Assembly (NCBI RefSeq): GCF_019443985.1
Contig: NZ_CP049303.1
Coordinates: forward strand, 496,001 to 560,000
From: Liquorilactobacillus hordei DSM 19519
GTDB taxonomy: Bacteria; Bacillota; Bacilli; Lactobacillales; Lactobacillaceae
Direction: 5' to 3'
DNA: 64,000 bases
Positions 1 through 64,000 of this stretch are shown here, one piece after another; the stretch's first letter is position 1, and each line of letters starts with the position of its first letter. The translations under genes and the position numbers were made by a program. Under the pieces are notes generated by a model that saw nothing but the letters and a program-made list of their open reading frames with translations, was not told the DNA's origin and did not search any database.

Positions 1-2498
1 GTTATGTTGCTAAGAATTCCCCGGGAAATATGTTTATGGTTGGCGACGTTAAACAATCAATTTATGGTTTTAGGTTAGCTGATCCAACGATGTTTCTAGA
101 TAAGTATCAGCACTATTCGCAAAATGGTGAAGCTGATGATAATCAGGGGAAAAAAGTTATTCTTGCAGAAAATTTTCGTTCTGTTAGAAACGTTACGGCT
201 TTTACAAACTTAATATTCAAACAGTTGATGGACTACCGGGTTGGGGAGTTAGACTATGATGAAGATGCACAATTAAAATTTGGTGCAAAATATTATCCAG
301 AGTTACCATCAAAAGCAGAAATTTTAATTTATGAATCTGAAGATGAAAAAGCAAGTACAAATGGTTTTGTCAATGACGATATGGATGAAGACTTCATTCC
401 TGATAGTACAGCACAAGGACAAGTTTTAGCAGTAATTAGTAAAGTTAAAGAGTTGATAGCACAAGGGAAAAAAATATATGATCGTGCAAAAGGCGAAGTC
501 CGAAAGTTGACGTACGGTGATATTGTTTTGTTAGCTCCAACGAGAAATAATAATTTGTTGATTATGGATGAATTTCAAAAAGCGGAAATTCCCATTTTTT
601 TGAACGATGCGCAGAACTATTTTCAGACGACAGAGATTCAGATAATGTTGTCTTTCCTAAAAATAATAGATAATCCCTTGCAAGATATTCCGTTAGTCAG
701 TGTTCTTAGATCTCCGATTGTGGGTTTGAAAGAAAATGCACTTGCCTACTTAAGAATTAATCAGCGTACGGGTGATTATTATCAGGCGTTGCAAAAGTTT
801 TGGGAGAACTTTGATAATACTACAGAAAGCAAATTTGGCAGAGAAATTTATGCGAAAATTGATTGGTTCATGAACCTTTTGAATGAGCTAAGAAACACTG
901 CAAGAAAAAATGAATTAGCGTCATTGATTTGGAAGATTTATGAAGAGACGGGGTTCTTGGATTATGTTGGTGGAATGCCTGGTGGAATACAAAGGCAAGC
1001 TAACTTGCATGCATTATATGAACGAGCAAGTGCGTATGAGAAAACGAGCTTCAAAGGACTTTTTCAGTTTGTTAGATTTGTTGACAGGATGCAAAAACAA
1101 AATCAGGATTTGACTGAAGCAATGGCAAAAAAAATAGATGATGCGATTCAGGTCATGACGATTCATGGAAGTAAAGGACTAGAATTTCCGGTGGTTTTCT
1201 TGATGGATGCAAATCATCAATTTAACGAACAAAATCTACGGCAAGATTATCTTTTAGATGTTCATAATGGTATTGGAATTTCATACCTTGATGACGAGCG
1301 GGTAAAAAAAGATACTTTGCCAAAAATAGCAATTAAAGACAGAGCACAAAAGAAAATGGCAGCTGAACAAATGAGATTGCTATATGTTGCATTAACGCGT
1401 GCAGAGCAGTTGCTATACATTGTTGGAACATATGCGAATAAGAAGACAGCAATTTCAAGTTGGAAACAGGCAGTCCAAGACCAACAAATGGTACTTAGCC
1501 CGACTATTAGACAACAAAGCAAAAATTTTATGGACTGGATAGGAATGTGTTTAGCAAGGACAAAATATTTTGCAGAAACATTTGAACTTTCAAGTACGGC
1601 GCCACAGGAAGTACAAGAAAGTACTGCAGATTTTTCAATTGAATTTTATGATAATTCGCATTTCAAGATGGAAAGTAATCAGCAAGCTGATTTGTTTAAG
1701 GTTCTGGATGAGGAACAGTCTCATTCTAGTAATTCTAATGAACTTGCAATTAGGAAGCTATTAAACTTTGAATATCCTGATTTGGATTTAACAATGACGA
1801 CTGCTTATCAAGCTGTTTCGGAAGTAAAACGTGTTTTTTCTGATCCTGTAGAAACAGAATTGCCTTTTTTAGAAAAGTGGGGGAAAAATACTTTCAAGAA
1901 AAAAGCTAACTGGGTCGTGAGCAAGGAATTTAAATTACCTACTTTTTTGAAAAGTGAAAAAAAAGCTACAGCTACACAAATTGGGACAGCAACTCATTTG
2001 GTGCTGCAAAAGATAGAGTTAGAAAAAAATGTTACAATTGAAACGATCGAACAAACAATCTCTAATTTAGTAACAGATAACTTATTGGAGAAAAATATTG
2101 CAGAAGAAATTGAAATATCTGCAATTGCTAATTTTTTTGCAAGTGATATTGGTAAATTATTTTTAAAAAACTCTCAATTGGTGAAGCGGGAAGTTCCCTT
2201 TTCAATGTTGATGCCTGTTAATGAATTGTTCCCAGATATTAAAACAAGCATTGCAGCGGATGTGCTCATTCACGGTATTATTGATGCGTATGTTCAAACA
2301 GATGAAGAAGTTATCTTACTGGATTATAAAACTGATTTTGTTGAACAGGGCGATATACAAAGAAAAAATGAGTTGGTCAGCCGTTATAAAGGCCAATTGA
2401 AGCTCTATGCAGTTGCTCTAGAGAAGGAATTAGGACAAAAAGTAACGCATAAATATCTTTATTTACTGGGCATAAATGAACTAGTCGAAGTTTTTTAA
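1..2498 (+). CDS. addA: ATP-dependent helicase/nuclease AddA, 5' truncated
   Basis: This is the C-terminal two thirds of AddA (RexA), the UvrD-like helicase and RecB-type nuclease subunit that works with AddB in double-strand-break end resection. The frame is open from base 3, so the gene begins outside the window. Visible motifs are the helicase motif GDVKQSIYGFR at the very start, TIHGSKGLEF about 375 residues after the first internal Met, RLLYVALTRAE near 449, and the nuclease motif LLDYKTD near 763. The family is about 1200-1250 residues, so roughly 830 are seen here. The stop overlaps the convergent esterase gene by 4 bases. Identification is firm; only the 5' end is missing. Confidence 0.95.
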   Translation, partial: YVAKNSPGNMFMVGDVKQSIYGFRLADPTMFLDKYQHYSQNGEADDNQGKKVILAENFRSVRNVTAFTNLIFKQLMDYRVGELDYDEDAQLKFGAKYYPELPSKAEILIYESEDEKASTNGFVNDDMDEDFIPDSTAQGQVLAVISKVKELIAQGKKIYDRAKGEVRKLTYGDIVLLAPTRNNNLLIMDEFQKAEIPIFLNDAQNYFQTTEIQIMLSFLKIIDNPLQDIPLVSVLRSPIVGLKENALAYLRINQRTGDYYQALQKFWENFDNTTESKFGREIYAKIDWFMNLLNELRNTARKNELASLIWKIYEETGFLDYVGGMPGGIQRQANLHALYERASAYEKTSFKGLFQFVRFVDRMQKQNQDLTEAMAKKIDDAIQVMTIHGSKGLEFPVVFLMDANHQFNEQNLRQDYLLDVHNGIGISYLDDERVKKDTLPKIAIKDRAQKKMAAEQMRLLYVALTRAEQLLYIVGTYANKKTAISSWKQAVQDQQMVLSPTIRQQSKNFMDWIGMCLARTKYFAETFELSSTAPQEVQESTADFSIEFYDNSHFKMESNQQADLFKVLDEEQSHSSNSNELAIRKLLNFEYPDLDLTMTTAYQAVSEVKRVFSDPVETELPFLEKWGKNTFKKKANWVVSKEFKLPTFLKSEKKATATQIGTATHLVLQKIELEKNVTIETIEQTISNLVTDNLLEKNIAEEIEISAIANFFASDIGKLFLKNSQLVKREVPFSMLMPVNELFPDIKTSIAADVLIHGIIDAYVQTDEEVILLDYKTDFVEQGDIQRKNELVSRYKGQLKLYAVALEKELGQKVTHKYLYLLGINELVEVF

Positions 2499-3316
2499 AC
2501 ATCAAACTGTGATAAAATCCATTCAATTGCAAGATCGACCCAGGTTGCAACATGGGGGTTAATATCTGAAGCTCCCTTCTCTGGACGTGCAGTAAGTGAG
2601 TTAGCCAGAACAGTTCCATGAATACCAGATGAGAAAATGTGTGATTCAAAGGATATTTTATTTTTAGCTAATTGGTTGATATAACCCAGTGTGTTGCTGA
2701 GTGGTACAGCAGTATCTGTGTAGGAACTCCAGATAAACGTGGGTGGTGTTTTAGCATTAACTAATTTTTGAGTATTTATCAGTTCTGGTACTGCTGTTAC
2801 GTGGTTAATTCCGACTGATTTATCTGTAAAAAAGCTGGTTAAGTCGGTCAAGGGATATGCTAAAATCTGTGCATTAGGTTTGATACTTTCGCTGGACAGA
2901 GCTAATTCACTAGCTAATTTAACTGTTGACCATGTGCCGGCTAGTGCAGAAACAATATGTCCACCGGCTGAAAAGCCCAGTGTAATAATTGCATTGGGAT
3001 CCTGATTGAATTTTTTAGCATTGGTGCGGATAAAAGCAACAGTTGAAGCTAGTTCATGCAAGGGTTTTGGATAAAGTGATTCTGTCTCGGGTAGAAGTAA
3101 CGAGTAGTTCAGTGAATAGACATTAAACCCACGAGAGTGAAAAGCAAGTGCCGCCAGTGTATTCTCTCTTTGAGAAAGATGCTTAAAGCTGCCTCCTGCA
3201 CAAAGAATAATTCCAGGAAATTGCGAAGCTTGTGGAGTTGTTACGGGTAGGACATATGCGGTTGCAGTGACAAGACTTTCATTAGGTAAAGGAATAGTAA
3301 GATTTGTTATTGACAT
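2495..3316 (-). CDS. alpha/beta hydrolase, acetyl-esterase-like
   Basis: A 273-residue cytoplasmic alpha/beta hydrolase of the BD-FAE/Aes esterase type. It has an oxyanion-hole segment near residue 40 (CAGGSF in place of the usual HGGG), a nucleophile elbow GFSAGG with the serine near 116, an acid candidate in SSYTDTAVP and a C-terminal histidine in SSGIHG. These suit short-chain ester hydrolysis; the substrate cannot be read. I chose the ATG at 3316 because AGGTG lies six bases before it; a GTG three codons upstream is also open. The gene is convergent with addA and their stops overlap, so the two messages are antisense at their ends. Confidence 0.8.
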   Translation of the reverse strand: MSITNLTIPLPNESLVTATAYVLPVTTPQASQFPGIILCAGGSFKHLSQRENTLAALAFHSRGFNVYSLNYSLLLPETESLYPKPLHELASTVAFIRTNAKKFNQDPNAIITLGFSAGGHIVSALAGTWSTVKLASELALSSESIKPNAQILAYPLTDLTSFFTDKSVGINHVTAVPELINTQKLVNAKTPPTFIWSSYTDTAVPLSNTLGYINQLAKNKISFESHIFSSGIHGTVLANSLTARPEKGASDINPHVATWVDLAIEWILSQFDV

Positions 3317-3422
3317 TGCATGCACCTGACTTTCATAAAAATAAGAATTTCTTGATTATTTTAGCACATCAATTTCTTTAAGCAAAATAGTTAAATTTAT
3401 AAATATTAGGAGGGTGATTTAT

Positions 3423-3869
3423 TTGTTCCCAGAACAACTAAAAGCATTACGCAGAGGAAGCGGACTAACACTTTCACAGTTGGCAAAACAGTTAAATGAG
3501 ATGAATATTGATGATGAATTAAGGACTCATCCTAATTCTGGACCACAGATTGGCAGTTGGGAGCGTGGCATTAATACACCATCTTATTCAGAAGTTATGA
3601 AATTAGCGATTTTTTTTGGGGTATCACTCGATTTTATAGTTGGTAGGGTTAACCAACAAATTGATATTGAGAAGATATTTACTTTGAATAATGATTTGAT
3701 ATTTGATGGAAAACAACTATCTAGTAAAGAACGTGCAGAAAGTTATAGCATTTTAAAAGCGTATTTTATTGGTAAGAATTTAACAGATTCACATGGTTCC
3801 GAGAACAAAGAAAGTAGAGATTATAAGGAAATTACACTTAATTTTAACGACAAAAAGCTAACTGATTAA
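3423..3869 (+). CDS. XRE-family helix-turn-helix regulator
   Basis: A 148-residue protein with an N-terminal Cro/C1-type HTH over about residues 4-60: LKALRRGSGLTLSQLAKQL, a loop longer than usual, and IGSWERGINTPSYSEVMKLA, followed by the typical FFGVSLDFIVGR end. The C-terminal 80 residues are not recognisable and are rich in charged residues. The likely start is the TTG at 3423, nine bases after AGGAGG (3408-3413). A GTG at 3414 is in frame but abuts the ribosome site. It is transcribed ahead of the TerC gene with an 86-base gap. Target genes are unknown. Confidence 0.8.
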   Translation: MFPEQLKALRRGSGLTLSQLAKQLNEMNIDDELRTHPNSGPQIGSWERGINTPSYSEVMKLAIFFGVSLDFIVGRVNQQIDIEKIFTLNNDLIFDGKQLSSKERAESYSILKAYFIGKNLTDSHGSENKESRDYKEITLNFNDKKLTD

Positions 3870-3955
3870 TATTGCTGATTGAATAGTTTAATTGAATTTT
3901 GTAATATGTTAAGATTAACTTAAATTAATAAAATCGGTTACAGGAGGATTTTTTG

Positions 3956-4678
3956 TTGGATATTATTTCTAAACTGTATGGCCCATTTTTCGATGTTGAG
4001 AATTGGAAATTAGTAATTGAATCTGGAAGTGATTGGCTTGTAATTTTGTCACTTGCATTAATAGAATGTTTACTTTCAGTAGATAACGCAATTGTGTTGG
4101 CTGCACAAACAAAGGCCTTGCCTACAAAAAAAGAACAAGAGAAATCTCTCTTTTATGGTTTGTGGGGAGCATATGTTTTTCGTTTCCTAATTATCGGGAT
4201 AGGGACATATTTAATAAATTTTTGGGAGATTAAGGTGTTGGGAGCTGGATACTTACTTTATTTAGCACTCGCTCATTTTTATCATATGTATCACCCAATT
4301 ACTAAGAAGAAAAAGGACAAAGGAAAGAGATTGTTACCTTTATTTTGGTCTGTCGTTATCTCAATTGAATTGATGGATATCGTCTTTTCGATTGATTCAG
4401 TGCTAGCCTCGTTGGCGATTTCTTCAAATCCAGTAATTGTATTGATAGGTGGAATGATTGGAATTTTATGTATGCGTGGAATCGCTGAAATAATAATCAA
4501 ACTCATGGAGATTATTCCTGAACTTGAGGTAATGGCGTATGCTTTAATTGGATTAATCGCAGTAAAATTATTTATTTCAATTCCTATGATTGATATTGAA
4601 ATTCCTGCACCTTTATTTGCAGGTGTTGTGCTGTTAGCAATTTTGGTTACATTTGTTGTAAATCGTGTAAGAAGATAA
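3956..4678 (+). CDS. TerC-family integral membrane protein
   Basis: A 240-residue polytopic membrane protein of the TerC/YceF/YkoY family. The conserved acidic intramembrane motifs are present twice: ECLLSVDNAIVLA near residue 38 and DIVFSIDSVLAS near 141, plus about seven hydrophobic segments. In Bacillus the related MeeY/MeeF proteins export manganese to metallate secreted enzymes, so a metal-export role is likely here, but the ion is inferred. The TTG at 3956 has AGGAGG (3942-3947) eight bases upstream; the TTG one codon earlier is less well spaced. I see no yybP-ykoY manganese riboswitch in the short leader. Confidence 0.85.
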   Translation: MDIISKLYGPFFDVENWKLVIESGSDWLVILSLALIECLLSVDNAIVLAAQTKALPTKKEQEKSLFYGLWGAYVFRFLIIGIGTYLINFWEIKVLGAGYLLYLALAHFYHMYHPITKKKKDKGKRLLPLFWSVVISIELMDIVFSIDSVLASLAISSNPVIVLIGGMIGILCMRGIAEIIIKLMEIIPELEVMAYALIGLIAVKLFISIPMIDIEIPAPLFAGVVLLAILVTFVVNRVRR

Positions 4679-4726
4679 CTGAAAGAAAAGCATACTTTAA
4701 AACTCAAAAGGCTGGTGACTAGAGGA

Positions 4727-5542
4727 ATGTATAAGTTAATTGCATGTGATTTAGACGAGACACTCTTGAATGATCAAAAGGAGATTTCATCAAGAAATGT
4801 TCAAGCAATCAAGCAAGCAGTTGCAAAAGGTGTTTTCTTTGTTCCAAATACTGGGCGTAATTTTTTGACAGTCCAGGATAATTTGCGTGAATTAGGACTG
4901 TATCAACAAGCAAATTCATATGTGATTTCATTTAACGGTGGTGCAATTGTAGAAAATCGCGGGAATCAGGTCCTAACGACTAATTTTTTACCATTTGATG
5001 TAGTTAAGCGCCTCTTTGAACTAGGTTTAAAGAATGATTACTGTATTCATGTTTATTCGCTAGATAAACTTTATATTTGGAATATTAATAATGAAGAGGT
5101 TAATTACCTTTCTGGAAGAGTTTCTGATTGGGAAGAGCTAAAAGAAGATAACATAGACGCACTGGAAAAAGTTAAGTTGATAAAGATAATTTTTAATGTG
5201 GCAAGCAAAAATGAACGCAAGGAAATGGAAAAAGTAGTTCGAAAGAATATTGATTATTCTTTGAATATTACTTTTTCATCAGATCGATACATTGAATTCA
5301 ATTCCTCGGAAGCTGATAAGGGGCAGGCACTCTCGAAGTTAGGAAAAATGTTAAATATTGAAGAACATGAAATTATCGCAATTGGGGATAATGGAAATGA
5401 TTTAGCAATGATAAAAACTGCGGGTCTTGGCGTGGCGGTTGCAAATGCTCATGAGTTGATAAAGGAAAATGCTAATTTTATTACTTCAAATGATAATAAT
5501 AACAGTGCAGTCGCAGAAGTTATTGAGAAATTCATCTTGTGA
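4727..5542 (+). CDS. HAD-superfamily Cof-type phosphatase
   Basis: A 271-residue HAD phosphatase of the Cof/YidA class IIB type, which dephosphorylates sugar phosphates or phosphorylated cofactors in the cytoplasm. Motif I is CDLDETLL with the nucleophile Asp near residue 8, the lysine is in SSEADKGQAL, and motif IV is IGDNGNDLAMI near residue 222. The ATG at 4727 gives the normal family N-terminus (MYKLIACDLD). A GTG at 4715 is open, but GGTGA at 4714-4718 works better as the ribosome site for 4727. The stop lies just ahead of the thioredoxin gene, so the two are probably cotranscribed. Substrate not determinable. Confidence 0.88.
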   Translation: MYKLIACDLDETLLNDQKEISSRNVQAIKQAVAKGVFFVPNTGRNFLTVQDNLRELGLYQQANSYVISFNGGAIVENRGNQVLTTNFLPFDVVKRLFELGLKNDYCIHVYSLDKLYIWNINNEEVNYLSGRVSDWEELKEDNIDALEKVKLIKIIFNVASKNERKEMEKVVRKNIDYSLNITFSSDRYIEFNSSEADKGQALSKLGKMLNIEEHEIIAIGDNGNDLAMIKTAGLGVAVANAHELIKENANFITSNDNNNSAVAEVIEKFIL

Positions 5543-5559
5543 AAATCGGAGGTGAGGGC

Positions 5560-5895
5560 ATGGTGACTGAGATACAAAATGAGTCAGATATTCCTCTTAC
5601 AGGTCTAGCACTTATTGATTTTCATGCAGATTGGTGTGGACCATGCCAGATGTTTGCGCCTGTCTTTGCAGAATTAGAGGAAAATTTTGGTGATGAGGTT
5701 TTTTTTGGTAGTGTAGATGTTCAAGAGAAGCAAAAAATGGCTCATAGCTTTGGTGTAATGAGTATTCCTTGTACACTTTTATTTGAAAATGGGATTCCAA
5801 AAGAAAAGGTACAAGGTTATAAACCATATGGCAAGTTTGAAACCTATCTTGAACAAAAAATTGAGTCATTGACGTTAACCAACAGGAATAAGTGA
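5560..5895 (+). CDS. thioredoxin-like protein with CGPC active site
   Basis: A 111-residue thioredoxin-fold protein with the canonical redox site WCGPC at residues 25-29 and the cis-proline at residue 70. The residue after the cis-proline is Cys (SIPCT) where ordinary thioredoxins carry Thr, giving a third cysteine near the active site. It has no signal peptide, so it should be a cytoplasmic disulfide reductase. The start at 5560 follows a strong GGAGGTGAG (5548-5556); an earlier in-frame GTG overlapping the previous stop is unlikely. It lies between the HAD phosphatase and the aldo/keto reductase, with 17- and 18-base gaps that suggest one transcript. Confidence 0.85.
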   Translation: MVTEIQNESDIPLTGLALIDFHADWCGPCQMFAPVFAELEENFGDEVFFGSVDVQEKQKMAHSFGVMSIPCTLLFENGIPKEKVQGYKPYGKFETYLEQKIESLTLTNRNK

Positions 5896-5913
5896 AAGAA
5901 AGGAATGGTGTAG

Positions 5914-6906
5914 ATGTTTAAAGCTGATGATAAACGATATGAGTATCTACCAGTGAGACGAGTTGGGTCAACCGGATTGATATTGCCAGTTATTTCACTT
6001 GGATTGTGGCGGAACTTTGACAGTAAAAGTCCTTATTATGATCGTAAACAATTGATTCTGCACGCTTTTAACAAAGGACTGTTTAGTTTTGACTGTGCTG
6101 ACCGGTACGGAAGTCCTGAAGTTGGATCAGCAGAATCTTTACTAGGTAATATTCTAAAAAATGAACTGCAACCATATCGTGATGAGCTCGTAATAACGAC
6201 AAAAGTTGGCTATGAGACTGGACCAGGACCATATGGACAGATGCTATCAAGAAAATCAATATTGCAGTCAATTGATCATAGCTTGAAACGTCTTCAGACT
6301 GACTATGTGGATATTTATTATGCCCATCGTTTTGATCCAGAGACAGATCTTTTCGAATCTGTACAAGCGTTGGATCAAGTTGTTAGGCAGGGTAAGGCAC
6401 TTTATATTGGGATTTCGAATTTTGATAATGAGCAAACTAAAGATGCAATTAAACTTTTTAAAGAGCTTGGAACACCTTTTACCGTTAACCAAGTTTCATA
6501 TAATATGTTGAATACAACAATAGAAAATGACGGGTTATTGGATACGCTTAGAAAAGAACAAAAAGGATTGGTTGCATATGGTCCCTTAGCAGAAGGCTTA
6601 CTAAGTTCTCGTTATTTGAAAGAAATACCTGCGGACTTTCCTATCCATCGTACAAGTGAACAAATTTTTGATGAGGGCACAAAAAATCTTTTGAGTAAAC
6701 TAAATGCATTAAATGAATTTGCACAAAAAAGGAATCAAACACTAGCGCAATTAGCTTTATCATGGTTACTTGCTGATCAAGTGGTCTCAAGTGTGATAAT
6801 TGGAACAACTAGTGAAGCTCACTTGGATGATAATCTAGAAGCAGCTAAGAAATTAGCATTTACAGATGATGAAAAAAATGAAATTAAGAAAATATTGGGT
6901 AAATAG
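5914..6906 (+). CDS. aldo/keto reductase
   Basis: A 330-residue NADPH-dependent oxidoreductase of the aldo/keto reductase TIM-barrel family, closest in pattern to the YghZ/Kv-beta-like group. The catalytic tetrad can be placed: Asp and Tyr in FDCADRYGSPE, Lys in ITTKVGY, and His in YYAHRFDP. The cofactor-loop region near the end is SVIIGTTSEAHLDDNLEAA. Such enzymes reduce aldehydes and ketones such as methylglyoxal or L-glyceraldehyde 3-phosphate; the true substrate is not readable. It is the last gene of the HAD-thioredoxin-AKR run. No clear terminator follows before the queT leader. Confidence 0.88.
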   Translation: MFKADDKRYEYLPVRRVGSTGLILPVISLGLWRNFDSKSPYYDRKQLILHAFNKGLFSFDCADRYGSPEVGSAESLLGNILKNELQPYRDELVITTKVGYETGPGPYGQMLSRKSILQSIDHSLKRLQTDYVDIYYAHRFDPETDLFESVQALDQVVRQGKALYIGISNFDNEQTKDAIKLFKELGTPFTVNQVSYNMLNTTIENDGLLDTLRKEQKGLVAYGPLAEGLLSSRYLKEIPADFPIHRTSEQIFDEGTKNLLSKLNALNEFAQKRNQTLAQLALSWLLADQVVSSVIIGTTSEAHLDDNLEAAKKLAFTDDEKNEIKKILGK

Positions 6907-7006
6907 TTAGTAATATCGATATATAGAATTGCTAAACGATGAAGAGGTGTGGAAATTAGTCTATTAGACTGTTAAGCACTCTCTTTTTATTTGTATAATT
7001 TTTTGT

Positions 7007-7012
7007 TATAAT
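7007..7012 (+). promoter_or_regulatory. candidate -10 box of queT
   Basis: A perfect TATAAT lies 17 bases ahead of the first riboswitch stem, a fitting place for a start site that would include the whole aptamer. The -35 region is weak. A second TATAAT occurs at 6994-6999, so the exact start is uncertain. Confidence 0.5.
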
Positions 7013-7027
7013 CATAAACAGTGTCAA

Positions 7028-7066
7028 TGGTGGTTCGCGAAAATCCCACCAGAATAAAAAACTAGA
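7028..7066 (+). promoter_or_regulatory. preQ1-I riboswitch
   Basis: The leader of queT matches the class I preQ1 aptamer. A stem is formed by GGTGG (7029-7033) and the CCACC end of the CCCACC block (7045-7050), with the loop holding TTCGC, followed by an A-rich tail AATAAAAAACTA that docks into the stem as an H-type pseudoknot. The ribosome site AAAGAGG (7066-7072) begins right after the tail, so ligand binding should hide it and lower translation. preQ1 is the queuosine precursor, and the downstream gene is its proposed transporter. Confidence 0.88.
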
Positions 7067-7080
7067 AAGAGGTATTATAG

Positions 7081-7572
7081 ATGCAAAATTCACACGAAAA
7101 AACAGTGGGGATTATTAAGGCCGGATTGATTGCTGCGATGTATGTCGTGTTGACTTTATCCGCTTCCGGGTTAGCGTACGGACCAATCCAGTTTAGGTTG
7201 TCGGAAACTCTAAATAATCTTGCGGTTTTTAATAAACGTTATATTTGGGCAGTTACAATTGGTTGTGTAATTGCAAATATATGGTCTAGTCTTGGAGTGG
7301 CAGATGTTATTTTTGGATCACTAGGTTCGCTCATGATGACATCACTTAGCTATTGGTTGAGTAAATACGCAAAGACTACAACAGGCAAATTAATGATTAG
7401 TGTGGCTGTATGTACAGTTTCTATGTGGAGCGTTGCACTGGAACTTTATTTAATTAGTCGTGCTCCCTTTTGGGAAACGTATTTAACAGTTGCTGCCGGA
7501 GAATTTGCAGTGTCAGTTTTAGGGGCAGCTATTATCAAGGTAGTTAGTTTAAGGGTAGATTTTAAGAAATAA
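7081..7572 (+). CDS. queT: queuosine precursor transporter QueT
   Basis: A 163-residue membrane protein of the QueT family, the substrate-specific S component of an energy-coupling-factor (ECF) transporter for the queuosine precursor preQ1 or a related base. Five to six hydrophobic segments are visible, with family-typical stretches YGPIQFRLSETLN and FGSLGSLMMT. The preQ1-I riboswitch directly upstream supports the assignment independently of the protein. The ECF energising genes are not in this window. Length is normal for the family. A terminator follows about 100 bases downstream. Confidence 0.92.
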   Translation: MQNSHEKTVGIIKAGLIAAMYVVLTLSASGLAYGPIQFRLSETLNNLAVFNKRYIWAVTIGCVIANIWSSLGVADVIFGSLGSLMMTSLSYWLSKYAKTTTGKLMISVAVCTVSMWSVALELYLISRAPFWETYLTVAAGEFAVSVLGAAIIKVVSLRVDFKK

Positions 7573-7616
7573 TACAGAAAAAAATGATTTTAATACTTTT
7601 CATATATATAAAAAGA

Positions 7617-7662
7617 AGTGTTAAGTCGGAAAATTTTGAATTATGGAACAATATTTATACGA
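7617..7662 (+). repeat. dispersed intergenic repeat, short copy
   Basis: The stretch containing TTAAGTCGGAAAATTTTGAA and ending in GGAACAATATTTATACG matches the first and last parts of the repeat seen at 32696-32775. It sits between queT and its terminator. Confidence 0.55.
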
Positions 7663-7670
7663 AAGAAATA

Positions 7671-7714
7671 GAGAGATTGAACCAAAAGTTAACTTTTGAC
7701 CCAACCTCTTTTTT
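7671..7714 (+). terminator. rho-independent terminator after queT
   Basis: A stem built from AGAG...TTG, an inner CAAAAGTT/AACTTTTG palindrome and CAA...CCTCT is followed by a run of T. It can serve queT, and the AT-rich palindrome may also stop transcription of the VOC gene from the other side. Confidence 0.75.
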
Positions 7715-7792
7715 GTAATTTCTATATTAGGTTAATACTAGACACAGGTTTCATAAAGTAGAGAGCACCTTTTACTAAGTATAAGTGACCAA

Positions 7793-8155
7793 TTAATGTT
7801 TATAAAAGGCGATTTCAATTATATTTTCATCATAATCTTTTACGCTAATCACAGTCATTTTGCCAGCAGCTCCACTTTTTTCAATAGGCCCAGTGAGTAC
7901 AGGAACGTAATAGCTAGCAAGGTGATTAAGCACGTCTTCTAGAGGTGTGCTCGCTACGAGACAGAAGGTAATATTTTGACTGCTTTTTGCCGAAGAAACT
8001 AATTGTAGTTCTAATAGTTGGTGACCACAGCGCATAATGGCTTTCTCATTATCTTCAGAAATAATTGGCATATCAAAGACTTCATGATAGAAGCGGACAG
8101 CGCGTGCAATATTAGTAACAGGTAAAACAAGATGATCAATTCGTTTGATATTCAT
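7793..8155 (-). CDS. VOC (glyoxalase/dioxygenase superfamily) protein
   Basis: A 120-residue single-domain vicinal-oxygen-chelate protein. It starts with the usual RIDHLVLPVTN strand, in which His is a metal ligand candidate, continues with the helix ARAVRFYHEVFDM, and ends with a metal-ligand candidate Glu in ENIIEIAFY. Such stand-alone proteins are often annotated as glyoxalase or bleomycin-resistance-like; the substrate is unknown. AAGGAGTG precedes the ATG. It starts 29 bases after the MATE exporter gene on the same strand, so the two are probably one operon, which would suit a detoxification role, but that is inference. Confidence 0.82.
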   Translation of the reverse strand: MNIKRIDHLVLPVTNIARAVRFYHEVFDMPIISEDNEKAIMRCGHQLLELQLVSSAKSSQNITFCLVASTPLEDVLNHLASYYVPVLTGPIEKSGAAGKMTVISVKDYDENIIEIAFYKH

Positions 8156-8184
8156 TAAGTAACACTCCTTACGGATAGATTATA

Positions 8185-9501
8185 TCATGCAAGATCCTGC
8201 GTAAGTATGTTTCGTAGAAAAAGAATGCTAAAAATTGTAACACTCAATTCAGTAAAAGGAACACTCAGCCAAACACCAGTTATGCCGAACAAATAGCCAA
8301 AAAGGATAATAGTAGGTAGTAAGATCAGGTAACCTCGAAGGAGTGATATGAAAAAAGAAAGCCGAGGTTGATTGATAGAAACAGAAAAAATCATGATATT
8401 TATGTTGATTCCTGAAAAAAAGAGACTTAAAAAGTAAAGTGGAATTCCATAACTTGCATACGTTATCAGCAAGTTACTATGGTCATTGTTAAAAATATTA
8501 ATAACTGGATATTTGAAAATTACTAAAAATAAATAACAAAATAAGGCAATGACCAAACAGGTTACTAAACTTGCATTAAGTAGTTTGCGAACATTTTTCC
8601 AATGGCTTTTACCATATTCACGGGCGACAAGTGGTTGCATTCCGAATGAAATTCCATTAAAAAAAGCCAGCGCAATAATTGCAATATTAGCAATGACTCC
8701 ATAGGCCGCAACTTCATAGTTACCACCTAATCTCAATAAAACAATATTAAAAAAGAAGATACTAACTCCTGTGCTCAACTCTGTCAGTAAAGAAGGAAAT
8801 CCAAGCCTAATGACAGACTTTATTAGAGTTAGATTTGGCAGTTTCAATTTTAATTTAAGCTTCCTATTAGGAAAAAAACGGTGATTGGTAAGAATTATAA
8901 GACTTGTCAAAGGTGCGAAGAGTGTCGCAAAGGCGGCTCCGTTCATACCAAGCTTAAGTACAAAAACAAATAGATAGTCAATTAGGACTACTACACCAGT
9001 TTCAGATAATGTAGCCAGCATTGTTAATTTAGGATTACCATCGTTTCTAATAAAATTAACGGAAACATAATTTATAATGAACAGAGGCGCTGAAAGTGAA
9101 ATAATTCTGAGATAAGGTGCTGCAGTTGTAATTGTCTGTGAATTAGCACCCATTAAGTATAAAAGTTGATTGGTAAATATATTCGCAATAATTATGAAGA
9201 AAATACCTACAGAAACTCCCAAAACAAGTAGTTGACCATACAGTGAATGAGTGTCATTACCATCGCTTCCTTTGTTCATGGAATAAATAGTTGCTCCACC
9301 AATCCCAAGCATTAATCCAACTGAGTTGAATAAATTAAAAATTGGCAAGACGATATTTAAGGAAGCTAAGCCAATTGCTCCAGCGGCGATTGCAATGAAT
9401 AAGGTGTCAACAATCACATATAATGAAAGCCCGAGGGATGCAAAAATATTTTTAACTGTATAGTTTGCAAATTCTTGAATAATTGTTTTTTTTGATTCCA
9501 A
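8185..9501 (-). CDS. MATE-family efflux transporter
   Basis: A 438-residue, twelve-helix membrane protein of the MATE/MOP flippase family, in the bacterial DinF/NorM-like branch. It shows repeated two-lobe architecture, with GAIGLASLNIVLPIFNLFN in the first lobe and a matching region VAAYGVIANIAIIALAFFNG in the second. These carriers export cationic drugs or metabolites using Na+ or H+ gradients. The start is the TTG at 9501, ten bases after AGGAGA. Family assignment is secure but the transported compound is not. It leads a two-gene unit with the VOC protein. Confidence 0.88.
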   Translation of the reverse strand: MESKKTIIQEFANYTVKNIFASLGLSLYVIVDTLFIAIAAGAIGLASLNIVLPIFNLFNSVGLMLGIGGATIYSMNKGSDGNDTHSLYGQLLVLGVSVGIFFIIIANIFTNQLLYLMGANSQTITTAAPYLRIISLSAPLFIINYVSVNFIRNDGNPKLTMLATLSETGVVVLIDYLFVFVLKLGMNGAAFATLFAPLTSLIILTNHRFFPNRKLKLKLKLPNLTLIKSVIRLGFPSLLTELSTGVSIFFFNIVLLRLGGNYEVAAYGVIANIAIIALAFFNGISFGMQPLVAREYGKSHWKNVRKLLNASLVTCLVIALFCYLFLVIFKYPVINIFNNDHSNLLITYASYGIPLYFLSLFFSGININIMIFSVSINQPRLSFFISLLRGYLILLPTIILFGYLFGITGVWLSVPFTELSVTIFSILFLRNILTQDLA

Positions 9502-9670
9502 TGGATAAATCTCCTGACATCTGGTTATTTCAAATTCAGTATATCAGAGGATTAAATGATATTCTATCTTTCTGAGAAGTTGCCCATAATTAGTGATAAT
9601 GGTGGAATACATCCCTTTTAATTGTCTGAAATGAAATTGGAATGATAGTAATTAAGAAGGTTTAGATACT

Positions 9671-9706
9671 AAAAAAGACTGCCATAAGATTTTTTGGCAG
9701 TCTTTT
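9671..9706 (-). terminator. terminator of the pip gene
   Basis: AAAAGACTGCC and GGCAGTCTTTT form an 11-bp stem. Read on the minus strand it ends in a T run directly downstream of the prolyl aminopeptidase gene. Confidence 0.85.
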
Positions 9707-9727
9707 AACTTGTTCATAAAATATGGG

Positions 9728-10642
9728 TTAGTTTTTTGATTTTGGAAAAGTGTGATTTTCGACATCAATGAGAAACTGCTCCAAATGTTTGAAGTAGACT
9801 GGTGCATTATCAATCATATGATGATGACCACCATTTGGAGTTGTTTCCAGTCTAGCATTTGGAATAGTTGCAGCCATCCGTTTCGCCGTTGTAAGTGGCA
9901 TTGTTTCATGTTCACCGTAAGTAATCAATGTTGGCATCTGCAACTTGTGGATATCGTTTCTACGATCCCAGCCCTTCATTTTTCCTGTGACAACAAATTC
10001 ATTATCTCCTTGGAAATAATTATAGACAGGTGTAGCCATCGTCTCTGTTAGGTGTGAGATTGCAGGTGGCTGTTTACGGTCAACATAGCCTTGATTTAAT
10101 TTATCAATTAAAGATTGATAGCGTTTATTAACATAATCATTTTCAGATTCACATTTTTTCATGAAAGTAAGATCATCATCTGAAAATTCCTTTTCACGAA
10201 TCTTGTTAATGTTAGTTACATATTCATCGATGTTATCAGTCATACTAGAGATAATGATACCTTTTAGATGTTCAGGGTACTTGAGAGCATATTCTTGTGT
10301 TAAAATGCCACCCCATGATTGACCAATCAAGTAGAAGTTTTCTAGGCCAAGCTTGGTTCTAACTTCCTCTACTTCGTCTATAAAGTAGTCCATGTTTAGG
10401 AATTTATCAATATTTTCCTGAAGGCTAAAATCTGGTTGGTCAGAATACCAAGATCCAAGCTGATCATACATGGTTACCTGAACACCAATGTTTGCTAACT
10501 TGCTGGCAAAATTTTCATAATATTCATGGTTACCACCAGGGCCACCGTGGAGACATAGTAATTTAATGTTTCCTTGGCCTTCTGTATGAGTCCAAAGATG
10601 ATAGCCGTTCTCTAAAGTAAGAATAGTAGTTCCTTGTTTCAT
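9728..10642 (-). CDS. pip: prolyl aminopeptidase (proline iminopeptidase)
   Basis: A 304-residue alpha/beta hydrolase of peptidase family S33 that releases N-terminal proline from peptides. It shows the oxyanion motif LHGGPGGNHEYY near residue 32, the nucleophile elbow GQSWGG near residue 105, an acid candidate in TYGEHETMP and the C-terminal histidine cluster GGHHHM. The length matches lactobacillar PepI enzymes. The ATG at 10642 follows AGGTGGA; the open frame runs 13 codons further upstream but lacks a ribosome site there. It lies downstream of pepX on the same strand, so both proline-specific peptidases may be expressed together for casein-type peptide use. Confidence 0.9.
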   Translation of the reverse strand: MKQGTTILTLENGYHLWTHTEGQGNIKLLCLHGGPGGNHEYYENFASKLANIGVQVTMYDQLGSWYSDQPDFSLQENIDKFLNMDYFIDEVEEVRTKLGLENFYLIGQSWGGILTQEYALKYPEHLKGIIISSMTDNIDEYVTNINKIREKEFSDDDLTFMKKCESENDYVNKRYQSLIDKLNQGYVDRKQPPAISHLTETMATPVYNYFQGDNEFVVTGKMKGWDRRNDIHKLQMPTLITYGEHETMPLTTAKRMAATIPNARLETTPNGGHHHMIDNAPVYFKHLEQFLIDVENHTFPKSKN

Positions 10643-10784
10643 TAAATATCCACCTGATTTCTTTAGCAATAATTCAATCATACCACCATGATTAGCAAGT
10701 AGAGCATCATAATTTTATAAATTTTGACTATTGATTTGAAATGCTATTTTTATTATGCAATAAAGAGCTAGAACAAATCAAAAT

Positions 10785-13217
10785 TTACTTTTTTGATCCA
10801 GCTTTTTTAGTAAGATGCAAAGCTAATTTACTTTCTGCCAGTTGAATTGAGTACGATTGTTCTTCGTTACCGCGGACTGTCATACGCATATCTGTAGCAT
10901 AAATTATTAGACCTAATTGATGATCCTTAGGGATTTTGTAGAAAGTCGGTTGTAATTTGACCGAGACTGGATAAAAAGTGTTTGGTAGCAGTTCATCATT
11001 TTTCCATAATGAAGTCCGGTTTTGAAGATTAATATGACCCACAGAAATCATCTTCCAAGGTGTTTCTTTATCCAGTGTGAATTCTGTCAAATCATCTTCT
11101 CTCCAATGATACCCTAGATTGAGAGCTTTTCGCGCAAGTGTAGTAGGGACAGGCTTGAATCTTTTTTTGTTTCCATAATCTACGAGCATAAAACTGAGTA
11201 ATCCATGATCTTTGTTCGTTGAAACATTTACAGTAACTTCAGGAGCACCTTGTAAGAGCATTTCTTCTTCAAAAAGTGCAGATTTAAAGATTAGTCGATT
11301 ATTTTTTAGTGGTGAGTTCTCGACTTGCAAGAGATGTTCTTTCCAGAGAGCATGGTTTGTGGAGTATAATGAAAAATCTTCTTCATTTAAATGGTCTTGA
11401 AAGTTAGCTGCACCTTCTTGTAGCTCACTGTTTTCAGGAACAAGTTCATGTTGTTGCAGTAATAAGTTTTGTGCGGGCTCGTTTGAATCCCAATCTTTGT
11501 AGCTGTGCCATGTTTCGACTTGTAAATTATCTTGTACAAGTATATCTGGCAAAACTTCAGCTGCATTGTTTGGAACATCATACAACTTATATGATAACCA
11601 GAGGTTCATCATGTCAGTGAAGTCGAGTGAACGAAAATTATTGACATAAATATGTTGTCCTTGATGTAAGATTAATTTTTGCTTAATGGGTAATTCCTTT
11701 AATGAGTTCCATAGTTGGTAGACATTGCGTGGTTTGACATTCCAGTCATTCAATCCATGGACCATTACAATATCGGCCTTAATTCCTTTAATATTTTTCA
11801 AGTAATTTCGGGCATCCCAAAAAGAATTATAATTCCCTGTTGTTCGATCCTGTTCTGCGGTAATTTTCTGCAACTGCTTGCTAAAAAATTCTTTAACTGA
11901 CAGATAGTCACCGGCCTGTTTTTTTCGACTGAAGCATTCAAGGGCTAACACATCAGCATCTTCTCCAGGAAAACCACATGGTGCTACTACTAAACCGCCA
12001 TCGCGATAGTAGTCATACCAACTAGAGATTGCAGCTTCGGAAATAATTGTTTTTAGTCCAGCAACACCTGTTGTTGCAGCAGCTGTTGCAAGTGTTCCTA
12101 GATAGGATCTACCGGTCATTGCAATAGCATTATTACACCACCAAGCCTCAATTTGAATATTATCAGTTTTATTTGTAAAAGCTCTGCGTTGCCCATTTAA
12201 CCATTCGATAATAGCAACAGTTGAGGCAGTTTCATCTTCGGATCCACAAGTTCGAACGCCACCTGAGTCCATTGTACCAATTCCAGCAGCATAGACAGCA
12301 GCAAATCCTCTTGCAAGAAAATAATCATTGAGGGTATATGAGAACTCTCTACTAAATGTTTCAGAAGCTTCTTTGGTAATCCCAGCAGGTACTCGTGGAT
12401 TAGGCAATGGAGACGGTGAAGAATGGTAGGCAATCTCATCATAAGTAGTATTATTGGGAATCTTGTGGGATAAGGGAACATTCATTGGATGCATGAGCTT
12501 ATCACCATCCTCATCATTTGTTCCTTGATTATATGGACTTGCAGTGTATAGTGCTGGAACCTTTAGACCAGTGTTTGTTTCAGATGGTCGAATTATTTCC
12601 ACTTTGAGTAAGTCAAGTTTTCCATCTTTATCAGTATCCAGTGTAGATTCAACATAAACAACTTCTCTAATCAACTTATCTGTATTAAATACTGGCAAAG
12701 CTTTCCCATTGAAAAAAAGTGGTTGTGTGACCTTTCCATAAAATTTCACGAAGAAACCATTTGCGGCTAAAACATCAATCAATAGTTGACCATTTTTGGT
12801 ATGAGTACACAACAAGTCATACCATGCAGATAATAGAGTATCGGTAGTAGAGATATTAGTTATATATGGCAAATTAATTTTTTCCATTGCCTCTATTGGA
12901 TTTGAGAAGTTGAAGTCAATCTCTGGGAGAAATTCCAGTAGCTGCAATGCAACATTATAAAATGCAGTTACGGAAAAGTTCCCTTGATTGATGTATGTAA
13001 GTAAATCAGTATTCGCATCTGCCAAAAGTGAGGCTAATTTTTCAGTTTGTGAACTGATTGTTAGTGCCTGTGGGAACGCACGAATGACTAGTTCACGCCA
13101 GGTTTTTGCAAGTGTCTTCTTTGCAAGTATTTCTGGAGTCAGGTAACCAATACTTCTGAGCTCAGTGATTTTTTGTGAACCTGAAATGGTAATATGAGCA
13201 AATTGATTATTTTTCAA
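10785..13217 (-). CDS. pepX: X-prolyl dipeptidyl aminopeptidase PepX
   Basis: An 810-residue cytoplasmic serine peptidase of family S15 that removes X-Pro dipeptides from peptide N-termini. The nucleophile is in GRSYLG, preceded by the long conserved core YAAGIGTMDSGGVRTCG, with the acid in HGLNDWNVKP and the histidine in GQHIYVN. An N-terminal helical domain of about 150 residues and a C-terminal jelly-roll domain are as expected. I chose the TTG at 13217, giving MKNNQFAHITI, because AGGAGGT lies seven bases upstream; the open frame extends 15 codons further without a ribosome site. Length matches lactobacillar PepX, and pip is next downstream. Confidence 0.95.
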   Translation of the reverse strand: MKNNQFAHITISGSQKITELRSIGYLTPEILAKKTLAKTWRELVIRAFPQALTISSQTEKLASLLADANTDLLTYINQGNFSVTAFYNVALQLLEFLPEIDFNFSNPIEAMEKINLPYITNISTTDTLLSAWYDLLCTHTKNGQLLIDVLAANGFFVKFYGKVTQPLFFNGKALPVFNTDKLIREVVYVESTLDTDKDGKLDLLKVEIIRPSETNTGLKVPALYTASPYNQGTNDEDGDKLMHPMNVPLSHKIPNNTTYDEIAYHSSPSPLPNPRVPAGITKEASETFSREFSYTLNDYFLARGFAAVYAAGIGTMDSGGVRTCGSEDETASTVAIIEWLNGQRRAFTNKTDNIQIEAWWCNNAIAMTGRSYLGTLATAAATTGVAGLKTIISEAAISSWYDYYRDGGLVVAPCGFPGEDADVLALECFSRKKQAGDYLSVKEFFSKQLQKITAEQDRTTGNYNSFWDARNYLKNIKGIKADIVMVHGLNDWNVKPRNVYQLWNSLKELPIKQKLILHQGQHIYVNNFRSLDFTDMMNLWLSYKLYDVPNNAAEVLPDILVQDNLQVETWHSYKDWDSNEPAQNLLLQQHELVPENSELQEGAANFQDHLNEEDFSLYSTNHALWKEHLLQVENSPLKNNRLIFKSALFEEEMLLQGAPEVTVNVSTNKDHGLLSFMLVDYGNKKRFKPVPTTLARKALNLGYHWREDDLTEFTLDKETPWKMISVGHINLQNRTSLWKNDELLPNTFYPVSVKLQPTFYKIPKDHQLGLIIYATDMRMTVRGNEEQSYSIQLAESKLALHLTKKAGSKK

Positions 13218-13279
13218 GATAAAACCTCCTGGATTTAATTCTCTAATTGCTTGATTATACAATATAATTAGGCAAATTA

Positions 13280-13324
13280 AAAAAGATGAAGGACTGGTTC
13301 AAAAGTTGCTTGATCCAGTCCCTC
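13280..13324 (-). terminator. terminator of the amino-acid permease gene
   Basis: GGACTGG (13291-13297) pairs with CCAGTCC (13315-13321). On the minus strand the stem is followed by a T-rich tail. The internal sequence resembles the GGATCAAAA-type terminators found elsewhere in the window. Confidence 0.65.
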
Positions 13325-13330
13325 TATTTA

Positions 13331-13470
13331 TCATGACTAAACATATTTATAAGCCGAAATTCTTCGACTAACTTCGAATTACTTAAAGCAAAAATCTCGT
13401 TACATCCGTAATTTCAAGTTAGTGCTCTAACTTTTCTAACTGTCATCTTCGCTATCCTCATGTTGACTAA
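13331..13470 (-). repeat. dispersed intergenic repeat, diverged copy
   Basis: GAATTACTTA, CGTAATTTCAAG and neighbouring blocks line up in order with the tandem repeats at 32830-33016 and 34490-34625. The copy is diverged, and lies between the permease stop and its terminator. Confidence 0.45.
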
Positions 13471-13479
13471 TATAGAGAA

Positions 13480-14868
13480 TTAATCAGCTAATTTGCTGTG
13501 TTTGATACCATATGTGAAATACAGAATCATTCCTATAATGAACCAGATGATTGAAGCAATCCATGTTTCTGCCGATAAGCGAGTCATCATAATGATACAC
13601 AAAATTCCAGAGATAACGGGTAAAACAGGATAGAATGGAACTTTAAACCCATCATGGGAAATATCGTCTCTTTTACGTAATGGAATTACTCCAAAAGAAA
13701 CGAAGGTAAATGCAATTAAGGTTCCAATATTTACTAAATTTGCAAGTTGGTTAAGTGAAACCAGACCACCCATGGTAGCAATGATTATTGTGACGACAAG
13801 CATACTATTATTAGGAGTATGACTTTTAGCATTGATTTTTCCAAGAAAAGCAGGTAAAAGTCCATCTCGACCTATTGAATAAATTAAGCGTGAACTACTA
13901 TAAATCATGGTAACCATCATTGTAAACATTCCAGCTAATGCACCAATTGAAATAATACCGGCTACCCAATTTTGATTGACAGCCTGAAGTGCGAAAGAAA
14001 CCGGATCGGCTACATTTAACTTAGTATAAGAAACCATCCCGGTTAAGACAACGGAAACTAAGATATAAAGAACGGTACAAATTACGAGTGTTCCAAGAAT
14101 ACCTAAAGGCATGTTTCTACGAGGGTTTTTGACCTCAGCAGCTGAAGCAGAAACTACATCAAAACCCAGATAGGCGAAGAATACGGAAGATGCACCAACA
14201 AAGACTCCATTTACACCGAAGGGCATGAATGGGTGCCAGTTAGCAGGTTTTACATAGAAAGCACCAATAATTAAAAAAAGCGCAATAATAGCTATTTTTA
14301 TCAACACGATAATGTTATTAATCCTAATTGAAGACTTGACACCTTTTGAGAGCATAAAAGAAATTAGGACAATAATTAAGACGGCAGCAAGATTAATATA
14401 TGTTCCGTGTGCTGGATCAAAGTTACCACTGAGTGCTTTAGGTATATGAATACCAAATCCTAGTAAGAAGGATTTTAAATAGGCAGCCCATCCCGTAGAC
14501 ACAGCTGCAACAGCGAGCATATACTCAAGAATCAAGGCCCAACCAAGAAACCAGCCAATAATTTCACCAAAGACAACTGTTCCAAATGAATAAGCACTAC
14601 CAGCGATAGGCAATGCAGCCGAAAACTCAGCATAACAGAGGGCTGCTGTAGAGCAAACTACCGCAGCTAGAATAAAGGACAACACAATACTTGGGCCAGT
14701 GTGCATAGCAGCCACAGTTCCTGGAAGTATGAAGATTCCAGCGCCAATGACGGCCCCCACACCAAGTGCAATAAGATCACCAGCGCTTAATGTTTTCAAA
14801 AAACGGTTGTCTTTTGTGATATAACGAGATAGACTTTCTTTACGTAAAATGCGTTCCTTTAAATTCAA
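13480..14868 (-). CDS. APC-superfamily amino-acid permease (CAT/YfnA type)
   Basis: A 462-residue, twelve-helix permease of the cationic-amino-acid-transporter-like branch of the APC superfamily. The first helix carries the substrate-binding glycine motif GVGAVIGAGIFILPG near residue 36, and the helix-6 region is FFAYLGFDVVSASAAEVKNP. These identify the fold and branch but not which amino acid is moved. Translation starts at a TTG (14868) behind GGTGAGG. The gene stands alone on the minus strand, with pepX further downstream after a terminator, so it is probably its own unit. Confidence 0.85.
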   Translation of the reverse strand: MNLKERILRKESLSRYITKDNRFLKTLSAGDLIALGVGAVIGAGIFILPGTVAAMHTGPSIVLSFILAAVVCSTAALCYAEFSAALPIAGSAYSFGTVVFGEIIGWFLGWALILEYMLAVAAVSTGWAAYLKSFLLGFGIHIPKALSGNFDPAHGTYINLAAVLIIVLISFMLSKGVKSSIRINNIIVLIKIAIIALFLIIGAFYVKPANWHPFMPFGVNGVFVGASSVFFAYLGFDVVSASAAEVKNPRRNMPLGILGTLVICTVLYILVSVVLTGMVSYTKLNVADPVSFALQAVNQNWVAGIISIGALAGMFTMMVTMIYSSSRLIYSIGRDGLLPAFLGKINAKSHTPNNSMLVVTIIIATMGGLVSLNQLANLVNIGTLIAFTFVSFGVIPLRKRDDISHDGFKVPFYPVLPVISGILCIIMMTRLSAETWIASIIWFIIGMILYFTYGIKHSKLAD

Positions 14869-15148
14869 AAGAAATACCTCACCTTTTCTTTATTAAATAT
14901 TATGGTTTAAATCATAAACGCATTTGAAGCATTCTGTCAATTCATATTATGAAAATAAAATTAGTCAATGAATAGAACTATGAGAATATTATGTGCAAAA
15001 TGTATGAAAAAAACTTGAAACAATATTTTTTTATTGGCTTTTTCGTAGTAATGAAGTGGTAGAGTTATTATAATTGCTATATGAATGATTGTTACTTATA
15101 TTGTGAGGAGTATCTCAGATTAATTATGCAGTTTGAAATGGATGGAAA

Positions 15149-15718
15149 ATGATGAAAACACTGATAGTCATATGTGGTGCACCGGGCTCAGGTAAGACAA
15201 CGATACAGAATTATTTGTCTGAAAAGTATGGATTTCAACGAGTAATTACTCATACCACAAGGCCACCTAGAATAAAAGAAAAAAATAAAGTTGATTACTA
15301 TTTTGAGTCAAAAAACAGTTTTTTTGAGAATCACTTTATTGAATACGTAGAATATGCAGGTTATTTGTATGGATCTTCTTACGAGGGATTAGAGTTGGCT
15401 TTGCGAAAGACAGATACGGCAACCATAGTGTTGGAAACTGAGGGGGTCCTTAGTTATAAAAAGGCAATCAAAGACATGCAGGTATTATTTTGGTATGTTA
15501 AGGTTCCAGACATAAAACAACTCGCAGTACGTATTTTGAAACGCGGAGAGTCGGAAAAAGAAGCTGCCAAAAGGTTAGCAAGTGCGGAAGCAAAGAGAGA
15601 TATGAGAATCTCAACAAGACTAGAACCATTTTGTGAAATAATTGAAAATGGAAATTGGCAAGAGACAACGAAGATTGTGGATAGGGTTCTAAAAGATGCA
15701 GGAGTCAAGAAAGTTTAG
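15149..15718 (+). CDS. guanylate kinase-like P-loop protein
   Basis: A 189-residue nucleotide-kinase-fold protein with a P-loop GAPGSGKTT at residues 10-18 and the guanylate-kinase GMP-binding pattern HTTRPPRIKEKNKVDYYF around residues 35-52. The lid region, ILKRGESEKEAAKRLASAE, is also GMP-kinase-like. It is shorter than housekeeping Gmk (about 205 residues) and probably a second, accessory paralog; the normal gmk usually sits with rpoZ and priA, which are not here. ATG at 15149 or 15152 could start it; GGATGG is close to both. Exact substrate is uncertain. Confidence 0.75.
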   Translation: MMKTLIVICGAPGSGKTTIQNYLSEKYGFQRVITHTTRPPRIKEKNKVDYYFESKNSFFENHFIEYVEYAGYLYGSSYEGLELALRKTDTATIVLETEGVLSYKKAIKDMQVLFWYVKVPDIKQLAVRILKRGESEKEAAKRLASAEAKRDMRISTRLEPFCEIIENGNWQETTKIVDRVLKDAGVKKV

Positions 15719-15810
15719 CATAAGATAGCTCAATTTTTTATGACTTATATCAAATTTATTATATAATGAAGTGTGTGTCTCCAATCACTATCAATTGTGG
15801 AGGTGAAGAA

Positions 15811-16239
15811 ATGATTGATGTTGCAGTAAAAATATTACAAAAAAATAAGTATAAGATAACAAAACAAAGGATAAGTATGTTAGAGTACCTTAGTCATTTT
15901 CAAGAACAATACATCAATGTTGCAGCTGTTGATAAGTATATGCATGAAATTTATCCTGGAATGAGTCACAATACAATTTATAGAAATATCAAGGAATTTC
16001 AAGAAGTTGGGATAATTGAACAGCGAACACGTGATGGGATTGCTTGTGTTAAGTATCAGTGTGACTTTGTACATCAGCATCACCACCACTTTATTTGTAA
16101 AAAATGTGGAAAAGTTCAGGAAGTACAGATGTGTCCATTAGACTTTTTCGAAGAACAGCTTCCTGGATGTGAGATTGATGATCACCATTTTGAATTATAC
16201 GGAATTTGTGCCGATTGTATAAGATTAGGCAAAGACTGA
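15811..16239 (+). CDS. Fur-family metal or peroxide regulator
   Basis: A 142-residue Fur/PerR/Zur-type repressor. The N-terminal winged helix (NKYKITKQRISMLEYL and SHNTIYRNIKEFQEVGII) is followed by a dimerisation domain with a His-rich stretch HQHHHHFICKKCGK and a second CxxC in ICADC, forming the structural zinc site. The metal it senses cannot be decided from sequence. The ATG at 15811 follows GGAGGTGA at a good distance; an upstream in-frame ATG at 15766 lacks a ribosome site. It follows the guanylate-kinase-like gene and precedes two envelope genes. No Fur box is obvious nearby. Confidence 0.87.
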   Translation: MIDVAVKILQKNKYKITKQRISMLEYLSHFQEQYINVAAVDKYMHEIYPGMSHNTIYRNIKEFQEVGIIEQRTRDGIACVKYQCDFVHQHHHHFICKKCGKVQEVQMCPLDFFEEQLPGCEIDDHHFELYGICADCIRLGKD

Positions 16240-16315
16240 TTGTAAGAGGTACTAAGTATTCTATATATATTTTAAAATAGCAATATAAATATTATTTAGA
16301 AATGGAGCGATTAAA

Positions 16316-16759
16316 ATGGCATATCGAACGCCACCGTTCATTACGCCGTTTGCGGTAATGTCAGTAGTCTTAGCACTTGGGGCTACAAATGTTGCGGTAA
16401 ATACTGTGACAAACACAAATGAAGGTAAAACTGTAACACAAACATCTTCGACCAGTTCGAGTTCAAGTGAGAAAGTAAGCTCAGAAAGTTCAGTATCCTC
16501 TAGTGAACCTTCTTCAAGCAGTATTTCTTCAAGCAGCTCATCTGAATCTTTGTCGTCTTCAGAAAGAACGAGTAGTTCGGAAGAAGAAAATGCAACATCA
16601 AGCAGTAGTAGTACTCGTTCAAGCAGCAGTTCATCATCGACGGAAGATGAACAAACAAGTGCAAGCCAGAGTTCTAGTACTACAGCTTCAAGCAGTTCGA
16701 CGCAGACAAATCAGACTGATAGTGCGAGTTCAAGCGCACAGACAACCAAGACGGAATAG
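16316..16759 (+). CDS. serine-rich membrane-anchored extracellular protein
   Basis: A 147-residue protein with a short cationic start, one hydrophobic segment (about residues 9-30) and then about 110 residues composed mostly of Ser, Thr, Glu and Gln. The hydrophobic segment has no clear signal-peptidase or lipobox site, so it may act as an uncleaved anchor with the Ser-rich tail outside. Such tails are commonly wall-spanning spacers or O-glycosylated. No LPXTG is present. GGAG lies eight bases before the ATG. The following membrane protein gene starts 11 bases downstream, suggesting a pair. Function unknown. Confidence 0.7.
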   Translation: MAYRTPPFITPFAVMSVVLALGATNVAVNTVTNTNEGKTVTQTSSTSSSSSEKVSSESSVSSSEPSSSSISSSSSSESLSSSERTSSSEEENATSSSSSTRSSSSSSSTEDEQTSASQSSSTTASSSSTQTNQTDSASSSAQTTKTE

Positions 16760-16770
16760 GGGGTGTTTCT

Positions 16771-17586
16771 TTGTTTAGCATAATTGGAATTATCAACAGT
16801 TATTTAGGATATATTAATATTAATGTAAAGATTAAAAATAGAGTTTACACCGTCCTAGGAACTGTAGGAAATTTTTATCTATTGTATGTGGCATACCAAT
16901 TTTTTAAGAATGGATTTATAGCAAGAGGGGCACTCTTTATTCTAGCTTTCATTGCATTGGCATATTTTTCATATTTAAATGTTATCCATTATTTTACGAA
17001 TAAAAAGTCACGCATTGATTTTTCTCCTTGGATTGAAAAGAAGCTACACCTGAAACCAAAGGAAGAAGAAGTGGGAAAAGCCTCCGGAATCTCTAAGGCA
17101 GGTTATGTCCAGACTAATGGAATATTTGCTAACGAGAAGATGTTGCCAGCTTCAATTAAGATGAATCAGGAGAATCGCCTTAACCTTAAAAAAATTGTTG
17201 CTACACTTGAGCAGCAAGGGTATCTTAAGTTGAACTTTGGAGGTTTGTCAGAAGATCAGCAGTTTAAGATGGCTCGAACCAATACTAATGGGATTGATGC
17301 TTTGTTGGAACCAGTCGCACTCCCATACTTCGAGTTAGAGAAACGTGGAAGTAAGTTCGTTATTCTTGGAGGAGTGAACCCATTGGAACGAGAAGAATTA
17401 GGGCAGATAATCCGAGTTGGATTAACACCAGTGGAAGATCTAGGAGACAAGTATGAGATATTTCTTGCTGCAGTAGTAATCCAAGGCGGTCCGCATAAAT
17501 TTGCAGGTAGATCTTCTCTTGTTTCAGAGGAACAGCCTTTTAATTTGGGAATTCAAGTGGCATATAAGAGTAAACAAGAGGGTTAA
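16771..17586 (+). CDS. lactobacillar membrane protein of unknown function
   Basis: A 271-residue protein with two predicted membrane helices near residues 27-46 and 52-72, then a cytoplasmic domain of about 190 residues rich in beta-type segments (FVILGGVNPLEREELGQII, YEIFLAAVVIQGG). It resembles proteins annotated in lactobacilli as a DUF6681-type family, but I hold that label loosely. The start is a TTG at 16771 behind GGGGGTG. It directly follows the serine-rich surface protein and may be cotranscribed with it. No catalytic motif is recognisable. Confidence 0.65.
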   Translation: MFSIIGIINSYLGYININVKIKNRVYTVLGTVGNFYLLYVAYQFFKNGFIARGALFILAFIALAYFSYLNVIHYFTNKKSRIDFSPWIEKKLHLKPKEEEVGKASGISKAGYVQTNGIFANEKMLPASIKMNQENRLNLKKIVATLEQQGYLKLNFGGLSEDQQFKMARTNTNGIDALLEPVALPYFELEKRGSKFVILGGVNPLEREELGQIIRVGLTPVEDLGDKYEIFLAAVVIQGGPHKFAGRSSLVSEEQPFNLGIQVAYKSKQEG

Positions 17587-17676
17587 ATTATTGGCTTGAT
17601 TGGAAAGTATATAAAGTGTGATATAGAGCGGAAAAGTTTCGATTTATAAAGTACGTTTAGTCATAATAAATAGTGA

Positions 17677-17718
17677 AGGCTGAATCAAAATTTAATTTTT
17701 TGATCCAGTCTTTTTTTT
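17677..17718 (+). terminator. rho-independent terminator
   Basis: A GGCTGAATCAAAA arm and a TTTTTTGATCCAGTC arm pair around a short AT loop and are followed by eight T residues. It ends the two-gene envelope unit. Confidence 0.85.
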
Positions 17719-17927
17719 GACGATTTACAATGATCTGAAACAAGAAATTAACTTTCTACCGAGTGTTTCTAGTGAGACTATGAATGAAAAATAAGTAGCT
17801 TTTATCAATGTAGTATATTTCTATACTTTGAGATACCATGGAATACAAAAATTGAATAAATACTGCCATAATCCCTTAGAGACAAGGCTTAATAGAGATA
17901 ATTAGTTTGAGTATAAAAAGATATTCC

Positions 17928-17956
17928 TTGCATAAAAAGGAAAATTTAATTAGAAT
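17928..17956 (+). promoter_or_regulatory. promoter of the glutamine-type ABC operon
   Basis: TTGCAT (17928-17933) and TAGAAT (17951-17956) are separated by exactly 17 bases, placing a start about 35 bases ahead of the glnQ ribosome site. Confidence 0.65.
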
Positions 17957-17998
17957 GCTTATTAGCGTATGTTAATTTAACCGGAAGGGGAACAAAAA

Positions 17999-18733
17999 AT
18001 GCCAGTTATTGAATTTAAAAAAGTTGAAAAATATTATGGAAAATTTCATGCCCTCAAAAATATTAATTTACAGGTTGAAAAAGGTGAAGTTGTAGTTGTA
18101 ATTGGCCCATCAGGATCAGGTAAAAGTACATTAATCCGCACAATTAATGGTTTAGAAGAGATTGAGGAGGGGCAATTATTAGTCAACGGATATGATTTGG
18201 CTGATAAGAAAACAGATTTGAATCAGATTCGTAAAGATGTTGGGATGGTTTTTCAGCATTTTAACTTATATGATAATAAAACTGTCCTTGAAAATATAAT
18301 GTTAGCACCAAAACTTGTTTTGAAAAGAAATGAAAACGAGAATAAGGAAACGGCATTGAAGCTATTAAAATCAGTAGGTGTTTCGGACAAGACTGCATCT
18401 TATCCAAAACAATTATCTGGTGGACAAAAGCAACGTGTTGCAATTGCTAGAAGTTTGGCTATGAAACCTAAAGCATTATTATTTGATGAACCGACATCTG
18501 CGCTTGATCCAGAAATGATTGATGATGTATTGAATGTTATGAAAGAAATTGCAAGAGAGGGAATGACGATGGTTGTTGTAACACATGAGATGGGTTTTGC
18601 TCGTGAAGTTGCTGATCGGGTTGTATTTATGGACAAAGGTGAAATCTTAGAAGATGCGCATGCTGATGAATTTTTTGAGGCACCTAAAGAAGAACGTGCA
18701 AAGCAATTTCTAAGTAAAATTATCAAGCATTAG
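17999..18733 (+). CDS. glnQ: polar amino-acid ABC transporter ATPase
   Basis: A 244-residue ABC ATPase of the polar-amino-acid uptake group (GlnQ/ArtP type). Walker [10 protein letters not shown] is at residues 38-46, the signature LSGGQKQRV near 139, Walker [14 protein letters not shown] near 161, and the H-loop VTHEMGF near 198. It should energise import through the two permease subunits encoded downstream. It is the first gene of a four-gene operon, with the substrate-binding lipoprotein starting 13 bases after its stop. Glutamine or glutamate is the usual substrate of this gene order; that remains an inference. Confidence 0.9.
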
Positions 18734-18746
18734 AGGAGGAGAGTTG

Positions 18747-19574
18747 ATGAAAAGACTAAGAAAAGTGCTGCTTGCACTAGGCATTTTCATTCTTGGAGGC
18801 CTCCTTGGTGCTTGCTCATCTTCAAAAACACAGAACACGTGGAGTGAAGATAAAGCTGATAATACTATTACATGGGGAGTTAAGGCTGATACTAGACTTT
18901 TTGGATTGATGGATGTTAAGACTGGTCAAATTAAGGGTTTTGATATCGATGTTGCCAAAGCAGTTACAAAAAAGATATTGGGTCCAAATGGCAAAGCAAA
19001 GTTCGTTCAAGTTACGAGTAAAACAAGAATACCGTTACTGAAAAATGGAAATATTAATGCAATTATTGCAACGATGACAATTACGCCGGACCGTGAAAAA
19101 ATTGTTGATTTTTCAAAAGTATATTTTGCAGCGGGACAATCTTTATTAGTAAAAAAGGGCAGCAGTATTAAAAATGTTAAAGATTTGAATAAAACGGGGA
19201 CTACGGTATTAGCAGTCAAAGGATCAACATCTGCTGTTAATATTAAGAAATCAGCACCAAAAGCTAAGGTATTGGAGCTTGAAGATTATGCACAAGCATT
19301 TACTGCTTTGAAGTCAGGACAGGGACAGGCACTTACAACTGATAATGGTATCTTGTTTGGAATCGCCTCAGAGAATCCAGGGTATCACGTTGTAGGGGGA
19401 ACATTCACTAATGAACCTTACGGAATAGCTGTGGACCAAGGCCAAACAGAGTTGAAAAATAAAATTAATACGGCTTTGAGTGAGATGAGAAAAGACGGAA
19501 CGTATCAGAAACTGTTGCAAAAATGGTTTGGAAATGTAGCTGGATTTAATTTGAAGGAGGCGAGCCAACAATGA
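18747..19574 (+). CDS. glnH: amino-acid ABC transporter substrate-binding lipoprotein
   Basis: A 275-residue family 3 solute-binding protein. A lipoprotein signal peptide ends at the lipobox LLGAC around residue 22, so the mature protein is tethered outside the membrane. Domain signatures include GFDIDVAKAV near residue 64 and TITPDREKIVDFS near residue 110, typical for glutamine/glutamate or arginine binders. The ATG at 18747 follows GAGGAGGAG at proper spacing; a TTG one codon upstream is also possible. Its stop overlaps the first permease start (ATGA), implying translational coupling. Confidence 0.9.
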   Translation: MKRLRKVLLALGIFILGGLLGACSSSKTQNTWSEDKADNTITWGVKADTRLFGLMDVKTGQIKGFDIDVAKAVTKKILGPNGKAKFVQVTSKTRIPLLKNGNINAIIATMTITPDREKIVDFSKVYFAAGQSLLVKKGSSIKNVKDLNKTGTTVLAVKGSTSAVNIKKSAPKAKVLELEDYAQAFTALKSGQGQALTTDNGILFGIASENPGYHVVGGTFTNEPYGIAVDQGQTELKNKINTALSEMRKDGTYQKLLQKWFGNVAGFNLKEASQQ

Positions 19575-20209
19575 TTAGCGTTTTTCAACAACATGGTCAA
19601 GAATTATTGACAGGACTAGGCAATACAATTTTATGTAGCGTTATTGCCCTATTCTTTAGTCTCATAATTGGCTCAACATTCGCAATCTTTGAGGTTCTAC
19701 CATCGAAGTTCTTACGCGTCATTGGTAGAATTTATATTGAAGTGTTTCGCAATATTCCGCTGCTTGTGATCGGTATGTTCTTTTATGTAGTTGTTCCGCA
19801 ATATATTTTACCTATGGATGGATTTACCGCGGGAACAATTGGATTAACATTATACACTTCTTCATTTATTGCTGAGACGGTTCGAGCAGGAATTCAGGCG
19901 GTCGATAGCGGGCAAATGGAAGGTGCACGTGCAAATGGACTGAGTTTTATGCAAGCAATGTGGCATATTGTTTTACCACAAGCATTTAAGTATGTTATTC
20001 CTCCATTGGGTAATCAGTTTATTAATTTGGTCAAAAATTCATCGGTCTTAGCCTTTGTAGCTGGGTTTGATCTAATGTATCAAGGAGACATGATTGCTTC
20101 TGCGACTTTTGATACTTTTAACACATACATTGCTGTAGGTTTCTTGTATTTAATAATTACACTACCATTGAGTTATTATATGCGATATCTTGAGAAAAAA
20201 TTAGCCTAG
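19571..20209 (+). CDS. glnM: amino-acid ABC transporter permease
   Basis: A 212-residue HisMQ-type permease with about five membrane helices. The cytoplasmic EAA loop that contacts the ATPase reads EGARANGLSFMQAMWHIVLP near residue 117, and the N-terminal half contains RIYIEVFRNIPLLVIG, typical of this family. The start codon overlaps the stop of the substrate-binding gene. It should form a heterodimeric pore with the next gene product. Gene symbol is by analogy with gln operons of Gram-positives. Confidence 0.88.
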   Translation: MISVFQQHGQELLTGLGNTILCSVIALFFSLIIGSTFAIFEVLPSKFLRVIGRIYIEVFRNIPLLVIGMFFYVVVPQYILPMDGFTAGTIGLTLYTSSFIAETVRAGIQAVDSGQMEGARANGLSFMQAMWHIVLPQAFKYVIPPLGNQFINLVKNSSVLAFVAGFDLMYQGDMIASATFDTFNTYIAVGFLYLIITLPLSYYMRYLEKKLA

Positions 20210-20221
20210 GGGGACGGATAA

Positions 20222-20875
20222 ATGAATAGTTTTGCTGAAGCATATACTTGGATAAACTTTCGCTTCTTACTAGAAGGATTGTGGGTCACGGTTGAAGTAT
20301 CTGTCATCTCAATAATTTTGAGTTCAATAATCGGGCTATTTTTAGGAATTGTTAGATATATTCGATATCCTGTGGTCTCAAGTATTGTTGGAGTGATTGT
20401 TGATTTGATTAGAAATCTGCCATTACTGTTATTGATTTTTTTCACGTATTTTGGATTACCAAAAATTGGAATTAGAATGGAACCACTAGCTGCGGCAATT
20501 GCGGCCATGACAGTTTTTGAATCTGCTATGATTGCTGAAATCGTAAGAAGTGGAATTCAAGCAGTTGATACTGGACAAATGGAAGGTGCACGTGCAAATG
20601 GACTAACTTATTGGCAGGGATTGCGTTACATTGTTTTACCGCAGGCATTGAAGAAAATGATTCCGCCTTTGGTGAGTCAATTTATCTCACTAATAAAGGA
20701 TACATCCCTGGCTACAATTATTGTTTTACCAGAACTAATGTATCGAGCACAGATTATTTATGGACAAAACACGAGATATATGATTCCGATGTTCATCGCG
20801 TTGGCTGTTTTATATTTTGTTGTTTGTTACGCACTATCGTTGGTCGCTTCAAGACTAGAAAAACGAATTGGTTAA
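20222..20875 (+). CDS. glnP: amino-acid ABC transporter permease
   Basis: A 217-residue HisMQ-type permease, the second pore subunit of the operon. Its EAA loop, EGARANGLTYWQGLRYIVLP, is nearly identical to that of the preceding gene, and VDLIRNLPLLLLIFFTYF matches the same family region. It starts 12 bases after the previous stop behind GGGGGAC. It ends the four-gene operon; a long-stem terminator follows. Substrate as for the operon, inferred to be glutamine or glutamate. Confidence 0.88.
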   Translation: MNSFAEAYTWINFRFLLEGLWVTVEVSVISIILSSIIGLFLGIVRYIRYPVVSSIVGVIVDLIRNLPLLLLIFFTYFGLPKIGIRMEPLAAAIAAMTVFESAMIAEIVRSGIQAVDTGQMEGARANGLTYWQGLRYIVLPQALKKMIPPLVSQFISLIKDTSLATIIVLPELMYRAQIIYGQNTRYMIPMFIALAVLYFVVCYALSLVASRLEKRIG

Positions 20876-20921
20876 GTTACTAGAACACGATAATAAAGAA
20901 TCAAGTAAAAATAAACATAAT

Positions 20922-21002
20922 AAAAAGAGAATCAAACCGCTGAATTTTGACTTATGAAACATGCTTCCAAAATTCGTTATAGCTAGGTTTGATTCTCTTT
21001 TT
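20922..21002. terminator. bidirectional terminator with repeat-derived loop
   Basis: AAAAAGAGAATCAAACC and GGTTTGATTCTCTTTTT form a perfect 17-bp stem that separates the convergent glnP and hflX genes. The 47-base loop contains TTTTGACTTATGAAACATG, the core of the dispersed repeat, so the repeat has been built into the terminator. Confidence 0.85.
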
Positions 21003-21029
21003 GTATACAGATCTTTGTAAAAAAACAAC

Positions 21030-22283
21030 TTAGTTAGAATAGATAAATTTAGAAAAATATTGTGCTTGGACAGGTGAAACTTCAGCTGTTACGAGACTGC
21101 CAGTAACGGTGTATTCGGTATCAAGTACATTTGCTTGCGAATTAAGCCGTTCAAGGTATTTACCAGAGGCAAAAGGAATTAGAAACTTCATTTTCTGATA
21201 GCCTGGGAAAAGCAGTTTCTTTATTAAATCGGCAAGTTTTTCAAGAGAGGCCGTATTTTGTGCACTATAAGTAAGATTCATACCCTCAATCGTTGGATAA
21301 TTTAGCTCAGCTTTATCGGCTTTATTGTAGGCGTAAATCATTTTTTTGTTGTTAACACCTAATTCCTCAAGAGTCTGATTCGTTGTTGCAATCATTTCCT
21401 TGGCGTGCGGGTCAGAAACGTCGATTACTTGAATTAACAGATCAGCTTCTTTAACTTCAGCAAGAGTTGATTTGAAAGCTTCAACCAAGTTGTGAGGCAG
21501 TTTACTTATGAATCCAACTGTGTCACTCAAAAGAAATTGTTTATTATCTGGAAAACTTAGATTTCTTACAGAGGTATCTAAAGTTGCAAAGAGCATATCT
21601 TTTTCAAAAACTTGTTTAGTTTCTTCTTCAGAAAATAGTGAAAGTAGGCCATTCATTGTGGTTGATTTACCAGCATTTGTATAACCTATGAGAGCTACAC
21701 TTGGCAGATTTGATTTACGTCGTGATTTACTTTTGATTTCAAATTCTTTATCAATTTGTTTTAGCTCTCGTGACAAAAATGAAATTCTGTTCTGAAGTGT
21801 TCGTCTATTTAATTCTAGTTTAGTTTCACCTGCACCACGGTTTGCTAAAGCACCGCTTGCACTTTGCTGATCTAACTTAATATCTGGTGCAACCCTCAGG
21901 CGGGGCATCTTATATTTAAGACGAGCAATTTCAACTTGAATCTGTGCTTCCTTTGAACGAGCACGATTTGAAAAGATTTCTAAAATAAGTTCAGTACGAT
22001 CCAAAACGGCAATGTCTGTGTCTTTTTCAAGATTTCTAATTTGTGTCGGAGATAGTTCATCGTTGAGAACTAGAAATTGTGCACCGGTCTCACGTGCAAT
22101 CTCTGCAATCTCGGTAACCTTTCCTTTTCCAAGGTAAGTTGCGGACACTGGTTTTTGCAGGCGCTGACGGACATCAGCAACAACATTCATATTATTAGCT
22201 TTTACTAATTCAGCTAATTCATCCATTAAATAATCAAAATTTTCTTGCTGTGCTTCTATACCTGCAGTAATAACTGGAATCAT
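21030..22283 (-). CDS. hflX: ribosome-associated GTPase HflX
   Basis: A 417-residue GTPase of the HflX family, which binds the 50S subunit and splits or rescues stalled ribosomes under stress. After an N-terminal HflX domain and a glycine-rich linker (SGALANRGAGETKLELNRR), the G domain shows G1 GYTNAGKSTT near residue 202, G3 DTVGFI and G4 NKAD. The ATG at 22283 follows AAAGGGGG; the frame is open for 12 more codons upstream without a ribosome site. It is a single gene convergent with the gln operon. Confidence 0.93.
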   Translation of the reverse strand: MIPVITAGIEAQQENFDYLMDELAELVKANNMNVVADVRQRLQKPVSATYLGKGKVTEIAEIARETGAQFLVLNDELSPTQIRNLEKDTDIAVLDRTELILEIFSNRARSKEAQIQVEIARLKYKMPRLRVAPDIKLDQQSASGALANRGAGETKLELNRRTLQNRISFLSRELKQIDKEFEIKSKSRRKSNLPSVALIGYTNAGKSTTMNGLLSLFSEEETKQVFEKDMLFATLDTSVRNLSFPDNKQFLLSDTVGFISKLPHNLVEAFKSTLAEVKEADLLIQVIDVSDPHAKEMIATTNQTLEELGVNNKKMIYAYNKADKAELNYPTIEGMNLTYSAQNTASLEKLADLIKKLLFPGYQKMKFLIPFASGKYLERLNSQANVLDTEYTVTGSLVTAEVSPVQAQYFSKFIYSN

Positions 22284-22673
22284 TATAAATTCCCCCTTTA
22301 CTAATGTTGAGTATAACATTTATCGCAAATATCTGCTGGTGTTGGAGAAAAGATGTTAAAGATGAAAAGAAATTCTAAAGTTTAGCATTTTTTAATCGAG
22401 TCAAAGAAAAATATTAAAAATGTATAGAATCGAGAATAATGTAAGTTCATTATTTATTTTTTAAAGTTAAACATACACTTTACTTTGAATAAAAAGGCTG
22501 ATCCCACCTTTTTTTTTACAAAATTCAAAAAAAGAGCATAAAATAAAGAAAAATGTGGAAGAAATATGAATAAAGTAAGAATTTATACTTGTATTTAATT
22601 TAATTATCATATAAGATTTAATCACTGAAAAAAATAGTTTCTTTTAGAAACAAACAAGGGGAGTAATAGTGCG
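22284..22673 (+). other. intergenic leader region of the opp operon
   Basis: This 390-base AT-rich gap separates divergent hflX and oppA. A weak T-tailed AAAAAGG/CCTTTTT hairpin lies at 22490-22518. TTGTAT (22589-22594) and TAAGAT (22612-22617) with a 17-base spacer are the best promoter candidate for oppA. No further gene is supported. Confidence 0.45.
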
Positions 22674-24299
22674 ATGAAAATAAATAAATTCGCAAAGCTT
22701 GGGACTGTCGTAGCTTTGTCTTCATTATTCTTAGTAGCTTGTGGCTCTAAGAGCAGCTCTACAGCATCAAAGCAAGTGCTTAATTGGAATGAATCGGCAG
22801 AATTGCCAACAATGGATCTATCAACGGCAACTGATGTTGTGAGTTTTGATACATTAAATAATACAAATGAAGGTTTGTATCGCTTAGGCAAGGATAGCAA
22901 AATTGAACCTGGTATTGCTACTAAGACACAAGTGTCTAATAATGGCAAGACATATACGTTTACATTGCGTAAAGATTCTAAATGGAGTAACGGACAAAAA
23001 GTTACAGCTAAAGATTTTGTCTATAGCTGGCAAAGAACCGTTAATCCTAAGACTGCTTCACAGTATGCCTACTTATTCAGTGGTATTGAAAATGCCGATG
23101 ACATTATGAATGGTAAGAAGGCTGTTTCTACATTAGGAATTAAAGCTGAAGGAAACTATAAATTAGTTGTAACATTAGACAAGAAGCTTCCATACTTCAA
23201 GTTATTAATGGGATTCCCTGTATTCTTCCCACAAAATGAGAAAGCAGTTAAAGAATATGGTAGCAAGTATGGGACAGCTTCTAAGTACATGGTATATAAC
23301 GGACCATTTACTCTTACAAAATGGACTGGATCAAACTTAAGCTGGACATTGAAGAAGAACAATAATTATTGGGATAAGAAGAACGTTAAACTCTCAGCAA
23401 TTAATTACAAAGTTAATAAGAGTACAACAACTTCATACAATTTGTATCAATCTGGTAAGTTAGATGAAACAACGTTGAGTGCTGAACAAGCAAAACAGTT
23501 GGCTAACTCTAAAGAACTTGTGATTCGTAAGGGAGCTTCAACATTCTATCTGCAATATAACCAAACGAAGAAAGAATACCAAAATGCTAATATCCGTAAA
23601 GCTATCTCATTGGTTATCGATCGCAAGCAATTTGTAAACAAAGTTCTTGGCGATGGTTCAACAGTGGCCAAAGGTTTAGCAGCAAGCGGTTTAGCTAAAT
23701 TGAATGGTAAAGATTTTGCTGATGCAGCTTCAGTTGACAGTGCTGTAGCAACAAATCGTGCCGAAGCTAAGAAGTTATGGGCAAAAGGCTTGAAAGAACT
23801 TGGTGTAACATCATTGGATATTCAATTACTTAGTGATGATACAGATAAGGCTAAGGACTCTACAACATTCTTACAAAGCCAAATCGAAGAAAACTTATCA
23901 GGTGCTAAGGTTTCTGTTTCAAATGTTCCATTCAAGACACGTTTAGCTCGTTCAGTTAGTGGTGACTTTGGAATTGTAGTTTCTGGTTGGGGCGCTGACT
24001 TCTCAGATCCAATTAGTTTCTTAGATCTCTTTACATCAGATAACTCACAGAACAATGGTAAGTGGAAAAATGCTGAATATGACAAGTTAATTGAAGCTTC
24101 TAAGACAACGGATGCTGCTAATACAACAAAACGTTGGAATGACTTAGTTAAAGCTCAAAAGATTTTATTGAACGATCAAGGGATTTCTCCATTGTATCAA
24201 CAAGCAACCGCAACTTTAGTTAAATCAAAAGTTAAGGGTGTTATCTACAATGCAGCTGGAGTTAACTACAACTTTAAAGACGCATACATTGCAAAATAA
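22674..24299 (+). CDS. oppA: oligopeptide-binding lipoprotein OppA
   Basis: A 541-residue family 5 solute-binding lipoprotein that captures oligopeptides outside the membrane and passes them to OppBC. The signal peptide ends at the lipobox LVACG around residue 23. Family 5 signatures include YTFTLRKDSKWSNGQKVTA near residue 98 and FVYSWQRTVNP. AAGGGGAG precedes the ATG. It is first in an oppABCDF operon; the codon choice is more biased than in neighbours, in line with high expression. A strong hairpin after the stop may separate its level from that of the transporter genes. Confidence 0.93.
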   Translation: MKINKFAKLGTVVALSSLFLVACGSKSSSTASKQVLNWNESAELPTMDLSTATDVVSFDTLNNTNEGLYRLGKDSKIEPGIATKTQVSNNGKTYTFTLRKDSKWSNGQKVTAKDFVYSWQRTVNPKTASQYAYLFSGIENADDIMNGKKAVSTLGIKAEGNYKLVVTLDKKLPYFKLLMGFPVFFPQNEKAVKEYGSKYGTASKYMVYNGPFTLTKWTGSNLSWTLKKNNNYWDKKNVKLSAINYKVNKSTTTSYNLYQSGKLDETTLSAEQAKQLANSKELVIRKGASTFYLQYNQTKKEYQNANIRKAISLVIDRKQFVNKVLGDGSTVAKGLAASGLAKLNGKDFADAASVDSAVATNRAEAKKLWAKGLKELGVTSLDIQLLSDDTDKAKDSTTFLQSQIEENLSGAKVSVSNVPFKTRLARSVSGDFGIVVSGWGADFSDPISFLDLFTSDNSQNNGKWKNAEYDKLIEASKTTDAANTTKRWNDLVKAQKILLNDQGISPLYQQATATLVKSKVKGVIYNAAGVNYNFKDAYIAK

Positions 24300-24327
24300 T
24301 TAGTTGAGTTAAAATAATATTAAAAAG

Positions 24328-24367
24328 CTAATTGGGGGATTAACTGAATATAGTTATCCCCCAATTG
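24328..24367 (+). promoter_or_regulatory. stable intercistronic hairpin oppA-oppB
   Basis: AATTGGGGGATAACT-like arms (24330-24346 and 24351-24366) form a GC-rich stem without a T run behind it. It fits an mRNA-stabilising or processing hairpin protecting the oppA 3' end better than a true terminator. Confidence 0.65.
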
Positions 24368-24453
24368 GTGTATGGTACAAAGTTAGATTATAATGTAAAA
24401 TAAGTACTATCTGTCATAACTTTAGAGTAAGAATTAGAATGTGAGGAAAAAAT

Positions 24454-25383
24454 ATGCGTAAATATCTTTTAAAGCGTGTCTTCTATATGGTATTGACGTT
24501 ATTCTTGGTTGCTACAATTACTTTCTTTTTAATGAAATTAATGCCAGGAACACCGTACTCTAATCAAGAAAAGATGACACCGCAACAGATTCAAATTATG
24601 AATGAGCAATACGGACTGAACAAACCAGTATGGTTGCAATATCTTATTTATTTAGGTGGGATGTTGCATGGAGACTTAGGAACTTCATTCCAATATAGTA
24701 ATCAGCCAGTTTCATATTTGATTTCAAGTAGAATTGGTGCTTCGGCTCAATTAGGACTTCAAGCAATGATTTTTGGTGTTTTTGTTGGAATTATTATCGG
24801 TTCTTTTGCAGCTATTAATAGAAACACTTGGATTGATACTTTATGTACAATTCTTTCCATCATTGGTAAATCAGTACCTAACTTTGTTTTAGCTGTACTA
24901 CTACAATTTTATATTGCTCTTAAATTGGGTTGGTTCCCAATTGCTGACTGGGGCGGCTTTAGCTACACAGTTCTGCCAACAATTGCTTTAGGGGTTGGAC
25001 CACTCGCAGAAACGGCTCGTTTCATTCGAACTGGGATGGTAGATGTTTTGAACTCTGACTATATCGAACTTGCTAGGGCTAAGGGGCTAACAAAATTTGG
25101 AATAGTTTATCATCACGCATTGAGAAATAGTTTAATACCTTTAGTAACATTGATTGGGCCTTATACAGTTGCCCTTATGACAGGATCAATGGTTATTGAA
25201 AATATATTCTCTATTCCTGGAATTGGTGAGCAGTTTGTTAAGTCGATTACAACAAATGATTACCCTACGATTATGGGTGTAACAATGTTGTTTTCTGCTG
25301 GACTAGTTGTTGTTATCTTACTGACAGATATTGTTTATGGAATTATTGATCCAAGGATCAGACTAAGCGGAAATGGAGATTAA
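24454..25383 (+). CDS. oppB: oligopeptide ABC transporter permease OppB
   Basis: A 309-residue six-helix permease of the DppB/OppB family. The EAA loop is ARAKGLTKFGIVYHHALRNS near residue 208, and the N-terminal MRKYLLKRVFYMVLTLFLVA segment plus PGTPYSN are family-typical. It forms the peptide channel with OppC. It is 154 bases after oppA, beyond the hairpin, and its end overlaps the upstream region of oppC. Confidence 0.92.
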   Translation: MRKYLLKRVFYMVLTLFLVATITFFLMKLMPGTPYSNQEKMTPQQIQIMNEQYGLNKPVWLQYLIYLGGMLHGDLGTSFQYSNQPVSYLISSRIGASAQLGLQAMIFGVFVGIIIGSFAAINRNTWIDTLCTILSIIGKSVPNFVLAVLLQFYIALKLGWFPIADWGGFSYTVLPTIALGVGPLAETARFIRTGMVDVLNSDYIELARAKGLTKFGIVYHHALRNSLIPLVTLIGPYTVALMTGSMVIENIFSIPGIGEQFVKSITTNDYPTIMGVTMLFSAGLVVVILLTDIVYGIIDPRIRLSGNGD

Positions 25384-25387
25384 GCAG

Positions 25388-26413
25388 ATGGAAGAAAAAA
25401 TTAAGTTAAGTCCAGATAGCTTTGAGGCTTTGCCAAAAGCTCAAGAGTTAGACAATGAAAAAATTGCTGCTCCATCACTAACCTTTGTTCAAGATGCTTG
25501 GCGCCGTTTAAAAATGAATAAAGGCGCATTTATCTCACTTTGGATTATTGTTTTGATGATGCTTGTGGCTTTTGGTTCATCATTCTTTATTGATCATGAC
25601 TCATTAGTAAAGTCATCACCCAATTATGCTAACTTACCGGCTAAAATCCCTGGTGTTCCAATTAATGGGTTAAACGGAAAATTAAAGGTCTCAGGTGAAT
25701 GGGTGGATGAATATAAACAAAATAATATTCCTACAAATAAGTACTTCGTTTTAGGAACGGATTACTTAGGACGTTCACTTGCTGAAAGAATTATCTATGG
25801 TACAAAGGTTTCATTAATCGTAGCGCTTGTAGCCACTTTCTTTGATTTAACCATTGGGGTTACATATGGGATTGTATCCGGTTGGAAGGGAGGACGAGTT
25901 GATAATGTGATGCAACGTATTATTGAAGTCATCTCGTCCGTTCCAAGTTTGGTTATTGTTGTTTTGATGTTATTGGTTTTAAAACCAGGGATGACATCGA
26001 TTATCGCGGCAATTGCGATTTCAAGTTGGACAACAATGGCTCGAATGATTCGTGCGGAAACCTTACAGCTTAAATCTCAAGAGTATGTGTTGGCTGCTCG
26101 TTCATTGGGCGAATCGGCACCTAAAATAGCTTGGAAACATTTAGTACCAAACCTTTCAAGCATCATTATTATTCAGACAATGTATACTATCCCAACGGCA
26201 ATCTTCTTTGAAGCCTTCTTGAGCTTCATTGGAATTGGTATTAGTGCACCTGAGACTTCTCTTGGTGTGTTGCTTAATGATGGTCAGAAGAATTTCCAAT
26301 TTTTACCATATCAGATGTGGTATCCAGCAATTGTATTGTGTGTATTGATGATTGCCTTTAACTTGTTAGGTGATGGTTTACGTGATGCATTTGATCCAAA
26401 GACTAGAAGGTAG
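25388..26413 (+). CDS. oppC: oligopeptide ABC transporter permease OppC
   Basis: A 341-residue permease of the DppC/OppC family. An N-terminal cytoplasmic region of about 45 residues precedes the first helix, followed by the extracellular FVLGTDYLGRSLAERIIYG block near residue 121 and the EAA loop LAARSLGESAPKIAWKHLVP near residue 235. I favour the ATG at 25388, eight bases after GGAG; an in-frame ATG at 25373 would overlap oppB. It pairs with OppB to form the channel. Confidence 0.92.
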   Translation: MEEKIKLSPDSFEALPKAQELDNEKIAAPSLTFVQDAWRRLKMNKGAFISLWIIVLMMLVAFGSSFFIDHDSLVKSSPNYANLPAKIPGVPINGLNGKLKVSGEWVDEYKQNNIPTNKYFVLGTDYLGRSLAERIIYGTKVSLIVALVATFFDLTIGVTYGIVSGWKGGRVDNVMQRIIEVISSVPSLVIVVLMLLVLKPGMTSIIAAIAISSWTTMARMIRAETLQLKSQEYVLAARSLGESAPKIAWKHLVPNLSSIIIIQTMYTIPTAIFFEAFLSFIGIGISAPETSLGVLLNDGQKNFQFLPYQMWYPAIVLCVLMIAFNLLGDGLRDAFDPKTRR

Positions 26414-26421
26414 GTGGCAAA

Positions 26422-27471
26422 ATGGCTGAGAGAATTTTAGATGTGAAGAACTTGGAAATCAATTTCCACACTTATGCTGGCGATGTCAAAGCCATCCGTG
26501 ATGTTAGTTTTCATTTAGATAAAGGTGAAACACTTGCGATAGTTGGCGAATCAGGTTCAGGTAAGTCAGTTACAACGAAAAGTTTAATGGGATTACTTGC
26601 AAATAATGCTGAAGTTGTTGGCGGGTCAATCATGTATCATGATCAGGATATTTTGAAGAAGTCTGAAAAGGAAATGCAAAATATTCGTGGTAAGGATATT
26701 GCAATGATTTTCCAAGATCCAATGACTTCGTTGGATCCCACAATGAAAATTGGGCAGCAGATTGCTGAACCATTAATGAAGCACAAAAAATTGGATAAAA
26801 AGAAAGCATGGGCGCAAGCATTAGACATTCTTAAATTGGTGGGAATTGTTAATCCTGAAAAGAGAATTAACGAGTATCCTCATCAGTTCTCAGGTGGTAT
26901 GCGACAGCGTATCGTGATTGCAATTGCACTAGTTTGTTATCCAGAAGTACTGATTGCAGATGAACCAACAACTGCGCTCGATGTGACAATTCAAGCCCAG
27001 ATTCTTGATTTAATGAAAGAACTTCAATCAAAGATTGAAACTTCGATTATTTTCATCACGCATGATTTGGGTGTAGTTGCAGGGATGGCTGATCGAGTTG
27101 CCGTAATGTATGCAGGTAAGATTGTCGAATATGGAACGGTTGATGAAATCTTTTATAACCCACAACATCCTTATACATGGGGATTACTGAATTCTATGCC
27201 AACTCTTTCAAGTACATTGTTAGAGGCCATTCCAGGAACTCCTCCTGACTTATTGGATCCACCAAAGGGAGATGCTTTTGCTGCGCGTAGTGCTTATGCA
27301 ATGAAGATTGATATTGAGAAGGAACCTCCTTTCTTCAAAGTTTCAGATACACACTACGCTGCTACTTGGTTGTTGCATCCAGATGCTCCAAAAGTAACTC
27401 CCCCAACCGAGATTGTGCGTCGTCAGAAGCTATTTGCTGAGATGAGCACCAATAAGTCAGTTAAGGCCTAG
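26422..27471 (+). CDS. oppD: oligopeptide ABC transporter ATPase OppD
   Basis: A 349-residue ABC ATPase with Walker A GESGSGKSVT near residue 38, signature FSGGMRQRI near 154, Walker B LIADEPTTALD near 176 and the C-terminal oligopeptide-transporter extension containing HPYTWGLLNSMP and IPGTPPDLLDPP. Compared with many OppD proteins the C-terminal cysteine cluster is absent. It energises OppBC together with OppF, encoded 15 bases further on. Confidence 0.93.
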   Translation: MAERILDVKNLEINFHTYAGDVKAIRDVSFHLDKGETLAIVGESGSGKSVTTKSLMGLLANNAEVVGGSIMYHDQDILKKSEKEMQNIRGKDIAMIFQDPMTSLDPTMKIGQQIAEPLMKHKKLDKKKAWAQALDILKLVGIVNPEKRINEYPHQFSGGMRQRIVIAIALVCYPEVLIADEPTTALDVTIQAQILDLMKELQSKIETSIIFITHDLGVVAGMADRVAVMYAGKIVEYGTVDEIFYNPQHPYTWGLLNSMPTLSSTLLEAIPGTPPDLLDPPKGDAFAARSAYAMKIDIEKEPPFFKVSDTHYAATWLLHPDAPKVTPPTEIVRRQKLFAEMSTNKSVKA

Positions 27472-27486
27472 GAAGGAAGAAGACCC

Positions 27487-28440
27487 ATGTCAGAAAAGAA
27501 GAAAAAGCTATTAGAAGTTAAGCATCTTAAACAATATTTTAATGTGGGGAAATCTGATTTGGTCAAAGCTGTCGACGATGTAAGTTTCGATATCTATGAA
27601 GGCGAAACTTTTGGGCTTGTAGGTGAATCTGGTTCCGGTAAAACAACAACTGGTAGAAGTATTATTCATTTATATGAGCCAACCGATGGTGAGATTATTT
27701 TTGATGGACGAGACATTAATAAATTAAAAACGAAACAAGAAAAACATGCATTCAGAAGAGAAATGCAGATGATTTTCCAGGATCCATACGCTTCATTAAA
27801 TCCAAGAATGAAAATCAAGGATATTGTTGCTGAGGGGATTGATATTCATCATTTAGCTAAGAATGATGCAGAGCGCAGCAAGATGGTTGAGGATCTTCTA
27901 GAAATAGTTGGTCTGAACAAGGACCATTCTAGCCGTTATCCACATGAATTTTCTGGTGGACAACGTCAAAGAATCGGGATTGCACGTGCCTTGGCTGTAC
28001 AACCTAAATTCATTATTGCTGATGAACCAATCTCTGCTTTGGATGTTTCAATTCAAGCACAAGTTGTTAATTTGTTGAAAGACTTGCAAAAAGAACAAGG
28101 GTTAACATATCTGTTCATTGCTCATGACCTTTCAATGGTTAAGTATATCTCTGATCGAATCGGTGTGATGCATTATGGTAAGCTTTTAGAAGTTGGAACT
28201 TCTGATGATGTTTATACCAAACCATTGCATGATTACACAGCAAGTTTGATTTCAGCTGTTCCAGTCCCTGATCCAGAGTTTGAACGTAATCGTAAACAAA
28301 TTGTTTATGATCCAGCACAAGAGACGGATGATGCAAATAAGCCACGTAAGATGCATGAGATTACTCCGGGACACTTTGTTCGTTGTTCAGAGGACGAAAT
28401 TGCAAAGTATAAGAAGCGTGCTGCCAGTTACGGAGAATAA
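27487..28440 (+). CDS. oppF: oligopeptide ABC transporter ATPase OppF
   Basis: A 317-residue ABC ATPase, partner of OppD. Walker A is GESGSGKTTT near residue 47, the signature FSGGQRQRI near 158, and Walker B FIIADEPISALDVS near 179. The C-terminal extension has PLHDYTASLISAVPVPDPE and a single conserved cysteine in FVRCSEDE. It closes the operon; a strong terminator begins about 70 bases after its stop. Confidence 0.93.
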   Translation: MSEKKKKLLEVKHLKQYFNVGKSDLVKAVDDVSFDIYEGETFGLVGESGSGKTTTGRSIIHLYEPTDGEIIFDGRDINKLKTKQEKHAFRREMQMIFQDPYASLNPRMKIKDIVAEGIDIHHLAKNDAERSKMVEDLLEIVGLNKDHSSRYPHEFSGGQRQRIGIARALAVQPKFIIADEPISALDVSIQAQVVNLLKDLQKEQGLTYLFIAHDLSMVKYISDRIGVMHYGKLLEVGTSDDVYTKPLHDYTASLISAVPVPDPEFERNRKQIVYDPAQETDDANKPRKMHEITPGHFVRCSEDEIAKYKKRAASYGE

Positions 28441-28512
28441 TAGATACGAATGAGTGAAGATAAATCAAGCGGTGACAAGCAACCAGTAGAGTAAGTTGTC
28501 GTTGATTACAAT

Positions 28513-28567
28513 AAAAAATAATAGGATTTAGATCAAACTTGCATTTGACCTGAATCCTATTATTTTT
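28513..28567. terminator. bidirectional terminator after oppF
   Basis: AAAAATAATAGGATT and AATCCTATTATTTTT form a perfect 15-bp outer stem with further pairing inside. A-rich and T-rich flanks let it act for both oppF and the convergent phosphatase gene. Confidence 0.88.
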
Positions 28568-28585
28568 AGTTAAAAACAAAAAACA

Positions 28586-29257
28586 TTAATAGCTTTGTTC
28601 GTCTTTATAATGATTAAAGTACTCAACTGAAACAGAGTCATCGGAAACAATCATTTTTGTCACAGAGCCATTTTGTGGGCTAAGGGAGACGATATCAATA
28701 TCGGGAGCAAAGCGATGAACAATGCTGCGAATTGTTGTTCCATGACTGACTACTAGTACTTCATCGCCATCTTTTTGATGATTACGGATATAGTCAAAGC
28801 CAGAATTAACACGTTTCCAAAATTCGTCATTACTTTCGGCATCTTGGAAAGGATCAATTTCTTTCATGAAATCACGTGAATCTTCAATTGAATAATTTGA
28901 GATTATTTCTGAAAATGAACGACAATTACGGCTTGCTCCGACCATTAGCCAAGTTTGACTTGAATCATTTCCCTCAAAGTAACCATAACCTTGTTCTCTG
29001 AATTGAGGAAGAATCGTTGGCTCTGAAAGAGAGTTTGAGTTGTTGTTCTCATCCATAATAATATGACAGGTATTCTTAGCACGTGAAGTGTCACTATGAT
29101 ACACATTAGTAAAATGTTTTGCTGCTAGCCTTTTTCCAGCCTTATGAGCATCAGATATTCCTTTTTCAGTGAGCGGTGAATCACACCAACCCTGCATGCG
29201 ATTATAATGATTGAAAATTGTTTGTCCGTGGCGAACAAAATAAATTGTGAAAACCAT
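28586..29257 (-). CDS. histidine phosphatase family protein
   Basis: A 223-residue cytoplasmic protein of the histidine phosphatase (phosphoglycerate-mutase-like) superfamily. The catalytic motif FVRHGQTIFN is at residues 6-15 and the second histidine is in VVSHGTTIRS near residue 168. The long central insertion and divergence from GpmA suggest a broad phosphatase rather than a glycolytic mutase. AGGAGG precedes the ATG. It is convergent with the opp operon and monocistronic. Substrate unknown. Confidence 0.85.
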   Translation of the reverse strand: MVFTIYFVRHGQTIFNHYNRMQGWCDSPLTEKGISDAHKAGKRLAAKHFTNVYHSDTSRAKNTCHIIMDENNNSNSLSEPTILPQFREQGYGYFEGNDSSQTWLMVGASRNCRSFSEIISNYSIEDSRDFMKEIDPFQDAESNDEFWKRVNSGFDYIRNHQKDGDEVLVVSHGTTIRSIVHRFAPDIDIVSLSPQNGSVTKMIVSDDSVSVEYFNHYKDEQSY

Positions 29258-29430
29258 TTTTCTCCTCCTAATTTACAACTAGTTTGGCACACATGAATAG
29301 TATACAGATAATTATGAAACTATGAAAGTGCTTAACAAATTTTTTCATGTTGCATTAAACAAACTTGAAATATGAATAATCTTTTGTTAATGGTGAACCT
29401 GAATTTATAGGAAATAATTGCAAACTATAA

Positions 29431-29472
29431 AAGCAGCTGGAGCAAAAATTAATTTTGCCTCAGCCGCTCTAA
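29431..29472 (-). terminator. terminator of the dedA-family gene
   Basis: GCAGCTG...GCAAAA pairs with TTTTGC...CAGCCGC. On the minus strand the stem is followed by a short T-rich tail, downstream of the DedA-type gene. Confidence 0.65.
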
Positions 29473-29474
29473 TT

Positions 29475-29525
29475 AGTTCAGATAAATGTGTTCGTGTTCT
29501 ATAAGCCAAAATGCTACATAGGGTC
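29475..29525 (-). repeat. dispersed intergenic repeat, short copy
   Basis: On the minus strand this stretch reads TTTTGGCTTATAGAACACG followed by ACACATTTA, matching the distal part of the repeat at 32696-32775. Confidence 0.5.
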
Positions 29526-29562
29526 ACATAGGAATGATATAAATTTTGAAATCAAACTATTT

Positions 29563-30204
29563 TTAAATAACTTGTTTACTTCTTATGAGACGATAAAGTG
29601 AAACAATTGCTCCAGGTATAATTGATATTAGTCCAAAGGCTACTAGGATAACAGAGAAGTTGTTTTGAACAAAATTCAATTGTCCAAAGAAGTAACCTAG
29701 AGAAGACCCTAGAAAGACCCAGATTAGTACGCCAAGGAGATTATAGATACAAAAACGTCTGTAATCCATGCGAGCACTCCCTGAAATTAATGGGATAAAG
29801 GTTCTTATCAGTGGAATGAATCTTCCAAACATAACAGTTCTACCACCATGTTTTGCAAAATATGCCTGTGCTTTTGCAAGTTTATCCCCAGAGATAAATT
29901 TTTTAAAGAACGGTAACTTATGCAGATTGCAGCCAATCTCATAATTGACAGTGTCGCCAATCAGAGCGGCAAAGAAGAATACTGGAACAAGAATCTTGAT
30001 GTCAAGTGAAGAACCCGTAATTGCTGCTAGGGTGCTTGCAAAGAAAACTAGTGACTCCCCAGGAAGAAAGGCGAACACTACAAGTCCAGTTTCCATAAAA
30101 ATGATAGCGAAGAGTGCAATATATACCCAACCGCCTAATGTCTCAACTAGCGGCAGCAAATAAAGCTGAAGGTGAGATAAAAAATAGATTACATTACTAA
30201 TCAA
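29563..30204 (-). CDS. DedA-family membrane protein
   Basis: A 213-residue DedA/VTT-domain membrane protein. The typical pattern FMETGLVVFAFLPGESLVF lies near residue 36, and FGRFIPLIRTFIPLISG with conserved arginines near residue 125. Members are thought to be lipid scramblases or flippases for undecaprenyl phosphate or phospholipids. The best start is the TTG at 30204 behind AAAGGAAGTG. Which DedA subgroup it represents cannot be stated. It is divergent from helD. Confidence 0.88.
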   Translation of the reverse strand: MISNVIYFLSHLQLYLLPLVETLGGWVYIALFAIIFMETGLVVFAFLPGESLVFFASTLAAITGSSLDIKILVPVFFFAALIGDTVNYEIGCNLHKLPFFKKFISGDKLAKAQAYFAKHGGRTVMFGRFIPLIRTFIPLISGSARMDYRRFCIYNLLGVLIWVFLGSSLGYFFGQLNFVQNNFSVILVAFGLISIIPGAIVSLYRLIRSKQVI

Positions 30205-30315
30205 GACATCACTTCCTTTAAGTTAATTTGTAGATAATTTTAACGAAATTCAAATTCAAAAGCTAGTATTTTACTCAAGATTTAGCTTTTTTTAAAAATT
30301 GCTAGACATCCTTAA

Positions 30316-30344
30316 TTGTGAGGAAAGGATAAAGGTGTTAAAAT
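30316..30344 (+). promoter_or_regulatory. candidate helD promoter
   Basis: TTGTGA (30316-30321) and TAAAAT (30339-30344) are spaced by 17 bases and lie 36 bases ahead of the helD start. Confidence 0.5.
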
Positions 30345-30380
30345 TGTATGACAAGAATTTAGGCAACTGGGGGGAAATTA

Positions 30381-32681
30381 ATGAATTCTGATATTAAGGC
30401 TAAAGAACAAAAACGAATGGATGATGTGGTTAGCAAGATTAAAATTGCTCAGAAAAAACATCATAAAGAGATTGCAAGTGCAAAAAAAGATTCGCAAGCT
30501 ATTAAAAAAGACTTTTCTAATAATCTGCGAATTAAGACGGAATCTTATTCAGGGATGTTCGAAACTGCAATGACAGTCAGACAACAACAGCAACTTTTGC
30601 AAGAGCGCGAAAATAACTGGAAGTTAGCAGCAAGAAGACTGGACATCTTAGCGAAACTAGAAAAGAAACCATATTTTGCAAGAATTGACCTTAAAGAAAA
30701 GGGTGAATCAAAAAAAGAGTCCATCTATATTGGCCTAGGATCATTTAGTGACCGTCCAGACAACTTCTTAATCTATGATTGGCGTGCTCCTATCTCCAGT
30801 GTTTATTACGATGGGGGAATCGGTGAAGTTTCTTATGAGACACCCGACGGGACACAGAACGTCGATGTGAAGTTAAAGCGGCAATTTTTAGTTGAAGATG
30901 CTACAATTCAAACCGTTTTTGATACGGATGAAGCAGTCGGTGATCAGATGCTTTTGGATGTGCTGGATGATTCTTCTGATACAAAGATGAAGAGTATTGT
31001 AACAACAATCCAGAAAGAACAGAATCAAATTATTCGTGAGACTAAGGCTCAATTGTTGTTTGTACAAGGAGCGGCTGGTTCGGGGAAAACTTCGGCAGTC
31101 TTGCAACGAATTGCATATTTGCTGTATCGTTTCAGGGGTAATCTAACTTCAAGTCAAGTAATTCTTTTCTCGCCTAATCAATTGTTTAATGATTATGTTG
31201 ACCAAGTATTACCTGATTTGGGTGAACAAAATATGATTCAAATGACATATTATCAATATGCGCAACGAAGACTTCCTAAGCTTAAAGTTGAGACACTGCA
31301 ACAGCGTTTTGAACGAAGCAAGACACCTGAAGGAAAAAAAGTTCAAGAATTGAAAGACAGTCTACAATTCTTCAATGCAACAACCACATATGGAAATTTC
31401 CTTGAAAAAAAGGGAATGCGGTTTAAAGATATTCGTTTCAGAGGAGAAGTTTTCTTCGATAAAGATCATATTGAGAAAATCTATTATAGTTTCAATGAAA
31501 ATTACCACTTGAGAAATCGGCTTGAGGCTACAAGGGAACGTTTATTGAAACAACTTGGCAGACGAGTTGATAAGACCGCCAAGGAAGAATGGGTTGAAAA
31601 GGCAGTTCAGGAATCTAGCCCAGAAGAGTTGGCACAACTTTATGGAAATCATGCACGCGATTTTGAAGATGGTGATGCTGAATTACGTTTTTTGACGAGA
31701 CGCTATGTCACAGCGCAATACAGACAAATTCAAAGAGATATTCAACGTAACCGTTTCTTAAATATCAATGCACAGTATATTCACTTCTTAAGAAGTATTC
31801 CTGATTTATTGGACATGAAACAAGCAGGGATCGCTGAGGAGCAGTGGAAGAAAGAAATAGGGCGTGTGGTTACAGCAGTTAAAGAGAAAAAAATGCTGAT
31901 GGAAGATGTTAGCCCATATTTGTATCTATATGACCTAATTACTGGTAAACGAGGAGAATTAGAGATTCGGCATGTTTTTATTGATGAAATTCAAGATTAC
32001 ACACCTTATCAGTTGGCGTGCCTAAAAACAAGCTTTCCGCGGGCTCGTTTTACCGTACTAGGAGATTTGAATCAGGCTATTTTTACGAAAAAGGAAAGCT
32101 ATACCTTATTAGAAGAAATGAGTAAACTCTTCCCTAAAGATGGAATCAAAGTTGTTCAGCTTACAAAATCATACCGTTCAACCAAGCAAATCACCGAATT
32201 TACAAAACAAGTTTTGCTTAGTGGAGCATCTGTTGAATCATTCGAACGCAAGGGAGATTTGCCAGAATTGCAAGTGTTTAGTGATGAGAAACGAATGATT
32301 GAAAAAGTAGTAGCGCAATTGCAACATAACGATGAAGATAAGAAGACAACAGCAATCATTGGTAAGACTTTAGCACAATGCCAGAAGCTTACAGCTGAAT
32401 TACAGGCAAGAGGTATCAAGATAACATTAATTAAGACTGAAAATCAGCGCTTGGCTACTGGTAACATCATAGTTCCTGCTTTCTTGGCAAAGGGTCTGGA
32501 ATTTGATGCAGTAATAATGTGGGATGCTAATGAACGAAATTATCACGATGAAGACGAACGTCAGCTGGTGTATACGATTTGTTCAAGAGCGATGCACAGA
32601 TTGAATATTGTTGCATTAAATGAGTTGTCACACTTGTTTGAGCGAGTTTCTACCGATTCTTATAAATTAATTGAGGATTAA
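30381..32681 (+). CDS. helD: RNA polymerase recycling motor ATPase HelD
   Basis: A 766-residue UvrD/Rep-like ATPase of the HelD family, which binds RNA polymerase and releases stalled or post-termination complexes. The charged coiled-coil N-terminus (first 100 residues) that enters the secondary channel is present, followed by YDWRAPISSVYYDG, Walker A QGAAGSGKTS near residue 230, Walker B HVFIDEIQDYTPYQL near 532 and the late motif FLAKGLEFDAVI near 697. Length matches Gram-positive HelD. GGGGGGAAATT precedes the ATG. The terminator after it has the dispersed repeat immediately upstream. Confidence 0.9.
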   Translation: MNSDIKAKEQKRMDDVVSKIKIAQKKHHKEIASAKKDSQAIKKDFSNNLRIKTESYSGMFETAMTVRQQQQLLQERENNWKLAARRLDILAKLEKKPYFARIDLKEKGESKKESIYIGLGSFSDRPDNFLIYDWRAPISSVYYDGGIGEVSYETPDGTQNVDVKLKRQFLVEDATIQTVFDTDEAVGDQMLLDVLDDSSDTKMKSIVTTIQKEQNQIIRETKAQLLFVQGAAGSGKTSAVLQRIAYLLYRFRGNLTSSQVILFSPNQLFNDYVDQVLPDLGEQNMIQMTYYQYAQRRLPKLKVETLQQRFERSKTPEGKKVQELKDSLQFFNATTTYGNFLEKKGMRFKDIRFRGEVFFDKDHIEKIYYSFNENYHLRNRLEATRERLLKQLGRRVDKTAKEEWVEKAVQESSPEELAQLYGNHARDFEDGDAELRFLTRRYVTAQYRQIQRDIQRNRFLNINAQYIHFLRSIPDLLDMKQAGIAEEQWKKEIGRVVTAVKEKKMLMEDVSPYLYLYDLITGKRGELEIRHVFIDEIQDYTPYQLACLKTSFPRARFTVLGDLNQAIFTKKESYTLLEEMSKLFPKDGIKVVQLTKSYRSTKQITEFTKQVLLSGASVESFERKGDLPELQVFSDEKRMIEKVVAQLQHNDEDKKTTAIIGKTLAQCQKLTAELQARGIKITLIKTENQRLATGNIIVPAFLAKGLEFDAVIMWDANERNYHDEDERQLVYTICSRAMHRLNIVALNELSHLFERVSTDSYKLIED

Positions 32682-32695
32682 ACATTAAGATATTA

Positions 32696-32775
32696 AAGAG
32701 AGTGTGACGTAAGTCGGGAAAATTTGAAGTGAGATGGAGAATTTTGACTTATAGAACACATTTATACGGGATAAT
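32696..32775 (+). repeat. dispersed intergenic repeat, plus-oriented copy
   Basis: Starts GAGTGTGACGTAAGTCGGGA and ends with TTTTGACTTATAGAACACA. It is the inverted relative of the tandem array that begins 55 bases downstream, with the middle of the long unit missing. It separates helD from its terminator. Confidence 0.75.
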
Positions 32776-32779
32776 TAGC

Positions 32780-32822
32780 GAGGATGGGTCAAAATTTAAT
32801 TTTTGGCACATCCTCCTTTTTT
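32780..32822 (+). terminator. rho-independent terminator after helD
   Basis: GAGGATG (32780-32786) pairs with CATCCTC (32809-32815), with further AAATT/AATTT pairing inside, followed by six T residues. Confidence 0.85.
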
Positions 32823-32829
32823 AGTGTTT

Positions 32830-33016
32830 AGTTAATGTCCATAGCCAAAGCCAGGCTATATTCGTAATTCTTCGCTAGTACTCGAAACTTCCCGACTTGA
32901 ATCACACTCTTAAATGTGTTCCTCAAGTCAGTTTTCTCCGTCTAGCTTTGAATTACTTATAGCTAAAGCCAGGCTATATTCGTAATTCTTCGCTAGTACT
33001 CGAAACTTCCCGACTT
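32830..33016 (-). repeat. tandem copies of the dispersed repeat, left of the IS
   Basis: One and a half copies of a unit of roughly 115 bases. The block GCCAGGCTATATTCGTAATT followed by CTTCGCTAGTACTCGAAACT occurs twice, at about 32880 and 32967. The second copy is interrupted at 33016 by the insertion sequence and continues at 34490. Confidence 0.85.
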
Positions 33017-33049
33017 TGTACTGCCTTAAAAAAGTTGGACATGTTTGTT

Positions 33050-33892
33050 TTAATTATTAGTTAGATACTGTTTACGATATTCGACTGGAGTTAATCCGTG
33101 ACGCTTAAGTGAAATTCGCTGGTTATTATACCAAGCAACATAATGTTCCACTAATGTACTTAGTTCACTGAGCGAAGTAACCTTAATGCGCCTTAAACAT
33201 TCACGTTTAAGCATACTGAAAAAGCTCTCAACTGGGGCATTGTCTAAACAATTTCCCTTACGAGACATGCTTTGAATGAAATGATGATGTCTTAGTTTAG
33301 CTTGATAATTGGTCATTTGATATTGCCATCCTTGATCAGAGTGTAGAATTGGTTTAGTTGTTGCGGGAATCTTTTTAATGACTGTCTCAAGGGTTTGATC
33401 GATTAAAACACGATTGGGTGTTGAACTAACTTTAGCGGCTAAAACTTCATTACTAGCCTCATCAATAACTGTCGAAATATAACCCCATTTTCCACACGTA
33501 AGTTTAAACTGACTGACGTCAGTATGCAAAACAGTATATGGTTTATGGGCCTTGAATTGTTGCTTGAGCAAGTTAGGTACCACCTGTCCAACATGACCAT
33601 GATATGAGTTGTACCGCCCAGAATGTTTTGAAAAAAGAGTAACTTTCAGACCCATAGAAAACATAATTTTACGAACAGTTTCTAGACAAAGTTTAACATG
33701 ATGCTGTTTTAAAACAAATCTCATGCGACGATAACCATAAGTTTGATGAGAGCGGGCAAATTCTTGCCGAATAATTTGTTTAACCTGACGATATTTATCA
33801 GGCCGGTTTAGACAAGCTAAATGATAGTAATACGTCGAACGCGCAAGTCCCGCAACTTTTAAGAGCGTAATAAAGGGATAATCACGCCGCAA
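33050..33892 (-). CDS. IS3-family transposase OrfB (DDE integrase core)
   Basis: A 280-residue DDE transposase. The N-terminal HTH_21 region has GLARSTYYYH; the catalytic core shows Asp in LHTDVSQF near residue 124, Asp in LHSDQGWQYQ near 184 and Glu in APVESFFSMLKRE near 219, with the usual C-terminal YNNQRISLKRHGLTPVEYR. In IS3 elements OrfB is made as an OrfAB fusion by -1 frameshifting. Here the -1 frame is open upstream to the A6 run (T6 at 33922-33927 on the plus strand) and the A7 run (33949-33955), so the fusion is possible. The frame looks intact. Confidence 0.92.
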   Translation of the reverse strand: MRRDYPFITLLKVAGLARSTYYYHLACLNRPDKYRQVKQIIRQEFARSHQTYGYRRMRFVLKQHHVKLCLETVRKIMFSMGLKVTLFSKHSGRYNSYHGHVGQVVPNLLKQQFKAHKPYTVLHTDVSQFKLTCGKWGYISTVIDEASNEVLAAKVSSTPNRVLIDQTLETVIKKIPATTKPILHSDQGWQYQMTNYQAKLRHHHFIQSMSRKGNCLDNAPVESFFSMLKRECLRRIKVTSLSELSTLVEHYVAWYNNQRISLKRHGLTPVEYRKQYLTNN

Positions 33893-33912
33893 TTCGTTAA
33901 TTGTTTTAACTT

Positions 33913-34437
33913 TTAGTGCTGTTTTTTGTTTCGAATTACGGCATCCAATTTTTTTAGATAAACATTCTCAATTTTAGTATAGGAAAGTTCCTGTTCTAAA
34001 TGTCTGATTTGTTTTTGTTGTCTCTCTATTAACTGTTGTTCGGTCTTTTTCTTGGATGTTTCTTTCTTTTTCTTAACCATCTTGGGTCGTCCTATCTTAG
34101 ATGAAATTACGGCTTTAATTCCAAATTGCCGCATTAATTTAAGCCAATTATAAACGACTGTGTGGCTGATATCAAAGTGGATGGCTGTTTTTTGAATACT
34201 GGTAGAATGGTTCAAGTAATAGGTAATAACCGCTACCTTGAAATCATTAGAATAGTGTCGGCGTTTAAGCTGTTTAAGACCGGTAGGGCCAAAAGCTTTA
34301 TAACGCGACACCCAAATTACTAACGGAGTATCACTCGGCATCTTATATTTCAGACACAGTGTGTGGAGTGAATTTTCACCATTTAAATATTCTTTAACTA
34401 CTTTCAACTTAAAGCTGTAGGTATAATTACGTGTCAA
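33913..34437 (-). CDS. IS3-family transposase OrfA (helix-turn-helix)
   Basis: A 174-residue DNA-binding protein of the IS3 OrfA type. It contains two HTH units (VVKEYLNGENSLHTLCLKY and STSIQKTAIHFDISHTVVYN) and a C-terminal lysine-rich region with a leucine-zipper-like helix ending LEQELSYTKIENVYLKKL. The TTG at 34437 follows GGAGGTG; the open frame continues into the inverted repeat without a ribosome site. The stop lies 20 bases before the OrfB start, and A7 and A6 runs in its last codons are plausible slip sites for OrfAB production. Confidence 0.9.
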   Translation of the reverse strand: MTRNYTYSFKLKVVKEYLNGENSLHTLCLKYKMPSDTPLVIWVSRYKAFGPTGLKQLKRRHYSNDFKVAVITYYLNHSTSIQKTAIHFDISHTVVYNWLKLMRQFGIKAVISSKIGRPKMVKKKKETSKKKTEQQLIERQQKQIRHLEQELSYTKIENVYLKKLDAVIRNKKQH

Positions 34438-34489
34438 AAAAGCACCTCCAAAACTTGATTTACATGTCCAAGTTTTGTAAGGCACTTCA

Positions 34490-34625
34490 CTTGAATCACA
34501 CTCTTAAACGTGTTCATCAAGTCAGTTTCCTCCGTCTTGCTTTGAACTACTTATAGCCAAAGTCAGGCTATATTCGTAATTTTTCGCTAGTACTCGAAAT
34601 CTCTCAACTTGAATCACACTCTTAT
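34490..34625 (-). repeat. dispersed repeat, right of the IS
   Basis: Continues the array broken by the insertion sequence: CTTGAATCACACTCTTAAAC, then a full unit with GTCAGGCTATATTCGTAATT, ending in another CTTGAATCACACTCTTA. It ends about 35 bases ahead of the coaA -10 box (TATAAT at 34658-34663). Confidence 0.85.
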
Positions 34626-34696
34626 AAATAAAGTCTGATATTAAACCAGTAAAATGCTATAATAACCTTAATTTAATGACGATGTAGGGAGTAGTA

Positions 34697-35617
34697 ATGT
34701 ATAATCAGATGAATTATTACAAGATTCCGCGTGATGAATGGCGGAACTTGTACCAAAAATATCAGGTTTCCTTATCTGCAAAGGAATTATCACGGATTAA
34801 ATCTGTCAATGACCGTATCTCATTAGCTGATGTGCAAGATATTTATCAGCCGTTGGTGCATTTGTTAGGAATCCATATGAAATCACGACAAGAGTTAATG
34901 AAGCAGCAAGCAGAGTTTTTAGGAATTGAAGCACACAAAGTCCCCTTTATTCTAGGGATTGCGGGAAGTGTTGCAGTGGGTAAGAGCACAACGGCTAGAT
35001 TGTTGCAGACTCTGTTGAGTGCAACATATCCTGAGAAAAAGGTGCAGTTAATTACGACTGATGGTTTCTTGTATCCGAATAAGGAGTTGAAGAGACGCCA
35101 AATAATGCAACGCAAAGGTTTTCCTGAAAGTTATGATATGGGACGGTTGCTGACATTTACCAATGATGTGAAAAATGGTTTACCTGCTAAGGCACCAAGG
35201 TATTCGCACAAGGTCTATGATATAGTTCCTGATGAATTTGATGTTGTGGACAATCCGGATATTTTGATTGTTGAAGGAATTAACGTGTTACAGTTACCAA
35301 GTAATCAGCAACTATATGTCAGTGACTTCTTTGACTTTTCTATCTACGTAGATGCGCATGAAGATCTGATTCAAGGCTGGTATCTTGAGCGGTTTGAGAC
35401 ATTGTTAGATACGGCATTTCAGGATCCTTCTAATTATTATTATCCATATGCGATTGGAGATCGAACTAAGGCGACTAGGATGGCTAGACGAGTTTGGCTT
35501 ACAATAAATAGACCAAATTTACGTGAATATATCTTACCAACAAGGAATCGCGCAGATTTAATCTTACACAAAACACAAAATCATCTAGTAAACGAACTTT
35601 TTTTGCGTAAATATTAG
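34697..35617 (+). CDS. coaA: type I pantothenate kinase
   Basis: A 306-residue P-loop kinase that phosphorylates pantothenate in the first step of coenzyme A synthesis. The Walker A motif [15 protein letters not shown] lies near residue 93, and family blocks [19 protein letters not shown] and VEGINVLQ follow in order. Length is as usual for CoaA. GGGAG lies seven bases before the ATG. It precedes guaA by 122 bases, and guaA has its own promoter there. Confidence 0.95.
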
Positions 35618-35666
35618 AAAACACTAAAAATTGTCCGGAATTTACTAGAAATTGATTGAAATTAAT

Positions 35667-35695
35667 TTGACCCTTAAAGCTCTAATCGGTAGAAT
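35667..35695 (+). promoter_or_regulatory. guaA promoter
   Basis: TTGACC (35667-35672) and TAGAAT (35690-35695) with a 17-base spacer, 45 bases ahead of the guaA start. No purine riboswitch or PurBox is evident in the short leader. Confidence 0.7.
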
Positions 35696-35739
35696 AAAAG
35701 TAGTAAACGTTCCAAAATTTGAAGACGAGGTGAACCTTC

Positions 35740-37293
35740 TTGACTAATGTTGACATGCAGGCTTTTGACAAGATTATTGTGCTTGACTTTGGGAGCCAGT
35801 ATAATCAATTGATTACCCGCCGAATTCGTGAGTTCGGTATCTATTCAGAATTGCTATCACATAATTTGACAGCTGCTGAGATTAAGAAAATGGCACCTAA
35901 GGGAATTATTTTCTCTGGTGGGCCTAATAGTGTTTATGATGAGAATGCTTTCCATGTGGATCCTGAGATTTTTGAACTCGGAATCCCTGTTTTAGGAATT
36001 TGTTATGGGATGCAGTTAATGGCAAATGAGCTTAATGGTAAGGTGGAAAGTGCTAATAACAAGGAATATGGCAAGGCTGATATTCATGTAGCATCCGCTG
36101 ACGAACCAATGTTCAAGGGATTACCAGCTACGCAGACGGTATGGATGAGTCATGGTGACCTAGTAACAAGTGTCCCTGAAGGATTCAGGATTGCTGCGAC
36201 AAGTGCTAATTGCCCAATCTCTGCAATGTCAAATGATGAGAAGAAGTTCTACGGTTTACAGTTCCATCCAGAAGTCCGTAACACAGAACACGGTAATGAT
36301 ATCTTGCGTCATTTTGCCTTTGATATCTGTAAGGCACGTGACAACTGGTCAATGGATGATTTCATTGATATGCAGATTGATAAAATTCGTGAAACTGTTG
36401 GTGATAAGAAGGTTCTGCTTGGTTTGTCAGGTGGTGTTGATTCATCAGTTGTGGGTGTCTTGTTGCATAAAGCAATTGGAACACAGCTGACAAGTATCTT
36501 CGTAGATCACGGACTGTTGCGTAAGGGTGAAGTTGAACAGGTTATGGCAAGCCTTGAAGGTAAATTCGGGCTGAACATTATTCAAGTAGATGCTAAAAAG
36601 CGCTTCATGGATAAGTTAGCTGGTGTTTCTGATCCTGAAAAGAAACGTAAGATCATTGGTAACGAATTTATTCGTGTCTTTGATGATGAAGCTGCTAAGT
36701 TAGATGGAATTGATTATTTAGCACAAGGAACACTTTATACCGATGTAATTGAATCGGGAACAGATACAGCACAAACAATCAAGTCACATCACAATGTTGG
36801 TGGCCTGCCAGAAGATGTTCAATTCCAGTTAATTGAACCCTTAAGGACATTATTCAAGGATGAAGTTCGTGAATTAGGTGAAAGACTTGGAATGTCGTCT
36901 GATCTTGTCTGGCGTCAACCATTCCCAGGACCTGGTCTTGGAATTCGCGTGATTGGTGAAATTACAGAAGAAAAACTTAAAATTGTTCGTGATAGTGACT
37001 TGATTCTACGTGAAGAAATCGCTAATCATGGTCTTGATAGAGAAATCTGGCAGTACTTCACGGTACTTCCTGGTATCCGCAGTGTTGGTGTCATGGGTGA
37101 TGGTCGGACTTACGATTATACGGTTGGAATTCGTGCAGTTACTTCGATTGATGGGATGACTGCTGATTTTGCTAAGATTCCATGGGATGTCTTACAAGCA
37201 ATCTCAGTTCGAATCGTTAACGAGGTCGATCACGTTAACCGCATAGTGTACGATATTACGTCGAAGCCACCGGCAACGATTGAGTGGGAATAG
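35740..37293 (+). CDS. guaA: GMP synthase (glutamine-hydrolysing)
   Basis: A 517-residue enzyme converting XMP to GMP with glutamine and ATP. The class I amidotransferase domain has the nucleophile Cys in GICYGMQLM near residue 88 and His in GLQFHPEV near 176; the ATP-pyrophosphatase P-loop is [10 protein letters not shown] near 229, and the C-terminal dimerisation domain ends TIEWE. The start is a TTG behind GAGGTGA. Its last 15 bases before the final stop base form the left attachment site of the mobile element, and the insertion leaves the protein intact. Confidence 0.95.
37278..37292 (+). other. left attachment site, attL
   Basis: GATTGAGTGGGAATA overlaps the guaA codons for Ile-Glu-Trp-Glu and the first bases of its stop. 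The identical 15 bases recur at 45770. Confidence 0.85.
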
Positions 37294-37294
37294 T

Positions 37295-37342
37295 AAATAG
37301 CTTAGCTTAGTTAGCTTATATAAGGCTTTCTAAGCTATTTTT
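37295..37342 (+). terminator. terminator just inside the element, behind guaA
   Basis: AAATAGCTTAG (37295-37305) pairs with CTAAGCTATTT (37330-37340) followed by T residues. The element thus supplies guaA with a terminator and shields itself from guaA transcription. Confidence 0.8.
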
Positions 37343-37348
37343 GAAGTC

Positions 37349-37370
37349 AGAGCTAACAAAGAGCTAACAA
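37349..37370 (+). repeat. tandem 11-bp repeats, likely integrase arm sites
   Basis: AGAGCTAACAA occurs twice head to tail (37349-37359, 37360-37370), about 60 bases inside attL. A third perfect copy is at 45660-45670, inside attR. Position and spacing fit arm-type sites for the tyrosine integrase. Confidence 0.65.
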
Positions 37371-37411
37371 TAATTTTAAGATTTTTAAATAATAGTAAAG
37401 AGGTGTTAAGT

Positions 37412-37912
37412 GTGGAATATCAAGTTAGAATTTCTTACGAAACTGCTGAAATTTTAGAAAATTTAAAAGATATTTATGAAACAAAAGAAGGTATTCATTT
37501 TTCAAAAAGTGATGTTTTAATGAAAGCCATAAGTGACAATAGGGCATTATGGAATGATGTATCTTGGAAAGATATTATTGTAAAACGGAATAAGAAAAAT
37601 ATTGTTTCAAGCTCATTAAGACCAAAGTTTGATGTTTCTAAAGATACAAGTAATGATATAGAGTATTTAAAAAAGATTTTACCAAAATGTTTAGATTCTC
37701 GTTCAGTGACTTATGGAGTTGTTATTAAATATATTTTAAAGATAGCACTATTTGAATTGCAAAAAAAAGAACCAAAAACAATTAGAGAAATGATTGAATT
37801 TTTTGAAGAAAAACATTTAAGTAAAGCTAATACCGATGAAGAGAAAGAGAACATTAAATCTTTTGCAGGAAATATAATAAATAGCCTAGATAAGATTTCA
37901 TATGAGAAATAA
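37412..37912 (+). CDS. putative ribbon-helix-helix DNA-binding protein
   Basis: A 166-residue protein with an N-terminal segment that reads like a ribbon-helix-helix: a short strand EYQVRIS, a helix ETAEILENLKDIYET and a second helix FSKSDVLMKAIS. The rest is helical and charged, and not recognised. The GTG at 37412 lies eight bases after GAGG; the open frame begins three codons earlier. It has its own terminator and is the first gene of the element, separated from the main run, so it may be an element-encoded regulator or replication/segregation protein. This is inference from position and predicted fold. Confidence 0.6.
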   Translation: MEYQVRISYETAEILENLKDIYETKEGIHFSKSDVLMKAISDNRALWNDVSWKDIIVKRNKKNIVSSSLRPKFDVSKDTSNDIEYLKKILPKCLDSRSVTYGVVIKYILKIALFELQKKEPKTIREMIEFFEEKHLSKANTDEEKENIKSFAGNIINSLDKISYEK

Positions 37913-37930
37913 ATGATTTGAATTTATTTT

Positions 37931-37957
37931 AATAAGTCTTAAAGGCTTATTTTTTTT
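37931..37957 (+). terminator. terminator of the RHH-like gene
   Basis: AATAAGTC and GGCTTATT pair around a TTAAA loop and are followed by eight T residues. Confidence 0.85.
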
Positions 37958-37991
37958 AAAATTTTAATTGACAAAAAAAGGAGGAAACATA

Positions 37992-38020
37992 TTGACTGAT
38001 ATAGTCCAACGTGCTAATAT
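37992..38020 (+). promoter_or_regulatory. main promoter of the element's gene run
   Basis: TTGACT (37992-37997) and TAATAT (38015-38020) with an exact 17-base spacer. It lies just after the terminator and ahead of about 7 kb of codirectional genes. The -35 box also coincides with a TTG codon preceded by AGGAGG (37979-37984), opening a 16-codon frame through the promoter. Confidence 0.75.
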
Positions 38021-38070
38021 ACAAAAAGAGGAGGAAAAATAGTGACTAAAAGAGGCTAGGAGGCGATTTG

Positions 38071-38187
38071 ATGTTTTTAGAAGAATTAGAAGAAATTGAA
38101 AGAGAGGAAGGGAAAGAAGCAGTTTGGCAGGCAATTGAGGATTCAAAGGAATGGGAAGAAATTAACCGTGAAAATTGGGAATTTTAA
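38071..38187 (+). CDS. small acidic protein, 38 residues
   Basis: A 38-residue frame with AGGAGG (38058-38063) seven bases before the ATG, immediately followed by the next gene 16 bases downstream. It is very rich in Glu (FLEELEEIEREEGKEAV at the start) and has three Trp, and should be one or two helices. The ribosome site and operon position support translation; nothing is known of its function. A five-codon frame (38042-38059) with its own ribosome site directly precedes it. Confidence 0.6.
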   Translation: MFLEELEEIEREEGKEAVWQAIEDSKEWEEINRENWEF

Positions 38188-38203
38188 ATTGGAGGAATGA
38201 ATC

Positions 38204-38539
38204 ATGGATAATTTAGAGTTTAAAAATAATGTTTTGGAGCCTTTACGTCAAGTAAGGTTAGGAATTTGTGAAAAGAAATTAATTGCGAAAAAGTATGATT
38301 CTGTGAGTGCAGAAGATAAGCAAAATTTTTATTCTGCTATAGGTGAATATAAAGGGATTGTGCAAGGTGTTTTTATTGATAGATTATACGATATTTTTGT
38401 TTATTCTTTAAATTCTGAAGATGAAGACGGGGAAAAACTAATAGATTATTTGAAAGATAAGAAAGGATTTAAAGAAAAACGAATCAGTTCATTTTCAATT
38501 AAAACTGAGGAAGAAAAACATAAAGGAGAAGAAGAATGA
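38204..38539 (+). CDS. hypothetical protein of the mobile element
   Basis: A 111-residue, mostly helical soluble protein without recognised domains. Its middle holds AIGEYKGIVQGVFIDRLYDI and the tail is strongly charged with many Glu and Lys. GGAGG precedes the ATG at good spacing, and its end overlaps the start of the following membrane protein by four bases, so the two are likely coupled. I do not recognise the family. By position it belongs to the element's mobilisation run. Confidence 0.65.
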   Translation: MDNLEFKNNVLEPLRQVRLGICEKKLIAKKYDSVSAEDKQNFYSAIGEYKGIVQGVFIDRLYDIFVYSLNSEDEDGEKLIDYLKDKKGFKEKRISSFSIKTEEEKHKGEEE

Positions 38540-38748
38540 TGAAATATTTAAATTCATATTTTGCTAGTGCTTATATTTCACTAGCAGTTATCATGAGTAT
38601 TCTTTTTGGCTTCACAATAGATTGGCATTGGCATACTTTTCAAGCTTTTTATTCTTTAAAACTTTTTGCAGGGGTTATTTTAATCACGTTGCTAATAAGT
38701 ATTCCTGCTTTGATAGAACAATTTTTTGAAAACAAAAGAAATCAATAG
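38536..38748 (+). CDS. small membrane protein of the mobile element
   Basis: A 70-residue protein with two hydrophobic segments (about residues 8-24 and 37-56) joined by an aromatic His/Trp loop DWHWHTFQAFYS and ending in a short cationic tail. No family recognised. ATG at 38536 or 38539 could start it. In ICEs and IMEs such small two-helix proteins often sit upstream of the coupling ATPase; a partnership with the FtsK-like protein is possible but not shown. Confidence 0.65.
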   Translation: MMKYLNSYFASAYISLAVIMSILFGFTIDWHWHTFQAFYSLKLFAGVILITLLISIPALIEQFFENKRNQ

Positions 38749-38760
38749 GAGGTAAATAGG

Positions 38761-39126
38761 ATGTTAGAAAATCAATGTTTATGTTGGTTTAAAGATACGT
38801 TATTTACAAGCTTTTACAATGATGAATTGGTGTATTTATCTAAGAAGATGTCAAAGAAAAAGTTGCAAGTACTTGATAGAATAACGGAAATGAATGAAGG
38901 AGGTTTCGATTTTTTTTACTTTGATAACGTTCCTTTTACAGATGAAAATTTATTGGTAGTTCCTAATCCACATAATACTCTGCAATTTTTTATCTTTAAT
39001 TATGTTAAAAAGAATGACTTACTTTTTGTCAAAACGCTTGATATTAAGGATTATTTGGGAGTTCTGGAACATCTAGAAGAATTTAAAAATAAGCTTGATT
39101 TAATTATTGTAAAAGAGGGGTATTAA
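38761..39126 (+). CDS. hypothetical protein of the mobile element
   Basis: A 121-residue soluble protein, rich in Phe, Asp and Leu, with alternating strand-like stretches (GFDFFYFDNVPF, LLFVKTLDI) and no recognised motif. AGGAGG lies 12 bases ahead of the ATG. It is part of the tightly packed run, with neighbours within 12 and 4 bases. Function unknown; expressed with the mobilisation genes by position. Confidence 0.6.
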   Translation: MLENQCLCWFKDTLFTSFYNDELVYLSKKMSKKKLQVLDRITEMNEGGFDFFYFDNVPFTDENLLVVPNPHNTLQFFIFNYVKKNDLLFVKTLDIKDYLGVLEHLEEFKNKLDLIIVKEGY

Positions 39127-39130
39127 AAAT

Positions 39131-39337
39131 ATGCATACTTCAAATAAATTTAAGGAAAATATTCTACTGATAATAGGCTTGATTTTGTTTATTTTAGCTG
39201 GATTATTAAGAACTTATGAAATTGTCGCTTTATTTATAGCTCTTTTTGGACTGCTGGCGTTATTTATTAGCTCTTGGTACACGATAAAACGGAGGTTCTC
39301 AAATTTAATAGCCTATGTTAAGTCTTGGTTCAATTAG
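39131..39337 (+). CDS. small membrane protein of the mobile element
   Basis: A 68-residue protein with two hydrophobic helices (about residues 10-24 and 30-48) and a basic C-terminus. No family recognised. It ends 13 bases before the coupling ATPase start, so it may be a membrane partner of that protein, which is only inference from order and topology. Confidence 0.6.
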   Translation: MHTSNKFKENILLIIGLILFILAGLLRTYEIVALFIALFGLLALFISSWYTIKRRFSNLIAYVKSWFN

Positions 39338-39350
39338 AGGGGGGAAAATT

Positions 39351-40673
39351 ATGTGGCAACTTTTAAGAGAACGACGTGCTCGAGTACGTGGAGAACCTAT
39401 TGTAGTTTCTCCTTTACTACCTAACGCATTCGTTGATTATATAGATATCTTAAAATTTAATCAGCGTATTTTGAGCTTTTTTCTAACATTTTGGATAGCT
39501 GTTGGATTCATTTCAGGAAATTGGCTTGCGGAAATTGTTGTATCTGTAACAGGGATTCCTATTTTATTTAAACAGTATAAATATTTTAAAAATCTACGCC
39601 ATTTCTTCAGATATGAATATGAGACTGATTACAAACTTTTAAATTTTATTCAAGAAGCGGACTTAGATGAAAGCACTGTTGTTGTTTATGAAGAAAATTC
39701 TAGTGAGTTGCTAGTTAGGTTTTTGAAGAGTAATAACCCTACGTTAATCAATCAGTTAGAAAACTTAGAAAAATCTTTAGCAAGTTTATTTGGTATTTTG
39801 CCCGAAAAAAGAATTGATACACAAAGCGTTGATTATGTTTTTACTCTTGTCAAACCTGAAAGACTGGTTGTAACTGCTACGGAAGAACCTGAATTTACTG
39901 ATGATATGAACATTGATTTGGGTTATGGCGTTGTCTATAACCCTATCAAGACACCGCATGTATTAATAGGTGGTGGAACTGGTTCAGGTAAAACAATTTA
40001 TATAAGTTTCTTTCTGATTGAGCTCATGAGAAGGCATTCAATCATATATATTGCAGACCCCAAGAACTCGGACCTTGGTAATCTGTCACATTACCTTGAT
40101 GACCATGTGGCTGTAACACCAAATAATATTGCTAGAATTACTAGACTTGCGGTTGAAGAAATGGAAGAGAGGTATTCAATTATGAACGACCCTCTGAATT
40201 TTAAATATGGTTCAAATTTTGTTGACCATGGTTTTAACCCTTTATGGTTAATTTTTGATGAAATGGGAGCTTTCCAAGCTAGTGCTACAGACAAAGAGGG
40301 GAAAAAGATTGTAGATGAAGTTATGTCAAATATTAAACAGATTATTTTATTAGGACGACAAGCCGGGTGTTTCATTTTAGTTGCAGCTCAGCAAATGCGT
40401 GCGGAAACCTTGAATTCTGATTTGCGTGATAATCTCGGTTTGAGAATAGCACTTGGAAACAACAGTCCAGATGGATTAAGGATGATTTTTAATGCACACA
40501 TGCCAGCTTCGTTACCTGATGTAAGTGTAAAAGGTTCTGGTTTAATCTATGTTGAATCGACTGAAAAAAAGGGAGCAGAATATTGGGAAAGTCCTTTCGT
40601 TGATACCACAAAGTTTAACTTCATTGATGAGCTGTTAAAGTATAAAACAGCAGACAAATATTTTTCAGAATAA
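39351..40673 (+). CDS. FtsK/SpoIIIE-type coupling ATPase (TcpA-like)
   Basis: A 440-residue DNA-translocase-type ATPase with one or two membrane helices near residues 37-68, then a RecA-like motor domain: Walker A GGGTGSGKT near residue 205 and Walker B LWLIFDEMGAF near 295, followed by LLGRQAGCFILVAAQQ. Length and layout match TcpA-like coupling proteins (Tn916 Orf21 group) of Gram-positive ICEs and IMEs rather than the longer chromosomal FtsK. It would bring the nicked element DNA to a transfer channel. The ATG at 39351 follows GAGGGGGG; the frame is open 12 codons earlier. Confidence 0.85.
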   Translation: MWQLLRERRARVRGEPIVVSPLLPNAFVDYIDILKFNQRILSFFLTFWIAVGFISGNWLAEIVVSVTGIPILFKQYKYFKNLRHFFRYEYETDYKLLNFIQEADLDESTVVVYEENSSELLVRFLKSNNPTLINQLENLEKSLASLFGILPEKRIDTQSVDYVFTLVKPERLVVTATEEPEFTDDMNIDLGYGVVYNPIKTPHVLIGGGTGSGKTIYISFFLIELMRRHSIIYIADPKNSDLGNLSHYLDDHVAVTPNNIARITRLAVEEMEERYSIMNDPLNFKYGSNFVDHGFNPLWLIFDEMGAFQASATDKEGKKIVDEVMSNIKQIILLGRQAGCFILVAAQQMRAETLNSDLRDNLGLRIALGNNSPDGLRMIFNAHMPASLPDVSVKGSGLIYVESTEKKGAEYWESPFVDTTKFNFIDELLKYKTADKYFSE

Positions 40674-40746
40674 ACGGTTTTGGAAGTAAGATTGTTCTTT
40701 AATCTTACTTTCTAAAACTGTTGCAAATCAGCGGATTTTGCTGATT
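40674..40746 (+). other. two consecutive hairpins between ftsK-like and DUF961-like genes
   Basis: GGAAGTAAGATT and AATCTTACTTTC, extended by GTTTT/AAAAC, form a stem of about 20 bp (40676-40723). AATCAGC and GCTGATT form a second small stem (40726-40746). Neither is followed by a T run, which argues against simple terminators. Confidence 0.6.
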
Positions 40747-40785
40747 ATTAAAACAAAAATTAAATTGAAAGAGGTAATTTAAAGT

Positions 40786-41100
40786 ATGAAAAAATTCGAA
40801 GTAGATAGTTTCTTAGAACCCAAATTATTGGGAGATGCATTCCTTGCCGTACAAGCAGAAGAAATTTTTGATTTTGAGGATAAAGAAAAAAAGGTTGGGT
40901 ATTCTTTCTTTATAAATATTCAAGACCCTAAGTCTGAATTCTATTATAGCTCTTTCGCAGTAAAGATTAAGACATTAACTCCGTCTTTGAAGATTGAAGA
41001 ATTGAGTAAAGGTCCTAAACCTGTAACTTTTAAAAATTTTTCAATGGGTCAATATAAAGGACGACTTTGGTTCTCGGCTGATGATATTATAGCCAAATAG
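40786..41100 (+). CDS. DUF961-like protein (YdcP/Tn916 Orf23 type)
   Basis: A 104-residue soluble protein resembling the small DUF961 proteins found next to the coupling ATPase and relaxase in Tn916-like elements. The telling part is the C-terminal stretch PVTFKNFSMGQYKGRLWFSA followed by DDI. The family's biochemical role is not well established; it is a marker for conjugative modules. GAAAGAGG precedes the ATG. It lies between two structured DNA regions that are candidates for transfer or replication origins. Confidence 0.65.
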   Translation: MKKFEVDSFLEPKLLGDAFLAVQAEEIFDFEDKEKKVGYSFFINIQDPKSEFYYSSFAVKIKTLTPSLKIEELSKGPKPVTFKNFSMGQYKGRLWFSADDIIAK

Positions 41101-41108
41101 ATTGATTC

Positions 41109-41206
41109 AAACTACTTAGCATGGAAAATTTTTGAAAGGGGTGCGCTGTCGGGACGACAAAGCGCAAGTGGAACGTCCCTAAAAAAATTTCCATGCTTTA
41201 GTAGTT
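41109..41206 (+). other. candidate replication/transfer origin (structured region)
   Basis: A long imperfect palindrome directly ahead of the HUH initiator gene. The outer arms AACTAC..GCATGGAAA (41110-41128) and TTTCCATGC..GTAGTT (41188-41206) pair. Inside, TGCGCT (41142-41147) pairs with AGCGCA (41161-41166), and the loop GGGACG (41151-41156) is complementary to CGTCCC (41174-41179), allowing a pseudoknot or alternative cruciform. Such structure next to a Rep/relaxase gene fits a double-strand origin or oriT. A structured RNA is the alternative. Confidence 0.6.
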
Positions 41207-41313
41207 AGAAGAAAAATTTATTTTTCTTCTATGTTTATTTATTATATAAACCAACTTAATGAGAAAAATCAAATTGCAAACATTAATTTTTAAATATATT
41301 GTGGGGTGATTCC

Positions 41314-42093
41314 TTGTATAACGAGAAGATAAAATTCTCGGATACCTTCACAGAGATTTGGACATATTCTAAGCCAATTGGTCAGGGACGAAAAGAGCAA
41401 GATAGAGATGATGTAAAGAAGCGTCGTTCTTTTGAAGAATTGTCTAAAGAAGAACAGAAAGAAAAATTAATTCGTTTGCAACGTCATAGGCAAGAATGTA
41501 AATGGGAATTGATGAGATTAATTGAAACAAATTGGGATTCAAGAACCTCATTTATAACGTTAACGACGAAAGAAAAATTTGAACGTGATAAATTTACCGA
41601 ACAATTTATGAAATTTATTAAGAGGCTTAATTATCAAGTGTTTGGGACTAAAAAGGCGACACTAAAGTATGTTGCTACTTTGGAAACTCAGAAAAGAGGG
41701 GCATACCATGCACACTGTTTATTTTTTTCAGTTCCCTTTATTGAGCATAAAAAACTTTTGAAGATTTGGGGTCTTGGGGGAGTGAGAATTAATAAATTGA
41801 ATAAGCTAGATGATGTAAGCAATTGTGGCCGATATTGCGTCAAGTACATGGAGAAGTCTCTCGGTCAGGAGCTATTATATTCTGTTGGTAAAAAAGCGTA
41901 TCTACGTTCAAGAAATTTAAAAATACCGGAAGAAGTAAAAATATTTTCTGTTAAACCACTTGAATTTGATAAAGAATTGATTGTTTATGAAAGTGATTAT
42001 TTTTCTAAAGTTTACGTTGAAGGAAAATTAGTAAATAACCCTGTTCATTATCGAAAAATACGAAATAAGGGGAAATGCAGTGATGATAACTAG
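41314..42093 (+). CDS. HUH-family rolling-circle initiator / relaxase
   Basis: A 259-residue HUH endonuclease of the rolling-circle Rep type. Motif 1 is SFITLTTKE near residue 86, the metal-binding HUH is GAYHAHCLFF near residue 130, and the tyrosine motif is GRYCVKYMEK near residue 172. In IMEs of Firmicutes, plasmid- or phage-type Rep proteins of this kind act as relaxases with a TcpA-like coupling protein, which is also present here. The TTG at 41314 follows GGGGTGAT; the frame is open five codons earlier. It overlaps the next gene by about 11 bases. Confidence 0.8.
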   Translation: MYNEKIKFSDTFTEIWTYSKPIGQGRKEQDRDDVKKRRSFEELSKEEQKEKLIRLQRHRQECKWELMRLIETNWDSRTSFITLTTKEKFERDKFTEQFMKFIKRLNYQVFGTKKATLKYVATLETQKRGAYHAHCLFFSVPFIEHKKLLKIWGLGGVRINKLNKLDDVSNCGRYCVKYMEKSLGQELLYSVGKKAYLRSRNLKIPEEVKIFSVKPLEFDKELIVYESDYFSKVYVEGKLVNNPVHYRKIRNKGKCSDDN

Positions 42094-42664
42094 GTCAAGA
42101 TTTAAACAGAACGAAAAAGTAGCTGTTATAAATGAATTTTCTGAATTGATAACAGGAATTATTAGGAATATTGATTCCTATGGTGGAAATACTTTTTATG
42201 ATGTTAAGCATAATGATGGTTATATAAAACATATTCCTGAAAGTTCAATTTATTCAATGCCAAAACAAAAAAGCTTATCTAGAAAAGCTATGGATTTTTC
42301 TATCGAATATCACGAAGATTCTATAAATGAACTGATTATTGTCGCAAATTATGTATCTTGTGTTTCAGAACTTGAAGAATTATCTGCTGTGGTATATCTA
42401 CAGGATATTTTAACAAAAGGTTGTTCCCTAGAAAAATTAGAAATTGAATTTTCAAAAGAAATTGTAGCAGCCGTCGTTGCTCTTACAAAAAAGAAAGAAG
42501 AAACGGATAGAGTTTATTTAAGAAGATTGAAGGTTAATGATTGGGCGCGAGTAATAAAAATTGGTGATTTTATTTATAAACAATCTTTGTTACAGATAAA
42601 TGATTCTGCTAAAGAGAAGTATTGGAAAGATGTTTACTTTTTAGAAAATAAGAAGGTGATTTAA
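42083..42664 (+). CDS. degenerate RelA/SpoT-HD-like protein with N-terminal module
   Basis: A 193-residue protein in two parts. Residues 1-60 (QNEKVAVINEFSELITGI to KHIPESSIYSM) form a beta-rich module also found in the protein encoded at 43129. Residues 65-185 follow the order of the RelA/SpoT/MESH1 HD domain: LSAVVYLQDILTKGCSLEKL corresponds to the LHDxxEDTxxT segment and ARVIKIGDFIY to the IKLADRLHN segment. The HD histidine is Gln and the ED pair is Thr-Lys, so metal binding should be lost, while the two Asp remain. ATG at 42083 follows AAGGGGAA and overlaps the initiator gene. Function unknown. Confidence 0.6.
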   Translation: MITRSRFKQNEKVAVINEFSELITGIIRNIDSYGGNTFYDVKHNDGYIKHIPESSIYSMPKQKSLSRKAMDFSIEYHEDSINELIIVANYVSCVSELEELSAVVYLQDILTKGCSLEKLEIEFSKEIVAAVVALTKKKEETDRVYLRRLKVNDWARVIKIGDFIYKQSLLQINDSAKEKYWKDVYFLENKKVI

Positions 42665-43093
42665 TTGAATAATGAAGAAAGTTTTTCAGAAAAAGCTTTG
42701 AGAGTTGCTAGTAAATATTATGAGGGGGAGATGTTTGTTGGAAAGCTCACATTTATTGAATATCTTAGTAATGTAGTTGAATTGGTAAAAGAAGATATTC
42801 ATTCAAACATTGATGAAGACAAACTAATTGCCGTAGCGTACTTGCATGGTGTTTTGGAAGATACAGATTGCACAAAGGAAGACTTGAAAAGTCTATTCCC
42901 AGAGGAAATTGTTGAGGGTGTTGTTAAGTCAACATACGGAGAATATCAGGCTGAATGTCGAAGTGAATGCCGAATTGAATCTGGCTTTGATGATTTTCTC
43001 GAATGGTTGAAAACAAATGAATTTGCAAGAATAGTTAAAATTGCAAGGCTAAAATTTATTTTTAAAGAAGAAATAAATATCTTAATGCTATAA
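42665..43093 (+). CDS. degenerate RelA/SpoT-HD-like protein
   Basis: A 142-residue protein that matches the RelA/SpoT-type HD domain better than its neighbour: AVAYLHGVLEDTDCTKEDLK and LFPEEIVEGVVKST follow the consensus AAxLHDVVEDTxxTxExLxxxFGxEVxxLVxGVT. The metal-binding Asp of the HD pair is Gly, and the later KLADRLHN segment is KIARLKFIF, without the Asp. The ED pair is kept. It begins directly after the previous stop, at a TTG behind AGAAGGTGAT. Loss of hydrolase activity is likely; a ligand-binding or partner role with the preceding protein is a guess. Confidence 0.6.
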   Translation: MNNEESFSEKALRVASKYYEGEMFVGKLTFIEYLSNVVELVKEDIHSNIDEDKLIAVAYLHGVLEDTDCTKEDLKSLFPEEIVEGVVKSTYGEYQAECRSECRIESGFDDFLEWLKTNEFARIVKIARLKFIFKEEINILML

Positions 43094-43128
43094 ATTTTTT
43101 ACAACAATAAAGGGGAATATAAAAAGTA

Positions 43129-43701
43129 ATGGAACTTGGTGCAAATTGTTATGTTGTTGGAGATGTTGTTGAATTTAAAACAAGTAATCAATTGTTGATA
43201 GGAACTATTGTTGTTAGTGATTATGGTGTACTAGGGTACTCTTCAAACAGATATGATATTTTTGCACAAAAAATGTTATATAAGCATGTTGAAGAAAAGT
43301 TCATTGTGAGAATGGTAGAAAAAACAGATAGACTTGTTTATTGGAAAAGACGTATTGAAACTTTTCTTGACGCATTGGGGGGGTTAGAAAAAGAGAGAAT
43401 TAAAAGAATAAAAAGAGGTCAAAACCTATTTGAATTGAACAAACAAATAAAATCAGGAAAGTATTTAGTAAGCACAGAGTCGGGAAGTAAATATTTAATT
43501 CAATTTGATAAAGAAGAAATTTTTATGATTAGAAAAAATGAGCAAAATAACTTACGTAAAGATTCTCAAAGTATAAGAGTGTTATTTTTGGACGTAAGAA
43601 TAGGATTGCCAGCATTTTTCATTTTAGAACCTTTAGGAAATAGTGATTTTACAATTCGTCAAACAACGAGAGTTACAGAAATAAAAGAATTTGATAGTTG
43701 A
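43129..43701 (+). CDS. hypothetical protein sharing the N-terminal module
   Basis: A 190-residue protein. Residues 5-62 (YVVGDVVEFKTSNQLLIGTI to the HVEEKFIVRMV segment) resemble the first 60 residues of the protein encoded at 42083 in spacing and pattern, suggesting a small beta-barrel module. The middle is helical and lysine-rich and the C-terminal half is strand-rich (KYLVSTESGSKYLIQFDKEE). I recognise no known domain. AAAGGGGA lies 11 bases ahead of the ATG. It is packed with the two HD-like genes and may work with them. Confidence 0.6.
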   Translation: MELGANCYVVGDVVEFKTSNQLLIGTIVVSDYGVLGYSSNRYDIFAQKMLYKHVEEKFIVRMVEKTDRLVYWKRRIETFLDALGGLEKERIKRIKRGQNLFELNKQIKSGKYLVSTESGSKYLIQFDKEEIFMIRKNEQNNLRKDSQSIRVLFLDVRIGLPAFFILEPLGNSDFTIRQTTRVTEIKEFDS

Positions 43702-43719
43702 AAGTGGGTGTAATAGTAG

Positions 43720-43938
43720 ATGTTGACACTAACAAAAAAAGAATTAATTGCTATTGGATTTGGACCAAGTCAATCAGCGGACATTATAAGGCGTTCTAAG
43801 CGATTAATGGTTTCTAAGGGCTTTGGATACTATACAAGTAAAAGGCTCGGTAGAGTTCCTGTTAAGGCTGTAGAAGAGGTATTAGGCATATGCATAGCAG
43901 ATGAAAAAGGAGAGTTAGTTGATGCCACGAGTAAGTAA
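43720..43938 (+). CDS. DUF3173 excisionase-like protein
   Basis: A 72-residue basic DNA-binding protein of the DUF3173 type, regularly encoded just ahead of tyrosine integrases in Firmicute elements. It shows the helix-turn-helix-like GFGPSQSADIIRRSKRLMVS followed by GYYTSKRLGRVPVKAVEEVL, ending in LG. It probably acts as a recombination directionality factor. The integrase start codon lies inside its last codons, so the two are translationally coupled. Ribosome site is weak (GTGGGTG). Confidence 0.85.
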   Translation: MLTLTKKELIAIGFGPSQSADIIRRSKRLMVSKGFGYYTSKRLGRVPVKAVEEVLGICIADEKGELVDATSK

Positions 43939-45109
43939 TGTTTATTTGAATAAGAAAACAGGAAAATTTTATTTTGTCGCGAACCTTGGTTTTGACGAAA
44001 ATGGAAAAAGAGTTCAACACTTTAAGCGAGGGTTTAGTACACAAAAAGAAGCAAAACAAGCCTATGATGAATTTATGAACAATCGTTCTGAAAGTGGAAT
44101 AAATAAAAATAGTTCAATGAGTTTTGAAGTATTTTATGAAGACTATTTTTTGTCTGATTATAAGCGTTCGGTTAGAAAAAGTACTTTTGATAATAGAAAA
44201 TTAATAATGGATAAACAGTTTAGATACTTTAACAATAGAAAATTAAAAGATATTTCTTTGGCTTATTTGAAAAAATGGCAGAATAATCTTTCAGAGCAAG
44301 GATTTAGCAATGGATATATAAGGTTGATTTTTGGTTTGTTAGAACAGGTTTTAGATTTGGCAAAAAAACTTGGTATGCTGCAAAAGAATCCAGCAAGGCA
44401 AGTAGGAAATGTGAAAAAGATAAAAAGGAAAGTAGATTTTTGGACTATTGAGGAATTTAGAAAGGTCTTTGCTACTTTTGACGATAATCAATATTATGAT
44501 TTTTTTTCAAAAGTATTGATAGATTTTCTCTATATGACTGGTTTAAGATTTGGAGAGGCTCAAGCTTTAACGTGGCAAGACATAGATATACAAAATTGTA
44601 TTGTTCACGTTAATAAGTCAATGTATTATAAAAATGCTGATGAATATTATATTGGAGAACCAAAAACAAGTGCAAGTATTCGTACAATAGCTATTGACCA
44701 TGATACTGCTAAAATGTTGGCAGATTGGAAAGTAGTTCAAGAAAAGAATATTGGTAGTACTGATTTTGTATTAAGCTATAATGGAAGTCCAACTAATCGG
44801 AGTACAGCAAGGCATATGATAGAACATCATGCCGAAATGGCTGGTGTACATCGAATTAAGGTTCATGCTTTGAGACATTCACACGCTTCAATGTTGATTG
44901 CTATGGGCGAAAATGCTTTGGTTGTTCAAAGTAGGCTCGGACATTCTGATATCAAGACCACTTTGGGGGTGTACAGTCACCTATATCCTAATGTAAATCG
45001 TGAAGTCGCTGATAGAATTGTTGGAATACTTGATGGTGTAAAGTTTAATAAGAATGCAAAAAGAAAAACATTTAACGGAAATGAATATCTAAAAGGAAGT
45101 GATTTGTGA
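43922..45109 (+). CDS. tyrosine site-specific integrase
   Basis: A 395-residue phage-type integrase. The N-terminal arm-binding domain (first 60 residues, with FDENGKRVQHFKRGFSTQKE) is followed by a core-binding SAM-like domain and the catalytic domain: Arg in TGLRFGEAQALTW near residue 200, HALRHSHASML near 320, and the LGHSDIKTTLGVYSHL end carrying the nucleophilic Tyr near 355. It should integrate the element at the guaA 3' end. The ATG at 43922 has AAAGGAG upstream and overlaps the DUF3173 gene. The last codons overlap the phosphoesterase start. Confidence 0.93.
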   Translation: MPRVSNVYLNKKTGKFYFVANLGFDENGKRVQHFKRGFSTQKEAKQAYDEFMNNRSESGINKNSSMSFEVFYEDYFLSDYKRSVRKSTFDNRKLIMDKQFRYFNNRKLKDISLAYLKKWQNNLSEQGFSNGYIRLIFGLLEQVLDLAKKLGMLQKNPARQVGNVKKIKRKVDFWTIEEFRKVFATFDDNQYYDFFSKVLIDFLYMTGLRFGEAQALTWQDIDIQNCIVHVNKSMYYKNADEYYIGEPKTSASIRTIAIDHDTAKMLADWKVVQEKNIGSTDFVLSYNGSPTNRSTARHMIEHHAEMAGVHRIKVHALRHSHASMLIAMGENALVVQSRLGHSDIKTTLGVYSHLYPNVNREVADRIVGILDGVKFNKNAKRKTFNGNEYLKGSDL

Positions 45110-45654
45110 TGAAATATTTTATTGCGGATATGCATTTTTGTCATGCGGATATCATTTCATTTAGTAATCGTCCATTTAAGAATGTTTTAGAAATGAATGA
45201 TGAGATGGTTAAACTTTGGAATGAACGGGTGCAATCTTCAGAAGATGAAGTCTATATATTGGGAGATTTTATGTATCGAGGTTCTGCAGAAAAAGCAAAT
45301 GAAATATTGAAAAAGTTAAGAGGAAAAAAATATTTAATTAAGGGAAATCATGAGCAATATTTAAATGATTCTGCATTTAATTTAAATAATTTTGAATGGA
45401 TTAAAGATTACTATAGCTTTTATTACAAAAGAAAGGAAATAGTGTTGTTTCATTATCCAATTCTTGAGTGGGCTCAATATTATAACAATTCTATTCTGCT
45501 TTATGGGCATGTTCATGATAAAAGAATAGAATACTTCGATAGTACTTTGGGGCCAAGGGCATTGAATGTTGGTGTAGATAGAATTGGATTTGCTCCTTTA
45601 AGTATTGATAAAGTATTGGAAAAAATTGAAGAACAGGAAATATTATTTTACTAA
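45109..45654 (+). CDS. calcineurin-like metallophosphoesterase
   Basis: A 181-residue metallophosphoesterase. The metal-binding signatures are in order: DMHFCH near residue 7, LGDFMYRG near 54, KGNHEQY near 78, LFHYPILEW near 109 and YGHVHDK near 126. Small stand-alone enzymes of this type are common in phages and mobile elements and hydrolyse phosphodiesters or cyclic nucleotides; the substrate here is unknown. AAAGGAAG precedes ATG 45109, whose A is the last base of the integrase stop, so it rides on the integrase message. It is the last gene before attR and is likely cargo. Confidence 0.85.
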   Translation: MKYFIADMHFCHADIISFSNRPFKNVLEMNDEMVKLWNERVQSSEDEVYILGDFMYRGSAEKANEILKKLRGKKYLIKGNHEQYLNDSAFNLNNFEWIKDYYSFYYKRKEIVLFHYPILEWAQYYNNSILLYGHVHDKRIEYFDSTLGPRALNVGVDRIGFAPLSIDKVLEKIEEQEILFY

Positions 45655-45659
45655 ATAGA

Positions 45660-45670
45660 AGAGCTAACAA
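45660..45670 (+). repeat. right arm-type site copy
   Basis: A third perfect AGAGCTAACAA, 100 bases inside attR. A related GCAAACAA follows four bases later. Confidence 0.6.
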
Positions 45671-45769
45671 TTTGCAAACAATCCTTATTAAACAAGATAT
45701 ATTTTAGTTTACTGTTAGGGACTAAAATGTTGTTATATCAGTATTTCAATTGTAATTAATTTCTTAAAT

Positions 45770-45784
45770 GATTGAGTGGGAATA
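45770..45784 (+). other. right attachment site, attR
   Basis: Identical to the 15 bases at 37278. The next base is A rather than G, so excision would give guaA a TAA stop in place of TAG with the same protein end. Confidence 0.85.
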
Positions 45785-45886
45785 AAACTAGTATAAATCA
45801 ACAAATTAAATAATTCTGAAAAGCGCTAAGTTGCTCTGAACAATCAAATACGAGTCTCACTTGTTCCGACTTAAATCGGGATTGTG

Positions 45887-45939
45887 AGTACCAAAAAAAG
45901 TACTAATATCATTTTCAAATGATTTTTGGTACTTTTTTT
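45887..45939 (+). terminator. terminator, probably ancestral for guaA
   Basis: AGTACCAAAAA and TTTTTGGTACT pair over 11 bp, with AATCATTT/AAATGATT inside, followed by seven T residues. Confidence 0.85.
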
Positions 45940-46101
45940 ATGAAACAAGTAATTTAAATTTCATGACTGAAAGCTATGTAACTGTAAGCATACTCCATAT
46001 GTTATGGTAAGTTTTTTGGTGATGTTGGTGTATTTGATTTTGAAACCCACCCAAAAGGATTTGATACATTCCTTAGCTCAATTTGCTATTGATTATTTGA
46101 A

Positions 46102-46138
46102 TAAAAGAATAAAGCCGGTCATAATGACTAGCTTTATT
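46102..46138 (-). terminator. terminator of the lipoprotein gene
   Basis: AATAAAGC and GCTTTATT flank a GGTCAT/ATGAC inner stem. On the minus strand a T-rich tail follows. It lies seven bases past the stop of the lipoprotein gene. Confidence 0.8.
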
Positions 46139-46145
46139 ATTATTT

Positions 46146-47153
46146 TTACCATCCACCATCCATACTACGTCCAGCTGTCGTATTTGTACCTGTAATATTA
46201 CCACTTTGAATTGATGCTGATGATGTTTGTGGAACTGTATTATTATGATAGCTACTTGCTGTTGGTGTCTTTGCTTGAGTTGAACTTTTTGCTGGTGCAT
46301 GATAAGTTGAACTTGCAGCCGCATGATAAGATGCTGCTGCACTTCTTGCAGGTGTTGCTGATGCCTGTGTTGCGTGACTCGTTGTCGATTGTGTTGTATT
46401 TGTATTTGTTGATGCTCTTGTAGTTGATGTTGCTTGTGTTGCCGAAGTTGCTTGGGAAGCGGATGATGATCGTGTTTCTTCAGAAGACATTTTTGCCATA
46501 TTTGAGGATTCAGCTGCACTTGCCGATGATGAACTTGCAGCAGCTGCCGCAGCTTTTGCTTGTGCAACTTTTAATTTCTTTTCCGATAATGGTTTTGTCA
46601 TATCTAACACTTGTGACTCAGCATAATTTGTATGAGTAACAACTAAAACAACCATCGATTGTTCATATTCTTTTTCCATATGAGTTGCTAATTTTGAATT
46701 CTTTAAGTCTGCTATATGCGAACGAACTGTTTGCATATTAATTAAACTACTATCTTTTACTACATTAACAACATCTGTATATGCTCTACGAATATCTTTA
46801 GTATTCGTATCATTGCCTTTGATTTCAGCAATTGCCGTTGCTGCTTTATCTTCGGCCTTACTAACGATAGGCGCAACATAATTATCAGGTCGTCTATTAA
46901 CAACATTGGGGTCAGTTTTGGCATCTTTTTGTTCAGCTTTATCATTAGCATTAAAGACATTCTTTACTGCCGTATCAGCTTTTTTTACTTGCTCAGCTTT
47001 TGACTTTGATAAATTTTGATATGGACTGTTATTTTGATTGTTTGTACTTGTCGCATAATTTTTGCTACTATCTTGTTTAGCTTGTCCCTTACCACATCCT
47101 ATGAGTAACAAATTCATCATGACAACTAAACAAATTATCAATTTCTTTTTCAT
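46146..47153 (-). CDS. Ser/Ala/Thr-rich surface lipoprotein
   Basis: A 335-residue predicted lipoprotein: MKKKLIICLVVMMNLLLIGC places the lipid-modified Cys at residue 20. Residues 60-200 are helical and look like a real domain (DIRRAYTDVVNVVKDSSLIN, MEKEYEQSMVVLVVTH) that I do not recognise. Residues 205-335 are low-complexity Ser, Ala, Thr and Gln repeats ending MDGGW. The ATG at 47153 follows AGAGGAT; the frame is open for 15 more codons. Its 5' end abuts the truncated antiterminator remnant, so it seems to have been placed there by a rearrangement. Confidence 0.75.
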   Translation of the reverse strand: MKKKLIICLVVMMNLLLIGCGKGQAKQDSSKNYATSTNNQNNSPYQNLSKSKAEQVKKADTAVKNVFNANDKAEQKDAKTDPNVVNRRPDNYVAPIVSKAEDKAATAIAEIKGNDTNTKDIRRAYTDVVNVVKDSSLINMQTVRSHIADLKNSKLATHMEKEYEQSMVVLVVTHTNYAESQVLDMTKPLSEKKLKVAQAKAAAAAASSSSASAAESSNMAKMSSEETRSSSASQATSATQATSTTRASTNTNTTQSTTSHATQASATPARSAAASYHAAASSTYHAPAKSSTQAKTPTASSYHNNTVPQTSSASIQSGNITGTNTTAGRSMDGGW

Positions 47154-47516
47154 GCCTATCCTCTTATTAATGCCGAACAAGATAATGATGAAGACCATGA
47201 TAGTTTGAAAATTACCGAATTAGTTGATGATGTAGTTAATCTCGTAAGATACCAAGCTAAAAAAGATTTATTAAGTGGCTCTATCAGTTACCAGCGTTTA
47301 ATTACGCACGTTAAGTTCTTCGCTAACCGGCTTTTTACGGATAGGCAACTAGATGGCAGTGATGATATTATGACCATGCATCTACAAAACAAATATCCTG
47401 TAGCAACACGTGTTGCTAATCAGATTTGTGCCTTTATCCAACGTAAATATGGGTTGCAAGTAAGCAATGAAGAGTTTACTTTTTTGGTTATACATGTGGA
47501 ACGTAACATTAAATGA
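47154..47516 (+). pseudogene. truncated BglG/LicT-type antiterminator (PRD2 remnant)
   Basis: The frame encodes the linker and second PTS regulation domain of a BglG/LicT antiterminator: LINAEQDNDEDHDSLKITEL, then an PRD with HVKFFANRLF and LVIHVERNIK, normal C-terminal features. The RNA-binding domain and PRD1 (about 165 residues) are missing; upstream sequence turns into the divergent lipoprotein gene. The open frame continues left of the first possible start (TTG 47205), which shows it is a 5' truncation and not a small gene. It cannot bind a RAT site and is probably not functional. Confidence 0.8.
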
Positions 47517-47733
47517 AATAGTATATTTACAGAAAACATTATGGTAATTATCTACAACGAAGACTGTATTTGGAGAAATTATTTTAGTGAGTTTTTGGAT
47601 AAGTATAGATTGTCTCCATGACAATAATTTTGACTTTTTCTTAGCATCGGCTTCAATTCTTATATGATTGCTTTCTATATAACTAGCTATAAAGACATTT
47701 TCTTTCCTTTCTAAAATAGTCGTGATGGATATT

Positions 47734-47871
47734 TTAGATGAGTAGGGAATGTCTATTTTTTTGTGTTTCTTTTGTTTTCAGTTCATATCTGAATTGTTTA
47801 TTATTTTCAATAACCGCATTTTCTGGTTTCATACGCTCCATTCTTATGACATATGTTTCATCAGTAATCAT
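47734..47871 (-). CDS. possible small protein of 45 residues
   Basis: A minus-strand frame starting MITDETYVIRMERMKPENAV with natural amino-acid composition, highly charged. The ribosome site is weak and no homolog is recognised. It may be a real small gene or a remnant of a larger one; I cannot decide. Confidence 0.25.
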   Translation of the reverse strand: MITDETYVIRMERMKPENAVIENNKQFRYELKTKETQKNRHSLLI

Positions 47872-47921
47872 ACTAAGTCTTCTTTTCTATCAACATGTTA
47901 TTCGGTTTATTTAAAACAGTA

Positions 47922-47940
47922 AAAAGTATGGCACAGTCCC
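47922..47940. repeat. possible solo IS1182-type end
   Basis: AAAAGTATGGCACAGTCCC matches the inverted repeat of the IS at 58751-60546 (GGACTTATGGCACAGCCCC) at most positions, with no transposase next to it. Confidence 0.4.
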
Positions 47941-48106
47941 GATATATGGAATAGAACGTTTTTGAATACTCTAAAAGTATAGAGGTGGAATTTTTAAAAC
48001 ATAAAAGAAAACAATTGACAGCAATAATTCCCATTCTTCTTTGAATAAAGTAAGTATTTACTTTAGAATAGAAAGTGTGAACCTAGGTAGAGAGGGGTAA
48101 GGTAGA

Positions 48107-48610
48107 ATGAATGATCCAAAATTTAAATATCCAGATAAAGCATCTTATAAATTTGTAACAGATTATTTTTCATCTAAAGGAGTAGAAGCGGAAGGTATTG
48201 CATCTATTACTTACAATATTCAGCGCAACTACATTTTCGACCTAACACTCGAAGAAGTTCAAAAGGCTGTGGTTGATGTTTTGCATAAAAGAGAAGTACT
48301 AAATAATGCTATGGTTGGTATCGTACTGGACCAGTTTGCTTCTAAAAACCAATTACCCGAGCCATTGCAAAGTATTATTGAAAAAGATAGCGGAGTTTTT
48401 GGTGTCGATGAATTGATAGCTGAAGGTGGAATTTCGGGCATTTATGGCAAAATTGCTACGACTAATTTCGGGTATCTGGACAAAGAAAAACATGGAATTC
48501 TCAAAAAATTGGATACACCGACAGCTGGAAGTGTTAATACATTTTTAGATGATATTATTGCCGCAGTGGCTGCGGCAGCTGGAGCAAAAATTGCTCATGC
48601 ACACGCGTGA
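48107..48610 (+). CDS. pgpA: phosphatidylglycerophosphatase A family protein
   Basis: A 167-residue protein of the PgpA family (lipid phosphatase), which dephosphorylates phosphatidylglycerophosphate in phospholipid synthesis. Family blocks are clear: VLHKREVLN, IVLDQFASKNQLPEPLQSII, FGVDELIAEGGISGIYGKI, TTNFGYLDKEKHGI and VNTFLDDIIAAVAAAAGAKI. Unlike E. coli PgpA it has no membrane helices, which is usual for the shorter Gram-positive type. GAGAGGGGTAAGG lies upstream of the ATG. It is monocistronic. Confidence 0.85.
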   Translation: MNDPKFKYPDKASYKFVTDYFSSKGVEAEGIASITYNIQRNYIFDLTLEEVQKAVVDVLHKREVLNNAMVGIVLDQFASKNQLPEPLQSIIEKDSGVFGVDELIAEGGISGIYGKIATTNFGYLDKEKHGILKKLDTPTAGSVNTFLDDIIAAVAAAAGAKIAHAHA

Positions 48611-49044
48611 TTTTATACAGGCTCGTATCAGATCAGTAATGTGAGGGAGCTATCTTTTCAAGTTAATCTTGATGGAATTTTTATGAGAATTAGAAAATAA
48701 GGAATATTATTAGGCAAGATTGTTTTTTGATTGATAAATGTAAGTATCGCAAGCTGGATGTCTGGTAGAACTGTTAGTTTTTCAGACATATTGAAATCTT
48801 GCTAACTCTATGTTTTTTAAAGCAAAGTGGTGTTGTAAAACGATTTGAAGTCAGATCAAAAGTTACTTTTTGGTCTGGCTTCTTCATTTATTCTGAAAAA
48901 TGGGTGATATAAGGCAACACTTTTAGCCTAATTTTGGAGTATTTATAGCAAATTATGTGTGTTATACACACAATTTCATGTTAGTATTCAAATTTATACC
49001 ACATCCTCAATTCATTAACGGTAATGGAATAGAGAGGTTGAGGT
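48611..49044. other. intergenic region between pgpA and the hydrolase gene
   Basis: The gap holds a terminator at 48847-48882, a short perfect palindrome GTGTGTTATACACAC near 48955-48969, and a CCTCAA/TTGAGG hairpin near 49005-49044 that may end the convergent hydrolase message. No gene is supported. Confidence 0.5.
48847..48882 (+). terminator. terminator-like hairpin after pgpA
   Basis: GAAGTCAGATCAAAAGT pairs with ACTTTTTGGTCTGGCTTC with one or two mismatches. It belongs to the same GATCAAAA-type terminator style as those at 17677 and 32780. The T run after it is short. Confidence 0.6.
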
Positions 49045-49542
49045 TTATACAAATTCTAGAAATCTATGATTCCAGATATTTTCATAAAATGAATTAGTTG
49101 TTTCTGCATCCATATAGTTATTATCAAGGGTAGCTGCAGCACCATGAATCATTTGTAATTTGTATCCCAAGCCATGAGCCATTTTGATAGTGGTATCAAC
49201 ACAGAATTCAGTTTGAGCACCGCAAATTTCTATTGAAGTAACATTATTTTCATCTAAAATAATTTTTAGATTTGTCTTGAAAAAAGAATTAGCATGCGTT
49301 TTTTGGACGTAATAGTCATTATCTTTGGTATTTATTTCATCTATAATTGACCAGTTCCATTGCCCTTTCACTAGCTCATCATCATTATGCTGAATAAAGA
49401 TAATTGGTTTTTCAGATTGTCGATACAGTTCAATTCGCTTGTTAATTCTGTGTATATAGTCAGTCAGATTATTAACAGGCGTGGCCCCCTTGCAGACACC
49501 ATTTTGAAAATCAATGATTAGTAGAACATCAGCTAGTACCAT
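49045..49542 (-). CDS. isochorismatase-family cysteine hydrolase
   Basis: A 165-residue hydrolase of the isochorismatase/nicotinamidase superfamily. The catalytic triad is visible: Asp in LLIIDFQNGV near residue 11, Lys in QKTHANSFF near 83 and Cys in GAQTEFCVDTT near 117. A cis-peptide motif GAQTE precedes the cysteine. It lacks the nicotinamidase metal-site pattern, so the substrate (an amide or similar) is unknown. AAGGGGAG precedes the ATG. Single gene, divergent from the MFS exporter. Confidence 0.83.
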   Translation of the reverse strand: MVLADVLLIIDFQNGVCKGATPVNNLTDYIHRINKRIELYRQSEKPIIFIQHNDDELVKGQWNWSIIDEINTKDNDYYVQKTHANSFFKTNLKIILDENNVTSIEICGAQTEFCVDTTIKMAHGLGYKLQMIHGAAATLDNNYMDAETTNSFYENIWNHRFLEFV

Positions 49543-49794
49543 TTTATCTCCCCTTTTGCATATGTCATTGTAATCTATTATAGCTAAGATAGTACCATAA
49601 TTTAAATAGTATCAATTTTCTTTTTGAAATAATTAGTTACGCAATGAATGCAAATAACAATGGAAGAAAGGACAGAGTATAAAATATTTTTTCCGTATTT
49701 CACATTTTTGCATTATAATTATCACGGCAGTATTAAGTTGTGTGCGTTTAATTTTCAATTTAATGCAATATAAATTACTAGAAGGAGATTTGGG

Positions 49795-51189
49795 ATGCAA
49801 GTACCAGCAGTAAAACAAGAAAATCCGATGCTTGTTGTTGCGATTGTTGCACTAATGTCATTCATGGGAGTATTGACGGAAACCTCAATGAATGTTACAT
49901 TTCCAGCTTTAATGCGTGAATTTAATGAACCTTTGGGGACTGTCCAATGGGTAACGTCAGGCTACCTATTAATGGCGGCGTTAGTCATGTTAACCTCAGC
50001 ATACATGAAAAGAAGATTTACGAATCGGCAGTTATTTATCATTGCAGTTATTCTTTTTAGCTTAGGTGATATTATTTGCGGCAGTGCGTTTAATTTTTGG
50101 ATGTTATTAATTGGTCGCTTAATTCAAGCTGGCTGTGTTGGAATTTGTACACCATTAATGGTCAATATTATTCTTGATGTTGTATCACCGATAAAACTTG
50201 GAACATATATTGGCTTGGCAAATTTGATTATCCTAGTTGCTCCGGCTCTGGGTCCAACATTTGGTGGGGCGGTTGTGGCTTTTGCAAGTTGGCGTGTGAT
50301 ATTTTGGGCAACTTTACCATTAGCGCTTATCCTATTGGCAATGGGTGCTAAACGGATTAGGCAGTATGCACCAATCAAGGGAAAATATGTATTTGACTGG
50401 ACAAGATTTTTGGTTCTGGGACTTGCCTTGGTCTGTCTAATTATGGGATTAAATGATCTTGGTCAGCATTCTTATATCACTTTTGCTATTTTATTGAGTA
50501 TGAGCATAGTTTTAACTGGTTTCTTTGTAAAACTTTCAAAGACGACAAGTAAAGCTCTATTTTCATTATCAGTTTTTAAAGAAAAAGCCTTTTTATTTAG
50601 TTTTTTGCCATATATTATGTTGCAATTTTCAAATGTTGGAATTAATTTTTTATTACCTAATTATGTTCAAGAAGTCTTTCAAGCGACTTCACTGGTCGGA
50701 GGACTAATTCTTTTGCCAGGCAGTATCTTGAATTGCTTTGGGCAACCAATCTATGGATGGATGCTTGATCATTTTGATGGCAAAATTCCATTGTATATAG
50801 GTGATATCTTATTCACACTTTCGCTTGTTGGACTCACAATTGGTGGGCCACAATTAGGAGTCTGGGGAATTACCTTCGCTTATTTGGTTTTTGCAGTTGG
50901 TCGATCAATGGCATTTGGAAATTCGGTCGCTTATGGACTAGAACATATTAACAAGGAATTTCGTAGTGATGCAAATGCACTCTATAATACTGGGCAACAG
51001 GTTACAGGAGCAATTGGGACAACGGCTTTAGCATTGATAATGGATTCAGTTAATCGAACAGGCTATACCCATGCTCAAAATATCAGTGCAGGTAGCACAT
51101 TAGCATTTATTTTATTAGTAGTGTTTGGAATAATTATCTTTTACTTATTTCATCATCTTTTGAACTTAAAGGTGGAAGTAGATAAGTAA
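49795..51189 (+). CDS. MFS exporter, DHA2 (EmrB/QacA) family
   Basis: A 464-residue transporter of the fourteen-helix drug:H+ antiporter family. Helix 1 begins MSFMGVLTETSMNVTFPALM, followed by the motif-D region VQWVTSGYLLMAALVM and, after helix 5, the antiporter motif APALGPTFGGAVV near residue 145. It likely exports lipophilic drugs or toxic metabolites. AAGGAG precedes the ATG. The amidase gene begins 32 bases downstream with no terminator between, so the two are probably cotranscribed. Confidence 0.88.
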   Translation: MQVPAVKQENPMLVVAIVALMSFMGVLTETSMNVTFPALMREFNEPLGTVQWVTSGYLLMAALVMLTSAYMKRRFTNRQLFIIAVILFSLGDIICGSAFNFWMLLIGRLIQAGCVGICTPLMVNIILDVVSPIKLGTYIGLANLIILVAPALGPTFGGAVVAFASWRVIFWATLPLALILLAMGAKRIRQYAPIKGKYVFDWTRFLVLGLALVCLIMGLNDLGQHSYITFAILLSMSIVLTGFFVKLSKTTSKALFSLSVFKEKAFLFSFLPYIMLQFSNVGINFLLPNYVQEVFQATSLVGGLILLPGSILNCFGQPIYGWMLDHFDGKIPLYIGDILFTLSLVGLTIGGPQLGVWGITFAYLVFAVGRSMAFGNSVAYGLEHINKEFRSDANALYNTGQQVTGAIGTTALALIMDSVNRTGYTHAQNISAGSTLAFILLVVFGIIIFYLFHHLLNLKVEVDK

Positions 51190-51221
51190 CTAAGGTATTT
51201 TTTTAAGAATGGAGGACTAAG

Positions 51222-52718
51222 ATGGAGAATGATGAACAAAAATTGTTATTAAAGCCGGCATTAGAGCTTGCCAAATTAGTTCGAGAAAGAAAAGTTAGTT
51301 CTCTTGAATTAATTGAAATAGCATTAAATAAGATAGAAAGGGATAATGCACAACTAAATGCTGTAATTTCAACTAGAAGAATGAAAGCCCTAGCAGAAGC
51401 TGAACAGTTAGAAGACAGGGGACAACCATTTTTAGGAGTACCGATTTTACTTAAAGGATTGGGACAGTCACTTAAAGATGAGTCTGAAACTTATGGAAAT
51501 AAGATGTTCAAAGATGCCAAAGCTCAATTGACGAATAATTATGTTAAAGCACTGCAACATGAAGGGTTCATTGTCATTGGACAAACTAATTTTCCAGAGT
51601 TTGGTTTGAAAAATATTACTGATTCTAAGCTTAATGGACAAACCTCTAATCCATGGAATTTAAATTATTATGCGGGAGGTTCTTCTGGTGGTGCAGGTGC
51701 AGCTGTAGCAGATGGAATGTTGCCACTTACAGGAGGAAATGATGGCGGCGGCTCAATTAGGATACCAGCTTCTTGGTCTGGAACGATTGGCCTAAAGCCA
51801 ACGCGTGGAAGAGTTCCAGTTGGACCAATTGATTGGCGTTCATGGCAGGGCGCCTCTATTAATTTTGCCTTAACTAGAAGTGTTGATGATACAGCTGCGT
51901 TGCTTGACTCGTTACAAGTTATTCAAGCAGCAGGTGTTTTTCAGGTACCACTAAATAATTCTGGTTTTTTGAATAATATTAATGCGAAAATTAGAAATAT
52001 CACAATTGGTTATACTACCAAATCACCAGTTGGAACACCTGTTGATGCAGAAGCAATAAAAGCAGTGGAAAATGCTGTTTCTTTTTTAAATGAGCAAGGA
52101 ATAAACACGAAAGAAATGGTGCTGCCAACTGATGGAATTCAACTAATGCATTCATACTATACGATGAATGAAGGAGAAATGGCAGCAACGTTTGATGATA
52201 TCCAACAGTCTATGAAACAAAAATTAACTTTAGATGATATGGAGCCGCTCACATGGGCATTATATCAAACAGGCAAGAATCTTTCAGCTGCTGAATACAG
52301 TAAGGCTCTGAATAGTTGGGACCATGCGGCTTATCAAATGGCTGTATTACATCAAAAATATCCAGTGATTCTAACCCCAACGACGGCTTCTGCGGCACCT
52401 CGAATAACAGATATATTAGTTAGCAATGAAAATTTGCTCAAAATGAAGAATATAACAGAGTTAAGTCCCAAAGAACAAAAACAACTGATTTGGGATCAAT
52501 GGTTGCCAGCACTAAGTTGTTCTCCATTCACGCAACAAGCAAATTTGACTGGCAATCCAGCGATAAGTTTACCTACACATGTTACAGCAAAAGGGTTACC
52601 TCTTGGTATTCAATTCGAATCTGGGAAGGGGCAAGAGCAAATATTATTACAAATTGCAAAATTATTTGAAAAAAATGGAAAATTCAAATTTTTACACGCT
52701 ACAAATTTTAAAAAATGA
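51222..52718 (+). CDS. amidase signature family hydrolase
   Basis: A 498-residue amidase-signature enzyme. The Ser-cisSer-Lys triad can be placed: Lys in VPILLKGLGQ near residue 77, cis-Ser in GGSSGGAGAAVADG near 152 and the nucleophile Ser in GGNDGGGSIRIPAS near 176. Residues between are as in GatA and related enzymes, but the lack of gatCB neighbours and the C-terminal sequence suggest a free-standing amidase. The substrate is unknown. GGAGG lies ahead of the ATG. It follows the MFS exporter closely. Confidence 0.87.
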   Translation: MENDEQKLLLKPALELAKLVRERKVSSLELIEIALNKIERDNAQLNAVISTRRMKALAEAEQLEDRGQPFLGVPILLKGLGQSLKDESETYGNKMFKDAKAQLTNNYVKALQHEGFIVIGQTNFPEFGLKNITDSKLNGQTSNPWNLNYYAGGSSGGAGAAVADGMLPLTGGNDGGGSIRIPASWSGTIGLKPTRGRVPVGPIDWRSWQGASINFALTRSVDDTAALLDSLQVIQAAGVFQVPLNNSGFLNNINAKIRNITIGYTTKSPVGTPVDAEAIKAVENAVSFLNEQGINTKEMVLPTDGIQLMHSYYTMNEGEMAATFDDIQQSMKQKLTLDDMEPLTWALYQTGKNLSAAEYSKALNSWDHAAYQMAVLHQKYPVILTPTTASAAPRITDILVSNENLLKMKNITELSPKEQKQLIWDQWLPALSCSPFTQQANLTGNPAISLPTHVTAKGLPLGIQFESGKGQEQILLQIAKLFEKNGKFKFLHATNFKK

Positions 52719-52900
52719 AAATTAGATAACATAATATGAGCTGTTTTGAGAAAAAAGAATTAAAAACTTATAACCTAAATCTCCATGAAAGGTTGCGCTT
52801 GTTGTCCAAATTATCTATAATTATTCATGTTGGAAAGCTAGAATAGGATAAATATTAGTTATAAAGACAGAATTAAAATTTATTAATTCAGTTTTCATTT

Positions 52901-52950
52901 TATAATGTGAAAAGGTTGTACCATTGTAAATATTCTTGGTACAACTTTTT
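52901..52950 (+). promoter_or_regulatory. -10 box and 5' leader hairpin of the permease gene
   Basis: TATAAT (52901-52906) is followed at the expected start site by a hairpin: AAGGTTGTACC (52912-52922) with GGTACAACTTT (52938-52948), then T residues and the ribosome site GGAGGG. The stem would be the extreme 5' end of the mRNA, and could stabilise it or act as an attenuator. Confidence 0.6.
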
Positions 52951-52962
52951 GGAGGGAAAAAA

Positions 52963-54348
52963 ATGAAACAAGAATCAAATGATGCACCTGATTTAAAACG
53001 CTCCATGACTGCTGGACAAATGGAAATGATTTCACTTGGAGGGGCTATCGGAGTTGGGTTGTTCATGGGTGCAACATCGACGATTAAGTGGACCGGACCA
53101 TCAGTCTTATTAGCGTATATGTTTGTAGGCTTGATTTTATACATAGTAATGCGTGCTTTAGGTGAGATGATTTACATTAATCCAGGAACTGGCTCATTTG
53201 CGGACTATGCAACTGAATATGTACACCCATTAGCTGGTTACCTTGCTAAGTGGGCAAACGTTTTTGAATACGTAGTTGTCGGGATGTCAGAAGTTGTTGC
53301 AGCTACTGAGTACTTAAAATATTGGTGGCCGAATATTAATCCATTTTTCTCAGGAATTATTATTATTGTCTTTTTAGTATTAGCTAATCTTGCTAGTGCC
53401 AAAGCCTATGGATCATTAGAATTTTGGTTTGCGATGATTAAGGTGATTACAATTATTATGATGATTATTTTGGGATTTATGGTAATTTTCTTTGGCTTTG
53501 GTAATCATGGACATCCAATTGGACTTAGTAATTTATGGAGTCATGGTGGCTTCTTTACCGGTGGCTTTACAGGCTTTTTCTTCTCAATGTCAATTATTGT
53601 TGGTTCGTATCAAGGAATTGAATTATTAGGAATTTCTGCTGGTGAAGTAGCAAATCCTCAAAAAGCAATTGTTAAATCAGTTAAATCTGTTTTATTTAGA
53701 ATCTTGATTTTTTATGTAGGCGCAATTTTTGTAATTGTGACAATTTATCCATGGAACCAACTAAGTTCAGTAGGTTCTCCTTTTGTTTCAACCTTCGCCA
53801 AGGTAGGGATTACAGCTGCAGCTTCAATCATTAATTTTGTAGTACTAACTGCAGCATTGTCAGGCGCAAATTCAGGAATTTATTCCTCAAGCCGGATGCT
53901 TTTCAAATTAGCACATGAAGGAGATGCACCTAAGATATTTGGGCGGCTATCTAAAAGAATTGTACCAAATATGGCTATTCTTGGAATTTCTGGTGGAATT
54001 TTAATTGGTTTTGTTGTCGACATTATTGCAAGTGCATATAGCAAGTCAACCTCTGATATGTTTGTGATTGTGTTTAGTTCATCGGTCCTTCCTGGAATGA
54101 TACCATGGTTTGTGATTCTATTAGCTGAACTTCGTTTTCGTAAGAACAATCCTCAGCTTATGTCGGAACATCCTTTTAAACTTCCGCTGTATCCCTTCTC
54201 AAATTATTTTGCGCTAGCAATGCTTGTTGTGATTGTTTTCTTTATGTTTATTAATCCAGATACACGTGTTTCAGTAATTGTTGGTTCAGCAGTGCTAGTT
54301 GTGGCGACAATCGTATATAGTGTACGACACAGAAATAAATCAATTTAG
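52963..54348 (+). CDS. amino-acid permease, AAT family (APC superfamily)
   Basis: A 461-residue, twelve-helix permease of the amino-acid transporter (AAT) family. The conserved first-helix pattern is MISLGGAIGVGLFMGATSTI near residue 22, GPSVLLAYMFVG follows, and the helix-6 region reads IVGSYQGIELLGISAGEVAN near residue 205. Helix 8 contains SGANSGIYSSSRML. This group carries D-Ser/Ala/Gly, aromatic or gamma-aminobutyrate-type substrates by proton symport; the exact one is not clear. ATG 52963 follows GGAGGG. It is monocistronic and convergent with the LysR gene. Confidence 0.87.
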   Translation: MKQESNDAPDLKRSMTAGQMEMISLGGAIGVGLFMGATSTIKWTGPSVLLAYMFVGLILYIVMRALGEMIYINPGTGSFADYATEYVHPLAGYLAKWANVFEYVVVGMSEVVAATEYLKYWWPNINPFFSGIIIIVFLVLANLASAKAYGSLEFWFAMIKVITIIMMIILGFMVIFFGFGNHGHPIGLSNLWSHGGFFTGGFTGFFFSMSIIVGSYQGIELLGISAGEVANPQKAIVKSVKSVLFRILIFYVGAIFVIVTIYPWNQLSSVGSPFVSTFAKVGITAAASIINFVVLTAALSGANSGIYSSSRMLFKLAHEGDAPKIFGRLSKRIVPNMAILGISGGILIGFVVDIIASAYSKSTSDMFVIVFSSSVLPGMIPWFVILLAELRFRKNNPQLMSEHPFKLPLYPFSNYFALAMLVVIVFFMFINPDTRVSVIVGSAVLVVATIVYSVRHRNKSI

Positions 54349-54386
54349 GAAGACTGTAAGTTTGTAGAAGTTACAAATGAAATGTC

Positions 54387-54480
54387 TAAAAAGCCAGCTT
54401 TGAATATTGAAGTGACCCTCAAAAGAATCTAACCTTTTGGGGGTCACTTCATACTACATATTTGAGTGGGCTTTTATTTT
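54387..54480 (+). terminator. nested terminator hairpins after the permease
   Basis: GAAGTGACCCTCAAAAG (54409-54425) and CTTTTGGGGGTCACTTC (54434-54450) form a 17-bp stem with one G-T pair. An outer AAAGCC/GGGCTTTT pair and a T-rich tail enclose it. Confidence 0.75.
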
Positions 54481-54526
54481 ATTGAATTAAAGCTGTTTTT
54501 GCTGCAAGACTATAGCACAGAGAGAG

Positions 54527-55444
54527 TTATTTTCCAATTGTTAGAAATGATTCGACGAGGTCATTTTCATAAGAATCAAGGGTTTTCGTAAGATTCATGG
54601 CAATAAAATAGTTTAAACTTATCAGGTTACTTGATAATGGATAGAGATTGTATGCTCCGGGAGTCAATTTATTAATGATACTCGTGGGAACAATTGTTAG
54701 CCCCAGTCCATGAGTGGCCAACTCGACTGCAGTTATAATATTTTGACTCTCAAGAATTATTTGTGGTTTGATTTTATATTTGTTAAAAAGAGAATCAACT
54801 TGATTGCGAATAGCAGATCCAGGTGAACTTAGAACTAATGGCGAACTTAGCAGAGCTTTGATTGGAATTGATCCAATCGAAAGTTGCTGCTTTTTTTTCT
54901 CAAAAAAAGGTGAGGTGGCAGGAATTATTGCGTAATAACTTTCAGTTTTTGCTGTTTCTAGTCGTAGTGAAGGTGAGATGGTTTCAGGGTTTTGACCAAT
55001 GAAGAAGTCGATTTCACCATTGATAGCCAATTTTTCACTAACTGTTGGAATGTTTTCAACTAGGATGAGATTAACAGCAGGATGTTCTTGTAAGTATTTA
55101 GGTAAAAAGAGCGGAAGTAAAAAACTTCCAAGACTCTGTAGCACACCTAACTTGATTGTAGTTTTATCAGGGTGGGTGTATTGTGATAATTCTTGGGTTA
55201 ACATGGCATTTGCGGTATTTTGTTTTTCAAGATAGTGATAGTATATTTTTCCAGCTTCACTGAGTTTAAGCCGCTGACTTTGGCGATCGATAATAGGAAC
55301 ACCTAATTCTTGTTCGATTTGTTTAATAACTTGAGTTAGATAAGGCTGCGATATATATAGATCTTTGGCAGCTTTAGTAAAATTACTATGTTTTAGGAGA
55401 ACATCTAAATATTGCAGCATTAGTGACGGATTTTTTGAAAACAA
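54527..55444 (-). CDS. hcrR: LysR-family regulator of the hcr operon
   Basis: A 305-residue LysR-type regulator: N-terminal winged HTH (NFTKAAKDLYISQPYLTQVI near residue 18) and a periplasmic-binding-like effector domain. It is divergently transcribed from a gene pair matching hcrA-hcrB, the same layout as the hydroxycinnamate-induced hcr locus of Lactiplantibacillus plantarum, so it probably activates that pair in response to a phenolic acid. The TTG at 55444 follows GAAGGA; the open frame continues 20 codons upstream. The gene symbol rests on synteny and is less certain than the LysR family assignment. Confidence 0.75.
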   Translation of the reverse strand: MFSKNPSLMLQYLDVLLKHSNFTKAAKDLYISQPYLTQVIKQIEQELGVPIIDRQSQRLKLSEAGKIYYHYLEKQNTANAMLTQELSQYTHPDKTTIKLGVLQSLGSFLLPLFLPKYLQEHPAVNLILVENIPTVSEKLAINGEIDFFIGQNPETISPSLRLETAKTESYYAIIPATSPFFEKKKQQLSIGSIPIKALLSSPLVLSSPGSAIRNQVDSLFNKYKIKPQIILESQNIITAVELATHGLGLTIVPTSIINKLTPGAYNLYPLSSNLISLNYFIAMNLTKTLDSYENDLVESFLTIGK

Positions 55445-55524
55445 GGTAATTCCTTCTTTCAATAACAAATTTGTTATTATTTGATAATTAAATAAAAACT
55501 TCACAAATAATCCTAACGTTATTA

Positions 55525-55547
55525 TACTTAATTATAGTTCTTAAGTA
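55525..55547. promoter_or_regulatory. candidate LysR operator
   Basis: TACTTAA (55525-55531) and TTAAGTA (55541-55547) form a perfect dyad with a 9-base centre between the divergent LysR and hcrA genes. It contains the T-N11-A pattern typical of LysR boxes. Confidence 0.55.
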
Positions 55548-55665
55548 TACTTTTTTCCTTATAAATAAGTATAAATTACAATGCTTATTTAGAATGCAAT
55601 TGTCGTGTATTAAATATAACAAAATTATTGAGAATAAAATCACATGATAGAAGGAGCTATTTAAT

Positions 55666-56211
55666 ATGATAAATCTAATTGGAATTGTTGGTACAGGAGC
55701 AGCTGAATCGACAAACCGAAAACTTCTTCAGTACATGAAGAAACATTTTTCAACACAAGCAACGATTGAAATTTTCGAATTAACCAATCTACCTTTTTTT
55801 GATAAACCCACTTCTAAATTAGCACCCGAAATAATTAATCAAATTTCACAAAAAATAATTGATGCGGATGGTGTGATTATCAGTACTCCTGAGTACGACC
55901 ATACAATTCCGGCTGCATTGACAAGTTTGTTGGAATGGTTTGCGTATACCACACAACCACTCAGGGATAAACCTACGATGATCACAGGTGCCTCTTATGG
56001 TGTATTGGGAACTTCGCGGGCACAGGCACATTTACGGCAAATATTGAATGCACCTGAATTGAGCGGATTATTAATGCCAGGGAGAGAATACTTGTTGGGT
56101 GGATCATTACAAGCATTTGCCGATGAAGGCGAATTAGCAGATGTTGCAAAAAAAGAAGAATTAGACAGATATTTTGGTGATTTCATGCGATTTGTTGCTA
56201 AGAATCGATAA
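55666..56211 (+). CDS. hcrA: NAD(P)H-dependent FMN reductase, HcrA-like
   Basis: A 181-residue flavodoxin-fold NAD(P)H:FMN oxidoreductase. The phosphate-binding start is IGIVGTGAAESTNRKLL, and the flavin-ring region DGVIISTPEYDHTIPAAL near residue 67 is characteristic of the family. In L. plantarum the equivalent small subunit HcrA accompanies HcrB in reduction of hydroxycinnamic acids. Its sequence is visibly paralogous to the first 175 residues of the next gene. AGAAGGAG precedes the ATG. The gap to hcrB is 24 bases. Confidence 0.78.
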   Translation: MINLIGIVGTGAAESTNRKLLQYMKKHFSTQATIEIFELTNLPFFDKPTSKLAPEIINQISQKIIDADGVIISTPEYDHTIPAALTSLLEWFAYTTQPLRDKPTMITGASYGVLGTSRAQAHLRQILNAPELSGLLMPGREYLLGGSLQAFADEGELADVAKKEELDRYFGDFMRFVAKNR

Positions 56212-56235
56212 TAAAGACTGCAGGAGGAATTTATA

Positions 56236-58656
56236 ATGAAATTAGTTGGAATTAGTGGAACAAATGTTGATAATTCAGCGACAGCATTATTATTGAACTT
56301 TGTTAAAAAAGAATTTAGTGATCTAGCTGAAATCGAAATTATTGATGTTCGGCAATTACCATTATTTAATGAATCAATTGAAATCGGAACAAGTCAACAG
56401 GTGCAAGATATCAGTCAAAAAATAACTGAAGCAGATGGTGTGATTATTTCAACTTCAGAGCATAATCGTTCAATTCCCTCTGCATTGAATAGTTTTATTG
56501 AGTGGATGTCTTTCAAAGAGCATCCATTTAATAATAAACCCGTTATGATAATTGGAACTTCAATTAGAGTACAAGGGTCTTCAAGTGCGCAGTTACACTT
56601 ACGACAAATATTAGATGCACCTGGAGTTGATGCGTTAGTATTGCCTGGCAATGAATTCTTACTTGGCAGTTCTGTTGCAGCATTTGATGAACAAAATAAT
56701 TTAAAAGATGCATCAACAGTCAAGTTCTTACAGTCATGTTTTAAAAACTTTCTGCATTTTATTCAGGCTGCCGAGTTCTTAAATGCTTCTGAAGAAGTTC
56801 ATTTTGAACCAGGAGAGTATCAAGTTAGTGCAATCGGTCATAATGGTAAGTTACCGATGACAATTACTGTATCAGAAAAAAGAATAGAGAAGATTGAAAT
56901 TGATACAAAGAATGAAACAAAAGGGATTGCGGATACTGTATTTAAAAGAATTCCAGAACAGATTGTTAGTTCACAAACCTTGAATATTGATGTTGTATCA
57001 GGTGCATCGGTTACAAGTCATGGTGTAATCGATGGGGTGGCAGAAGCTATTGATTTAGCAGGTGGGGATTCAGCTGTTTTGAAAAGACGACCAAAACCTC
57101 AAAAAATGGTGGAGCAAGAACCACTTGAATTAAAGACTGATGTCATCGTAGTTGGTGGAGGCGGTGCAGGACTAAGCGCCGCGGCATGTGTCTTAAAATC
57201 CAAGAGACAAGTGGTAGTTGTAGAGAAGTTCCCTTCAATTGGTGGAAATACTATTCGTACTGGTGGACCAATGAATGCGGCAGATCCAGATTGGCAAGGA
57301 AAATTTGATGCACTTCCTGGTGAGGCAGCAACTTTGGAAGAAGTCTTGTCCCAAGATGAGAATCAAATTGATGAAGAGTACAGAAGTGACTTTGAAAAGC
57401 TAAAAGAACAAATTAAAGACTATCTAAAAAATGGTGATAATAAGTTATTTGATAGTATTTTGTGGCATCGAATTCAGACGTATCTTGGTGGAAAACGGAC
57501 TGATTTAAATGGTACTGAAATTCATGGGCAATACGAATTGGTAAAAATACTAACTAATAAAGCGTTAGAATCAGTCAAGTGGCTTGAGGATATTGGGGTT
57601 GAATTTGATCCTAACGAAGTTTCAATGCCTGTTGGGGCAAAATGGCGTCGAGGGCATAAACCATTGAAGAATCAAGGATATGCTTATATTTCTGCTTTGC
57701 AAAACTTTATTAATAATCAGGGTGGCAAAATTCTGACAGATACCCCAGTGCAAGAGTTGTTGATAGAAGAAGGGACAATCAAAGGCGTGATTGGGCGTAA
57801 TTCTGAAGGACGACGGGTAGTCATTCATGCTAAAAGTGTAGTATTGGCTTCTGGTGGTTTTGGCGCAAATACAAAAATGATTCAAAAGTATAACACTTAT
57901 TGGACAAAAATTGACGATGCGATTGCTACTTCCAATTCACCAGCAATTACAGGTGATGGGATTAAACTGGGGGAAAGTGTTAATGCAGCATTAGTTGGAA
58001 TGGGCTTTACGCAGATGATGCCTGTTTCAGATCCCGTAACAGGTGAATTATTTACTGGGCTGCAGGTTCCACCAGCTAACTATGTAATGGTTAATAAAGA
58101 AGGCAAACGCTTTGTTGATGAATACGAGAGCCGAGATGTCTTAACGCAGGCGGCTATTGACAACGGAAGCTTGTTTTATTTAATTGCGGATGACAAGATT
58201 AAAGAGACGGCATACAATACAAGCCAGCAAAAGATCGATGAACAAGTCGCTGCAGGTACATTATATAGAGCAGATTCATTAGTCGAATTAGCACAGCAAA
58301 TTGGAGTTGATCCAGATACTCTTGTTGATACAATTGCTAAGTATAATTCGTATGCAGATGCGGGACATGATCCAGAATTCGGTAAGGAAGTCTTTGATTT
58401 GAAAGTTCAAGTTGCTCCTTTTTATGCAACGCCACGAAAACCAGCAATGCACCATACAATGGGTGGTTTGAAAATTGATAGTAATACTCATGTGCTGGAC
58501 AAAGATGGTATCGTAATTGACAACTTGTATGCTGCCGGAGAAGTTGCAGGCGGAATTCATGCCGGAAATCGACTAGGAGGAAACTCTCTAACTGATATCT
58601 TTACATTTGGTCGAATTGCGGGAACAATGGCAGTGAAAAACATTGATGATAAGTAG
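56236..58656 (+). CDS. hcrB: flavoprotein reductase, HcrB-like (three flavin domains)
   Basis: An 806-residue cytoplasmic flavoenzyme with three parts: an FMN-reductase-like domain (residues 1-175) resembling HcrA, an FMN_bind domain (about 190-275) with the flavinylation motif SGASVTS near 255 whose Thr is the likely covalent FMN site, and a fumarate-reductase/urocanate-reductase-type FAD domain (from [12 protein letters not shown] near 304 to the end, with [10 protein letters not shown] near 738 and [11 protein letters not shown] near 777). This layout matches NADH-dependent reductases of fumarate, acrylate or hydroxycinnamates. hcr synteny favours hydroxycinnamates. A flavin transferase ApbE would be needed from elsewhere. 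Confidence 0.78.
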
Positions 58657-58662
58657 AAAAGA

Positions 58663-58749
58663 ACGCGACATAAGTCGGGAAAAGTTGAGTAATTAGAAGA
58701 TAGACGGAGCATTTTTGACTTATGAAACACGTTTATTTGTGATAAGTAA
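58663..58749 (+). repeat. dispersed intergenic repeat next to IS1182-type element
   Basis: CGACATAAGTCGGGAAAAGT, then ATAGACGGAGCATTTTTGAC and TTATGAAACACGTTTAT align with the repeat at 32696-32775. The insertion sequence begins immediately after it. Confidence 0.75.
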
Positions 58750-58750
58750 A

Positions 58751-60546
58751 GGGGCTGTGCCATAAGTCCCTAAGTGAAAGAGCTTCACCAGAGAAAGTAA
58801 TGATTTTTCTGGTGAAGCTCTTTTGGTATAATTAAAAATAAAAAAGCACTGGTTGGAGCCAGTACTTTCAAAAACAATACCCCTATAGAAAGGATAATCA
58901 AAATGTACAATAATTATAACATAAATCAGACTGTACTTAGTATTAAAACTGACTGGGAGCCAAAAGAAAATCATCCTGCACGGATGATTAATCAAATAGT
59001 TGAAGACCTTAAAATTAATGATCCTTACATCTTTGGACGACCGCGTAAGTATGATCTGCGTGTACTTTTAAAATTAATTTTGTTTGCGTACACAAAAGGT
59101 ATCTTTAGTAGTCGCCGTATTAATACCTTGGCAGAGGAGAATTTGGCAGCCCGTTGGCTGACACAAGAACAGGTTCCAGCCTACCGAACAATTTGTCGTT
59201 TTAGAATTTCAGATGAAGTTGAGAGCTTGATTAATCAATGTATTCTAAAACTAACCAAATATCTGAAACAAAACAATTTTATTGATGAAGTTACTTTTAT
59301 TGACGGGACTAAAATTTTAGCTGATGCCAATAAATATAGTTTTGTTTGGCGTAAGAATACGATTCGTTTTGACAAGCTTAATCGCTCTGCGATTATAACC
59401 CTTCTGGAAGAATTAAATGACGCTAAGTTTAAGTGTCAGCTCCCAGCAGAGACAGATCTTACTTTAGAAATGCTTGATGAAATTACCTTGCGGTTAGAAA
59501 ATGACTTGAAAGATTTGAATAAAAAGATTGAAAAAGAACATATCTCTCCAAACCCAGACAAGTCAAGGCGTCGAAAACTAAAATCTTTAAAACGAAAACT
59601 TAAGTTACGGCAAACTAAATTATTAGCTCATAAAATACAAACCAGAATTTATGGTAAAAGAAATAGTTATTCAAAAACAGATCATGATGCAACTTTCATG
59701 CGTGTTAAGGAAGATCCAATGCTCAACGGACAGCTAAAACCGGCTTATAATCTACAAATCGCCACAAGTAAACAATTTGTAACTGCCTTCGGCATTTTTC
59801 AAAATCCAGGAGATACCAAAACATTAATTCCTTTTTTACAGCAACAAAAAGCAGCTGGAACTTTAGGTAAGTATATTGTGGCTGATGCAGGATACGGTTC
59901 AGAATCAAATTATCGATATCTCGAAGATGAATTACCTGAACATACAGCGTTAATTCCATATGGGACAATGTTAAAAGAAAATAGTCGCAAATGGAAAAGT
60001 GATGACCGTAAGGTCATGAATTGGGCGTATCATCCTAAAGACGATTATTTTATTGATCTGCAGGGAGTTAGATTTAGTTTTTATGCTTACCGTAAGCGCA
60101 AAGATAAGTACGGATTTGTACGTGAATTTAAAGAGTATCAGGCAAACAAATACGATAACGATTTTAAAATTGATCACCGAGCATTCACTAAAAACGGAAA
60201 TCCTCGTAAAATAAGTATTAATAGCGCATGGGAGTATTTCAAAGCTAAGGAACGCAAGTTGCTTTCAAATCACCAAACTGGTTCAATTTACGGACAACGT
60301 AAAATAGATGTTGAATCAGTTTTTGGTGGATTGAAGGCTTGTTTGGGTTTTAAAAAATTTTCGGTTAGAGGTCTTGAGAAGGTAAAAAGGGAAGCTGGAA
60401 TTGCCTTGATGGCAATGAATATTAGAAAATTGGTGGCGAAAGGCACCAATTATAACTGTTTTATAAACCAAAAGAAGAGATTAGTGAAAATCAAAGAACG
60501 ATTTTCACTAATCTCTTCTATTTTGAAGGACTTATGGCACAGCCCC
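58751..60546 (+). mobile_element. IS1182-family insertion sequence
   Basis: A 1796-bp element with perfect 19-bp inverted ends GGGGCTGTGCCATAAGTCC (58751-58769 and, inverted, 60528-60546), each bordered outward by AAA/TTT. It holds one transposase gene. Near the left end a strong hairpin (58777-58826) blocks read-in transcription, and a TATAAT at 58828-58833 follows it. I could not read a target duplication. Confidence 0.9.
58777..58826 (+). terminator. insulating terminator inside the IS left end
   Basis: AAAGAGCTTCACCAGA and TCTGGTGAAGCTCTTTT form a 16-bp stem between the inverted repeat and the transposase promoter. Confidence 0.75.
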
Positions 60547-60567
60547 TTTTTTGGTGTGCAAAAATGA
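58903..60567 (+). CDS. IS1182-family transposase
   Basis: A 554-residue DDE transposase. The N-terminal DUF772-type region has FGRPRKYDLRVLLKLILFAY and the DDE core shows Asp in FIDGTKILADANKYSF near residue 132, Asp in YIVADAGYGSESNYRY near 328 and Glu in KIDVESVFGGLKACLGF near 471. Length is normal. Translation runs through the right inverted repeat (DLWHSPFF) and stops 21 bases outside the element at TGA, so the last few residues depend on the insertion site. The frame is intact. Confidence 0.9.
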   Translation: MYNNYNINQTVLSIKTDWEPKENHPARMINQIVEDLKINDPYIFGRPRKYDLRVLLKLILFAYTKGIFSSRRINTLAEENLAARWLTQEQVPAYRTICRFRISDEVESLINQCILKLTKYLKQNNFIDEVTFIDGTKILADANKYSFVWRKNTIRFDKLNRSAIITLLEELNDAKFKCQLPAETDLTLEMLDEITLRLENDLKDLNKKIEKEHISPNPDKSRRRKLKSLKRKLKLRQTKLLAHKIQTRIYGKRNSYSKTDHDATFMRVKEDPMLNGQLKPAYNLQIATSKQFVTAFGIFQNPGDTKTLIPFLQQQKAAGTLGKYIVADAGYGSESNYRYLEDELPEHTALIPYGTMLKENSRKWKSDDRKVMNWAYHPKDDYFIDLQGVRFSFYAYRKRKDKYGFVREFKEYQANKYDNDFKIDHRAFTKNGNPRKISINSAWEYFKAKERKLLSNHQTGSIYGQRKIDVESVFGGLKACLGFKKFSVRGLEKVKREAGIALMAMNIRKLVAKGTNYNCFINQKKRLVKIKERFSLISSILKDLWHSPFFGVQK

Positions 60568-60578
60568 TAAATTTTTTG

Positions 60579-61310
60579 TTAATCTTTAGCATTTCGCGCT
60601 AACGACTCTAGAATAAAAATTACTGGTATTTGTGTAGTGATGTTTAAGGTTTCCTTAATAATTTCAGGCTTGATATTATATGAAAAGTTGAGTTCAGAAA
60701 CTTTGGCTAACGTTGAGTAATTGTTATTGGTAATAGAAATAACATGAAAACCTTCAGCTTTTAAACTGATTGCTCGATTAACGATTTCAGGAGTTTCACC
60801 GCTGACTGAAAGCATAATAGCTATTTGATTAGTGTCATTATGAATTTTTTGCGGCAAAGGATAAAAAGGGTCAATGTTATAGACCGAATTAACTCCAAAG
60901 TTAGAGAACTGGCGAGCACCGTATTGAGCGAGAATTCCAGATGTGCCAATTCCAAAAAATAAAACGTTCTCTGCATTGGAAATCAATTTTTTGAAGGCAG
61001 TTAGTTCACTTGAGTATTGCTGTAAAAGTGGACGATTAAAGAAATTGCTTGCTAAGTCAATAACTTCAGTATCATAATTGGATTCTAATTTTTTTGTTTG
61101 TAGGGCAAGTTGTTGCTGCTTCAAATTAAACTTAAATTCATAAAAGCTATCATAGCCCATTTTTTTAATACACCGAATAATCGAAGCGGATGAAACATGG
61201 ATGGCACTGCCCAGTTGACGAATACTCAAGGTAAGTGCTTCATCGGGATGATCAATTAAATAATTGTAGATTAGAATTTCTGTTGGGGTAAATCCCTTTA
61301 AATCAATCAT
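60579..61310 (-). CDS. RpiR/MurR-family sugar-responsive regulator
   Basis: A 243-residue RpiR-type regulator: an N-terminal HTH_6 domain (FTPTEILIYNYLIDHPDEAL and IHVSSASIIRCIKKMGYDSF) and a C-terminal SIS sugar-phosphate-binding domain with ENVLFFGIGTSGILAQYGA and IAIMLSVSGETPEIVNRAIS. It is divergent from the beta-glucoside PTS genes and probably controls them in response to a sugar phosphate. I favour ATG 61310; TTG codons at 61322 and 61334 are also in frame. The IS1182 element ends 33 bases after its stop. Confidence 0.85.
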   Translation of the reverse strand: MIDLKGFTPTEILIYNYLIDHPDEALTLSIRQLGSAIHVSSASIIRCIKKMGYDSFYEFKFNLKQQQLALQTKKLESNYDTEVIDLASNFFNRPLLQQYSSELTAFKKLISNAENVLFFGIGTSGILAQYGARQFSNFGVNSVYNIDPFYPLPQKIHNDTNQIAIMLSVSGETPEIVNRAISLKAEGFHVISITNNNYSTLAKVSELNFSYNIKPEIIKETLNITTQIPVIFILESLARNAKD

Positions 61311-61350
61311 TGTATAATCCAACCTTTTCTTCAAAGATCACGTTTATTGG

Positions 61351-61379
61351 ATTATACAATAACATTTCTAAAATTACAA
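61351..61379 (-). promoter_or_regulatory. promoter of the RpiR gene
   Basis: On the minus strand TTGTAA (61374-61379) and TATAAT (61351-61356) are 17 bases apart. The left arm of the operator candidate lies in the spacer, which would suit autoregulation. Confidence 0.65.
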
Positions 61380-61395
61380 AGGTAGAAAAATGTTA
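61360..61395. promoter_or_regulatory. candidate RpiR operator
   Basis: TAACATTTCTA (61360-61370) and TAGAAAAATGTTA (61383-61395) form an inverted repeat with a two-base length difference, between the divergent regulator and PTS gene. Confidence 0.5.
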
Positions 61396-61409
61396 CATTA
61401 TCTGAATAA

Positions 61410-61423
61410 TGTAACCGCTTTCT
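61410..61423 (+). promoter_or_regulatory. catabolite-responsive element (cre)
   Basis: TGTAACCGCTTTCT fits the CcpA site consensus TGWNANCGNTNWCA at all but the last defined base. It would bring the PTS and glycosidase genes under carbon catabolite repression. Confidence 0.65.
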
Positions 61424-61698
61424 AAAATATGTAGTAAATGCTTATATTTTTAGGTAAACTAGAGTTAATAAATAAAGTTAGTAAAGGTAGGTGTAATAAA
61501 ATGTAAAAAAGGTGTTGAGTATTCTTATAGAGTTGATAAGTTGGGAGTGATTTCAATGTAAATAAGGAATTTCTTATTGTTTTACAGCAGATATCTGGTA
61601 TCAGAAAGAGAACGATGTTTAGCCGAAGAATTAATTAGTGCAGATCACAAATCTGATTACACAAAATTAAAAAATTCATGAAAAGAGGCGTTGATCTA
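61424..61698 (+). other. leader of the PTS gene
   Basis: AT-rich with no clear promoter. A short frame ending TKLKNS with its TGA (61679-61681) overlapping an ATG gives a natural-looking 30 residues and might be debris of a lost PTS subunit gene, but it has no good start. Confidence 0.35.
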
Positions 61699-63048
61699 AT
61701 GAAAATTTCTGATTCTTTTAAAGAAAGTATGACCGAGAAAGTTGGTAAATTTGCTGGTTCACGTTTTGTCCGAGCAATTATGGATGCTGGTTATAGTGTT
61801 ATTGCTTTTTCAATTATTGGTGCCGTGTTTTTAATTTTACAAATTTTGCCACAAGCATTTCAGATACCTGGATTTGCTGAACTTTATGCTAATACAGTTG
61901 GCCATTTTACGAACCTTTTCCAAGTTATTTATAATTCAACGATGGGAATCTTAGCACTCGTTTTTGCAGGAACCTTCACTTATAGCTATACCAAGATTTA
62001 TCAAGAAGAAGAACATCTTAATTTAAATCCACTTAGCAGTTTGTTCATGTTCATGATGGCGATGTTTATTACTGTACCACAGTTAGTATGGAAAAACGGT
62101 TCTGTTGAATTTGTGCAATCGCTCAGTAAAACCAATATTATTGGTGGTGGATATGCAGTTTCAACTTCTGGAGTTACCAGAATAGCCGCTGTCGGAATTT
62201 TTACAGGTTTAGTTGTTGGTTGGCTTACAGTACAGATTTATCGTTTTACTATAAAGCATAATTGGGCAATCAAGATGCCTGCCGCGGTCCCAGCTGGAGT
62301 GGCTAATTCTTTCAGTTCCTTGATTCCAGGATTCTGTGTTGCAATTGTTGTTTCCCTACTCAATATGTTGCTTATCTTTGTAGGAACAGACATTTTCAAA
62401 GTTCTCTACATTCCATTCTCATTTATTAGTAATATTGCAGATACATGGTGGGGATTCTTGGTAATCATTTTCTTGATTCATTTTCTGTGGTGGTTTGGAA
62501 TCCATGGTGCTACAATTATCAGTTCGTTTTATACTCCGATTGTTCTAGCTAATATGGCATCTAATAAATTAGGAGCAGATCATTTCTTTGCCGGTGATCC
62601 AATGAATGCTTTTGTTATTATCGGTGGTTCTGGTGCAACTTTAGGAATGACAATCTGGTTAGTTTCTAGAGCAAAGTCAATTCAATTACGAGAAATTGGA
62701 AAGGCGGAAATTGTACCTGCGTTCTTTAATATTAATGAGCCAATACTTTTTGGATTACCAATCGTCTACAACGTCCAATTATTTATTCCGTTCGTCCTAG
62801 CACCAATAGCTTCTGGAATAGTTGGATACTTTGCAGTTACCACACATCTGGTAGACAAGATTATTGCACAACAGCCTTGGCCAACTCCAATTGGATTGGG
62901 AGGGTTTATGGCAACAGCAAGCTGGAAAGGCGGGATATTAGCAATTATTTGTGCAACTGTCGCATTTGTTGTATGGTATCCATTCATTAGACATTATGAT
63001 CGTGTCTTATTAAAACAAGAACAAGAGCAAGAACAGAAAAAATATTAG
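61699..63048 (+). CDS. celB: PTS EIIC component, lactose/cellobiose family
   Basis: A 449-residue membrane permease of the PTS lactose/cellobiose-type EIIC family. Family blocks are FKESMTEKVGKFAGSRFV at the N-terminus, LWWFGIHGATIISSFYTPIV near residue 265 with the substrate-contacting His, and the phosphotransfer-loop region INEPILFGLPIVYN near residue 345. It translocates a beta-glucoside while EIIB phosphorylates it; no EIIA or EIIB gene is in view. ATG 61699 follows AGAGG; the frame opens seven codons earlier. A terminator lies between it and the glycosidase gene. Confidence 0.88.
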   Translation: MKISDSFKESMTEKVGKFAGSRFVRAIMDAGYSVIAFSIIGAVFLILQILPQAFQIPGFAELYANTVGHFTNLFQVIYNSTMGILALVFAGTFTYSYTKIYQEEEHLNLNPLSSLFMFMMAMFITVPQLVWKNGSVEFVQSLSKTNIIGGGYAVSTSGVTRIAAVGIFTGLVVGWLTVQIYRFTIKHNWAIKMPAAVPAGVANSFSSLIPGFCVAIVVSLLNMLLIFVGTDIFKVLYIPFSFISNIADTWWGFLVIIFLIHFLWWFGIHGATIISSFYTPIVLANMASNKLGADHFFAGDPMNAFVIIGGSGATLGMTIWLVSRAKSIQLREIGKAEIVPAFFNINEPILFGLPIVYNVQLFIPFVLAPIASGIVGYFAVTTHLVDKIIAQQPWPTPIGLGGFMATASWKGGILAIICATVAFVVWYPFIRHYDRVLLKQEQEQEQKKY

Positions 63049-63139
63049 TATTTAATATTCATTTAAATAAAAGATGTTAATGAGCCACAAAAATAAATTA
63101 TGGTTCTTCAAGGTTAATGGGAAGTATATTGGTGAACCA

Positions 63140-63172
63140 TAAAAGGCTCTCTTCAAGAGGGCCTTTTATTTT
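63140..63172 (+). terminator. terminator between EIIC and glycosidase genes
   Basis: AAAAGGCTCTC and GAGGGCCTTTT pair around a tight TTCAA loop, followed by ATTTT. An alternative TTATGGTTC/GAACCATAA stem (63097-63142) overlaps its left arm by a few bases. Confidence 0.8.
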
Positions 63173-63190
63173 GAAGATAAATGAGATTAA

Positions 63191-64000
<810 letters not shown>

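Follow-up and report, generated by a model that had tools for sequence, protein, structure and literature searches.

A tandem pair of degenerate small alarmone hydrolase homologues on an integrative element

Bacterial small alarmone hydrolases (SAHs) are known as enzymes that confer immunity to toxic alarmone synthetases or act as their antitoxins; orphan SAHs are described as well (PMC9765508). A second paper describes a prophage gene order in which the toxin gene apk2 is followed by iapK and then by aph1, the product of which hydrolyses (p)ppApp (PMC12226406). A third source concerns the RelA protein of E. coli, in which an inactive HD domain has been retained and regulates the synthetase (PMC8012599). 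We recognised no stand-alone or degenerate pseudo-SAHs in the open-licence literature.

The 64-kb stretch of DNA analysed here (the window) contains two adjacent open reading frames, ORF1 and ORF2, that invite comparison with these systems. In profile and predicted fold they are like the SAHs, among them the prophage enzyme Aph1 (an adenosine 3'-pyrophosphohydrolase) and the (p)ppApp hydrolase of Bacteroides caccae (7smg), and like the SAHs they are short single-domain proteins found on a mobile element. Unlike them, however, ORF1 and ORF2 are without most of the active-site residues and form an adjacent pair; ORF1 bears an N-terminal extension, and no toxin neighbour was found. The immunity order of toxin, iapK and aph1 is absent: the neighbours of the pair are a replication initiator (rep) gene upstream and ORF3 downstream. 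In contrast to toxSAS systems, Pfam scans that covered 12 of the 14 ORFs of the element detected no domain of a toxic synthetase. The pseudo-hydrolase domain of gammaproteobacterial RelA is another point of reference: it belongs to the same HD superfamily and, having lost catalysis, has been retained in a regulatory role (PMC8012599). That domain sits in a long synthetase, whereas ORF1 and ORF2 stand alone, twice, and without a synthetase domain. An insertion of 11 residues in ORF2 may correspond in position to an enlarged loop of RelA homologues.

Family membership and active site

ORF1 (42080..42664, + strand, 194 aa) and ORF2 (42665..43093, + strand, 142 aa) lie where the original prediction had placed two genes; its start at 42083 is the ATG that follows the GTG at 42080. 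The genes run head to tail in one frame, the TAA stop of ORF1 (42664) being followed directly by the TTG start of ORF2 (42665), and the last 14 bases of the rep gene are shared with the start of ORF1. Judged by eye, Shine-Dalgarno-like stretches precede both starts. GC content by codon position (0.39/0.27/0.18 in ORF1, 0.47/0.26/0.24 in ORF2) resembles that of the other genes in the comparison. ORF1 comprises an N-terminal region of about 60 residues, in common with an SAH protein from another genome (L075, described below), followed by a degenerate SAH/HD domain. A degenerate SAH/HD domain is likewise found in ORF2. In a 10-row alignment, ORF1 has this additional region and is missing 8 residues across the DKAGxxY stretch, and ORF2 carries its 11-residue insertion and ends about 20 residues short at the C terminus.

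The original prediction had both proteins follow the HD-domain order of ppGpp hydrolases, and the profiles and predicted folds place them in the RelA/SpoT hydrolase fold family (HD_4, SAH-type). Our own SAH profile, made from 91 relatives with neither ORF included, was searched against the 192 stop-to-stop frames of the window. ORF2 (3.2e-20) and ORF1 (3.0e-15) were matched, and the next best frame had an E of 1.1. PHROG 990 also matched the two ORFs (9.5e-14 and 7.6e-10). The Pfam HD_4 profile, one of the means by which the original prediction was to be checked, gave less: the cut-off is 27.2 bits, ORF2 scored 18 bits, and ORF1 was unlisted at E values up to 1; thus, neither reaches the threshold. 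No Pfam match to a synthetase domain was found in either protein, and PADLOC matched neither.

Structure prediction on single chains returned an SAH-type HD fold for both proteins. The best match of each was 7smg, by Foldseek and by PDB sequence search alike. The ORF2 model has a mean confidence of 90.8; that of ORF1 is confident in its HD part (about 90 to 98) and low in its N-terminal part (43 to 60). Our impression is that this extension, in ORF1 and L075, is SH3/KOW-like.

The seven active-site columns read HHDEDDN in 87 of the 91 profile relatives, a set that leans to intact sites because many of its members were fetched by motif patterns (LHD or VKLADLxHN for most); the remaining four deviate within the last three sites, each at one or two of them. 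Of these relatives, 45 are viral, and some rows were left out for length or redundancy. A less biased set consists of 20 phage and plasmid relatives that we chose from the ORF1 and ORF2 match lists (15, 19, 39 and 28 records): 16 have an intact site, and four, from Rhizobium, have EK for ED. Against both sets, ORF1 and ORF2 are therefore outliers. At the seven positions ORF1 reads EQDTKDK and ORF2 YHGEDRI, such that two and three sites, respectively, are retained, and each protein has an incomplete set of metal-binding and catalytic residues (H, HD, ED, D, N). The substitutions first described, namely QD for HD and TK for ED in ORF1 with KIGD retained, and HG for HD and KIAR for KLAD in ORF2 with ED retained, are present in both the 10-row and a 93-row alignment. 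Two further losses are common to the ORFs: the first metal His is gone (replaced by E in ORF1 and by Y in ORF2), as is the Asn four residues past the last Asp. The observation thus stands, somewhat stronger than in its first form.

We take both His residues and two of the Asp residues to be metal ligands, an assignment carried over from MESH1/Rel. It bears on whether one or both ORFs could still be enzymes, with an altered site or another substrate. ORF2 does retain H-x-x-x-E-D, and in all four Rhizobium-plasmid SAH relatives inspected (L259-L262) EK replaces the catalytic ED, which means that this corner of the site varies in nature. However, the losses include the presumed ligands H, H and D, which all 91 profile relatives and all 20 of the phage and plasmid set have retained, and we consider continued catalysis quite improbable.

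The losses had also been called complementary, with a composite heterodimer, in which two chains complement into one working hydrolase, as one possible consequence. Descriptively this holds: no site is retained by both chains, and jointly they cover five of the seven. The pattern is not beyond chance, however; by hand calculation, two and three of seven sites retained at random would share none with a probability of 6/21 = 0.29. Moreover, even the two chains combined are without the first metal His and the Asn, and the HD active site of known SAH/Rel structures is formed within one chain. We therefore rejected the composite heterodimer, which is hardly credible. The other two proposals made with it, a non-catalytic alarmone sensor pair and an inhibitor of the host Rel, are candidate readings.

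The element and its relatives

The pair resides in an integrative element of about 8.5 kb at the 3' end of guaA. Identical 15-base repeats bound it: GATTGAGTGGGAATA at 37278..37292 (the 3' end of guaA and the left end of the element) and its copy at 45770..45784 (the right end). Two repeat copies with no more than one mismatch were reached in 0 of 100 shuffles, and the GC content of the element is 30.6%, vs. 35.0% for the window. These boundaries and the TAA/TTG junction bear out the earlier statement that the genes abut inside a mobile element. Upstream of the pair, also on the + strand, are genes for an FtsK/SpoIIIE- and TraB-like DNA translocase (39315..40673), a small protein without a Pfam match, of a type found beside ftsK and rep in related elements (40786..41100; presumably DUF961-like), and the replication initiator (rep, 41299..42093; PF23343, 1.8e-18). 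Downstream on that strand lie ORF3 (43129..43701, 190 aa), a DUF3173 protein that is probably an excisionase (43720..43938), a tyrosine integrase (43919..45109) and a calcineurin-like metallophosphoesterase (45106..45654; PF00149). ORF3 had no homologue among the loci compared; its N-terminal stretch bears a weak resemblance to the L075 one (blastp search of three sequences, E 0.001) and may carry the same module. The excisionase/integrase stretch (43730-45051) has a 64% DNA match in Enterococcus phage Efs 1-1-1, and a comparison of window DNA from 41100 to 45800 with plasmids and phages gave matches confined to the integrase/excisionase stretches. Of the 201 family genomes, 9 have a related replication initiator, the host's own counted. 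In three related loci inspected around rep, no SAH lies behind it; thus, the ORF1/ORF2 pair is cargo.

A genome from another family of the same order (G270) carries a related element, with homologues of the ftsK-like, small-protein and integrase genes and with the 207-aa SAH protein L075 (6629-7252). L075 matches residues 31-188 of ORF1 (E 3.4e-12) and has the same N-terminal extension and domain order. It differs from ORF1 in that all seven of its active-site residues are intact, it is a single copy and it is located beyond the integrase. A second G270 copy is closer to ORF1 (40% over residues 79-175) and joins it in the tree at 88/80. That copy is a decayed pseudogene with a broken front part and four in-frame stops in the alignment. 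The placement of ORF2 in the tree is insecure, and the branches of the two ORFs are very long (3.57 and 2.7, vs. a median of 0.56). Two viral SAHs (L218, 2887-3531; L215, 2878-3495) have N-terminal extensions of about 60 residues, reminiscent of those of ORF1 and L075. Other phage SAHs (L256, L257, L265, L266, L272 and L273) lie behind head/MuF genes, two of them annotated as MuF, which may be compared with the order apk2-iapK-aph1.

Among the 201 family genomes, ORF1 had a relative in its own genome only. Among 395 genomes of the order, 32 matched it at E up to 0.01, its own included, and the frames extracted from these matches that we inspected were single SAHs with active sites. ORF2 matched 39 places in 38 of the 201 family genomes; apart from its own locus and one frame of 205 aa, all are long Rel frames (740 to 770 aa). 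The host itself has a single long Rel, whose HD_4 domain is intact. Pattern scans confirmed no relatives of either ORF in viral contigs, nor of ORF1 or of an alignment (A2) in named genome contigs. A second genome with the pair was not found among the family and order genomes, viral contigs, plasmids and phages. A second SAH was nearby in 0 of 172 other SAH loci (a number that includes duplicates, with 117 different C-terminal stretches, and flanks of 0.7 to 6 kb); the tandem pair is therefore peculiar to this window.

Retention or decay

We favour, with confidence that is about even, the reading that ORF1 and ORF2 are two diverged SAH-family pseudoenzymes, cargo retained for binding. Judging from their residues, they would no longer hydrolyse (p)ppNpp, and a folded HD domain would still bind something and hence be kept. 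The ligand would most likely be a nucleotide (ppGpp, ppApp or NADP-like) or a protein, candidate partners being the other pseudo-SAH, the host Rel and an element protein; such pseudo-SAHs would regulate rather than cut. A more specific form, in which the stand-alone pair binds an alarmone or the host Rel without cutting and so couples the element's replication or transfer to the stress state of its host, seems unlikely to us. The alternative that the two are remnants, i.e., tandem element-borne SAHs under relaxed selection that are inactive, decaying and without present function, has a substantial probability, if one short of even.

Neutral decay was simulated from the L075 gene with 3000 runs for each ORF. 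A loss like that of ORF1 was accompanied by a mean of 11.2 stops, and one like that of ORF2 by 7.7; stop-free outcomes had frequencies of 0.0003 (five lost sites) and 0.007 (four), values that exclude strict neutrality since the loss but not weak selection or a late loss. Frames that remain open over 194 and 142 codons after five and four of seven sites have been lost are thus poorly explained by neutral decay, which favours pseudoenzymes over remnants, without certainty. The coding-like codon positions, the good start contexts and the compact HD domains predicted for both also argue against remnants.

The pattern of residue loss differs between the two proteins. ORF2 retains 5 of 22 polar vs. 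16 of 23 non-polar conserved columns (one-sided Fisher, 0.0019), or 5 of 16 vs. 16 of 22 without gap columns (0.013): its core has been kept, which speaks against remnants. In ORF1, polar (8 of 22) and non-polar (10 of 23) columns have been lost alike (Fisher, 0.43). This absence of sparing is the expectation under general decay and counts against the pseudoenzyme reading. The long branches of both ORFs, the truncation of ORF2 and the internal deletion in ORF1 likewise point to remnants. Because the sister copy in G270 has decayed, cargo of this type evidently does decay, and because the pair is known from a single genome, it lacks the conservation by which function is usually proved.

The pair could also consist of immunity or antitoxin-type proteins that descend from hydrolytic immunity ancestors (compare Aph1 for phage Apk2 toxins) and act by protein contact. 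Their closest phage relatives do lie behind head/MuF genes, an arrangement recalling the reported apk2-iapK-aph1 order (PMC12226406). However, the lack of a synthetase-like toxin domain in the scanned element ORFs and of a PADLOC match to either protein makes this reading very unlikely.

If functional, ORF1 and ORF2 would be free-standing, paired alarmone pseudo-hydrolases on a mobile element, and they would allow a test of whether binding alone lets mobile DNA read or blunt the stress signalling of its host. If they are remnants, the pair illustrates the decay of hydrolase cargo on such elements.

Phosphoesterase genes beside SAHs

In G270 and in two Pseudomonas phages, phiK7A1 and XD2, homologues of the element's phosphoesterase gene immediately follow intact SAH genes, which they overlap at ATGA or TAATG. 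This recurrent two-gene unit is represented by L076 (5315-5659 and 5656-6078), L269 (1120-1644) and L254 (from 1090). Of 29 phosphoesterase loci in the order (the window's own excluded), 1 has an SAH within 1.5 kb, and of 110 SAH loci from viruses and plasmids, 2 have the phosphoesterase. A general link between the two genes was thus rejected; the association is recurrent, not the rule. No paper that combines the terms "small alarmone hydrolase" and "metallophosphoesterase" was found in the open-licence literature. At a further locus (L228, 646-1479 and 1501-2031), the phosphoesterase homologue adjoins another protein, which we take to resemble the microbial PARG/ADP-ribose family.
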